From Minisyncoccota bacterium (GTDB taxonomy: Bacteria; Patescibacteriota; Microgenomatia; PFEM01; JAFGMK01), in assembly GCA_016927565.1 (NCBI GenBank), contig JAFGMK010000030.1, forward strand, positions 1-38,666: a DNA stretch of 38,666 nt. The letters run 5' to 3'. The notes below the pieces were generated by a model. The model was not told the origin of the DNA and searched no databases. It was given only the letters and a program-made list of their open reading frames with translations. Position 1 is the stretch's first letter, and each line of letters begins with the position of its first letter. Below are positions 1-38,666 of the stretch, piece after piece. A program made the position numbers and the translations under genes.

Positions 1-66
1 CTTCCGGTAGTGCCGCCAACTGCCACTCCCACTCTTCCGGTAGTGCCGCCAACTGCCACTCCCACT
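1..66 (+). repeat. Perfect 33-bp tandem repeat, two copies
   Basis: Positions 1-33 and 34-66 are identical 33-bp units that encode an 11-residue Pro/Thr-rich repeat (PTATPT core). Further copies may lie left of the window. The repeat forms a flexible linker in the surface protein and keeps the frame. Perfect identity suggests recent duplication or ongoing copy-number change. Confidence 0.9.
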
Positions 67-1026
67 CTTCCGCCGACTGACAGAAGGGCGATTTTAAGTT
101 TGGTTCCGGCAACCGGTGAAGCAGTGTTGGGGGGAGTGCTTAATCTCAGAGCGCGTTTAGAAAGTGCTACTCAGGAAGAATATAGTCTGGTCGGAGTCGG
201 AATCCGGCTGAATTTCCAAAAAGAATTTTTAGAATTTGAATCAGTCGGTTGGGATAGCGGCCAGTTTGATCTGCCGATTGACGTTCCGGATACATCTGAG
301 GAAATTGCTCAGGTGAATGCGGATGGATTCATCGAAATTTCCTTAGGAAGTCTTCTTCCAACTGATCAATTGGCTAAAACGCCAACAGATCTGTTTACGC
401 TGACCTTTAAGGGTAAAGCGGTTGGTTCGGCCGAGGTCAATTATTCCGCTTTGGCTACGCAAGAGGTCATCGGATATTTTCCGAGCGAATTAGATCAGGC
501 GATCGCGGTGATTCGAGCTAATGGCGGGGTTTATCAGGTGACCACGGATTCTCAGCAAGCAAATTTGAATTTTCAGGCCAGGCTTCAGGGAATCAACAGT
601 CACCGACCGGATCAAACCTTCAGGCTCAGTTTTCGGTCTTCTCAATTCGGCACTATTGATCAGGAGGTGGCGGTCGGGGCAAATACTTCAGGGGTTTTCT
701 CCGGGACAGCGGTTGGTCTTTGGCCGGGTTTTTGGGAGGTGTTGGTCAAGGGGCCGGTTCACCTTCAGAAGTTGTTTGAAATTGGCTTGGTTTCGGGAGT
801 AAATAACCTTGATTGGACCGGAACGCCGTTTTTGACCGGTGATGCTCAGGCGGGTGGCAATTCCTTTAACCGGGTTGATATTTATGATTTAGCCCTTCTC
901 TCTCAGCATTTTGGCTCCCGAATGCCGGTAACTGGCAGCCGAGCCGATTTGGATCTCGACGGTGATGTTGATATCTATGATTTGGTTTTTATTTCTGAAA
1001 ATTTCGGTCAAGAGGGAGATAGTTAA
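1..1026 (+). CDS. Cohesin/dockerin surface protein, 5' partial
   Basis: The frame is open from the first base, so the true start lies upstream and 341 residues are visible. The visible part opens with a Pro/Thr-rich linker. A cohesin-like beta domain follows (about residues 30-175, with a segment LESATQEEYSLVGVGIRLNF that resembles cohesin strands). Next is a pre-dockerin beta module (about 185-275, containing KGPVHLQKLF) and a C-terminal dockerin-like pair of helices. The second dockerin loop, DLDLDGDVDIYD, is a canonical calcium loop; the first is degenerate. Cohesins bind dockerins, so this protein could both bind and be bound at the cell surface. It shares its last stop base with the next gene (TAATG), which indicates an operon. 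The module assignment is firm for the dockerin and good for the cohesin; the ligand is unknown. Confidence 0.82.
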   Translation, partial: LPVVPPTATPTLPVVPPTATPTLPPTDRRAILSLVPATGEAVLGGVLNLRARLESATQEEYSLVGVGIRLNFQKEFLEFESVGWDSGQFDLPIDVPDTSEEIAQVNADGFIEISLGSLLPTDQLAKTPTDLFTLTFKGKAVGSAEVNYSALATQEVIGYFPSELDQAIAVIRANGGVYQVTTDSQQANLNFQARLQGINSHRPDQTFRLSFRSSQFGTIDQEVAVGANTSGVFSGTAVGLWPGFWEVLVKGPVHLQKLFEIGLVSGVNNLDWTGTPFLTGDAQAGGNSFNRVDIYDLALLSQHFGSRMPVTGSRADLDLDGDVDIYDLVFISENFGQEGDS

Positions 1027-1622
1027 TGAAAAAAAATTGGTCTAATTTTTATTTGGTTGGTTTTTCGGCAGTAGTGATGATTAGTCTGCTGGCGGCCAGT
1101 TTTATTTTTTGGGATGATTATTTTCAAAAGAGCTTAAGTGCTAAAAAGACTGCTATTCAATCAGCTTTAAGCAAAACATTTTCTCATAAAGAAGCTGGTC
1201 TGGAATCGGAAGTAGATCTTTCCTTGACAACCCAAGACGAATCCCTAGTTCCGGGTCAGGAAGTAGAAGTTCAAGCAATAATTGAAACGGGTGGTAGGGA
1301 GACCTGGGGCGGGGATCTGTGTTTGGTTTATGAGCCGGATCAAATAGAGATTTTAGAAGTCCGGGCAGGCGATTTTTTTCCTGAGCCGCTTTTGCTGGAA
1401 AATTTAATTGACAAAAAAGAGGGAGAAGTCAGATTAAGTGTCGGTAGTTTAAAAGTTGGTAAGGGTCGGGGAACTTTGGGAATAATTAGCTTTCGAGTGA
1501 AAGAAGGAGCTGATTTGGCCAAGCTTTCTTTTCTTGAAAGTACTCAGGTTGCTTTGAAAGGAAAGCTAGAACCGGCGTCAGTGACCTTTCATGATTTGGC
1601 TTTGCCGGTGGAGGAAGAATGA
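1026..1622 (+). CDS. Membrane-anchored single-cohesin protein
   Basis: This 198-residue protein has a short basic N-terminus and one membrane helix (about residues 8-29). A roughly 35-residue spacer follows, then one cohesin-like beta domain (about 62-190). The cohesin call rests on LVPGQEVEVQAIIETGG, followed by a strand with YEPDQIEILEV, the same order seen in the neighbouring cohesins. There is no dockerin. The uncleaved helix probably anchors the domain outside the cytoplasmic membrane. The ATG shares one base with the upstream stop. The gene's own stop overlaps the next ATG (ATGA), and its final Glu codons form a Shine-Dalgarno-like GGAGGAAG for that gene. Sequence similarity to the other cohesins here is lower, so the domain call is good rather than certain. 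Confidence 0.75.
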   Translation: MKKNWSNFYLVGFSAVVMISLLAASFIFWDDYFQKSLSAKKTAIQSALSKTFSHKEAGLESEVDLSLTTQDESLVPGQEVEVQAIIETGGRETWGGDLCLVYEPDQIEILEVRAGDFFPEPLLLENLIDKKEGEVRLSVGSLKVGKGRGTLGIISFRVKEGADLAKLSFLESTQVALKGKLEPASVTFHDLALPVEEE

Positions 1623-3046
1623 AAACTAAGTACATAGTAATAATCATTTTTTTAATAGCCATTCTGGGATCTTCTTCTTTCTTGGGGTTTTTAATGAAAG
1701 GGGCTCGGGAAATTCGAGTCAAGGCAGAACCGGAGTCGGTCGTTTTTTTAGACCCGGCAGCGCCGTCAGCTAGGGTTGGCGAAACTTTGAGCTTGACAGC
1801 GATGATTAATACCGGGGCGAATGTTGTTCCGGCAGTAGAGCTTCATTTGACTTATAATCCTGAGGTTTTCCAGATAACTTCGGGAGGTTTTACGGCCAGT
1901 TCCCGGATGAATGAAGTTTATGACGGGCCGGAAATTGATAATGCTAATGGCACGGCCTATCTCGTGGTTGGCAATGTCGCTAATCCTATCCAGGGAACAG
2001 CGCCGTTAGCTTCGGTTGATTTTAATGTGATTAAGCCCAGCGAACAAATTGAAGAGATTGGTTTTTCTTCTCAGACAAGAGCCGGTGCCTGGCAGGAGGG
2101 AGGGATGAACGTTGTTGTCGAAGTTCGGCCGGCAGCGGTGAGCATTTCTTTGCCTCAACCGGATTCGGTCTTGTATTTTAATCCTGATGCGATTGGGGTT
2201 TCAGTTGGCGAGGAGTTTGATTTAAAGACGATGATTAATACCGGCACTAACATTGTTCCGGTTGCCGACCTTTATTTCGACTTTAATCCTGATGTCTTCC
2301 GGGTAATTTCATTGGCGGCCGGCCCGGATTTGTCCACTGTTTATGAGGGTCCGGTAATTGACAATCAGGCAGGGCTGGCTTCAATTGTGGTAGGGAATGT
2401 CGAAAATCCGATTAACGGTATTGGCGAGATTGCTTTGTTGCGTCTGGCGGTTACCGCGGATTTTGGAGGAGAAGAGAAAATAACTTTTGGCTCTCAATCT
2501 CAGGTGGCAGCTTGGTATGCAGAAGACCTGAATGTTCTAAAAAGCACCGGAGAGGCAAAGGTAACTTTTGTTGAACCGAGTTCCAGCGTGACTTTTATGC
2601 TTAAACTACCGGGGATTGAGGAGGCCCGGCCCAGGCCCGGATCGGTGGATTTGACTTTGAGGCAGAATTCGATAGTCAGGTATTCATTTGAGGAAGTGGC
2701 AATCAATACCGGCGCTGATGGAGTTTTTTCCGGTCAATTAACCAACATTGTTCCGGGTGTTTATGATGTTTTGGTTAAGCCGTGGGCTCATCTGCGACGA
2801 AGTCTTGGTGAGGTTAATTTCCCTGATGGCGAAGACAGCAAAGATTGGACGGGGGAAGAAATTTTAGCCGGAGATTCCTGGCCGGACAATGTCATTGATA
2901 TTTTTGATGTCACGATTCTTTCCCAGAATTATGGTTCTAGAATGCCCCCGGAGGGAAGCCGGGCTGATTTTAATCTTGACGGCCAAGTTGACATTTTCGA
3001 TTTGGTGCATATCTCCGAAAACTTTTCTCAACGGGGCGATGAGTGA
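1619..3046 (+). CDS. Membrane-anchored protein with two cohesins and a dockerin
   Basis: This 475-residue protein starts with a signal-anchor helix (about residues 5-26). Two closely similar cohesin modules follow (about 40-175 and 182-320). Both carry the pattern MINTGxNxVP, a strand with NPxVF, and a DNxxG...VVGNVxNPI loop. A pre-dockerin beta module (about 325-410, with VPGVYDVLVKPWAHLRR) leads to a C-terminal dockerin (about 415-470), whose second loop, DFNLDGQVDIFD, is canonical. The repeat structure suggests internal duplication of the cohesin. With both binding partners on one chain it could polymerise or link the other three proteins of this operon. It is coupled to both neighbours by overlapping stop and start codons. 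The family call is strong; partner specificity is unknown. Confidence 0.86.
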   Translation: MKTKYIVIIIFLIAILGSSSFLGFLMKGAREIRVKAEPESVVFLDPAAPSARVGETLSLTAMINTGANVVPAVELHLTYNPEVFQITSGGFTASSRMNEVYDGPEIDNANGTAYLVVGNVANPIQGTAPLASVDFNVIKPSEQIEEIGFSSQTRAGAWQEGGMNVVVEVRPAAVSISLPQPDSVLYFNPDAIGVSVGEEFDLKTMINTGTNIVPVADLYFDFNPDVFRVISLAAGPDLSTVYEGPVIDNQAGLASIVVGNVENPINGIGEIALLRLAVTADFGGEEKITFGSQSQVAAWYAEDLNVLKSTGEAKVTFVEPSSSVTFMLKLPGIEEARPRPGSVDLTLRQNSIVRYSFEEVAINTGADGVFSGQLTNIVPGVYDVLVKPWAHLRRSLGEVNFPDGEDSKDWTGEEILAGDSWPDNVIDIFDVTILSQNYGSRMPPEGSRADFNLDGQVDIFDLVHISENFSQRGDE

Positions 3047-3858
3047 TGAAAACGAAAAAAATCATTCTAATCATTGTCGTCTTTCTTTTTTTGGCCTCAG
3101 TTCCCTTGGCGATATATCTGGTTAGACAGCGTCAGGAAATCAGAATGAGAGCGGCTCCGGCTTCGACGATTTCTTTCAGCCCCGGCTCTTTAAATGTTTT
3201 TCCGGGGGATAGTTTTGTTTTGGATGCGGTTCTGGAAACAGGAGCGAATGTTGTCCCGGCGGTGGAATTGCATGTTAGTTTTGATCCGGAGGTCTTTGAA
3301 ATTAACAGCTTGTCTGCCGGATCTGATTTGGCGACTGTTTTTGACGGGCCGACAATTGACAATCAGGCGGGGATTGCCTTTTTGGTAGTGGGTGATGTTG
3401 AAAGTCCGATTGAGGGAATAGGAACAGTGGCAACGATCGGTTTTGATGTAAAAGGACCCAGTCAGGGGGTGGTTGAGGAGATTGTTTTTTCAAGCGAAAC
3501 TCAGGCGGGAGCTTGGGGAGAAGAAGGCCAGAATGTTCTGGTTGACACCAGTCCGGCTTTGGTGACGATTGTTTCAACCGGCGGCTCAGAAGGGCCTACG
3601 GCCACTCCGACTCCCGCTTCTGTTCCAACCTCAACCCCAACTTCGGGTTTGGTTCCGACAGCGACACCTACTTTTTATCCGACCAGCACGCCGACTTGGA
3701 GTCCGACAGCGACGCCTAATTCTTATGAATATCTCCCAACTTCGACTCCGGCAGTTGCCTCGCCCGCTCCGCCGGTGACCGGTTTCGCCTGGCCGACAGT
3801 GATCTTTGTCGGCTTGGCAACAGGCTTCTTTTTAATCGGTTTTCTTGGCTTAACCTAA
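3046..3858 (+). CDS. Cohesin protein with PT-rich stalk and C-terminal membrane helix
   Basis: This 270-residue protein begins with a signal-anchor helix (about residues 6-26). One cohesin domain follows (about 40-175), nearly the same as those of the preceding gene (ETGANVVPAVELHVSF, then DNQAGIAFLVVGDVESPI). A Pro/Thr/Ser-rich stalk (about 180-242) then leads to a hydrophobic C-terminal helix (about 250-269) preceded by PVTG. The ATG at 3046 shares one base with the upstream TGA and gives an MKTK start like its paralog; a GTG at 3043 is the alternative. The C-terminus has no basic tail after the helix, so a standard LPXTG sortase signal is not proven. The stalk may be O-glycosylated, which would fit the glycosyltransferases downstream (inference). 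Confidence 0.82.
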   Translation: MKTKKIILIIVVFLFLASVPLAIYLVRQRQEIRMRAAPASTISFSPGSLNVFPGDSFVLDAVLETGANVVPAVELHVSFDPEVFEINSLSAGSDLATVFDGPTIDNQAGIAFLVVGDVESPIEGIGTVATIGFDVKGPSQGVVEEIVFSSETQAGAWGEEGQNVLVDTSPALVTIVSTGGSEGPTATPTPASVPTSTPTSGLVPTATPTFYPTSTPTWSPTATPNSYEYLPTSTPAVASPAPPVTGFAWPTVIFVGLATGFFLIGFLGLT

Positions 3859-3904
3859 ACTCTTTTTGCTCACCTCGACTTTTTGTCTTTGCCGATCAAT
3901 TTTT

Positions 3905-3933
3905 TTGGAAAAAGATTATTTAAGTGGTAAGAT
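3905..3933 (+). promoter_or_regulatory. Predicted promoter for the 3950 gene
   Basis: TTGGAA (3905-3910) and TAAGAT (3928-3933) are separated by 17 bp, and a TG one base before the -10 makes it an extended -10 element. Predicted transcription would start near 3940, just before the ATG at 3950. This argues against the TTG start at 3866. Confidence 0.45.
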
Positions 3934-3949
3934 AATTTTAAAAAGTCAA

Positions 3950-5254
3950 ATGGCTGGAAAGACAGAAAAGCTAACAGGAGTGAGAGATTTCTTTCTTAAG
4001 ATTCTTCATTTTAAGGATGGTTTCTTGATTGATTTGGCAATTTCCTTGTTTCTGACCGGTCTGAATTTGTTTTATCTTGTTCCTTTGGCGAAAAATGTTG
4101 GAGGCGGAAATAATTTTTCGGCTCCGGTTATCCCTCTCTTAGCCCGTTTCCTACAGTTGGTTTTCGGTTTGGTAAAAAACCGGGCAGAAGTAATCAGTTT
4201 GATTTTTTTCCTTTGCCTTGGCCCGGCCTTTTTATATTTTTTTGGCGTTAAACTTTGTCAGCGACGGCTTTCTGCGTTTGCCTCAGCCTTAATTTACTCG
4301 CTTCCGTTGGAATGGCTGGCCCGGGGTAGAATCAAAATGGCTTTTTTGGTGGCTGACGGGGGTCATGTGGCGGCTCTGAGTCTGGTTCCTCTAGTGGTTA
4401 TTTTTCTTTTAAATTTCTTAAGATCGGGCCATTTTAAACATTTGTTTATTTCCAGTCTTAGTTTAGCTTTGGTGGCTTTAATTTCTCCTTTCGGTCTTTT
4501 GACCGGAATGATGATTTTACTGGTAGTTGTTTTTTCTGAACTCCTTCAGGGAGAAGGACGGCTTAAGAGCCTGCGCTTGATTATCTTTTTGATTGCCAGT
4601 GCGGGCTTAATGGCTTTTTGGTACAACCCCGGCTTTTTCCTTCTATTTCTTAGAGGCCCTCAGGGTAAGGCGGTTATCGGCACTCTCTGGAATTTGATTC
4701 CGCTTTCCTTTGTTGTTTTGCCGATTCTGGGGGCTTTTGGCTTTCTATTGTTTGAGAAAAAAGCTCATCTCCAGCCTCTTTTTATTGCTTTAGGCTTGGT
4801 AATTCTGTTTTCTTTGGTCAGTTTGGCGGATTATGTCGGCCGTTTTTTTCCCAGCCACCCGAGGCGTTATTTCCCGGAATTGGGGCTTTCGATTGCTTTT
4901 TTGGGGGGTGTTTTGATGACCGCTTTTTCTGACTATTTGCGCTTCAGGGGAAAGTTTTATAAAGTTAAATTAACTCCTTTGGGGAGAAGCTTGGCCAGGA
5001 AATCTTTTTGGTTGTCGGCTTTGGGGCTGATGGGGGTATTGACTGTTTTTTCTTTCCGCTCTATTTGGTTGTTGCCGGAAGATCGAATTCTGGGGGTTTT
5101 GGATGAAGGACTGACAGGTCAGATTTGGGTGATTAAAAATCAGGCCGGTCAGGCTTCGACGGTGATTGGTTATCTTTTATCCGGGATTACCGTTTTTTTG
5201 TTAGGATTCACTTGGTCAAAGATAAAAAAAACGGCAAAATCAGACAAGTTATAA
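3950..5254 (+). CDS. Polytopic membrane protein, GT-C/PTPS-related type
   Basis: The product is 434 residues from the ATG at 3950; an in-frame TTG at 3866 lies upstream of the likely promoter and is rejected. It has about ten hydrophobic segments separated by short basic loops, with a basic cytoplasmic tail at the end. The arrangement (first helix, outer loop, then paired helices, with EWLAR and ADGGHVAALSL in the loops) resembles the membrane half of the giant proteins at 15024, 19158 and 23356. It lacks their soluble C-terminal part. Proteins of this appearance are often annotated as 6-pyruvoyl-tetrahydropterin synthase-related or as GT-C glycosyltransferases. No catalytic acidic motif is clear, so the enzymatic role is uncertain. 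It follows the cohesin operon and precedes a radical SAM gene by 12 bp. Confidence 0.68.
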   Translation: MAGKTEKLTGVRDFFLKILHFKDGFLIDLAISLFLTGLNLFYLVPLAKNVGGGNNFSAPVIPLLARFLQLVFGLVKNRAEVISLIFFLCLGPAFLYFFGVKLCQRRLSAFASALIYSLPLEWLARGRIKMAFLVADGGHVAALSLVPLVVIFLLNFLRSGHFKHLFISSLSLALVALISPFGLLTGMMILLVVVFSELLQGEGRLKSLRLIIFLIASAGLMAFWYNPGFFLLFLRGPQGKAVIGTLWNLIPLSFVVLPILGAFGFLLFEKKAHLQPLFIALGLVILFSLVSLADYVGRFFPSHPRRYFPELGLSIAFLGGVLMTAFSDYLRFRGKFYKVKLTPLGRSLARKSFWLSALGLMGVLTVFSFRSIWLLPEDRILGVLDEGLTGQIWVIKNQAGQASTVIGYLLSGITVFLLGFTWSKIKKTAKSDKL

Positions 5255-5266
5255 ACTTTTTCTAAA

Positions 5267-6259
5267 ATGAGAAACAGTTTTTTTAGTTGGCAAAACAAGC
5301 TTAAATATTCCCCCTTTTTCCAAAAGGCCTTTTTAACCCTTAATCTTTCGCCTGATTTCCCCGGGCTTTTAAATATCGAGCTGACTAACGCCTGTAATCT
5401 GAAATGTGTTTTTTGTCCCCGGCTTTCAAGTAATCGGGAAATCGGCTTTATTAAAAAAAGCCTTTTTGAGAAAATTATCAAAGAGCTTGGAGTCGAGGGG
5501 CCGATTGAAGTTTTGTGGCTGATGAAAGACGGCGAGTCATTGCTTCATCCTCAAATAATCGAATTAATCAAGATCGCCGCCGCCGGAAAAGCAGCCAAAA
5601 GACTGGAACTTTACACTAACGGTCTTCTTTTGAACCAGAGCATGAGTCAAAAACTGATTAATTCCGGCTTGGATGTATTGAATATCAGTCTTGACGCTCT
5701 GGATGAGAGAACCTACTTGAAGCTTAAAGGAGTTGATGCTTATCAGCAAGTAGTTCTTAATGTCAAAAGAATGGCTGGCCTAAAAAAGAAGATGAAAGCC
5801 GGAAAACCTTTCCTGGTTGTTAAAATGCTTGAAACTAAAGAAGTCCGGGGGCAAAAGGGAAAGTTTCTTAAGACTTGGTTGGGAATTGCCGACGGAGTGG
5901 TAATTCAAAAACCTCATAAGTGGGAGGGCTCGGTCCAAGTCGATCCCGGATCGAGAGTGTCTAGCGACTCAGGGTCGTTATCTCGCTATCCTTGCAATTT
6001 GCCCTGGTTGTCACCGGCGGTTAACTGGGACGGCAAGGTGACCAGTTGTTGTGTCAACTTTCAGGATAATGAATTAATCATGGGTGATTTAAACCGGCAA
6101 AGTCTGAAACAGATTTTTCAGGGAGAGAAATATCGGCAACTGAGAAGGGCTCATCTGGATCAAGATTTGGTTAAGTGGCCGACTTGCGCCCGGTGCCGGT
6201 ATTGGCAGCAATTCCCGGACATGAGCCGTCGGCTGAGAAAAATAAGTCAAGAAAAATGA
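5267..6259 (+). CDS. Radical SAM/SPASM protein
   Basis: This 330-residue protein carries the iron-sulfur motif CNLKCVFC (C43, C47, C50) after TNA, as in radical SAM enzymes. The usual GGEP strand is replaced by KDGES followed by LLHP. The C-terminal third has SPASM-type cysteines (PCNLPWLSP, then TSCCVNF, then CARCRYW), which bind auxiliary clusters. The substrate cannot be read from the sequence. Its position between a GT-C-like membrane protein and a GT4 gene suggests modification of a sugar, lipid or surface peptide (inference). The stop overlaps the next ATG in an ATGA, so it is probably co-translated with the glycosyltransferase. Confidence 0.87.
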   Translation: MRNSFFSWQNKLKYSPFFQKAFLTLNLSPDFPGLLNIELTNACNLKCVFCPRLSSNREIGFIKKSLFEKIIKELGVEGPIEVLWLMKDGESLLHPQIIELIKIAAAGKAAKRLELYTNGLLLNQSMSQKLINSGLDVLNISLDALDERTYLKLKGVDAYQQVVLNVKRMAGLKKKMKAGKPFLVVKMLETKEVRGQKGKFLKTWLGIADGVVIQKPHKWEGSVQVDPGSRVSSDSGSLSRYPCNLPWLSPAVNWDGKVTSCCVNFQDNELIMGDLNRQSLKQIFQGEKYRQLRRAHLDQDLVKWPTCARCRYWQQFPDMSRRLRKISQEK

Positions 6260-7503
6260 AGCCTAAAATAACAATTTTTCACTGTAGCTTTATCTACACC
6301 GGCGGAGGAGAGCGGATTGTTTTTGGTCAAGTGGAAGAGCTTTTAAAACGGGGTTTTGAGGTTGAAGTCTTTGCTCCGGTAATAGACGAAAAAAAATGCT
6401 ATCCGGATATCATAAAAAAATATTCAATTAAAACCCTTTTACCTCAGTTGCCGGGTTGGTTTCCGTTTCGCCATGCAATCCTGATGCTTTTAACATCGGC
6501 TTTAATGCCCGTTTTAGCTTTAAGATTTAAAAAAACTGATTTGTTTATCGGCGAAAATCAGCCCGGGGTCTGGCTGGCATATCTCTGTTCAAAAGTTCTG
6601 GGCAAGCCTTACCTTATTTATACCTGCCATCCGAACAAAATGATTTTTCCCCGCAATCTTTCCAGAGAGCAAATTTGGAAAAATCAACCTGATTTTTATT
6701 TCCTGAGTATTTTATTCATCCCTTTTAAAAAAGTAGTTGCTTTTCTGGATCGAATTTCTTTTCGGGGAAGCGGCCGGCGGATTTTAACCAATGGTTTTTT
6801 TATCGGCCGGGAAACAGCCAAAACCTATGGAGTTGATTGGTTGGGTTGTCCTTCCGGAGCGCCGTTCGTTAAAACAGTCAAAAATAACAACTCTCTGAAA
6901 GGAAAAATCAGGGTGGGGGATTTGGAGATTAAAAAACCTTATCTTTTGTATGTTGGCCGGCATGAAGTCTGGAAAAGAATCGATCTGGCAATCAAAGCTT
7001 TTAAAAAAATAACGGCCAAGCATCCCGATCTCCGATTTGTGATCAGAGGACAGTTTACCTGCCACACTGATGATTTAAAGAAGTTGGTTGAGAAGTCGGG
7101 ATTAAAAGACAGGGTTCTATTTTCCCGGGGAGGAACAAATCAAAATGAATTGAGAAGGCTTTATTTTAACGGCCTGCTCTATGTTTTCCCGAGCAAAAAG
7201 GAAGATTTCGGGATTGTGATTATTGAGGCGATGGGGGCAGGATTGCCGGTAGTGGCTTGGAATCGGGGCGGGCCAAGAGATATCGTAATTGATGGCCAAA
7301 CCGGCTATTTAGCGAAGCCTTATTCGGTGGATGACTTTGCAGAGAAAATTTTAAAGCTTTTGGAAAGTCCGTCTTTAAGAAAAAAAATGAGTCAAGCCGG
7401 AGCAAGGCGGATTAAAAAAGAATTTACCTGGCAAAAACATGGCGATATTTTGGAAAAGGAGATCAGAGAAATTTTGTCCGAGCCGCAAAAAATTACCTTT
7501 TGA
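6256..7503 (+). CDS. GT4 glycosyltransferase, ALG2-like
   Basis: The product is 415 residues from the ATG at 6256, which overlaps the previous stop (ATGA). The longer in-frame start at 6175 lies deep in the upstream gene and is rejected. The N-terminal Rossmann half has TGGGERIVFGQ (residues 15-25), and the C-terminal half starts at LLYVGRHEVWKRIDLAI. The nucleotide-sugar motif EDFGIVIIEAMGAG is followed by PVVAWNRGGP. This is the GT-B fold of family GT4, and the N-terminal GGGER pattern is typical of ALG2-type mannosyltransferases. It probably transfers a sugar from a nucleotide donor to a lipid-linked glycan in the cytoplasm. The gene at 12223 is a clear paralog. Confidence 0.92.
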   Translation: MKPKITIFHCSFIYTGGGERIVFGQVEELLKRGFEVEVFAPVIDEKKCYPDIIKKYSIKTLLPQLPGWFPFRHAILMLLTSALMPVLALRFKKTDLFIGENQPGVWLAYLCSKVLGKPYLIYTCHPNKMIFPRNLSREQIWKNQPDFYFLSILFIPFKKVVAFLDRISFRGSGRRILTNGFFIGRETAKTYGVDWLGCPSGAPFVKTVKNNNSLKGKIRVGDLEIKKPYLLYVGRHEVWKRIDLAIKAFKKITAKHPDLRFVIRGQFTCHTDDLKKLVEKSGLKDRVLFSRGGTNQNELRRLYFNGLLYVFPSKKEDFGIVIIEAMGAGLPVVAWNRGGPRDIVIDGQTGYLAKPYSVDDFAEKILKLLESPSLRKKMSQAGARRIKKEFTWQKHGDILEKEIREILSEPQKITF

Positions 7504-7576
7504 AAATTGATTAACGGGCCGATTGATTTTGTTAAAGACGATGCTTATATTTTGGGGATTAATTTTGATCCCGGGT

Positions 7577-7604
7577 TTGATTTTAGTTTGATAGTTGATA
7601 TATT
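7577..7604 (+). promoter_or_regulatory. Predicted promoter for the 7611 gene
   Basis: TTGATT (7577-7582), a 16-bp spacer and TATATT (7599-7604) with an upstream TG at 7596-7597 make an extended -10 promoter. Transcription would begin at about 7611, on the ATG itself, so the mRNA could be leaderless. Confidence 0.45.
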
Positions 7605-7610
7605 AAGATC

Positions 7611-9230
7611 ATGCTTTTAGGGAAGATTTTTGAAGTTACCAAAACGTCTCCGTCGGTAAAAGAGACTGTTTCGAGACAGAAAAGAAAATTTTCAAGAAAG
7701 AAAAAAACAAAAAAACTTTCTAAGAAAACTCTTTTGATTTTTTCGGTTGTTGTCTTGGCAAGTTTAACAGTGCGTCTTTTTTTTCTTTTTCGTTTTGAAG
7801 ATCCGGAAAACACTCATCCGGGTTGGTATGAGGATGCTTATCACCATTGGCAGGTGGCTTATCTTTCCTGGAAGATTGGTTTCAAGCATGGTTTCTTAAG
7901 GCTTTGGGATCTTAAGGGGATGGAGTATTTTTGGGGTTCATTACACCCGTTGATTCTGGGGGGTCTGATGAGGCTGGCAGGAACAAACAGTATTGTAGTA
8001 GCGCGGCTTCTGAGTTTGGTTTGCGGGGCTTTTAATGTTGGTTTTTTATATCTTTTAGTAAAGCGGTATTTTGGCAAGCAGGCAGGCTTGGCCGCAGCGG
8101 CAATAGCTGCTTTTAACCCGGTAGGGATTTATTCTGACACTTCGGGAATGCAGGAACCGTTAGGAATTTTAATGCTTTTTTTAGGAGTATTTTTCTGGCC
8201 TAAAAAGGCGGTACTGACTGGTTTTTTTTGGATGTTGGCAGGAATGGTCCGGGCGGAATATTGGTTAATGGCGATTGGTTTGATGCTGTTGCTTTTAATT
8301 GTCAGAGTGGGGTTGGAAAAAAAGCTTTTTGCCTGGTTGGGTTTTGTTTCGCTGATGGGACTTTATATGAAGCATCTGCTGGACCGGACGGGTAATGCGA
8401 TCTATCCCATGTACTGGAACTTTTTGGGCAATATGAAGGGGAAGTGGCAGGCAAATCTGCCGCCGAATTCTGCTCAGCTTTTAGCCCAAAAGATTTACAT
8501 CGGAGTTTTGGGGGCAATGGTTCTTTTCGGGATTTGGCTGATGATAAAAAGGCCAAAATTTTTGCCTTTTTTTGCGATCGGAGTGGGTAATTGGACAATC
8601 CTAGGCCTGACAGTGGGCTTATCTAAATATCTTTTAAGTTATATGACCCGTTTTTGGGTTGATCGGATTATGATCTTGCCTTATATGTTTTTGGCAGTCT
8701 GGTTTTCTGCCGTAATATTCAAATTTCTGGGGAAAAGGTGGTTTTTTTCTTTAATAGGCTGGCTTCTGGTTTTGGGATTGATTTCGGCAACTCAATTTCT
8801 TTGGCGGCCGATTTGGTATTGGCGGGGAATGACTGAAGGCCAGTGGGAAAGTAAGGTTGCTTTAGCCGAAGGGGTTAGTCAGTATTATGAGGGCGGCCGG
8901 GTGTTGTTTTTTGAGAATCATCCGGCCTCAACCTATTGGCTGGTTTATCATGAGGGAATAGAGGGTGATAAAATCATTGGCCAGATGTTTGACCCCTATT
9001 TTTACATGGAAGGCGATCCTTATGATAACTGGGGCGAGAATCGGGAAATTGTTCTTGACTGGCTTAAGAAAGAAGATATCAGATTGATGGCTTTTTTGGG
9101 TGATCGGGAACGATATCTCAGACTGGTGGAAAAAGAACCAAAATTTTTTGAAAGGCTGGGGTTTGATCCCCGGTGGAATCTTTATCTTTATCAAATTAAT
9201 CTTAACGAGTGGCCTTCGCAAGAGTCATGA
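7611..9230 (+). CDS. GT-C membrane glycosyltransferase (GT39/OST-like)
   Basis: This 539-residue protein has a basic N-terminus of about 40 residues. A first membrane helix (about 43-60) is followed by an outer loop with GWYEDAYHHW. About ten more helices follow, and then a soluble C-terminal domain (about 410-539). The acidic residue in the first outer loop, followed by His-His and a later PVGIYSDTSGMQEP segment, is the arrangement of GT-C enzymes that use polyprenyl-phosphate sugars outside the membrane, such as protein mannosyltransferases and oligosaccharyltransferases. The acceptor could be the Thr-rich stalks of the nearby surface proteins (inference). The stop overlaps the ATG of the GT2 gene. 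Confidence 0.78.
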   Translation: MLLGKIFEVTKTSPSVKETVSRQKRKFSRKKKTKKLSKKTLLIFSVVVLASLTVRLFFLFRFEDPENTHPGWYEDAYHHWQVAYLSWKIGFKHGFLRLWDLKGMEYFWGSLHPLILGGLMRLAGTNSIVVARLLSLVCGAFNVGFLYLLVKRYFGKQAGLAAAAIAAFNPVGIYSDTSGMQEPLGILMLFLGVFFWPKKAVLTGFFWMLAGMVRAEYWLMAIGLMLLLLIVRVGLEKKLFAWLGFVSLMGLYMKHLLDRTGNAIYPMYWNFLGNMKGKWQANLPPNSAQLLAQKIYIGVLGAMVLFGIWLMIKRPKFLPFFAIGVGNWTILGLTVGLSKYLLSYMTRFWVDRIMILPYMFLAVWFSAVIFKFLGKRWFFSLIGWLLVLGLISATQFLWRPIWYWRGMTEGQWESKVALAEGVSQYYEGGRVLFFENHPASTYWLVYHEGIEGDKIIGQMFDPYFYMEGDPYDNWGENREIVLDWLKKEDIRLMAFLGDRERYLRLVEKEPKFFERLGFDPRWNLYLYQINLNEWPSQES

Positions 9231-10054
9231 AACGGGTGAGTGTTATTTTGCCGGTGACTCGGCCAAAAAAAGCCCGGGAGGCAATTAGTCTGGTAAAAAA
9301 ACAAAAACGGCCCGGGTTTTTCCTGGAGATAATTGCGGTTGATGATAAAAAAAGGCTTTCTCCGGCCCGGAGAAGAAATTTAGGTGCCCGAAGAGCCCGG
9401 GGCGATATTTTGGTCTTTTTGGATGATGATTGTCTGCCGCGAGGGGGTTGGCTTAAAGCGGTGGCAGAAAGTCTGGCTGATGATAAGATGGGGGCAGCAG
9501 GAGGACAGGTTCGGGGGAAGTCGAAAAGATACTTTGCTCGAAGTGTTGATTTCGCCTGTTTTACCTTTGAACAGGGGGAAAAGAGGCGAAAGACGGCGGT
9601 TTCTTCTTCGTGCTTGGTAATCAAAAAAGAAACCTTTGGGAAAATGGGCGGATTTGATGAATCTTTAAGAATCGGAGAGGATGCTGATTTATGCCAGCGC
9701 TTGAAAAAAGCAGGCTTAGAGACTGTTTATGAGCCAAAGATCAGGGTTTGGCACCGTCATGGCCGGAAGACCTTAAGCGCACTTTTAGCCTATCAGTTTC
9801 ATAATGGCAAGGTTAAGGGGCTAACAATTGAGAAGCGTTATCAAAATAGTTTCCCGGCGCGGTTCTTAAGCCAGATTTCTTTCCCGGGAATTTATGGTTT
9901 TTTTGTTTTGCCGCTGGCAACTTTAGCAACGGCGGTGACGCTTGCAGTTAACTTTAGGGACCGGCCGGAAGTTTTTTTATATTTGCCGGGTATTTTTTTA
10001 GGCAAACTGGCTTTGCAGACAGGAGTGTTTGTTTGGACTTTAAAAGAATTATAA
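9227..10054 (+). CDS. GT2 glycosyltransferase with C-terminal membrane helices
   Basis: The product is 275 residues from the ATG at 9227, which overlaps the previous stop (ATGA); an in-frame GTG at 9209 is less likely. It starts with the GT2 strand VSVILPVTRP and has the metal-binding LVFLDDDCLP. The acceptor-side motif GEDADLCQRLKKAG is followed by the conserved WHRHG. Two hydrophobic segments (about 218-240 and 250-270) attach it to the membrane. The DXD motif and GED motif are intact, so it should be active with a nucleotide sugar; which sugar is not readable. The next gene begins 6 bp later. Confidence 0.9.
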   Translation: MKRVSVILPVTRPKKAREAISLVKKQKRPGFFLEIIAVDDKKRLSPARRRNLGARRARGDILVFLDDDCLPRGGWLKAVAESLADDKMGAAGGQVRGKSKRYFARSVDFACFTFEQGEKRRKTAVSSSCLVIKKETFGKMGGFDESLRIGEDADLCQRLKKAGLETVYEPKIRVWHRHGRKTLSALLAYQFHNGKVKGLTIEKRYQNSFPARFLSQISFPGIYGFFVLPLATLATAVTLAVNFRDRPEVFLYLPGIFLGKLALQTGVFVWTLKEL

Positions 10055-10060
10055 CTAAAA

Positions 10061-11155
10061 ATGAGAGAAGAACTGGGAGCTTTTTGGTACTATACGGTCG
10101 GCAAGTATTTTTCCCCAATGCCGTCGATTTTGACTCTTTTTGTGACTAATCGGTGTAATGCCCGCTGCCGGCATTGTTTTTACTGGCAAAATTTAGCTAA
10201 GAAAAAGGTTGATCTGGCTTTGGACAAAATTGGGAAGCTAAGTCAAGATTTGGGCCATTTGGAGTTTTTGTTTCTTTCCGGCGGAGAGCCGTTTTTAAGA
10301 GATGATTTAGACCGGCTTTGCGGAATTTTTTATACACAGAATGGTTTGCGGACAGTCTCAATTCCGACTAACGGGTTAAGGCCGGAAAAAATTACCAAAG
10401 AGGCGGAAAAAATTCTTAAGGCTTGTCCGGAGCTTGGGGTGGTGATACCGATTTCACTTGATGGGACCCGAGAAATTCACGATGAGATTAGGGGAGTGAA
10501 GGGTGCTTTTAAAAAGGTTCAAGAGACTTCCCGGTATTTAGTCAGGCTAGCCGGGCACTATCCTAAATTGCAAGTAAGATTAACAGCGACGGTTTTTAAT
10601 TTGAATTATAAAAATCTTTTTGAGCTGATTGATCAATTGCCTCAACTTTTTCCTGAGAGTGAGGGTTTTTGGGATTTGTCTTTAAACTTTTTGCGGGGAG
10701 AGACTCGCCAGCCGGGCTTGAAGTTGCCCTCAGTTAAAAAGCTGGAAAAGCTTTTTGCTTATAAGCAAAAAAAATTTAAAGGTAAAAGGTCTTGGACGAG
10801 GGGTTTTCTGGAAAGATTTGTTTTTAAGGCGACAATTAAAACTCTCGAGCAAAAAAAACAAATTGTCCCTTGTGAGGCGGGCCGGCTTTTGGGAGTGATT
10901 TATGAGGATGGTTCAGTGGGGCATTGTGAGCTTTTGCCGACTTTTGGCAACTTGGGAAAGGGAGGCTTCGGTCAAGTTTGGCAGAGTAAAGAAGCTAAAA
11001 GGGCCAGGCAAAGAATTGTTAAAAAGGCCTGTTTCTGCACTCACGGTTGTAATCTTTTCCCAAGTTTAATTGCTCACCCTTTGGTTTGGGCAGGAATGGT
11101 TTTTAAAAGCAGGTTGGTTTCAAGGGTAGATTCGGAGGGAATAATCCGCTCCTGA
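10061..11155 (+). CDS. Radical SAM/SPASM protein
   Basis: This 364-residue protein has the radical SAM motif CNARCRHC (C32, C36, C39) and an intact FLSGGEPFLRDDL strand. A conserved TNGL and an ISLDGT strand follow. The C-terminal part has SPASM-like cysteines (VPCEAGRLLG, GHCELLPTFGNLG, then CFCTHGC), which suggest auxiliary clusters. It resembles MoaA/PqqE-like enzymes that modify peptides or lipids, but the substrate is not identifiable. It closes the plus-strand block after the GT2 gene and converges on the minus-strand TIM-barrel gene with 28 bp between them. It is not closely similar to the radical SAM protein at 5267. Confidence 0.88.
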   Translation: MREELGAFWYYTVGKYFSPMPSILTLFVTNRCNARCRHCFYWQNLAKKKVDLALDKIGKLSQDLGHLEFLFLSGGEPFLRDDLDRLCGIFYTQNGLRTVSIPTNGLRPEKITKEAEKILKACPELGVVIPISLDGTREIHDEIRGVKGAFKKVQETSRYLVRLAGHYPKLQVRLTATVFNLNYKNLFELIDQLPQLFPESEGFWDLSLNFLRGETRQPGLKLPSVKKLEKLFAYKQKKFKGKRSWTRGFLERFVFKATIKTLEQKKQIVPCEAGRLLGVIYEDGSVGHCELLPTFGNLGKGGFGQVWQSKEAKRARQRIVKKACFCTHGCNLFPSLIAHPLVWAGMVFKSRLVSRVDSEGIIRS

Positions 11156-11183
11156 GTGAATAGAATAAGTGAGAGTTGGCTTG

Positions 11184-12026
11184 TCAGGACCAGTTTTGAC
11201 CCTGATCAAGGGTAGTGTGGATAAATTGGCTAAAGATGTTAAGGCCGGAGGCGAGATAGCCGCGAGTGGTAGTGTAAAGAGTCAGAGGATTAACTTCAAC
11301 AGTGATTGAGCCTTGCCAATTTTGATGATGAAGCCAGAGGAATTGCTTTTCAGCCAGGGTTTCCTGCCCAGCAAGAATCTTTCTCATTCCTTGTTTGCCG
11401 ATAAGGGTAAGTTGAATGTTTCGAATTTTCTCAAGGCCAAAAAAATTCCAAAGTTTTTGCCAATCAGCAACACATGATTTTTTTTGAGCCCAGACAATGG
11501 CCTGATCATCCCGGGTGTCGGCAACCAGGTGATGCTGTTTTCTCTCAAGCCAGGCCTGGACCTCATCGACACTTCGGGTGAGGTGGCTGGAGATTTCAAG
11601 ACCCAGGCCGCCGGTAAATTCCTGACCTCCGATGTCTTGAGTCCATTGGGAGGAAATATCGTGGATAATTACCGGGACATGTCTGGCCTGGGCAATGGCA
11701 GCAACAGCTTCACTGGAATCGTGAATAGGTGGGAATAAAATCATTCTTAAGATGTGATTAAGGGGAGAGGGCTTGACTCCATGAGATCTTTCCAAATCGT
11801 TATCAAGTTTCCAGGAGTGATGAACGCTGCGGACTCTTTCCAAGCCCGGAAGGTAATCAGCCCAATCTTGGCCGTGGGCGGCAATCGCCTCTTTTATCTG
11901 GCGGGTAATCGGTTTTAAGGGAACCAGTTCCAGCCCGTCATAATCAATTTTTTTGATATAAGCAGCAGCTTGTTCCAAATTTCCGCCGGGAAAACTGCCG
12001 GTTGAAAGTCTGATTTCGTGGTTCAT
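11184..12026 (-). CDS. Xylose-isomerase-like TIM-barrel protein
   Basis: This 280-residue protein looks like the sugar-phosphate isomerase/AP-endonuclease-2 superfamily. It starts with a strand LSTGSF, then YDGLELVPL at the second strand, VRSVHHSWK, PVIIHDIS in the middle, a VADTRDD strand and an ITVEVNPL strand near the end. These His, Asp and Glu residues sit where the family binds divalent metal. No membrane segment is present. Its substrate is unknown; sugar isomerisation or epimerisation would fit the glycan neighbours but this is inference. It is transcribed alone, opposite to both flanking clusters, from a promoter shared with the divergent 12223 region. Confidence 0.72.
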   Translation of the reverse strand: MNHEIRLSTGSFPGGNLEQAAAYIKKIDYDGLELVPLKPITRQIKEAIAAHGQDWADYLPGLERVRSVHHSWKLDNDLERSHGVKPSPLNHILRMILFPPIHDSSEAVAAIAQARHVPVIIHDISSQWTQDIGGQEFTGGLGLEISSHLTRSVDEVQAWLERKQHHLVADTRDDQAIVWAQKKSCVADWQKLWNFFGLEKIRNIQLTLIGKQGMRKILAGQETLAEKQFLWLHHQNWQGSITVEVNPLTLYTTTRGYLASGLNIFSQFIHTTLDQGQNWS

Positions 12027-12035
12027 CGTCTGCTT

Positions 12036-12044
12036 ATTATAACA
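12036..12044 (-). promoter_or_regulatory. Extended -10 promoter of the TIM-barrel gene
   Basis: On the minus strand this reads TGTTATAAT, a perfect TATAAT with an extended TG. The ATG at 12026 is about 10 bp downstream, so the mRNA leader would be very short or absent. No good -35 is visible, which is common for extended -10 promoters. Confidence 0.6.
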
Positions 12045-12114
12045 TCGCTGTTTTTAAAAAATGGTTTGGGTTGGGCGCTGCTTGTTTTGGATTCCGCGGT
12101 TACCTAAATTCTTG

Positions 12115-12123
12115 TGCTATACT
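12115..12123 (+). promoter_or_regulatory. Extended -10 promoter of the 12223 cluster
   Basis: TGCTATACT lies in the divergent intergenic region with no clear -35. Transcription would start near 12130 and give a leader of about 90 nt containing the hairpin at 12166-12201. The same nine bases occur at the promoter of the 33751 gene. It may drive the whole cluster up to 29280. Confidence 0.58.
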
Positions 12124-12165
12124 GATTTTTGCGGGCAGGTATTTTGCCGGGTTTTGATATATATC

Positions 12166-12201
12166 CACACCGGGAGAGGGTCTGTCCCTGCTCCCGGTGT
12201 G
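12166..12201 (+). terminator. Leader hairpin, possible attenuator
   Basis: CACACCGGGAG (12166-12176) pairs perfectly with CTCCCGGTGTG (12191-12201). The interior adds a four-base stem AGGG/CCCT (12177-12180 with 12186-12189) around a five-base loop. Only four T follow, so it is weak as a terminator, but it lies between the promoter and the first gene of a 17-kb cluster. It could work as an attenuator or mRNA-stabilising structure, or as a partial terminator. Confidence 0.5.
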
Positions 12202-12222
12202 TTTTAGCAATCTGTTGTTCCT

Positions 12223-13455
12223 GTGGTAAAGAAAAAATTAAAAATTGCCATTTTCCACTTGGGTTTTTTTTTCTCCGGCGGGGGAGAGAAGCTGGTGTTG
12301 GAGGAAGCGAGGGGCTTGGCTAAAAAGGGCCACGAGGTAACTCTTTTTGCTCCGGTGGTTGATAAAAAAGATTGTTTTCCGGACCTGATCCGAGAGGTTA
12401 GGGTTCATTCCTTATTCTTTCCCTGCGTCCTGAAATTTCCTTTACGGGACTTTCTGGCAATTGCAGGATCGGTTTTTTTGACTCCTTTGACCTTTTGGCG
12501 TTTTTTAAAGTTTGATATTTTTCTGGGGGCGAATCAGCCCGGGCCTTTGATTTGTTTTTTTCTGTCAAAGATCCTGAGGAAACCCTATGTTATTTATTTG
12601 GCTCAACCGACCAGACTTTTGTATCCCCGCCAGGTTGATCTTCGGCAGGGGTTCGGGAAAAGGGCTTTTGATGTTTTTTTTTGGCTAACCCGTTATTTTC
12701 GGCCTCTGGTTGCCTGGTTAGACCGGACTTCAATTCGGGGAGCAGGCACGGTTTTGGTAAATGGTGACTATATGGCCGGAGTGATTAGTCAGGTTTATGG
12801 AGTGGGGGTAGTGGTTTGTCCGGCAGGGTGTTATCCGCAAAAGAAGATCAGGCAATATCGAGACCGCCTTCGAGGAAAAATCCGACTCCAAAATAAAGTC
12901 CTGCAAAAGCCATTTTTGCTTTTGACTAATCGCCATTACCGGCAGAAAAGATTTGACTATGCGATTCGGGCTTTGGCAAAAGTGAAAGAGGATTTTCCCC
13001 GGCTTCGCCTGGTAATTACCGGAGCGGCTTCTGATTACACTCAGGAATTGAAAAACCTGGCGGTTAAGTTGGGCCTGGAAAAGAGAGTTAAGTTTGTTGG
13101 TTTGGTGAGCGAGAAAGAGCTTGAGGATTTGTATTCTGAAGCGGTTTTATACCTCTATCCGAGTCCGGAGGAAGATTTCGGGATGGGCGTGATTGAGGCG
13201 ATGGCGGCGGGAACACCGGTGGTGGCTTGGAATCGGGCCGGGCCAACGGTAACAGTCAGAGATGGGGAAACGGGTTATTTGGCTAGACCTTGTGAGTTAA
13301 AAGATTTTGCCGGCAGGATAAGAAAACTGGTTAAAGAGCCAAAGTTGGCGGCACAATTTGGTCAAGCCGGCAGAAAGCGGGCAGCGCTGTTTTCCTATGG
13401 GAATCATTTGCGGATTTTGGAAAGGGAGATGGGGAGATACTTTTTAAATAGGTAG
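12223..13455 (+). CDS. GT4 glycosyltransferase, ALG2-like
   Basis: This 410-residue protein starts at a GTG. It is a paralog of the gene at 6256, with the same order of SGGGEKLVLEEARGL, LFAPVVDKKDCFPD, a C-terminal domain starting around LLLTNRHYRQKRFDYAI, and EEDFGMGVIEAMAAG followed by VVAWNRAGP. The GT-B fold and the Glu-rich nucleotide-sugar motif are intact. It probably adds an early sugar, possibly mannose, to a lipid-linked chain. It is the first gene of the large cluster; the promoter and hairpin above lie in its leader. A methyltransferase gene follows 18 bp later. Confidence 0.91.
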   Translation: MVKKKLKIAIFHLGFFFSGGGEKLVLEEARGLAKKGHEVTLFAPVVDKKDCFPDLIREVRVHSLFFPCVLKFPLRDFLAIAGSVFLTPLTFWRFLKFDIFLGANQPGPLICFFLSKILRKPYVIYLAQPTRLLYPRQVDLRQGFGKRAFDVFFWLTRYFRPLVAWLDRTSIRGAGTVLVNGDYMAGVISQVYGVGVVVCPAGCYPQKKIRQYRDRLRGKIRLQNKVLQKPFLLLTNRHYRQKRFDYAIRALAKVKEDFPRLRLVITGAASDYTQELKNLAVKLGLEKRVKFVGLVSEKELEDLYSEAVLYLYPSPEEDFGMGVIEAMAAGTPVVAWNRAGPTVTVRDGETGYLARPCELKDFAGRIRKLVKEPKLAAQFGQAGRKRAALFSYGNHLRILEREMGRYFLNR

Positions 13456-13473
13456 TCTCAACTCTTAAATATT

Positions 13474-14256
13474 ATGAAGCAGCCGGAAGTGATTAGATTG
13501 CCGGTTACCCACCCCCGTTATCTAGCCTTAAAATATTGCCTGAAGACTTTCCGGAAGGTGACGGGCCGGGTTTTGGATGTTGGTTGCGGGGCAGGGGTAA
13601 TGACGAAAGAGATTAAGCGTCTGCGCCCTGACTTTGAAGTTTATGGAATTGACAGCAGTCCTGAGGCTATTGAACTAGCTAAAAAAGATGGTGGGGAAGT
13701 GAATTTTAGGGTGAGTGATACTTATCATCTCCCTTTTAAGAACGACTATTTCTCGGCTGCTTTTAGCCATCATGTTCTGGAACATTTAAAAAGACCCGGT
13801 CAGGCTTTGGCAGAAATTGCCCGGGTGACTAAAAAAGGAGGAAAGATTTATGCCGCTGTGCCTCTAGAGGGTAATTGGTCGTCAATCCACGCCTTTTTTT
13901 ATAAAATACCGGCTTATAAAAAAATGAGAGTGAGATATCTGGCTCATGTTCAGCAATACTCTTTGGAAGAAATCAAGAAGTTATTTGGAGAGAATGGTTT
14001 TTTGATAACTGATTATTATTGGTCGGGAGGTCTGGTGATGCAAACGATTAATTTCTTTTATTATCTTTCGGCAAGTTTTCTGAAACTGCCGCCTTCTTTT
14101 TTAACCGGTAATGATCTTTTAATTAAAAAGAGGAGCGGGTACGGCCGGTGGGGAACAATAGCTAAACGATTTTTTTATTTTCTGGTGACGCTGGAGTCAT
14201 TGTTTATTCCCAGGGTGCCTCAGGAAATAGTTCATTTGGCGGGGAGAAAGAAATGA
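13474..14256 (+). CDS. Class I SAM-dependent methyltransferase (paralog 1)
   Basis: This 260-residue Rossmann methyltransferase has the SAM-binding loop LDVGCGAG (residues 34-41), the acidic end of strand two (YGIDSSPEA) and the methyltransferase-11-type FSHHVLEHLKRPGQAL. The C-terminal third has AHVQQYSLEEIKKLF, a hydrophobic patch around 190-206, and the end VHLAGRKK. This C-terminal pattern recurs in the genes at 14253 and 18278, so the three form a family within this cluster. The product could methylate a sugar or lipid-linked glycan. The stop overlaps the next start (ATGA). Confidence 0.9.
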   Translation: MKQPEVIRLPVTHPRYLALKYCLKTFRKVTGRVLDVGCGAGVMTKEIKRLRPDFEVYGIDSSPEAIELAKKDGGEVNFRVSDTYHLPFKNDYFSAAFSHHVLEHLKRPGQALAEIARVTKKGGKIYAAVPLEGNWSSIHAFFYKIPAYKKMRVRYLAHVQQYSLEEIKKLFGENGFLITDYYWSGGLVMQTINFFYYLSASFLKLPPSFLTGNDLLIKKRSGYGRWGTIAKRFFYFLVTLESLFIPRVPQEIVHLAGRKK

Positions 14257-15011
14257 TTCCTGATCCAAATTGTCGATATCAGGGTCGTCATTTTCATCTT
14301 TGTTATTGCTTAGAGGCGATTTCTCAAGTGAGGAAAAGAGTGATAGATATCGGCTGCGGGACGGGGGCGATAACCTTTGCTATCGTCAAAAAACGACCAG
14401 ACCTAAGTTTTTATGGCTGTGATAAAGATGAGCGGGACTTGGCGGTTTTTAAAAAGAAATATGGCCGCTTGGGAGTGAGGCTTTTCCGGGGCGACGCTTG
14501 CCGGCTCAAGTTTAAAGATAAAGTATTTAATGCGGCCTTGATGATTGATGTTTTGGAGCATCTTAAAAAACCTGAAAAGGCGCTTCGGGAAGCAGCCAGG
14601 GTGCTTAAAAAGAGAGGTGTTTTTTATCTGGTGGTGCCGCTGGAGGCCGAGCTTTTTACCATTGATGGCTGGTTAAGGCTTTTGGGGATTAATTTGAAAA
14701 AAAAACCAATCGGTCATATTCAACAGTTCAGATTAAGAGAGGTTAAGGCAATGCTTGCTCGGGCCGGTTTTAAAGTTACCAGAATCCGCTTCAGCCATCA
14801 CTTTTTTTATCAATTTTTTAGTCTTTTTTACTATGTCTACGTGGCTTTTTTCAAAAAGGGCGAGTATCAATCGTTAGCTTCCAAGAATAAAAAGGTTCGT
14901 CGGGGAACTCTTTTTTTAGAAGGTTTATTGGGGCGGTTGATTTTTTGGGAGTCAAGTCTGCTGAGGCGGGTTAGGGGCCAGACGGTTCACATTACGGCCC
15001 GAAAGTTGTAA
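14253..15011 (+). CDS. Class I SAM-dependent methyltransferase (paralog 2)
   Basis: The product is 252 residues. The SAM loop is IDIGCGTG (residues 31-38), followed by FYGCDKDERD and ALMIDVLEHLKKPEKAL. The C-terminal third repeats the pattern of paralog 1: GHIQQFRLREVKAML, an aromatic hydrophobic stretch (about 184-202) and VHITARKL at the end. It overlaps the preceding stop by four bases and is followed after 12 bp by the first giant membrane protein. The conserved HxQ motif may bind acceptor or sugar (inference). Confidence 0.9.
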   Translation: MIPDPNCRYQGRHFHLCYCLEAISQVRKRVIDIGCGTGAITFAIVKKRPDLSFYGCDKDERDLAVFKKKYGRLGVRLFRGDACRLKFKDKVFNAALMIDVLEHLKKPEKALREAARVLKKRGVFYLVVPLEAELFTIDGWLRLLGINLKKKPIGHIQQFRLREVKAMLARAGFKVTRIRFSHHFFYQFFSLFYYVYVAFFKKGEYQSLASKNKKVRRGTLFLEGLLGRLIFWESSLLRRVRGQTVHITARKL

Positions 15012-15023
15012 ATTAAGAAGGAG

Positions 15024-18000
15024 ATGAAAAAAGTCAGCAGGATTTTTTTAAAAATCGGCGAAATTATTATTAGATTGGTTTATTTTGGGATTGGTTTGGG
15101 AGTGATTGGAGTTGTTGGCTATTTTTTTGCCAACTTTTATCTTAAGGGGATTCACGGAACTGATACGACCCATGCTTTAAGTCTGGTTGATTGGGTAGGC
15201 AGATACTGGCCTAAACTGCCTTTTTGGCATCATCTCCAGGGAGCCGGAGTTTCGCTAAGGTGGAACTATCCTTTTTTGGCTTCAATCTTGGTGGTCTTGA
15301 TAAATAAATTAACTGGCCTGGGAATTTTGGGTTCTTTCCAAATTTTGGGTTTTACTTCCTTTCTTTTAACTGCTTTGGGGATGTATCTTTTTGTTTCTTG
15401 GCGGTTAAAAAACCAAACTGCCGGCCTGATGGCGGCAGTTTTTTATTTTATTACTCCCTTATCTTACGCCTACTTTGTTGATTGGGGGTTTTATGCCGAA
15501 TTGGTGGCCTGCATGTTCTTTTTTCCGCCGCTTATTTTTTATGATTTGTTTTTAGAAGGATTTTTAAGTGGGAAAATGAAATCAGCTCATCGACTGGGAT
15601 TGCTTTTGGCGGCAGTTTTTACTGCTTTGTTATTTAATGTCCATCCTAATACTTTCTTCGCTCTTCTGGGAGTGATTGGTTTTCAAACAATCATTCGGGC
15701 GGCTTTTAGTTTAAAAAAAGAGAAGGGGAAAAAGCTGGGCCGTTTTTTGTCCAGAGCCTTCGCCCCGAGCTTTTTAGTCTTTCTATTGGCGGTTTTTCTG
15801 ACGGCTTTTATAGTTTTTAATTTTACTTATTATGAAAGGGCCAAAAAAGATTTTGCCAGCCCTTCAGAAATTATCGCTGGGATTCAGCGGGGCGATTTTG
15901 AGCATTTTAAACTTCATCAGTCTTTCCCCCGAGAATCATTTTTAGGCTTAGGAACTCTTTCGCCGGAGCATTACTTATTTCCCCTGCGAAACATTACCAT
16001 TAGTCCCTTAGTTTGGGGTTTGGCTTTAGCAGGGCTGGTTTTAACTTTGATTTTTGACCGGAAGGTTTTTGCTTCCTGTCTGCCGGCCTTTTTGGCTTTT
16101 GGGGTGATTGTTTATCCGAATGTCTTTTTTGGGCCGATTCGGTTTTTGGTTAAGATGCGTTTGCCGGGAATTGGCTATTTACTGAAACAGCGGGTTTATC
16201 TGACCTTGATTCGGAGTCTGTTTCCAATTGCCGCCGCTTTTGGCCTGGTCGGAGGGGGAAAGTTATTGTTTGAGATTTTAGTTTTTTGGCGACGGTGGTT
16301 AAAAAATAAACTGCTTCTTTCGGGTTTGAATTTAGCCGGGCAGCTGTTTGTCTCTTTTTTTGCTCTGCTGGCCTTTGGTTATCTTTTGTATTATGCGGCA
16401 GATAAGCCAAGGGGAAGATTGCCTTGGTACCAGGCTAATTATGGTTATCCCTCGGTTGATATTCGCGACCCGTTTGGGAGAGTTCCTTTGCCAGAATTGG
16501 GGAGTGATGTCCCGCTGGATTTGCATAATCTAAGATTTGCCTGCGGCATTCTTGATGAGGGTCTGCTAGGGACCGAGGTTTGTGCCAGGCTTAATTGGGA
16601 CAAAGATTTTAGTCAGGATATGGCGGTGTTGGCTGAATTCAGAGAAAAATGCCGCTTGCCAGCTTTGGGATCTTTAGAGACTGAGATTTGTCCTTTTGTG
16701 ATGACTAATAAGAAGGATTTGTATCAAGCTGCTTTCCGGGCTTTAAAGAATCAATCTTATTGGCCAAGGCCGGAATTGTTTAAGCCGGAAGACTTTCCCG
16801 GTGAGGTTTTTCCATATCCTGGTTTCAGGGATTTTTTTGACTTAAAAGCTGGAGAGAAAAATGTTCGGGTCGATGTGTCACCGACGGCTGGAGGGATGGT
16901 AATGGGCTTTAACATAGTGACTGATATGAGCATGGTTAGTCTTTATACCCATACCGCCAGCTTATTGGGGCCTTATTGGGGTCATGCCCAGCAGGTTTTG
17001 TTTCAGGAAAATGATGGTCGGGAAGAAACGGCGACGGAGATTGCTAAATGGTTGGGAACCAAATATCTTTTGGTTAATGCCTCGATTGATTCAACAGCTA
17101 AGTATTTTCAAAAAGGTGGTTGGGAAGCAGAGCTTAGGGATGAAGACGGCCGGCCTAAAATTTTAAGGCTTAAGGATGCTCCGAAAATGGCGACTTGGAC
17201 AAAGGCCAAGCCGACAATTTTAGTGATTGGAAATAAAGAAAGACGGGTTTTTGAACCGGTTTTTCGGGCTTCAAATAAAGGAGCTTTACCTTATGATGAC
17301 TTTTGGTTGGTTGAGGGCCAGGAGCGGATTGATGATTACTCCCTGGAGGAGTTACAGAAGTTTGAGATTCTTTATCTTTTTGGCTATAGCTATAAAAATC
17401 GGGGCCAAGCCTGGGGTTTAATTGATGCTTATTTAAAAAATGGCGGGGGGGTTTTTTTAAGCACCGGCTGGCAATATGTTGATCAGGATTGGCAGGTTCA
17501 GGGCCCGCCGGCTTGGTTCCCGGTAACCGGTCTTTCTTGGAGTCAGGGATTTGAACAATCCTTGTCTTATGATATTGATTTGGGCGAGATTGGCGGGGGG
17601 TGGAGCGCAGACGGTTTTGGTCCGTTAAATCAGGGCGGGGTTAGCTATGGAGTTTCTTTGCCTGCGGGATTGCGGGAGTGGGCGCGGCCGGTTTTAACGG
17701 TTGATCAAAAGCCGCTGGTGGCAGTGGGTAAATATGGTCAGGGGAGAATTGTTTGGTCGGGACTTAATCTGGTGGGCCATATGCACAGCTTCGATTATCC
17801 TCAGGCAGAGATTCTTTTTCATCAGGCTTTATTTAATTGGCTTGGAGGAGAGGTTCGGGGGACTGATCTTTCTGATGAAGTAGAAATAATAAGGGACTAT
17901 CCTGATCGAGTAGAATTTAATTTTGGTCAGGGGGTTGAAGGGCTGACGACGCTTTATTGGCGGGAGGCGGCTTTTCCCAGCTGGAAAGCCAAGATCGGAA

Positions 18001-18278
18001 AAAAGGATTTAAGGATTTATTATGGGGGGCCGAGGTTAATGCTAATGCGGCTTGAAGATGTTCGGGCCGGTGACAGATTGGTGCTTGAATTCAAGCCAGG
18101 TTTAAGGCACCTTTTTCTAAAACTTATTTCAGTGATGACTTTTTTGAGTTTGATTGTTTACCTGGTTTTCGGCAAAAAAATTTATCGACCCTTTTCGATT
18201 TTATTGAATGATCGGTTTAAAAAAGCCAAGACGAGGGCAAAGAAGAATTGGGATAAGGGGGAGGAGGAAGAATATTAA
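15024..18278 (+). CDS. Giant GT-C-like membrane protein with GATase-like domain (paralog 1)
   Basis: This 1,084-residue protein has three parts. The first 450 or so residues hold about ten membrane helices; the first outer loop has GTDTTHAL (D47), then WPKLPFWHHLQGAGVS. The second part (about 470-720) is an outer soluble region with RVDVSPTAGG and KWLGTKYLL, as in YfhO/PTPS-related proteins. The third (about 732-935) looks like a class I glutamine-amidotransferase fold but has GWQY where a catalytic Cys would be expected. A last helix (about 1033-1053) ends in a basic tail closing with WDKGEEEEY. AAGGAG abuts the ATG. The acidic D47 suggests a lipid-linked sugar transferase; the activity is unproven. 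Confidence 0.78.
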   Translation: MKKVSRIFLKIGEIIIRLVYFGIGLGVIGVVGYFFANFYLKGIHGTDTTHALSLVDWVGRYWPKLPFWHHLQGAGVSLRWNYPFLASILVVLINKLTGLGILGSFQILGFTSFLLTALGMYLFVSWRLKNQTAGLMAAVFYFITPLSYAYFVDWGFYAELVACMFFFPPLIFYDLFLEGFLSGKMKSAHRLGLLLAAVFTALLFNVHPNTFFALLGVIGFQTIIRAAFSLKKEKGKKLGRFLSRAFAPSFLVFLLAVFLTAFIVFNFTYYERAKKDFASPSEIIAGIQRGDFEHFKLHQSFPRESFLGLGTLSPEHYLFPLRNITISPLVWGLALAGLVLTLIFDRKVFASCLPAFLAFGVIVYPNVFFGPIRFLVKMRLPGIGYLLKQRVYLTLIRSLFPIAAAFGLVGGGKLLFEILVFWRRWLKNKLLLSGLNLAGQLFVSFFALLAFGYLLYYAADKPRGRLPWYQANYGYPSVDIRDPFGRVPLPELGSDVPLDLHNLRFACGILDEGLLGTEVCARLNWDKDFSQDMAVLAEFREKCRLPALGSLETEICPFVMTNKKDLYQAAFRALKNQSYWPRPELFKPEDFPGEVFPYPGFRDFFDLKAGEKNVRVDVSPTAGGMVMGFNIVTDMSMVSLYTHTASLLGPYWGHAQQVLFQENDGREETATEIAKWLGTKYLLVNASIDSTAKYFQKGGWEAELRDEDGRPKILRLKDAPKMATWTKAKPTILVIGNKERRVFEPVFRASNKGALPYDDFWLVEGQERIDDYSLEELQKFEILYLFGYSYKNRGQAWGLIDAYLKNGGGVFLSTGWQYVDQDWQVQGPPAWFPVTGLSWSQGFEQSLSYDIDLGEIGGGWSADGFGPLNQGGVSYGVSLPAGLREWARPVLTVDQKPLVAVGKYGQGRIVWSGLNLVGHMHSFDYPQAEILFHQALFNWLGGEVRGTDLSDEVEIIRDYPDRVEFNFGQGVEGLTTLYWREAAFPSWKAKIGKKDLRIYYGGPRLMLMRLEDVRAGDRLVLEFKPGLRHLFLKLISVMTFLSLIVYLVFGKKIYRPFSILLNDRFKKAKTRAKKNWDKGEEEEY

Positions 18279-19096
18279 TGAAGTTTGACTACGAAAAGAA
18301 GAAATGGGGAACAGGCGAAGTTGATCTTAGCCCAGGTTTTTTGGGGGCAACAAGATTAAAGCACTGCCTGAGGGCGTTGGGGCCTATTTCCGGAGGGAAG
18401 ATCTTGGAGGTGGGTTGTGGCGGCGGTTCGTTTGCCCGGGCAATTAAAAGGCATCGACCTGAGCTTGAGGTTCTGGGGTGTGATCTTAGCCGGGAAGTAA
18501 TTACTGAAGCGAAGAAAAAGGACAGCGGGGTGGAGTATCGACAGGCTGATATTTATTGCCTGCCTTTTAAGGAGACAAGCTTTGAGGCGGTGGTTTCTTT
18601 TGATGTTTTTGAGCATTTGGAAAGACCCGGCCAGGCTTTGGCCGAGGTTTTTCGGGTGTTAAGACCAGGAGGCCTTCTTCATTTTTTTGCCCCGATCGAG
18701 GGGAATTCCCTGACTCTTTTTCAACTTTTTTCTCAAAGGCTTTATAGGATCAAGAAGGAATATACCGGCCATGTTCAGGCATACACTTTAAGATCGCTTC
18801 AGGAGTTGTTAATAAAAATCGGTTTTAGCTTCAGGGAGGCTCGTTTCAGTTGCTTTTATCTTTATCAGTTGGTTGATTTGGGTTACTTTGGTTTTTTAAA
18901 ATTGAGAGGCCGGAATGCGGCGGTTTCGGTTGAAGGCTACTTAGACTTTGCTGCCGGAAGTTTTTATGACAGGCTTTTGGGTCTTGGCAAAAGTTTGTTT
19001 GGTTGGTTAACTTACGGAGAGAATGAGATTTGGCCGATTTTGCCAGGGGCCAGATCGGTGGCCGGAGGAATTCATATTACGGCAATGAAAGGTTGA
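18278..19096 (+). CDS. Class I SAM-dependent methyltransferase (paralog 3)
   Basis: This 272-residue methyltransferase has the SAM loop LEVGCGGG (residues 43-50), LGCDLSREV, and VVSFDVFEHLERPGQAL. Its C-terminal third shares GHVQAYTLRSLQELL, a hydrophobic stretch and IHITAMKG with the other two paralogs. The ATG shares one base with the preceding stop. The Glu codons of the giant protein's tail form AGGAGG (18262-18267), a strong Shine-Dalgarno site 10 bases ahead of this ATG. This implies translational coupling, with the methyltransferase and the giant membrane protein made together. Confidence 0.9.
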   Translation: MKFDYEKKKWGTGEVDLSPGFLGATRLKHCLRALGPISGGKILEVGCGGGSFARAIKRHRPELEVLGCDLSREVITEAKKKDSGVEYRQADIYCLPFKETSFEAVVSFDVFEHLERPGQALAEVFRVLRPGGLLHFFAPIEGNSLTLFQLFSQRLYRIKKEYTGHVQAYTLRSLQELLIKIGFSFREARFSCFYLYQLVDLGYFGFLKLRGRNAAVSVEGYLDFAAGSFYDRLLGLGKSLFGWLTYGENEIWPILPGARSVAGGIHITAMKG

Positions 19097-19100
19097 GATA

Positions 19101-19155
19101 AACCCACCCCGGGAGGAGTCTATTCGGCCGCTTTCGGGGAAAGTTTCGCTGGGTT
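19101..19155 (+). promoter_or_regulatory. Structured leader between methyltransferase and second giant
   Basis: AACCCA (19101-19106) pairs with TGGGTT (19150-19155), directly before the ATG at 19158. Nested inside, CCCCG (19107-19111) pairs with CGGGG (19135-19139). An alternative small hairpin, CTTTC (19131-19135) with GAAAG (19139-19143), would exclude the nested stem. A Shine-Dalgarno-like GGAGGAG (19112-19118) is buried within, about 40 bases from the start. This is an inference from base pairing; no known riboswitch was recognised. Confidence 0.35.
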
Positions 19156-19157
19156 AA

Positions 19158-22100
19158 ATGAGAGTAGTAAAAAAAATTATCATTTTTATTTTTGAGCTAG
19201 GCTTGGCCGGGTTGGCTGCCTGGTTGCTTTTTAATTTGGCTCTTGTTTTTGGCCATCAGATTTTGGACCAGCCCAGTTTAGTGGGAAATGATTCTGATTT
19301 TGCCCTTTCGCTTGTTTCTTGGTTTGGGCGGTGGTGGCCGCGGATTCCGCTTTGGTTTCCGCTACAGGGAGCAGGAGTGTCAATGTTTCACTCTTATCCG
19401 ATGCTGAATACCTTTTTAATTATTTGGCTTGAGAAAATAACGTCTTATTCGGGGGTGGAGATTTTTCGACTGGTTAGCTTTATGGTTTTTCCTTTAACTG
19501 CTTTTGGGATTTATGTGCTTGCCAGAAGAAAAATTGGTAATAGCGTGGCAGCTTTTTTCGCGGGCGTTTTTTTTCTCTTAAGCCAGGCTTCTTGGGTTTT
19601 TCAGCGCTTGCACGGAATTGCGGCTCAAAGCTTTTCATTAATCTTTGTGCCTTGGTCTTTTTTGTTCTTTGATATCTTTTTGGTTCGTCGGGCAACGGGG
19701 AAGGGAAGGGCTTGGCTGACTCGTTTAGCGATGATTTTGGCGGTTTTGGCAACCACGCTTTGTTTTTTGGCGCACGTGGTGACGGGAACTGTGGTAGCAA
19801 TGAGTCTGGTTGCCTATACTGTTGTTTACTGGCAACTTAAGAGTCCTTTCAGGGCGGGGTTTAAAAAAAGATTTGGTTATTTATTTAGAAGCCTTTTTTG
19901 GTCTCTTTTTGTGGTTGGCTTGGGTTTTTCCCTGGGGGCTTTTTGGTTGATTCCCTTCTTTTCCTATAATCGGCTGGCTAATCGAGAGGGTCTTTTGAAT
20001 ATGGGAATGAGTCAGCTCAGGGAAGTATCGCTTTTGCCTCAGACCTTATTGGGCTTTGGTAATTTCCGGACCGGTGACTTGCGTTATGACTATTTCTTTT
20101 TTGCTTTACCGGTAATTATCTTGGCGGCAATTGGCTTAACAACCTCTCTTTTTAGAAAAAAAAGTGTTTTTGCTTGGAGTGCAGTTGGATTCGGAATGGC
20201 GTTGTTTACTGCTTTGCCCTTGTATCTCGCCCCGCTGGTAGCTCTTTTTAAATATATTTTTACGGCAGTTTATTTCCGGGCTTTAACAGTGACAATTATC
20301 CTTTTGCCGGTTTCAGCCGGATTCGGCGCCTTTTTCTTAGTTGATTTGCCTTTTTGGGCGGCGGGCTTGTTAAGAAAGCGACGAAACACTTCCAAAGTTT
20401 CCGCCGATTTCGCCTTGAAGGTAAAGGGTAAATCAGGCGGGAAAAACATTTCAGGGGAGAGGCAGTCTTTTAGCCGGGAAGTGGCCAGAACGGCTTTTGA
20501 CCTTTTCCGCTGGTTGGTTGCTTCGGTGGGTGTTTTGGTAGTCAGCCTTTTTTTTATTAACCGGTTTGAACACCGGCCGCCGGATGAGTCAACTCGGGCT
20601 CACCCGGCTTATGGAATTGAAGCTTTTAAGGCTTATGGACCGAGCCTGGGTGAGGATGTCAAAGTTTTAAGACAGGACTGGTCGTTGCTTTGGCGGAAGA
20701 GGGAAATTAAGATTAGCTCCGAAGGCCCCCGGCCAGCACCGAGCTTGTCAGGTTTTATTAAGGATTTTTCTCTTGACAGGACCAGTCGAGTCGATGTCTC
20801 TGCTTATTCGGGGGAAGGTTTTTTGCAACGGGCTCCCTTAGTGACAGAGGCGACTTTCGTTAACCTTTATCATTATTTTGCCTCCTTGATTCACCGGATG
20901 TGGGGCTATCAGCAGGGAGTTTTTTATGGCCACGAGGGGCTTTATGATAATCCTGAACTTTTGCGAGATTTATCCTATTGGTTTGGGATTAAATATACGA
21001 CGCTGGTGCCTGGTTTTGACCGGGAAGAAAATTTTTTAAAAGTTGGCTGGGAGATGGTAAAGCCAAGGGGGCCGAATAACCCCCTGCCGGTTTACCATTT
21101 TCCTGAGGCTGAGGGATTGCTGACAGTTTCGGAACGGCCGGCGGCTTTGGTGATTGGTGATTTTGGCAAAGAAGCTTATGATCATGTTTTTAGGAGTGGT
21201 AATGCAGGGGCTTTTTCTTACCATGATCTTTGGCTGGTTGAGGGTGGGGCTTATGTTGATGACTACTCTTTAAGAGAGCTTGAGGATTTTGATTTATTGA
21301 TTCTTCATGGCTATCGTTATCACGATAAATCAAACGCCTGGGCAACGATAGATCGGTTTGTAAGGGGGGGTGGCCGGCTTTTTGTAGATACGGGTTGGCA
21401 ATATCTCTGTCCAGATTGGGGATCAAAAAATGGAGGCGGGGTTGTTTTACGCGAGCCGGCTCCGGTGATGGAAACTACCTGGGGTGAGATTAGCCCGCAA
21501 TGGGATAGTTTGGAAATTAGTCCTTTGCTGGGCAGTTTTGAGACGCGGGAATTTAAGCCTTTTTTGTGGGAGGGAAGCTCTTGGGGGGCGGCAATTGCTA
21601 AAGAGTCAGATCTTTCGGAAAGGGCTGAGGCCCTAATAAAGGATAAAAAGGGAATTGTTTTGGCTCGGCGGGAGGTAGGATCGGGAAGGATTGTTTGGTC
21701 AGGTTTAAATCTTTTTAGCCATGCCCAAGGAGCGGAAGGGGAAAAAGAGATTGAATTAATAAGAGCGATCTTTGATTGGTTGAATGAGGGGAAGAGAAAA
21801 GATTATGGCGGGGTGACTTGGCAAAGGGATTTTCCGGACGAGTTAACGGCAACTTTTTCTGAAGCAGCAGAAGAGCAGTGGTTTTTGTGGCGAGAGGCGT
21901 TTACGCCCAAATGGTTCGCCTACATTAAAACTCCGGCGGATAAGCAATTAAAGGAATTAAAGATATATCGGGGCGGGCCGGGCTTTGTTTTGATAAGATT
22001 GCCGCCGGTTGGGGCGGGAGATGTTTTAAAACTTGAATACCGTTTGGGCTGGTTTGAAGGAGGGTTTGCCTGGGTGATATCAGGACTAACGGCTTTGTTT

Positions 22101-22229
22101 TTAGTTGGTTATCTTTTGATTGGGGGAAGGGTTGAGACAAAGGTTGATGGCGGTTTTGGGAAGAAGTTGGGTCAACGGTGGGAGAAGGTAAGTAAGTCAA
22201 TTGCCCGTAAAGAAGAAGAGGATTATTAA
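19158..22229 (+). CDS. Giant GT-C-like membrane protein with GATase-like domain (paralog 2)
   Basis: This 1,023-residue paralog has the same layout as the gene at 15024. About ten helices come first, with GNDSDFAL (D45) in the first outer loop and WWPRIPLWFPLQGAGVS. A soluble outer region follows, with RVDVSAYSGEGF and YWFGIKYTTL. The GATase-like domain (about 662-870) has DTGWQYLCPDW and IVWSGLNL. A last helix (about 968-988) leads to a basic tail ending ARKEEEDY. It is the most divergent of the three, especially after the GATase-like domain and in the region around residues 405-440, which is rich in Lys and Ser. Upstream in frame is a TAA, so the ATG is the only good start. A GT4 start overlaps its stop by one base. 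Confidence 0.78.
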   Translation: MRVVKKIIIFIFELGLAGLAAWLLFNLALVFGHQILDQPSLVGNDSDFALSLVSWFGRWWPRIPLWFPLQGAGVSMFHSYPMLNTFLIIWLEKITSYSGVEIFRLVSFMVFPLTAFGIYVLARRKIGNSVAAFFAGVFFLLSQASWVFQRLHGIAAQSFSLIFVPWSFLFFDIFLVRRATGKGRAWLTRLAMILAVLATTLCFLAHVVTGTVVAMSLVAYTVVYWQLKSPFRAGFKKRFGYLFRSLFWSLFVVGLGFSLGAFWLIPFFSYNRLANREGLLNMGMSQLREVSLLPQTLLGFGNFRTGDLRYDYFFFALPVIILAAIGLTTSLFRKKSVFAWSAVGFGMALFTALPLYLAPLVALFKYIFTAVYFRALTVTIILLPVSAGFGAFFLVDLPFWAAGLLRKRRNTSKVSADFALKVKGKSGGKNISGERQSFSREVARTAFDLFRWLVASVGVLVVSLFFINRFEHRPPDESTRAHPAYGIEAFKAYGPSLGEDVKVLRQDWSLLWRKREIKISSEGPRPAPSLSGFIKDFSLDRTSRVDVSAYSGEGFLQRAPLVTEATFVNLYHYFASLIHRMWGYQQGVFYGHEGLYDNPELLRDLSYWFGIKYTTLVPGFDREENFLKVGWEMVKPRGPNNPLPVYHFPEAEGLLTVSERPAALVIGDFGKEAYDHVFRSGNAGAFSYHDLWLVEGGAYVDDYSLRELEDFDLLILHGYRYHDKSNAWATIDRFVRGGGRLFVDTGWQYLCPDWGSKNGGGVVLREPAPVMETTWGEISPQWDSLEISPLLGSFETREFKPFLWEGSSWGAAIAKESDLSERAEALIKDKKGIVLARREVGSGRIVWSGLNLFSHAQGAEGEKEIELIRAIFDWLNEGKRKDYGGVTWQRDFPDELTATFSEAAEEQWFLWREAFTPKWFAYIKTPADKQLKELKIYRGGPGFVLIRLPPVGAGDVLKLEYRLGWFEGGFAWVISGLTALFLVGYLLIGGRVETKVDGGFGKKLGQRWEKVSKSIARKEEEDY

Positions 22230-23359
22230 TGAAGAAGATGGCAGTCATCAGGGGAACAGAGGCGAGGCCTTCTCAGGTTTATTTTTATAACTATTTTAAA
22301 AAATTAGAGATAAAATTTATTGGTCACAAAATTAAAAAAAGTTTTTACCCTCCTCGGAAAATTGCCAAAATCAAGTATATCCAGTCACCTCTAAAACCAG
22401 CTTGGTTGATTGATCCGGCTCGGTTGATTTATAAAAAGGTTGAGCATCATGCCTGGTCTTATCATCAGGACCTGGAAAAATATATTCAGGATTGCGAGAT
22501 TTTAAATCTGACCGACTGTTTTTATTTTTTTTGCGGTCAGACAGCCCGGTTGGCAAAGAAATATCATAAGCCCTTAGTAACGATCGTTTGGGAAAGTTTT
22601 CCTAAACACCCCTCGACCTATATCCCGCCGTATTGTTTTAACGTCCGGGCGGTTTTAAGGGAAAGCAGACTTTTTATTGCCCGTCACCGGAAGGCCGGAA
22701 TCTATCTTCGGTCAATCGGAGTGCCTGATAAAAAGATCAGAGTGATCTATAAAGGAGTAGATTTAAAACATTTTTATCCGGCTGAAAAAAGAATAGGCCG
22801 CAAGGTTAAGATTCTTTATATTGGTCAGTTGGCGAAGGTCAAGGGAGTGGACGATTTGTTGGCGGCTTTTGAAAAGGTTTGCCGGCAGGAAAAAGGGGTT
22901 GAACTTTTGATTGGCGGTAATGGTTCTTTAAAGGATTTGGTTTTAAACTATGCAAAGAGGTTGCCGATTAGATACTTGGGTTTTGTAAGTTATCCCGATT
23001 TACCCGGGATTTATCGGGAGGCGGATATTTTTTGTTCTCCGAGTAAGGACTTTTTATATTTTGGTTTTTTGCCTGGAGGAGAAGAATGGTTTTCATATAC
23101 CTTGATGGAGGCGATGGCGTCAGGTTTACCGCTGGTGGCTAACAGAGGCGGGGCGGTAGAAGAGGAAGTGGGGAAAGAGGGTTTTTTGCTTGAACAGAAT
23201 GATGTTGAAGGCTTGGCAGAAACATTGTTAAAGTTAGTTAGGAATGAAGGTTTGAGAAGAAAGATGGGTCGGGGCAGCCGGTTGCGGGCGGAAGAGGTTT
23301 TTAATGCTCAAAAGCAGGCAGTAAAGACGGAAAAGGCGATCCTTGAAATAATTGATTGA
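22229..23359 (+). CDS. GT4 glycosyltransferase
   Basis: This 376-residue GT-B enzyme has a C-terminal domain beginning KILYIGQLAKVKGVDDLL (about residues 193-210). GGNGSLKDL and FVSYPDLPGIYREADIF follow, and then EEWFSYTLMEAMASGLPLVA (about 286-305), the nucleotide-sugar site. It is not a close paralog of the ALG2-like enzymes here, since the N-terminus lacks the GGGE motif and starts instead with MAVIRGTEARPSQ. The acceptor is unknown. It lies between two giant membrane proteins, with a one-base overlap before and a four-base overlap after, so it belongs to the same translational unit. Confidence 0.89.
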   Translation: MKKMAVIRGTEARPSQVYFYNYFKKLEIKFIGHKIKKSFYPPRKIAKIKYIQSPLKPAWLIDPARLIYKKVEHHAWSYHQDLEKYIQDCEILNLTDCFYFFCGQTARLAKKYHKPLVTIVWESFPKHPSTYIPPYCFNVRAVLRESRLFIARHRKAGIYLRSIGVPDKKIRVIYKGVDLKHFYPAEKRIGRKVKILYIGQLAKVKGVDDLLAAFEKVCRQEKGVELLIGGNGSLKDLVLNYAKRLPIRYLGFVSYPDLPGIYREADIFCSPSKDFLYFGFLPGGEEWFSYTLMEAMASGLPLVANRGGAVEEEVGKEGFLLEQNDVEGLAETLLKLVRNEGLRRKMGRGSRLRAEEVFNAQKQAVKTEKAILEIID

Positions 23360-26300
23360 ATTATTTTTTTAATTTTTTTGCTCATTTGAAAAAAGCGCTT
23401 AAAATAACGGCCGGGATGCTTGAAGCGGTTGTCAGAGTCGCCCTTTTTTTGCTGGGAATGGGGTTGATTTTTGGAACGGCTTATTTTTTGGGTTTCTCTT
23501 ACCTTGAGCGGATCAAAGGGAATGATTCTTATAATGCCTTAAACACAATTTACTGGCTGGCTCGCTGGTGGCCAAAGATACCTTATTGGTATCCGGGTCA
23601 GGGTGCGGGAGTTTCCTTTGTCTGGGGTTATCCGATGCTGGCGAGTTTGCTGGTGGTGTTTGTTTCTTTTTGGCAAAAAATTAATCTCACGGCTGCTTTT
23701 CGGGTTTTAGGCTTTCTTTCGTTGCCGTTAACAGCGGTTGGGATGTACATTTTTGTTTGGCGGCGGTTAAAAAATCAGGCGGTTAGTTTAGTGGGGGCGG
23801 TTTTTTTCCTTTTGATGCCCTTGAGTTGGGTTTGGCTTTTTGATTGGGGTTTTTATGCTGAGATGGCGGCCTGTATTTTTATTTTTCCGACTCTTTTATT
23901 TTATGATCGATTTTTAGAAGGAGTGATTCAGGTTAAGATAGACTTGATTACGAGGTTGAATTTACTTTTGGCGGTGTTTTTTTCGGGGATAACTTTTGCG
24001 ACCCATCCAACGGTTTTTTTTGTCATCATTAGGATCGCGGCAATTTATTCACCAATTTATCTTTTCCTGAAAAGAAAGAAGTTGAGAAGTTTTTTGGTTG
24101 GTTTACTGCCTGTTTTTTTACTTTTTTTATTGTCTGTTTTAGGGGTAGCCTTTTTAGTAGGCAATTTTCAGTATTATGCCGGGGTGGCTTCGGCCAGCGC
24201 CGGCTCAACTCTTTTAGGGAAAGAGGATTTTGTCGCGGTGACGAGTATTCCGCTGGATATGCTTTTTGGTTTTAAGAGGCCCGAGGTAACTGATTTTAAA
24301 TATGCGGTTCGGAATGCGGTGATTCCGATTCTCGTTTGGGGACCGGCAATTTTGGGTTCGATTCTGGCGCTTTTTTTCTCGGCTAAGATTTTTAGTTTGG
24401 CGGTGGCGGCAGGGATTTCCTTTTTGTTTCTGGCAAAAATGGAGATGGTCTACTTTTTTATGACTAAAATTCCCTTGGCAAGTTATTTTGTGGGGATGCG
24501 AACTGAAGTTTTGATTCTGAGGATGATTTGGCCGATCTTGGCGGGTTTCGGGATTTGGGCGGTCCCGGGTTTAGTTTTGAAGTTAATGACTTTCTGGTTG
24601 CGAATTAAAAATAAATTTTTAGACTGGACTCTGAAGACTTTTAAAGGGTTGGCTGCGGGAACAGTGACTTTGGGGGTGGCTGGTTATCTGATTTTTTCCC
24701 TGGCTGACTATCCGTCAACTCTCTGGCAGAGGGATATGGTCCGTTATGGGCCGGGCGGATTTAATATCCGCGATCCTTTTTTTCGGGAAATTGACTCCCT
24801 TGATGCTGATGACTCGTTGCCGGCTTTGGGGTCGGAGACAAAGCTCAGTCTTTGGCGGGCGACGGGCCGGATGCTTTTGAATAAGGATTATTGGCCGATG
24901 GCGGATTTGACAACTGACTTTTTTGAACTCGGCTATGAAAGGTCGGGAATGTTTCCTTATCCGTCTTTAAGAGAATTTAATGAGCAAGAGGGGAAAAACC
25001 AATTCCTTAGATTGGATGTTTCGCCGATGTCAGGGGGGATTACTCAAACCCTTAATGTTTATAATCAGGCGAGCATGATTAATCTTTATACCCTTAATCT
25101 TAACCTTTTGGGAACTTACTGGGGTTATCAGCAGCAGGTGGCTTTTCAAGAGAACGACGGGCGACTGGAAACAGCTGAAGAAGTGGCGAAATGGTTTGGG
25201 ACGAAATACCTGATTTATAACCGGAGTGGAGATGAAATGACTAAGTATGGTCAGAATGATAACTGGCGTGATTGGGATGGCGAAGAAGCTGATTTGGATG
25301 TTTTGGAATATAAAGAATCGCCCAAGCTCTGGACTTTGAGTCAGGCCAAGCCGGCAGTTTTGGTGATTGGCAGTCAGGAAAAGAGAGCCTACGAACCGGT
25401 TTTTAGAAGTGCTAATAAGGGAGGATTGCCCTATGACAATTTTTGGCTGGTTCAGGGCGAAGAAAATCTGGACAGCTACTCCTTGGCGGAACTTAAAAAA
25501 TTTGATGTCTTGATGTTGTTTGGGTATCAGACGAAGAATCAGGTAAGTTCGTTTCGGCTATTGGAAGATTATTTAAAAAGCGGCGGCTCAGTTTTTATTA
25601 GTAGTGGTTGGCAATATGTCGATCAGGTTTGGCAGGGTAATAGCTTGCCGGAGTTTTTTCCAGTTGAGTCTTTGGTTTGGACAGATGATTTTAATCCGTC
25701 TGACCAATACCGGCTTGATCAGAGATTAATTGGTCCGGTGGAAATGGAAACTTTTGGGCCCTTGGTTTGGGGTGAGGGGGGGTGGGGGATTTCGGCCGGG
25801 TCAGTTTTGAAGCCCTGGGCAAAGCCGATTTTAAAAGTGGGCGATCGGATTTTAGTAGCGGGGGGTGAATATAAGGGAGGAAAGATAGTTTGGTCGGGTT
25901 TAAATTTAGTTGGCCATCTGCATAGCTTTGATTACAATCAATCAGAAAAGGATTTTTTAAAAGCAGTCTTTACTTGGTTGAGTCCGTCAGCGGGAAAGGA
26001 TTTAAGCTCGATTGTGTCGGCGACACGTGATTTCCCGGATCGGATCCAATTTGAATTTGATCAGGCAACGGATCGGGAGACGGTTTTTTATTTCCGGGAA
26101 TCCTTTTTTCCGAGCTGGACTGCCACAATTCAGGCTTCGGCGGGCAAACGGGGAAACAAGTTAAAAATTTATCGGGCAGGTCCGGGTTTTAAGCTGATGT
26201 TTCTGCCGAAATTGGAGGCGGGAGATAGTTTGGTTTTGGAGTTTAAACCAGGGATAAGAAATTTGTTTTTGAAATTTGTTTCCGGGGCAACCTTTTTTGG

Positions 26301-26430
26301 CCTGTGTGTCTGGGTGGTCTTTGGTAAAAAGCTTTATTTGCCGACTCTGATTCGGTTGGGCGAGCGGTTTAAAAAAACCAAGGCAAAAGCAAAAAAGAGT
26401 TGGGATAAGAGAGAAGAAGAGGAGTATTAA
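23356..26430 (+). CDS. Giant GT-C-like membrane protein with GATase-like domain (paralog 3)
   Basis: The product is up to 1,024 residues from a TTG at 23356 that overlaps the previous stop (TTGA). A TTG at 23386 would give MKKALKI, matching the MKKVSRI start of the 15024 protein and placing the loop Asp at residue 47 in both; this may be the true start. An ATG also exists at 23416. The layout matches the first paralog: helices with GNDSYNAL and WWPKIPYWYPGQGAGVS, an outer region with RLDVSPMSGG, a GATase-like domain (about 667-870) with SSGWQYVDQVW and IVWSGLNLVGH, a final helix, and a tail ending WDKREEEEY. It is closest to paralog 1. Confidence 0.78.
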   Translation: MNYFFNFFAHLKKALKITAGMLEAVVRVALFLLGMGLIFGTAYFLGFSYLERIKGNDSYNALNTIYWLARWWPKIPYWYPGQGAGVSFVWGYPMLASLLVVFVSFWQKINLTAAFRVLGFLSLPLTAVGMYIFVWRRLKNQAVSLVGAVFFLLMPLSWVWLFDWGFYAEMAACIFIFPTLLFYDRFLEGVIQVKIDLITRLNLLLAVFFSGITFATHPTVFFVIIRIAAIYSPIYLFLKRKKLRSFLVGLLPVFLLFLLSVLGVAFLVGNFQYYAGVASASAGSTLLGKEDFVAVTSIPLDMLFGFKRPEVTDFKYAVRNAVIPILVWGPAILGSILALFFSAKIFSLAVAAGISFLFLAKMEMVYFFMTKIPLASYFVGMRTEVLILRMIWPILAGFGIWAVPGLVLKLMTFWLRIKNKFLDWTLKTFKGLAAGTVTLGVAGYLIFSLADYPSTLWQRDMVRYGPGGFNIRDPFFREIDSLDADDSLPALGSETKLSLWRATGRMLLNKDYWPMADLTTDFFELGYERSGMFPYPSLREFNEQEGKNQFLRLDVSPMSGGITQTLNVYNQASMINLYTLNLNLLGTYWGYQQQVAFQENDGRLETAEEVAKWFGTKYLIYNRSGDEMTKYGQNDNWRDWDGEEADLDVLEYKESPKLWTLSQAKPAVLVIGSQEKRAYEPVFRSANKGGLPYDNFWLVQGEENLDSYSLAELKKFDVLMLFGYQTKNQVSSFRLLEDYLKSGGSVFISSGWQYVDQVWQGNSLPEFFPVESLVWTDDFNPSDQYRLDQRLIGPVEMETFGPLVWGEGGWGISAGSVLKPWAKPILKVGDRILVAGGEYKGGKIVWSGLNLVGHLHSFDYNQSEKDFLKAVFTWLSPSAGKDLSSIVSATRDFPDRIQFEFDQATDRETVFYFRESFFPSWTATIQASAGKRGNKLKIYRAGPGFKLMFLPKLEAGDSLVLEFKPGIRNLFLKFVSGATFFGLCVWVVFGKKLYLPTLIRLGERFKKTKAKAKKSWDKREEEEY

Positions 26431-26438
26431 AATAGCTA

Positions 26439-26466
26439 AAAGTTTAAAGTGCAAAGTTCAAAGTCA
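26439..26466 (+). repeat. Four tandem heptamers, AAAGTNN
   Basis: Four consecutive 7-base units (AAAGTTT, AAAGTGC, AAAGTTC, AAAGTCA) fill nearly all of the 38-bp gap between the third giant and the next methyltransferase, ending two bases before its ATG. Such short AAAGT arrays are not explained by coding. They could be a protein-binding site, a slipped-strand product, or chance. Confidence 0.7.
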
Positions 26467-26468
26467 AT

Positions 26469-27356
26469 ATGGATTTCGATGAGAGTAAGAAGTTGAAGAA
26501 AGTTGATTGTCCTCTTTGCGATAGCTCCCGAAAAGAGGTGCTTTTCCGGGCGAGGAACGTTCATGGCGATATTCTTTTAAGCCGGGAAGAATTTTCTTGG
26601 GTGAGGTGTTTGGGTTGCGGATTGGCTTATGTTAGTCCGCGGCCGGATCAAAAAACAATTTGGCAGTATTATCCTAGAGATTACTACGATCCCAGGATCA
26701 AGATTCCCCGAAGTTTTCTGAAAGCCTACCGGCGGCGTTATAACCGAGCGAGATTAAGTTTGGTTTTGAAATTTGCTTCTTTGCCTGGAAGGCTTCTGGA
26801 TTTAGGAGCCGGAGAGGGAATCTTTGTCAAAGTTGCCCGAGAGGCCGGTCTTGAGGCTTTAGGAGTTGAGCCGGGTATTTCTGGTAAAAGAATTAAGGAT
26901 TTTAAGTTTGGGAACGGATCATTTGATGTTGTCACCCTCTGGCATGTTTTGGAACACATGCCTCAACCGCAAAAGGAAATTAGGGAAATAAAAAGAGTTT
27001 TAAAAAGAAGGGGCTGGCTTTTTTTGTCTTTGCCGAATTTTAAAAGTTTCGGCTTTAGATTGGGGAAAACGGGTTGGTTTCATCTGGACACGCCGCGCCA
27101 TTTGGCCGGGTATAGTCCGAAAACGGTTAAAAAGCTGCTTGAGGATGGCGGTTTTGAGTTATTGAAAATTGGTTTTCCTGCCTTTGAGGATCCCTTTGAT
27201 TTGGCAAAAACGATTAATTTTAAGTTGTTTGACCAAAACTGTTTTCTAAAAATTTTGTTTTTCCTGCCTTTTCTGGGTTTTTCTCTTATCTTAAAAGCGA
27301 TTTCTCCTTTATTTAGAGCGAGTGAAACTATTTGGGCGGCGGCGCGGAAGCAATGA
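26469..27356 (+). CDS. Methyltransferase with N-terminal zinc ribbon
   Basis: This 295-residue protein begins with a four-Cys zinc ribbon (CPLC at 14-17 and CLGC at 47-50) followed by LAYVSPRPD, as in methyltransferases associated with nucleotide-sugar pathways. The Rossmann domain has LLDLGAGEG (109-117), GVEPG, and VVTLWHVLEHMPQPQKEI. A hydrophobic segment near the C-terminus (about 256-276) may dock it to the membrane. It is different from the three paralogous methyltransferases of the cluster. The next gene's ATG overlaps its stop (ATGA). Confidence 0.9.
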   Translation: MDFDESKKLKKVDCPLCDSSRKEVLFRARNVHGDILLSREEFSWVRCLGCGLAYVSPRPDQKTIWQYYPRDYYDPRIKIPRSFLKAYRRRYNRARLSLVLKFASLPGRLLDLGAGEGIFVKVAREAGLEALGVEPGISGKRIKDFKFGNGSFDVVTLWHVLEHMPQPQKEIREIKRVLKRRGWLFLSLPNFKSFGFRLGKTGWFHLDTPRHLAGYSPKTVKKLLEDGGFELLKIGFPAFEDPFDLAKTINFKLFDQNCFLKILFFLPFLGFSLILKAISPLFRASETIWAAARKQ

Positions 27357-28357
27357 TTAAAGGCGAAGAGGTTCAGGTTTCAATTATTATGGTCAATCTC
27401 AATGGCGAGGCAATGTTGAAGGATTGGTTCGAAACTCTGGCTTGCCAAACTTTTTCTGACTTTGAAGTAGTTGTGGTTGATAATGATTCCCGAGATGCTT
27501 CCTGCCGCTTGATCAAAGAGCTTTCCCCGGGGACAAAGTTGATAAAAAACAAAGCTAATTTTGGTTTTCCTAAAGCTTGTAACCAGGGAGCGGATTTGGC
27601 TTTGGGAAAGTACCTCCTTTTTTTAAATAATGATTTGGAGCTGGAGAAGGATTGTTTGGAAAATCTTATTGCCTTTATGGAGGCTAATCAAGAAGTGACA
27701 CTGGCGGGGCCGGCAGTTTTTTCGGGGGATAAAAGCAGGTTGGATTCGGCTGGCTTTTTTCCAACTTTGACCGGTTTTTTTCTTTATCAGAATAAAATTG
27801 CCAATCCCCGGCCTTATGAGGTTTTCGGGGTTTCGGGAGCGGCGATGCTGGTTCGGAAAAAGGCTTTTTTCAAAGTTGGCGGTTTTGATGCCGGCCTCTT
27901 TCTTTATGGAGAGGAAGTTGATTTGGCCTTAAAGGTGAGGATGATTCTGGCGGGTCAGGTTTGGCTGGTGCCTCAGGCAAAGCTTTATCATTTGGGCGGC
28001 CAGACAACCAAAAAGGCGGATAAGGGTTTTATTGCCTTTCACAGTACTAAAAGCCGGCTTTATTTGCTTTTAAAAAGTTTGAGCTGGCCTTTTTTGCTGG
28101 TGATTTTGCCGATTCATCTGGGCCTTTTGTCGGTCAAGGCTTTTTGCTTTTTGCTTTTAGGCAAGATCGTTCAGGTTAGGGGAGTGGTGCGGGGAATCTT
28201 CTGGAACATTAAAAAGCTTGGTTTGATACTGAAGAAAAGAAATCAAGTCCAGGACAAAAAGCAAGTTTCGGATTGGATTATTTTTACAAAGCATGGCAAG
28301 CTTTTCCCGGTGAGGAGATTTTTGGAAACAGGCTTTAGTTATTTGAAAACATGGTAG
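27353..28357 (+). CDS. GT2 glycosyltransferase, rhamnosyltransferase-like
   Basis: The product is 334 residues from the ATG at 27353, which overlaps the previous stop; the longer start at 27332 is rejected. Motifs are VSIIMVNLNGEAML at the N-terminus, FEVVVVDNDSRD, LLFLNNDLELE at the metal site, and GEEVDLALKVRMILAG followed by YHLGGQTTKK. One hydrophobic segment (about 240-272) is typical of rhamnosyltransferase-type GT2 enzymes that work at the membrane. The sugar is not certain. It overlaps the following GT2 gene by seven bases. Confidence 0.9.
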   Translation: MIKGEEVQVSIIMVNLNGEAMLKDWFETLACQTFSDFEVVVVDNDSRDASCRLIKELSPGTKLIKNKANFGFPKACNQGADLALGKYLLFLNNDLELEKDCLENLIAFMEANQEVTLAGPAVFSGDKSRLDSAGFFPTLTGFFLYQNKIANPRPYEVFGVSGAAMLVRKKAFFKVGGFDAGLFLYGEEVDLALKVRMILAGQVWLVPQAKLYHLGGQTTKKADKGFIAFHSTKSRLYLLLKSLSWPFLLVILPIHLGLLSVKAFCFLLLGKIVQVRGVVRGIFWNIKKLGLILKKRNQVQDKKQVSDWIIFTKHGKLFPVRRFLETGFSYLKTW

Positions 28358-29280
28358 TCAAAAAAGCAGTCAGATCAAAAACCACACCGAGGATTTCGGT
28401 GATTATTGTCAGCTATAACCGAAAGGCCGAAATTTTAAAGCTGATAAGTTTTTTGACCAAACAGACCTATCCGGCCTTTGAGATTATTGTGATTGACAAT
28501 GCTTCAGTTGACAATCCGGCGGCATTGATTAAAAAGAGGTATCCCCGGGTTAGAATAACTCAGCTGTCCAGGAATGCTGGTTTTGGGGTGACTAACTTGG
28601 GGCTCAGAAAAGCTAAGGGCGATCTTTTGATGATGCTTGATAATGATGTTGAGGTAAAAAAAGATTTGTGTCAGCAAGTTGTTTCTTATTTTAAAAAAAA
28701 CCCTGAGGTTGGCAGTCTGTGTTTTCGGCTTGATCATTATAACTCTACTCATCCACGGAAGATTCCTCACCGGAAGCTGAAGGGCAAGGAGGTTGGTTGG
28801 GAAACAACAATTATTAATCCGGGGGCGGGGGTAATTACCCGGGATCTTTATCAAAGAATTGGAGGAATGAATGCGGATTATTTTATTTATGGGAATGAGT
28901 TTGAATATGGCGCCAGAGCCTTGGAGGCGGGTTTTAAGCTGCGTTATGAGCCGATGATACTGGTTCGCCATAAAGAGGCGGCGAGCGATATTAGAAAGAG
29001 CGGCAAATCAAGCTTCTTTGTCGGCCGAAACTGGGTTTGGTTTTTGTATGAATTTATTCCTTTTAAAGATGTTTTAGATTTGGTTTTCTTTTCTTCAAAG
29101 ATGATGGTTGAGAATAGTCGGAGATCGCCGCCAAAAACAAGGCATTATCTGTGGGGAGCAGTAATTGGTTTGTTGACCTGTCGTCGGGTGGTTAAAAAAA
29201 GAAGGCCGTTGTCAGGCGAGGTTTTGAAAAAGGTTAAGGCGGGAATTTTAGGGACTGATGGTTTTGTTTATCCGTGGTAG
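28351..29280 (+). CDS. GT2 glycosyltransferase
   Basis: This 309-residue protein has the GT2 opening ISVIIVSYNRKAE and FEIIVIDNASVD. The metal site is LLMMLDNDVEV, and GNEFEYGARALEAG is followed by VRHKEA. It belongs to the same branch as its upstream neighbour but has no strong C-terminal membrane pair, only a moderately hydrophobic patch near 220-250. It is the last gene of the plus-strand cluster that starts at 12223. No clear hairpin with T-run follows; a new promoter appears within 10 bp. Confidence 0.9.
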   Translation: MVVKKAVRSKTTPRISVIIVSYNRKAEILKLISFLTKQTYPAFEIIVIDNASVDNPAALIKKRYPRVRITQLSRNAGFGVTNLGLRKAKGDLLMMLDNDVEVKKDLCQQVVSYFKKNPEVGSLCFRLDHYNSTHPRKIPHRKLKGKEVGWETTIINPGAGVITRDLYQRIGGMNADYFIYGNEFEYGARALEAGFKLRYEPMILVRHKEAASDIRKSGKSSFFVGRNWVWFLYEFIPFKDVLDLVFFSSKMMVENSRRSPPKTRHYLWGAVIGLLTCRRVVKKRRPLSGEVLKKVKAGILGTDGFVYPW

Positions 29281-29287
29281 AACGTTC

Positions 29288-29318
29288 TTGGTTTTACGAA
29301 TAGCCTGTTTGGTATAAT
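29288..29318 (+). promoter_or_regulatory. Predicted promoter of the 29348 gene
   Basis: TGGTATAAT (29310-29318) is a perfect extended -10, and TTGGTT at 29288-29293 could be a weak -35 with a 19-bp spacer. The start of transcription would be close to 29325, inside the palindrome at 29322-29338. Confidence 0.6.
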
Positions 29319-29321
29319 TTA

Positions 29322-29338
29322 CCTGCTTGTTAAGCAGG
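29322..29338 (+). promoter_or_regulatory. Palindrome at transcription start, operator candidate
   Basis: CCTGCTT and AAGCAGG are perfect inverted arms around GTT. The right arm overlaps the Shine-Dalgarno AGGAGG (29336-29341), which lies six bases before the ATG at 29348. Because transcription should start near 29325, an RNA from this promoter would miss part of the left arm. A DNA operator is therefore more likely than an RNA hairpin; read-through RNA from upstream could still fold. Confidence 0.5.
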
Positions 29339-29347
29339 AGGAGAGTT

Positions 29348-30052
29348 ATGACTGAATTTTCTCAGCGCGAGGCTCCTAAGGTTACCACGGGAGGAGTAAC
29401 CTTTTATATTAGCCAGGGATTAAAAAGACTTCCTGATGAGACAAAACAGCGGTTGCGCGCTTGGTTAAAACTGACGGAGAAGCCGGTAGTGCCCGAGTTG
29501 GAATATGAGCCGCCGCTTGAGCTTCAAAGATCGGCAACAGCCAGAGAGGTGGACTTGGTTTACCAGGATCCTTATTATGAGACGAGATTTAATATTCCGG
29601 TTTGGTTGGGGAGGGATAGCGAGCCAGGGGTGAGGGAACCAAGCCGGCAGGGTGTTACTTTACACCTTGACTTTCAAGCTTTACTTCCTCCTGATAGGGG
29701 TGCGATTCCAGCTGATAGTGACCGGTGGCGGGTTCCGCTGGATGCTTTGGTGCGGGCAACTTGCGTTTTTGATCTTTTAGAAGAGACCCAGCCGGAAAGA
29801 TTACCTGAAGGGATTTCGGCTAGTGATTATGGGGCAAGGTGGAATCGCCATTTCCAGGGCAGAGATGGTAAACAAGTCAGGGTTGTCGGAATGGAAGTGG
29901 ATCGGATTACCACTGGCTGTGGTCAAACTTGGCAGAGTTTTAGTCGGGCTTTAGAAAGATCAACCGCCGGCTGCATGAAATTGGATTTTAGTAGGATTCA
30001 GGAGAGCATTTGGAATGCTGACTTTAAACGGAGCCGGAACTATCATGCCTGA
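29348..30052 (+). CDS. Hypothetical soluble protein
   Basis: The product is 234 residues from the ATG at 29348, chosen because AGGAGG lies six bases upstream; this is the clearest Shine-Dalgarno in the window. It has no membrane segment or signal peptide and is rich in charged residues, Arg and Pro. Blocks of note are GGVTFYISQGLKRLPD, VTLHLDFQALLPPDRG, WRVPLDALVRATCVFDLLEE and a C-terminal VDRITTGCGQTWQSF. I do not recognise the family. It has its own promoter and palindrome, unlike the glycan genes around it, and its last 10 bases overlap the minus-strand aminotransferase tail to tail. Confidence 0.75.
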   Translation: MTEFSQREAPKVTTGGVTFYISQGLKRLPDETKQRLRAWLKLTEKPVVPELEYEPPLELQRSATAREVDLVYQDPYYETRFNIPVWLGRDSEPGVREPSRQGVTLHLDFQALLPPDRGAIPADSDRWRVPLDALVRATCVFDLLEETQPERLPEGISASDYGARWNRHFQGRDGKQVRVVGMEVDRITTGCGQTWQSFSRALERSTAGCMKLDFSRIQESIWNADFKRSRNYHA

Positions 30053-31167
30053 CAGAACTTCTTAATCGTTTTGACAATATATTCTCTTTGTTCTTTGGTA
30101 ACCCACCAGCCGACCGGAATTGAGACCATTTCTTTGATAAATTTTTCCAATTGAGGGAGGGGTCTTTTAAATTGGCGGACGCAGCTGTGTTTGTCATTTC
30201 GGGCATGGACCTGAGAAACATCAATCCCTCTATCTTTGAGGTATTTCATAAATTGATTAAGCTTTTTAACTTTGATGGTAAAGAGCCAATAAGCAGAGAG
30301 GCGATCTTTCTTTTCCTTAAGTAAAGTGATGCCTTTAAGGCCTTTTAGTTGCTGGCGATAAAACCGGGCGTTAGACCGGTGGATTTTTAAGTTATCTTTA
30401 ACGTACTTTAGTTGTTCCAGCCCAATGGTAGCGGCGATGTCGTGGAGGTTAAATTTGTAGCCCCAATCCTTAATGTCCTGATGACAGCGGAAGTCTTTTT
30501 GGGGGGTTTCCCGGTCTAGGCCGTACCAGCGGAGAAGCTTTCCTCTTTGATAGATCTTTTTACTTTTAACAAAGACCGCTCCTCCTTCAATAGTGGTGAG
30601 GTGTTTGATGGCGCCGAAGGAAAAAACCGTAAAATCGGCTACCTGGCCGATCTTTTTATTTTTGTAAGTAGCGCCAAAGGCGTGGGCGGCGTCTTCAATA
30701 ATCTGAATTTTTTTGCCTTCAGGAGTGCGGGCAATCTTTTTTAAAGCCTGATAGTCACAGGGATAACCGGCCCAGTCAACAGCTAAAATGGCTCGGGTTT
30801 TTCTGGTGATTAGCCTGGCAACACTGGCGGGGTCAATGTTGCCGGTTTCTGGATTAATATCGGCCCAAATTGGATTAGCGCCAGCGGCGAGAATCGGCCA
30901 GTTGGTAGCGGTACAGGTCATTGAAGTGGTAATGACTTCATTGTTTTGATTGACTCCGGCTAATCGAAGGGCCAGTTGGAGGCCGGCGGTGCCGGTGCCG
31001 ACCGTTAAAACAAGAGGGTTGCCGATGAATTTTCCCAGCGCTTTTTCAAACTCAGCCACTTTTGGACCTTGGCCAATGTAACCGCTAAACAAGGTTTTTT
31101 TAACCGGGGGCCAGACTGATTTGGGCATAAAAACCTTAAAAAGGGGAACGGGTTTATTCTTTTGCAT
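30043..31167 (-). CDS. DegT/DnrJ/EryC1/StrS aminotransferase
   Basis: This 374-residue PLP enzyme has the family landmarks: GTGTAGLQLALRLAG near residue 57, IEDAAHAFGA (D159 contacts the pyridine ring) and FSFGAIKHLTTIEGGA with the likely Schiff-base K188. A WLFTIKV strand and PVGWWVTKEQREYIV lie near the end. Such enzymes aminate keto sugars attached to nucleotides. Downstream of a formyl/acetyltransferase fusion on the same strand, it probably makes the amino sugar that the fusion then N-acylates. Its start lies 14 bases inside the end of the fusion gene. Confidence 0.91.
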   Translation of the reverse strand: MQKNKPVPLFKVFMPKSVWPPVKKTLFSGYIGQGPKVAEFEKALGKFIGNPLVLTVGTGTAGLQLALRLAGVNQNNEVITTSMTCTATNWPILAAGANPIWADINPETGNIDPASVARLITRKTRAILAVDWAGYPCDYQALKKIARTPEGKKIQIIEDAAHAFGATYKNKKIGQVADFTVFSFGAIKHLTTIEGGAVFVKSKKIYQRGKLLRWYGLDRETPQKDFRCHQDIKDWGYKFNLHDIAATIGLEQLKYVKDNLKIHRSNARFYRQQLKGLKGITLLKEKKDRLSAYWLFTIKVKKLNQFMKYLKDRGIDVSQVHARNDKHSCVRQFKRPLPQLEKFIKEMVSIPVGWWVTKEQREYIVKTIKKFCQA

Positions 31168-32278
31168 AATCTTTCCTTAAAATACTCATCATTAAATAAT
31201 GGTGCCATTTTTTATCACGCCAGAGAGATTGATATTGAATGCCCTCTCTTTTAAATCCAAGTTTTTTATATAAATTAATCGCCGGTTGATTAAAATCAGC
31301 GACCAGCAACCAGACGCGGTTAATTCTTTTTTTGATAAAAAGATAGTCTAGCATAAGCTGATAGGCCCGGGTGGCAATTCCTTGTCGCCGGTGTTTGAGA
31401 GCGATGTCGGCGCCAATTCTAATGCTTCGGTTGGCCTGATCTTGTTCGTCCAGGCGAATAACGCCGGCGAACTGATCTTCTTTTTCAATCGTTAGGTATT
31501 GGCAGCTTGTGTTTTGAGGAAGCCTGGCAAACCAGGCATGTTGTTGTTTTTTACTGATCACCTTGTTATAGGTGAGAAAGCGTCGGGTTTCAGGGTGATT
31601 TCGGAGTTGACGAAGAGATTCTAGGTCATCTTGGTTAACGGGTCGGATTAGAATTGAGCCATCGGCGAGCCTGATTCCTCTTTTGGTTTTTTCCTTAAAC
31701 TTTTTTAGCAGGATATCCTTTGTTTTCCGATAGAGTTCGAGCTCATTTAAATCGATTTTTCCCCGAAGATAAAGAGTTGGTTTTTTTTTAAAACACAGGT
31801 CCGCTTTTTTAAAGCCAATTTTATTAAGGATCTTTAAAGACCCCAGGGTAAACAGAGGACAAAGCAAAGCGAGTCTTTCATAAAGATCCTCAATTTTGTC
31901 ATCGGGAAAAACCGGATAGCTGGTTCGGCAGATGATCGGGCCGAAATCATAATCCGACCCCATTTTATGGAAGGTCAGGCCCTGTTCTTTGGCCTTCTTT
32001 TTTATAGTGTGGTAAAGAATGTCTGACCCGCCCCATTCGGGTAAGAGTCCGGTGTGGACGTTAAAAGCGTTTTTAATTTCGATTATCTTTTGGTTGTATT
32101 GAATTGAAAGTTTGAGATCGTGTTTAGTGTCAGGACTAACTTCAGGCAGAGGCATTTTGCCGGGAACGGCGGGAGGTCTGGTATTGGGAATATAGCCAAC
32201 CAAGTTATAGCCCTCGGTCAGAAGCAGCTGGCAAGTTCTGGCGGTCAGAAAGGTCGAGCCGTAGACTAAAATTTTCAT
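31154..32278 (-). CDS. Formyltransferase-GNAT acetyltransferase fusion
   Basis: This 374-residue protein joins two acyl-transfer domains. Residues 1-190 look like a methionyl-tRNA/sugar formyltransferase: VHTGLLPEWGGSD gives N73 and H75, and GSDYDFGPII gives D111. The Asn-His-Asp triad and its 38-residue N-to-D spacing match E. coli Fmt, though the N-terminal Rossmann portion is short. Residues 205-370 look like a GNAT N-acetyltransferase, with IRPVNQDDLESLRQLRNHPE, ALKHRRQGIATRAYQLML and NLYKKLGFKREG. With the adjacent DegT aminotransferase, N-formylation and N-acetylation of amino sugars is the best guess. The formyl-folate site is not proven. Confidence 0.82.
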   Translation of the reverse strand: MKILVYGSTFLTARTCQLLLTEGYNLVGYIPNTRPPAVPGKMPLPEVSPDTKHDLKLSIQYNQKIIEIKNAFNVHTGLLPEWGGSDILYHTIKKKAKEQGLTFHKMGSDYDFGPIICRTSYPVFPDDKIEDLYERLALLCPLFTLGSLKILNKIGFKKADLCFKKKPTLYLRGKIDLNELELYRKTKDILLKKFKEKTKRGIRLADGSILIRPVNQDDLESLRQLRNHPETRRFLTYNKVISKKQQHAWFARLPQNTSCQYLTIEKEDQFAGVIRLDEQDQANRSIRIGADIALKHRRQGIATRAYQLMLDYLFIKKRINRVWLLVADFNQPAINLYKKLGFKREGIQYQSLWRDKKWHHYLMMSILRKDYAKE

Positions 32279-32302
32279 CAGCTTAGAATATCATTTTTTT
32301 AT

Positions 32303-33751
32303 TTATTTTTCCTGAAAATGTTTCTTTGTTAGTTTCGGCAGGTAATTAAGAACAAACTTTAGACGCTGGTATTTGTATTTTCTCTTGAGGAAAAACTTGA
32401 GGTTTTCCCAGGAAAAAAATGATTTTTTTAAGGTTCTTAGAAGATATTTTTTTCTTAATCTTTCTTTTTCTTGGACCAGGTTTTTAATTTTTGACTTATT
32501 GAGTCTTTTGGTTAAGGGACTGCCGTTCCAATCAAGCAAGCCATATTCATCAGCGCTGATTTCCTCACCGACCATTTCGTAAAATCTGGTGCCGGGGAGG
32601 GGAGTGGCAATGGCGAAAAGATAAACATCGGCATTTATCTCATCGGCTAGCTTTTCTGTTTTTTTAAGGTCGTTTTTGGTTTCGGTCGGCAGGCCGATCA
32701 TAAAATTAGCCAAAGTTCTGATCCGGTATTTTTTGGCCAGGCGGAAAGCATTTTTGATTTGATTGATGGTTGTGCCCTTGTTGATGATCTTATCTAAGAT
32801 TCTTTGACTGCCGGATTCGACGCCAATATCCATTTGAAAACAACCGGCTTCTCTTAAATCCTTTACCAACCTTTCGTCCAAAGTGTCAGCCCGGACTTGG
32901 CAGTTAAAGATCAGTTGGTGTTTTTTTAAGATTTGGGCAACCGCCAGGGCGTGTTTTTTGTTAATGGTAAAGGTGTCGTCAATCAGCCAAACGGCTTCAA
33001 TTTTGAAGTGTTTTTTTAAGTAGCTGACTTCTTTTTCGATATTTTTTAAAGATTTAAAGCGAAGCTTTTTCCCAAAGATTAGATTGCAGCCGCAAAATGA
33101 GCAGGAAAAGGGACAACCGCGAGCGGTTAAAAGGAGGGCACCCTTTACCGGCAGGCCTCTGATGGTGGCAATGTCCATTTCAAAAAACCGGGGATCGATC
33201 TTTTCATAAGGAGGCCGGGAAACGCTGTTTATTTCCGCTTCCGTCAGCAATTCCCGGGGAGGGTTAAATATATTTTTATCCTTTTTTTTCCAGCCCAGGC
33301 CCTTGATTCGGGCAAAGCCCGGGTTTTTTTTAAAAATTTCCTTTGCAAACTCGGTGAGGGTCTTTTCGCCTTCGCCGAAGCAGATAAAGTCAAAGCCTGA
33401 TTTTAAAAAATCCTCACCCCGGAAGGTTGGCTGGGGACCGCCGACAATAGTGATGATTTTGTTGTTATACTTTTTGATGTTTTGATTTATTCTGATTACT
33501 TCGTTAAATTCCCGGTGACTGGCGGAAAAACAAATTAGTTTGGGCTTGATCTGTTTGATTTTTCTGAAAATCGCCGCTTCCCTTTGGGAAGAGAGGATTC
33601 TTTGGGGAGAGATTTGGGAGTCGATAATAGTATTTTTAAATCCATTGTTTTCGAGGTATCCGGAAAGACAAAGAATGCCTGAGGGATACATATTTTGGTA
33701 CCACAGAGAAGGATTAATAATAAAAACAATGTCTTTTTTTCTGCGCTTCAT
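32303..33751 (-). CDS. B12-binding-domain radical SAM protein
   Basis: The product is 482 residues from the ATG at 33751; a TTG eight codons upstream falls within the -10 and is rejected. The N-terminal 170 residues resemble a cobalamin-binding Rossmann domain (IIDSQIS, KPKLICFSASH, VGGPQPTF, GEGEKTL), but the DxHxxG cobalamin ligand motif is absent. The radical SAM motif is CPFSCSFC (C213, C217, C220), followed by AVWLIDDTFT, QVRADTLDE, and MDIGVESGSQRIL. A basic C-terminal tail (about 420-482) may bind membrane or RNA. The family includes methylases and BchE-type enzymes; substrate unknown. It is first of the minus-strand block. Confidence 0.88.
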   Translation of the reverse strand: MKRRKKDIVFIINPSLWYQNMYPSGILCLSGYLENNGFKNTIIDSQISPQRILSSQREAAIFRKIKQIKPKLICFSASHREFNEVIRINQNIKKYNNKIITIVGGPQPTFRGEDFLKSGFDFICFGEGEKTLTEFAKEIFKKNPGFARIKGLGWKKKDKNIFNPPRELLTEAEINSVSRPPYEKIDPRFFEMDIATIRGLPVKGALLLTARGCPFSCSFCGCNLIFGKKLRFKSLKNIEKEVSYLKKHFKIEAVWLIDDTFTINKKHALAVAQILKKHQLIFNCQVRADTLDERLVKDLREAGCFQMDIGVESGSQRILDKIINKGTTINQIKNAFRLAKKYRIRTLANFMIGLPTETKNDLKKTEKLADEINADVYLFAIATPLPGTRFYEMVGEEISADEYGLLDWNGSPLTKRLNKSKIKNLVQEKERLRKKYLLRTLKKSFFSWENLKFFLKRKYKYQRLKFVLNYLPKLTKKHFQEK

Positions 33752-33774
33752 CGGACTTATCTTGAGTATACACA

Positions 33775-33783
33775 AGTATAGCA
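33775..33783 (-). promoter_or_regulatory. Extended -10 promoter of the minus-strand block
   Basis: On the minus strand this is TGCTATACT, identical to the -10 of the 12223 gene. Transcription would start near 33768, about 17 bp before the ATG at 33751. It probably serves the three minus-strand genes down to 30043, which are closely spaced. Confidence 0.6.
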
Positions 33784-33862
33784 GATGTTTTTTTAAAAAG
33801 TTTTGATTTCGGGGATTATTTTCTGGATGGAATTTATGGAAGTGCTTGGTTAGAATGGGAGA

Positions 33863-34663
33863 ATGGCAAAGTATTTAACTAAATTAAAACCGGAAGAATT
33901 TTTAAGGCGCTATTTGAAAGTGGCGCCATTGGCGCTGGCGGTTTTTCGAAGTATCGAAGCCAAAAACATTGCCGAGGTATCGATGGGGCGGCCGATCTTG
34001 GATTTGGGTTGCGGTTTTGGCGAATTTGCCGGAGTTTTTTTTCAAAAAAAAGTGGAGATGGGTCTGGATATTTCCTGGGAAGAACTGATCAGCGCCCAAA
34101 AGAAAAATCTTTATGAGAAATTAACTTGGGCTGATGCCGGCGACCTGCCTTTTAAGGATAATCATTTTGAAACAGTGCTTTCGGTTTCGGTTTTGGAGCA
34201 TATTACCAATGTCAGGCCGGTTTTAAAAGAAGTTTTCCGAGTTTTGAAGCCGGGAGGAAAGTTTGTTTTAACGGTTAACGGGGCAAAGATAAACCGGCTT
34301 TTGTTTTGGCCTGAGTGGTTGCAAAAAAGAGGACTGTCCTTTCTGGCGGCCAAATATATTGCTTGCTACCACCAAATTTTCAAACATCAGACTTTATGGT
34401 CAAAAAAAAAGTGGGAAGGCGCCCTTCAGAAAGCCGGTTTTAAAATTGACCAGTCGCGGGAAATAATTTCGCCGGCGGCAACCCGAATCTTTGATTTTTT
34501 TCTGATTACGGCTTGGCCTTCACAAGTTATTAAGCTTTTAACCGGCTACCGCTGGGCTTGGCGGCCAAAATGGTTTCGGGAATGGCTGGTGAAAAAATAC
34601 GCCTGGGTTGTTAAGAGAAAGGAAAAAGAAGGAAGCAATCTTTTTATTGTGGGGATTAAATAG
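33863..34663 (+). CDS. Class I SAM-dependent methyltransferase
   Basis: This 266-residue protein has ILDLGCGFGEF (residues 45-55), MGLDISWEEL and SVSVLEHITNVRPVLKEVFRVLKPGG, all standard class I SAM features. The C-terminal part has YHQIFKHQTLWSKKKWEGAL and an aromatic patch. It is divergent from the radical SAM gene; TAGAAT at 33851-33856, seven bp before the ATG, could be its -10 (weak). It is not close to the three cluster paralogs, lacking their HxQ motif. It most likely methylates a sugar or quinone-like small molecule. Confidence 0.89.
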   Translation: MAKYLTKLKPEEFLRRYLKVAPLALAVFRSIEAKNIAEVSMGRPILDLGCGFGEFAGVFFQKKVEMGLDISWEELISAQKKNLYEKLTWADAGDLPFKDNHFETVLSVSVLEHITNVRPVLKEVFRVLKPGGKFVLTVNGAKINRLLFWPEWLQKRGLSFLAAKYIACYHQIFKHQTLWSKKKWEGALQKAGFKIDQSREIISPAATRIFDFFLITAWPSQVIKLLTGYRWAWRPKWFREWLVKKYAWVVKRKEKEGSNLFIVGIK

Positions 34664-34950
34664 TCCGGGATAAGAGATATCGTGATTGCTTAGGTTTTTT
34701 GACAAAAAACGATTCCGGGTTGTTAAAGAAAGCGATTAATTACCTGATATCCTGCTTGACAAAAAACTAATTTTGAAGTAAAAAAGCCCTACTCCTGCCA
34801 AAACTTCTGCCAAAGATAAATATTTGCCCGGAAAGGGAAAACTGCTCCGAAATAAAATGCTCTATTGGGCGACTTTTACCTTAGGGTTTTATCTGGGGTC
34901 AATTGTTATTTTTAGGGCTTTTAATCGGGACCGGGAAGAGTAATAAGCTA
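34664..34950 (+). other. Intergenic, short repeats and tiny ORF
   Basis: This 287-bp stretch has two copies of TTGACAAAAAAC (34699-34710 and 34756-34767) and a 12-base near-repeat (34791-34802, 34803-34814). A 37-codon open frame at 34857-34970 would encode a hydrophobic peptide; without a ribosome site or homology it is not called. No convincing terminator is seen for either flanking gene. Confidence 0.55.
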
Positions 34951-36633
34951 TTAGCCATCGCAGCTTGAAGAACAGGACATGGTAAAGGGAAGGGAATTGC
35001 CTCGATAGATTTTGCCAGTAAGGTCCATCGGAAAAATCTCCAAGTATTCACTTTCGTAGGATGGTCCGGAACATCCAAGATCCCACAATTTGGCAGGCAA
35101 GCCGTTGGCGTAAACTAAATTGTCAAAGGGAATAAATAAGGCTTTTTTGTAAGGAAAGGGAATGTGATAAGGGCCGAGGTCCTTATTTAATTCATCTTTA
35201 AAATAAAAGTGGTCATGTTGGGGCAGGTAGAGATCAAAGACCCGGTTTCCAAATTCGAGATAGACTTTTCTTCTTTTGACGCTGTTTTTTTCGTCTTCGG
35301 ATTGGGGAAAGGATAAGCCGTACAGAAGGTTGGGATTATTAAAAAGGGGTAGGGGCCAATGAAGAAAATTGGCTTCATAGTGATAGCCGGGTGAGCAAAT
35401 GTCAATCTCGCCCAGGAGAGGCTGGTTATTTTTCTTGGCTTGGGTAGGCGGCAGCGCTTGTTGAGGGAGTTGATAACTAGTGTCAACGATGAACTGTTTT
35501 TTGACTGTTGGTTTTCTTGGGGTGGTAATTGTTAGGACGTGATGGCCGTTAGTGAGCGAAGATTGGGGTTTAAAGACAAAGATCACCGGAGGTAATTCGT
35601 TTCTTTTTCTGACCAGGCATTCTTCTTTAGAGGCAAGCGGTTCTTTATTTTGGGAATGGCCGTAAAGATTACTACTGATAATGCCGCCGGCAAATTCTTT
35701 TTGATTATGATCGTCGGTGCAGACTACTTCTGGGTATTGAGGGAAGCCATAAATTTCATTTTGAGGAATGTCATCGATAAGGATTTTTAGATTAGTTATT
35801 TTTCCTGGTGAGAATACTAGCCGGTATTCTAAAATCTCATTGTAAGGAGGGGTTTTGAGGGTAAATTCACTTGGAAGAAATTCAGCTGAGAGTTGGCGGA
35901 TTTTGCCAATGAAAGTGGGTTGGGTTTGGGTAATTGGTTGATTGCCAGCGGGGAAGAACCACCTTAGGGTTTCGTTAGTTGAAGTTTTGGTGGTTTGTTC
36001 TTTCAGAGCAGCTTGTTTTAGATTGAAAAAAAAGCGGTCCGGGGCCCTATCATCATCTAAAAAGGTAAGGGTGTTAATAATGGTGTTAATTAGTGCTTCG
36101 CTTTCTTCTTTGTTGGTGAAAAAGTTGTAAACTAATTCTCCTTTTTGAATAACCAGAATTCCGGTCGAGTTGTTGTACTCGCGATTGGCGACTAACTTAG
36201 TGGCCGGGCAGCCCTTGATTGTTAAGCTTTCGGGTTTAAGGCTCTCTCCTTCAAATTTATACAGATGGGCCATTGCTACTTCTTGGTGATTCATTAACTG
36301 GGCTTCAGGGTTGAAATAGCGGCCGACAACAACCGAGAAGAAGGGAGAATAAGGATAATTATCGTCAGACCAAACAAGGCCATACTGATTAACTAAGTTA
36401 AAGGTTTTGGGTTCGCCGGAGATGTTTTGGGGGAGTAAGAAACTGAAATTAAGGTCTTTGTTGGTGTAGGTGGCTTTGATCCTAGTTTGATCGGGAAGCT
36501 GTCTTGTGATTGGTTGATGGGTTTTAGGGTGTTTGTCGGTTAGAGCGAGAAAGAAGGCGATGATGACTATAACTATGCCAAGGCTGGTAGTAGTAAAGAC
36601 GATTGCTTGGTTGAGTGTTTTTTTTGACCTCAT
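34951..36633 (-). CDS. Hypothetical membrane-anchored exported protein
   Basis: The 560-residue product has a short basic N-terminus and one hydrophobic helix (about residues 9-30), then an all-outside chain. Residues 55-190 look like a PsbP-like beta domain found in many secreted CPR proteins, with DLNFSFLLP at the start and INTIINTLTFLDDD at the end. The rest is beta-rich and unrecognised, with isolated cysteines (for example ICSPGYH, DLGCSGPS, and a C-terminal CSSSC) that could form disulfides outside the cell. Its role is unknown. It has its own extended -10 promoter and no co-transcribed partner. Confidence 0.78.
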   Translation of the reverse strand: MRSKKTLNQAIVFTTTSLGIVIVIIAFFLALTDKHPKTHQPITRQLPDQTRIKATYTNKDLNFSFLLPQNISGEPKTFNLVNQYGLVWSDDNYPYSPFFSVVVGRYFNPEAQLMNHQEVAMAHLYKFEGESLKPESLTIKGCPATKLVANREYNNSTGILVIQKGELVYNFFTNKEESEALINTIINTLTFLDDDRAPDRFFFNLKQAALKEQTTKTSTNETLRWFFPAGNQPITQTQPTFIGKIRQLSAEFLPSEFTLKTPPYNEILEYRLVFSPGKITNLKILIDDIPQNEIYGFPQYPEVVCTDDHNQKEFAGGIISSNLYGHSQNKEPLASKEECLVRKRNELPPVIFVFKPQSSLTNGHHVLTITTPRKPTVKKQFIVDTSYQLPQQALPPTQAKKNNQPLLGEIDICSPGYHYEANFLHWPLPLFNNPNLLYGLSFPQSEDEKNSVKRRKVYLEFGNRVFDLYLPQHDHFYFKDELNKDLGPYHIPFPYKKALFIPFDNLVYANGLPAKLWDLGCSGPSYESEYLEIFPMDLTGKIYRGNSLPFTMSCSSSCDG

Positions 36634-36656
36634 GCTCTTTGGAATTAAGCTGACTA

Positions 36657-36665
36657 ATTATACCA
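36657..36665 (-). promoter_or_regulatory. Extended -10 promoter of the 34951-36633 gene
   Basis: On the minus strand it reads TGGTATAAT, identical to the -10 at 29310-29318. The expected transcription start is near 36650, about 17 bp ahead of the ATG at 36633. Confidence 0.62.
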
Positions 36666-36947
36666 AAAGATTTGTAGGAGAAATTAAAAAGATCTAAATT
36701 TTAACCAGTGAATACTTCAATTCGGGAATTAGAAAAGGTTGGCACGGAATTGGTTAGTTTGCCAAAAGATTGTTTGAGTAGTTGGGTTTGGTAGAAAGAA
36801 TTAATCGGAAAGTGCTTATTTTTCTCACTGCTTTATATATTTAATGGGGGGGGATTTTGACAGTTTTTTGATTATCGGCTGCTGGAGAGCGGAGTTTTTT
36901 TTGATGTTAATGGCTAAAATGGGGAGTCTTAGTTGACGGTTAAGTTG

Positions 36948-37269
36948 ATGATTATTTTGGTGGTTATTTTGACCTGGCCTGCAATTTACGCAACTAGGTT
37001 TTGGGTATTGAATCTTAAGACAGGCGAATGATAAAAACGATTTCGATCAGGAAAGGCTTTGGGGTGTTTTTTATAGGCTCAAGATAAGCCTGTTTTTTTT
37101 GAAAAGAAAAGTTGTTCGGAAAGTAAGTTTTTGCTTTTGCAAAGCTTTAACGAGCAGTTTATTTTTTAAGATTCTCCTGGCGCTGTTTTTTTATCTTATT
37201 TTTTGTCCCGGTCGCGGTTCGTTTTACTCCGCTCAGGGTAAGCTGATTGCCCCGGAGACGGGTCTTTAA
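36948..37269 (+). pseudogene. Possible decayed small membrane gene
   Basis: An ATG at 36948 opens a 27-residue hydrophobic frame ending at 37031 (MIILVVILTWPAIYATRFW). In another frame a stop-free stretch from 37012 to 37269 encodes KNDFDQERLWGVFYRLKISL, then a basic segment, a membrane-helix-like LLALFFYLIF, and AQGKLIAPETGL before TAA. The second lacks an ATG or GTG; a TTG at 37099 could start a 56-residue peptide. A frameshifted or decaying gene would explain both, but chance open frames in T-rich DNA are also possible. Confidence 0.25.
37075..37100 (+). terminator. Weak intrinsic terminator candidate
   Basis: AGGCT (37075-37079) and AGCCT (37087-37091) pair around a seven-base loop, followed by G and eight T (37093-37100). 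The stem is only five pairs, so termination would be inefficient. Confidence 0.35.
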
Positions 37270-37329
37270 AGAATTTCTTCATGCCTGAAAAAGAAAAAAA
37301 ATTACCCATTTTTGCCCCTAAAAATTAGC

Positions 37330-37360
37330 TTGACAAGGTATATCCATTTAGTGTTAACAT
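37330..37360 (+). promoter_or_regulatory. Predicted promoter of the right-edge gene
   Basis: A perfect -35 TTGACA (37330-37335) is followed after 19 bp by TAACAT (37355-37360) with an extended TG at 37352-37353. Transcription would start near 37367, leaving a leader of about 90 nt before the ATG at 37459. Confidence 0.55.
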
Positions 37361-37366
37361 TAGAAA

Positions 37367-37395
37367 CTAGCTTTGAAAAAGCTATGTAAAGCTAG
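37367..37395 (+). promoter_or_regulatory. Overlapping inverted repeats at predicted transcription start
   Basis: TAGCTTT (37368-37374) can pair with AAAGCTA (37378-37384) around GAA, or CTAGCTTT (37367-37374) can pair with AAAGCTAG (37388-37395). The two pairings exclude each other. They may be a 5' RNA stem-loop switch or a DNA operator with three half-sites. Confidence 0.5.
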
Positions 37396-37458
37396 AAATC
37401 TATTTACAATGTAGTTAATTAGGTAGACACTTAGGGATCTGGGTGTTTGTGACTGCCA

Positions 37459-38666
37459 ATGAAGCCTAGAAAAACAGCAGAGGAGAGACTCCGGTTAATC
37501 CGCCAGGTTCTGAATAAGAAGACAACAATCTCCAAAGTTTGTCTTCAGGCAGGAATTTCACGACCGACTTTTTATCGCTGGTTAAAGACATATAAAAAAA
37601 CTGGTTCTTTGGCCCCTCTAAGGCCGGGGAGGCCGCGGAAGGCAAGGGAAAAAGTTGCGAAGAGGAGAAAAAATAAGGTTTTGACTCCGGCCTTAAGACA
37701 ACAACTAGTAAAAAGACTTCTTCCAAAAAATCAGACAGTGGCTGTGATTTGTCGGGAATTTGGTGTTTCTCGGCCAACGGCTTATAAGTGGCTTCGGCGT
37801 TATTTGGATTTAGCCGATCAGAAGCAGATTTATTTGGAAGACAAAAAGCCAGCGGTGCTTCGTTATTATCAGCAAACTCCAGCAGAGTACGAAGAAGTTG
37901 TTTTGAAGGCGGTGGCTAAGAACCCGGAATTAGGGGTAAGGAGGCTGGTTGGGGTTTTGCCTAAGATTGGCCGAAAACCACTTGTTGGTTATCACGGGGT
38001 GCAGAAAATCATGGAGAGAAATGGGCTGAACAACTTAGAGGCTAGGCAAAATTATGCAAAAGACAGTACAATCTGGCTTGACCGCTTTATTTCCGAGATT
38101 GTGAAGATAGCCACTTCTGTTCTGCTATTGCCGGTTAAAAAGAGAGTTTATCTGATCCGCCTGGGATTTGTCGGCTTCCTTTCCGGTCTCAGCACAGTAG
38201 TGGTTCTGGGGACGATTCGATTTTATTTGCTGTTATATTCGGGGAGATCGTTGGGTTCGCAGATCGGAATTTTGACTGCTAGTGTTTCTTTACTGACCGG
38301 TTCAATTTTTCTTTTATACTCTTTGAAATATTATCTTACGGTGGCTTTGGTTTTATCTTTTTCTCAGGAAAAGAAACCTGATGACGGCAAAACCGAAAAA
38401 AAAGCAGCGGTTTTTGGGGAAGGAATGTCTTTTTGGAGTTTAATGGGGAGGATTTTCGGGATTGATATTGAGGTTAATCCGAAAAAAAAGCTGGGGAAGA
38501 GGAGGGGGATTTTGGGTCGGTTAACTTCGCCGATGATTGGTCCTGGCCTAGATCCTGATCTTGATAAAGTCAGACTTTCAAGATATCCCTTTGTCTCCAT
38601 TCAGCTGCCGATGTACAACGAAAAAAGAGTGGCTGAAAGACTTCTCAAGGCCTGTTCCCGGATCAA
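37459..38666 (+). CDS. Transposase-like HTH domains fused to membrane GT2, 3' partial
   Basis: The frame is open from the ATG at 37459 to the window end (402 residues visible, no stop). Residues 10-48 (ISKVCLQAGISRPTFYRWL) and 76-116 (VICREFGVSRPTAYKWLRRY) are two helix-turn-helix units. Residues 140-195 (NPELGVRRLVGVLP, then YHGVQKIMERNGL) match the HTH_21-like segment before the DDE core of IS3/IS481 transposases. Instead of a DDE core there follow membrane helices (about 231-260 and 267-299), a basic linker, and YPFVSIQLPMYNEKRVAERL, the opening of a processive GT2 domain like CSLA or cellulose synthase. The rest of the GT2 lies beyond the edge. The product may be a membrane polysaccharide synthase with a DNA-binding head; the function of that head is unknown. 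Confidence 0.85.
   Translation, partial: MKPRKTAEERLRLIRQVLNKKTTISKVCLQAGISRPTFYRWLKTYKKTGSLAPLRPGRPRKAREKVAKRRKNKVLTPALRQQLVKRLLPKNQTVAVICREFGVSRPTAYKWLRRYLDLADQKQIYLEDKKPAVLRYYQQTPAEYEEVVLKAVAKNPELGVRRLVGVLPKIGRKPLVGYHGVQKIMERNGLNNLEARQNYAKDSTIWLDRFISEIVKIATSVLLLPVKKRVYLIRLGFVGFLSGLSTVVVLGTIRFYLLLYSGRSLGSQIGILTASVSLLTGSIFLLYSLKYYLTVALVLSFSQEKKPDDGKTEKKAAVFGEGMSFWSLMGRIFGIDIEVNPKKKLGKRRGILGRLTSPMIGPGLDPDLDKVRLSRYPFVSIQLPMYNEKRVAERLLKACSRI

Follow-up and report, generated by a model that had tools for sequence, protein, structure and literature searches.

A transposase-type DNA-binding head fused to a membrane glycosyltransferase in Patescibacteria is matched to a putative operator of its own gene

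Transmembrane transcription regulators such as ToxR and CadC join a helix-turn-helix (HTH), a membrane helix and an outer domain in one chain, and in trigger enzymes such as PutA, which degrades proline, an enzyme also binds promoter DNA (PMC5052742). The main text of a census of transmembrane regulators holds no word beginning 'glycosyl' or 'enzym' (PMC10269533). PEP-CTERM sorting pairs a tripartite C-terminal signal with a neighbouring exosortase carrying Cys, Arg and His, and its substrate genes have large upstream gaps and a sigma-54-type cis element (Haft 2006, PMC1569441). Here we describe a gene family that resembles each of these systems in part, together with IS481/IS3 transposases and processive family 2 glycosyltransferases (GT2). 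Like ToxR and CadC, the protein encoded in our DNA carries a DNA-binding-type domain and a membrane helix in one chain, and one relative (L120) has exactly the HTH, membrane helix and outer domain of those regulators; unlike them, the family has a transposase-type head and places an enzyme between head and ectodomain. Like PutA, it would be an enzyme that binds promoter DNA, as judged from sequence, but the enzyme is an integral membrane polysaccharide synthase and the head is IS481-like. The families, structures and literature that we searched contained no case of a polysaccharide synthase equipped with a DNA-binding domain and a matched operator of its own. Nor did the literature search return anything pairing a transposase DNA-binding domain with a glycosyltransferase in CPR (broader queries gave unrelated matches) or an exosortase with Microgenomates or Patescibacteria.

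The window, the whole 38,666-nucleotide stretch analysed, is the entire contig C6 of a 1.19-Mb Minisyncoccota genome in 31 contigs. From the ATG at its far end the frame stays open for 402 codons up to the contig edge, as a preliminary description had reported (Table 1). HTH_28, HTH_23 and HTH_Tnp_1 of Pfam each match two stretches within residues 1-115, and HTH_32 and the IS481 model match the winged-HTH segment. The two HTHs and the IS481/IS3-like order that had been described are thus confirmed, with an IS481-like winged HTH as third unit; HTH_21, to which the third segment had been likened, was not among the Pfam matches shown. Residues 80-198 match positions 2-115 of 284 of the IS481 transposase model NF033577 (93 bits, E 1.7e-26), below that model's cut-off of 224. 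The likeness to IS481/IS3 transposases (NF033577, NF033516) lies in the HTH and winged HTH; unlike an IS481 transposase, the family lacks a DDE (rve) core, and its head is joined to membrane helices and GT2. In an AlphaFold model of the 402 residues, built with 26 homologues, the HTHs, the winged HTH and both membrane helices were predicted with high confidence (mostly pLDDT >90). The membrane-helix region holds the family signature LYSLKYY, and residues 377-402 align with the GT2 start in all homologues extending that far, which agrees with the membrane helices and GT2 opening described earlier. Only about 25 GT2 residues lie within the window before the contig stops, and the remainder of the gene was not found elsewhere in the source genome's assembly. 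The head has a strongly basic pI of 10.7 (residues 1-225), its recognition helices rank among the best-conserved stretches of the homologue alignment, and the GT2 topology places it on the predicted cytoplasmic side. A PDB fold search with the 402-residue model gave no significant match (weak ones include the DNA-binding proteins Pax-6, Tc3 and CENP-B), and neither did a PDB sequence search with the head alone.

Table 1. Positions of the window gene, its encoded parts and its upstream element, and of two relatives that lack GT2
Feature	Position	Strand	Basis or remark
Putative promoter/operator element TTGACAAGGTATATCCATTTAGTGTTAACA	37330..37359	+	Conserved 5' of HTH-head genes; T at operator position -6
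HTH-GT2 fusion gene, 5' part	37459..38666	+	Open frame to contig edge; homologues
First HTH, residues 7-48, recognition helix SRPTFYRW	37477..37602	+	Pfam, AlphaFold, HTH scan
Second HTH, residues 77-116, recognition helix SRPTAYKW	37687..37806	+	Pfam, HTH scan, AlphaFold
Winged HTH, residues 142-187, IS481-like second DNA-binding unit	37882..38019	+	NCBIfam NF033577, AlphaFold
Two membrane helices, residues 226-261 and 265-301	38134..38361	+	Hydropathy, AlphaFold, invariant alignment columns
GT2 domain start, PFVSIQLPMYNEKRVAERLLKACSRI	38587..38664	+	Alignment; local GT profile
L119 HTH-head protein	L119:5052-12560	-	Same operator, no GT2, Laminin_G_3 domain
L120 HTH-head protein	L120:5390-6856	+	Same operator, HTH-TM-ectodomain, no GT2

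The fusion is real and recurrent. Matches were found in six of 59 related genomes besides the window genome, and a profile built from ten sequences detected HTH-head relatives in 22 of the 374 genomes of the class and also in other classes of the phylum. The same fusion, which the preliminary description had proposed looking for in other Patescibacteria, is conserved in numerous genera belonging to more than one class. Every assembly in the comparison is either a draft or unnamed. Searched as a whole against genome contigs, the window protein gave only short GT2-region matches in other phyla. Complete relatives have 1137-3654 residues and a common order: IS481-like head, two membrane helices, GT2, further membrane helices, WFRTPKTG, a membrane helix, an ectodomain and a tail. 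The idea that the two parts might always be separate genes is refuted by these fused homologues; there is one clean split (L114, two overlapping genes broken after the second membrane helix), and frame breaks in the first copy at L107 and in L115 are possibly errors. The GT2 of the homologues carries the motifs DDS, DAD, TED and QRMRW, and with its GT-A fold and membrane helices it has the features of a processive synthase (D, D, TED, QxxRW). In this it resembles PgaC/IcaA (TIGR03937), BcsA and hyaluronan synthase, and the AlphaFold model of a complete homologue, unreliable in its ectodomain part, matched cellulose synthase BcsA (E 4e-16) and hyaluronan synthases. What sets the family apart from those enzymes is its DNA-binding head and the ectodomain of its complete homologues; the L055 member scored 87.8 against the TIGR03937 equivalog cut-off of 422.3 bits. 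The ectodomain is large, variable and membrane-anchored, and the portion of the window protein beyond the contig edge presumably resembles that of the complete homologues. Heads also occur on membrane-ectodomain proteins lacking GT2 (L119, L120).

Many contigs end inside HTH-GT2 genes (L054:1-1127, L059, L060, L061, L064, L113 and L116), as if these genes broke assemblies. Identical GT2 repeats as the cause are unproven, DNA identity between paralogues being limited: 93% over 158 bp in one genome (G032) and 76% in another (G008).

Upstream of these genes lies a shared element of about 30 bp, an imperfect dyad in which TTGACA is followed after a short spacer of variable length by a TACCCA-like half and, 5-6 bases further on, by GKTAACA; the conserved upstream DNA found by BLAST is mostly confined to this element. 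It stands just upstream of 30 of the 33 HTH-head genes in the class: a regular expression leaving base -6 (counted from the element's last A) free found it at 27, and a matrix added L117, L114 and L065, the last with a weak TTGACA. A clear element is missing at L104, the first copy of L107, L061 and L124. In a scan of both strands over 437 kb from 33 loci, every one of the 28 sites with a score of at least 25 lay upstream of HTH-head genes, GT2-less ones included; two of them were additional copies, at 795 and 932 bp from their gene. As the matrix had been trained on these sites, leave-one-locus-out scores were used; 25 of 27 sites then stood at 22.8 or higher, and the highest value in unrelated background was 18.8. 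Across the 1.19-Mb window genome the pattern TTGACN{4,9}YCCAN{4,7}KTAACA matched exactly twice, at the window element and at C27:1180-1207, in both cases just before an HTH-head gene (the window gene and its C27 paralogue); the backwards control pattern gave one chance match. A DNA pattern applied across the class and required to lie near an ATG proved too strict: most of the known sites escaped it, and of its three matches two had no known HTH-head gene. Rfam returned nothing at E 0.1 for the upstream region. In two loci (L109:13730-14600 and L062:10500-11500) the element is present twice in the same orientation, the second copy 770-920 bp upstream of the first with a long non-coding stretch between them; in L109 this second copy falls within a 117-bp direct repeat.

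The sequence of the head is matched to that of the element. With the HTHs aligned by profile, all 37 x 21 residue-base pairs were scanned, and the top pair in the HTH nearest the membrane was recognition-helix residue +2 (P106 in the window protein) with base -6 (z 12.0; next pair 4.9). The same pair led in the first HTH (z 8.9; next 6.8). In the HTH nearest the membrane the correspondence had no exception among 34 genes: Lys with G (13/13), Phe with C (2/2), and Pro, Thr, Val, Ile, Asn or Gln with T (19/19). The match was first spotted by eye on 30 genes; four loci found later in another class fitted it, and serve as an independent check. The raw permutation probability of 5e-12 ignores kinship, and residue classes do partly cluster by descent; on the tree, however, six changes of base label are needed, at least four of them, involving G, on supported branches. 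Moreover, seven of ten multi-copy genomes hold mixed residue classes, with every paralogue matched to its own base. L121 has a Lys-type first HTH beside a T operator, and its second HTH (Pro) fits. In L064 the head and operator are L057-like whereas the membrane/GT2 part groups with L058, which suggests that head and operator move together. At L104:8285-12472 (+) the recognition helices read SRDT, with Asp at +2, beside a variant element ending in TCTGACA, possibly another letter of the code. Taken together, the comparisons argue strongly that the head binds the element upstream of its own gene and that residue +2 reads base -6. Lys-G, Phe-C and others-T would make up a natural head-operator set with a readable code, testable in E. 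coli.

An exosortase gene is usually found near the HTH-head gene of homologue loci, either as the next gene (several loci) or beyond at least one intervening gene. Four of four tested open reading frames of about 180-230 residues near HTH-head genes scored above the exo_archaeo cut-off, and three residues reported for the EpsH family (Cys, Arg and His) were kept in all 16 aligned exosortases. Among the same 374 genomes, 22 had an exosortase, 22 an HTH head and 17 both, where 1.3 would be expected (P 6e-21, a statistic that ignores kinship). No exosortase was found in the window genome, both of whose HTH-head genes are cut by contig ends. Nearly all complete homologues end in a PEP-CTERM-like tail of [VI]PE, a hydrophobic helix and a basic end. 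The family thus shares with the PEP-CTERM system the tripartite signal, usually a neighbouring exosortase, large upstream gaps and an upstream cis element; unlike that system it has [VI]PE and not PEP, its substrate is fused to GT2 and HTH, and its upstream motif is of TTGACA type, not sigma-54. The genes lying between fusion and exosortase include a 23S rRNA IVP/bAvd-like one and a PD-(D/E)XK one (L058:4477-4863 (-), L106:18246-18662 (+)).

In our reading, a protein that is both membrane polysaccharide synthase and surface protein probably autoregulates the promoter of its own gene, with repression the likely mode. The cytoplasmic head, joined to GT2 by the membrane helices, would bind the element 5' of its gene, which overlaps positions called as -35 (TTGACA) and -10 (TAACAT) by the E. 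coli consensus, so that binding would block RNA polymerase and produce negative feedback, with every paralogue recognising the operator of its own gene. If TAACAT is the -10 of a leaderless message, a start codon should follow shortly behind it, and eight genes have theirs 7-8 nt after TAACA. Of the roles considered in the preliminary description, own-gene regulation is strongly supported by sequence comparison, the element being specific to HTH-head genes in the scanned sequence and the residue-base match holding in 34 of 34. Given binding, we lean towards negative autoregulation because the element spans the presumed -35 and -10, where a bound protein should block polymerase. Speculatively, the state of synthase or ectodomain at the membrane could alter head-operator binding and so couple surface assembly to expression. 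The fullest version, in which one polypeptide joins promoter, membrane synthase and exosortase-anchored surface domain, so that the state of surface assembly is read into transcription of its own synthase and paralogues are kept apart by matched head-operator pairs, is offered tentatively. If true, the protein would act as a feedback device from surface to gene that needs no separate signalling chain; confirmation would give Patescibacteria a compact surface control without a separate regulator, and would mean that transposase-type heads have been captured in bacteria as specific promoter readers.

The strongest competitor keeps autoregulation and reverses its sign, the protein acting as a MerR-like or ToxR/CadC-like activator that reports the state of its ectodomain; its probability overlaps with that of our reading through this shared part. 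Between TTGACA and TAACA the spacing ranges from 16 to 19 here, which takes in values known from MerR-type promoters, and L120, a plain HTH-membrane-ectodomain protein, has the same operator. However, the window protein has no MerR-family assignment and the element overlaps presumed polymerase contacts, which usually means repression, and we judge activation unlikely, if the most credible of the alternatives. The suggestion that the head tethers the chromosome to the membrane synthase, any effect on transcription being secondary, appears rather improbable. Because head, membrane helices and ectodomain belong to a single chain, a bound head would hold the operator locus at the membrane, and such anchoring of this one locus may occur as a by-product. 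A general tether would be expected to have numerous sites outside promoters, and it is disfavoured because the genome holds two sites, each just 5' of an HTH-head gene.

Two further readings are very improbable. A domesticated HTH serving protein contacts only, also raised in the preliminary description, is consistent with DNA binding being predicted from sequence, but it leaves the residue-base match without explanation and fits poorly with recognition helices so well conserved in so basic a head. The IS481-like head and the second, same-orientation operator copies in L109 and L062 could mean that the element is a mobile element's terminal repeat, to which a remnant transposase remains bound. 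Yet when both strands were scanned, none of the loci had an inverted partner at its far end, so the terminal-inverted-repeat reading was dropped, and no transposase catalytic core was reported for the complete homologues, which have GT2 or an ectodomain. IS481/IS3 transposases bind paired element ends, whereas the site putatively bound here is a promoter. An assembly chimera or frameshift, feared earlier at 38040-38160 and conceivable for a draft assembly with contig ends inside the gene, is effectively excluded, because the same one-frame order recurs in independent genomes, including a single-contig one (G127).

Neighbours of the fusion at L055:7690-10209, L104:13303-16209 and L109:2869-5139 include MFS/spermidine synthase-like proteins and a TMEM260-like protein of the O-mannosyltransferase family. 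Cohesin/dockerin-like surface proteins are present in the window genome: two adjacent open reading frames at 1619-3858 (+) of the window match the Cohesin domain, and those at 1-1026 and 1619-3046 show, by eye, dockerin-like D-L-D-G-D-V-D repeats at their ends.
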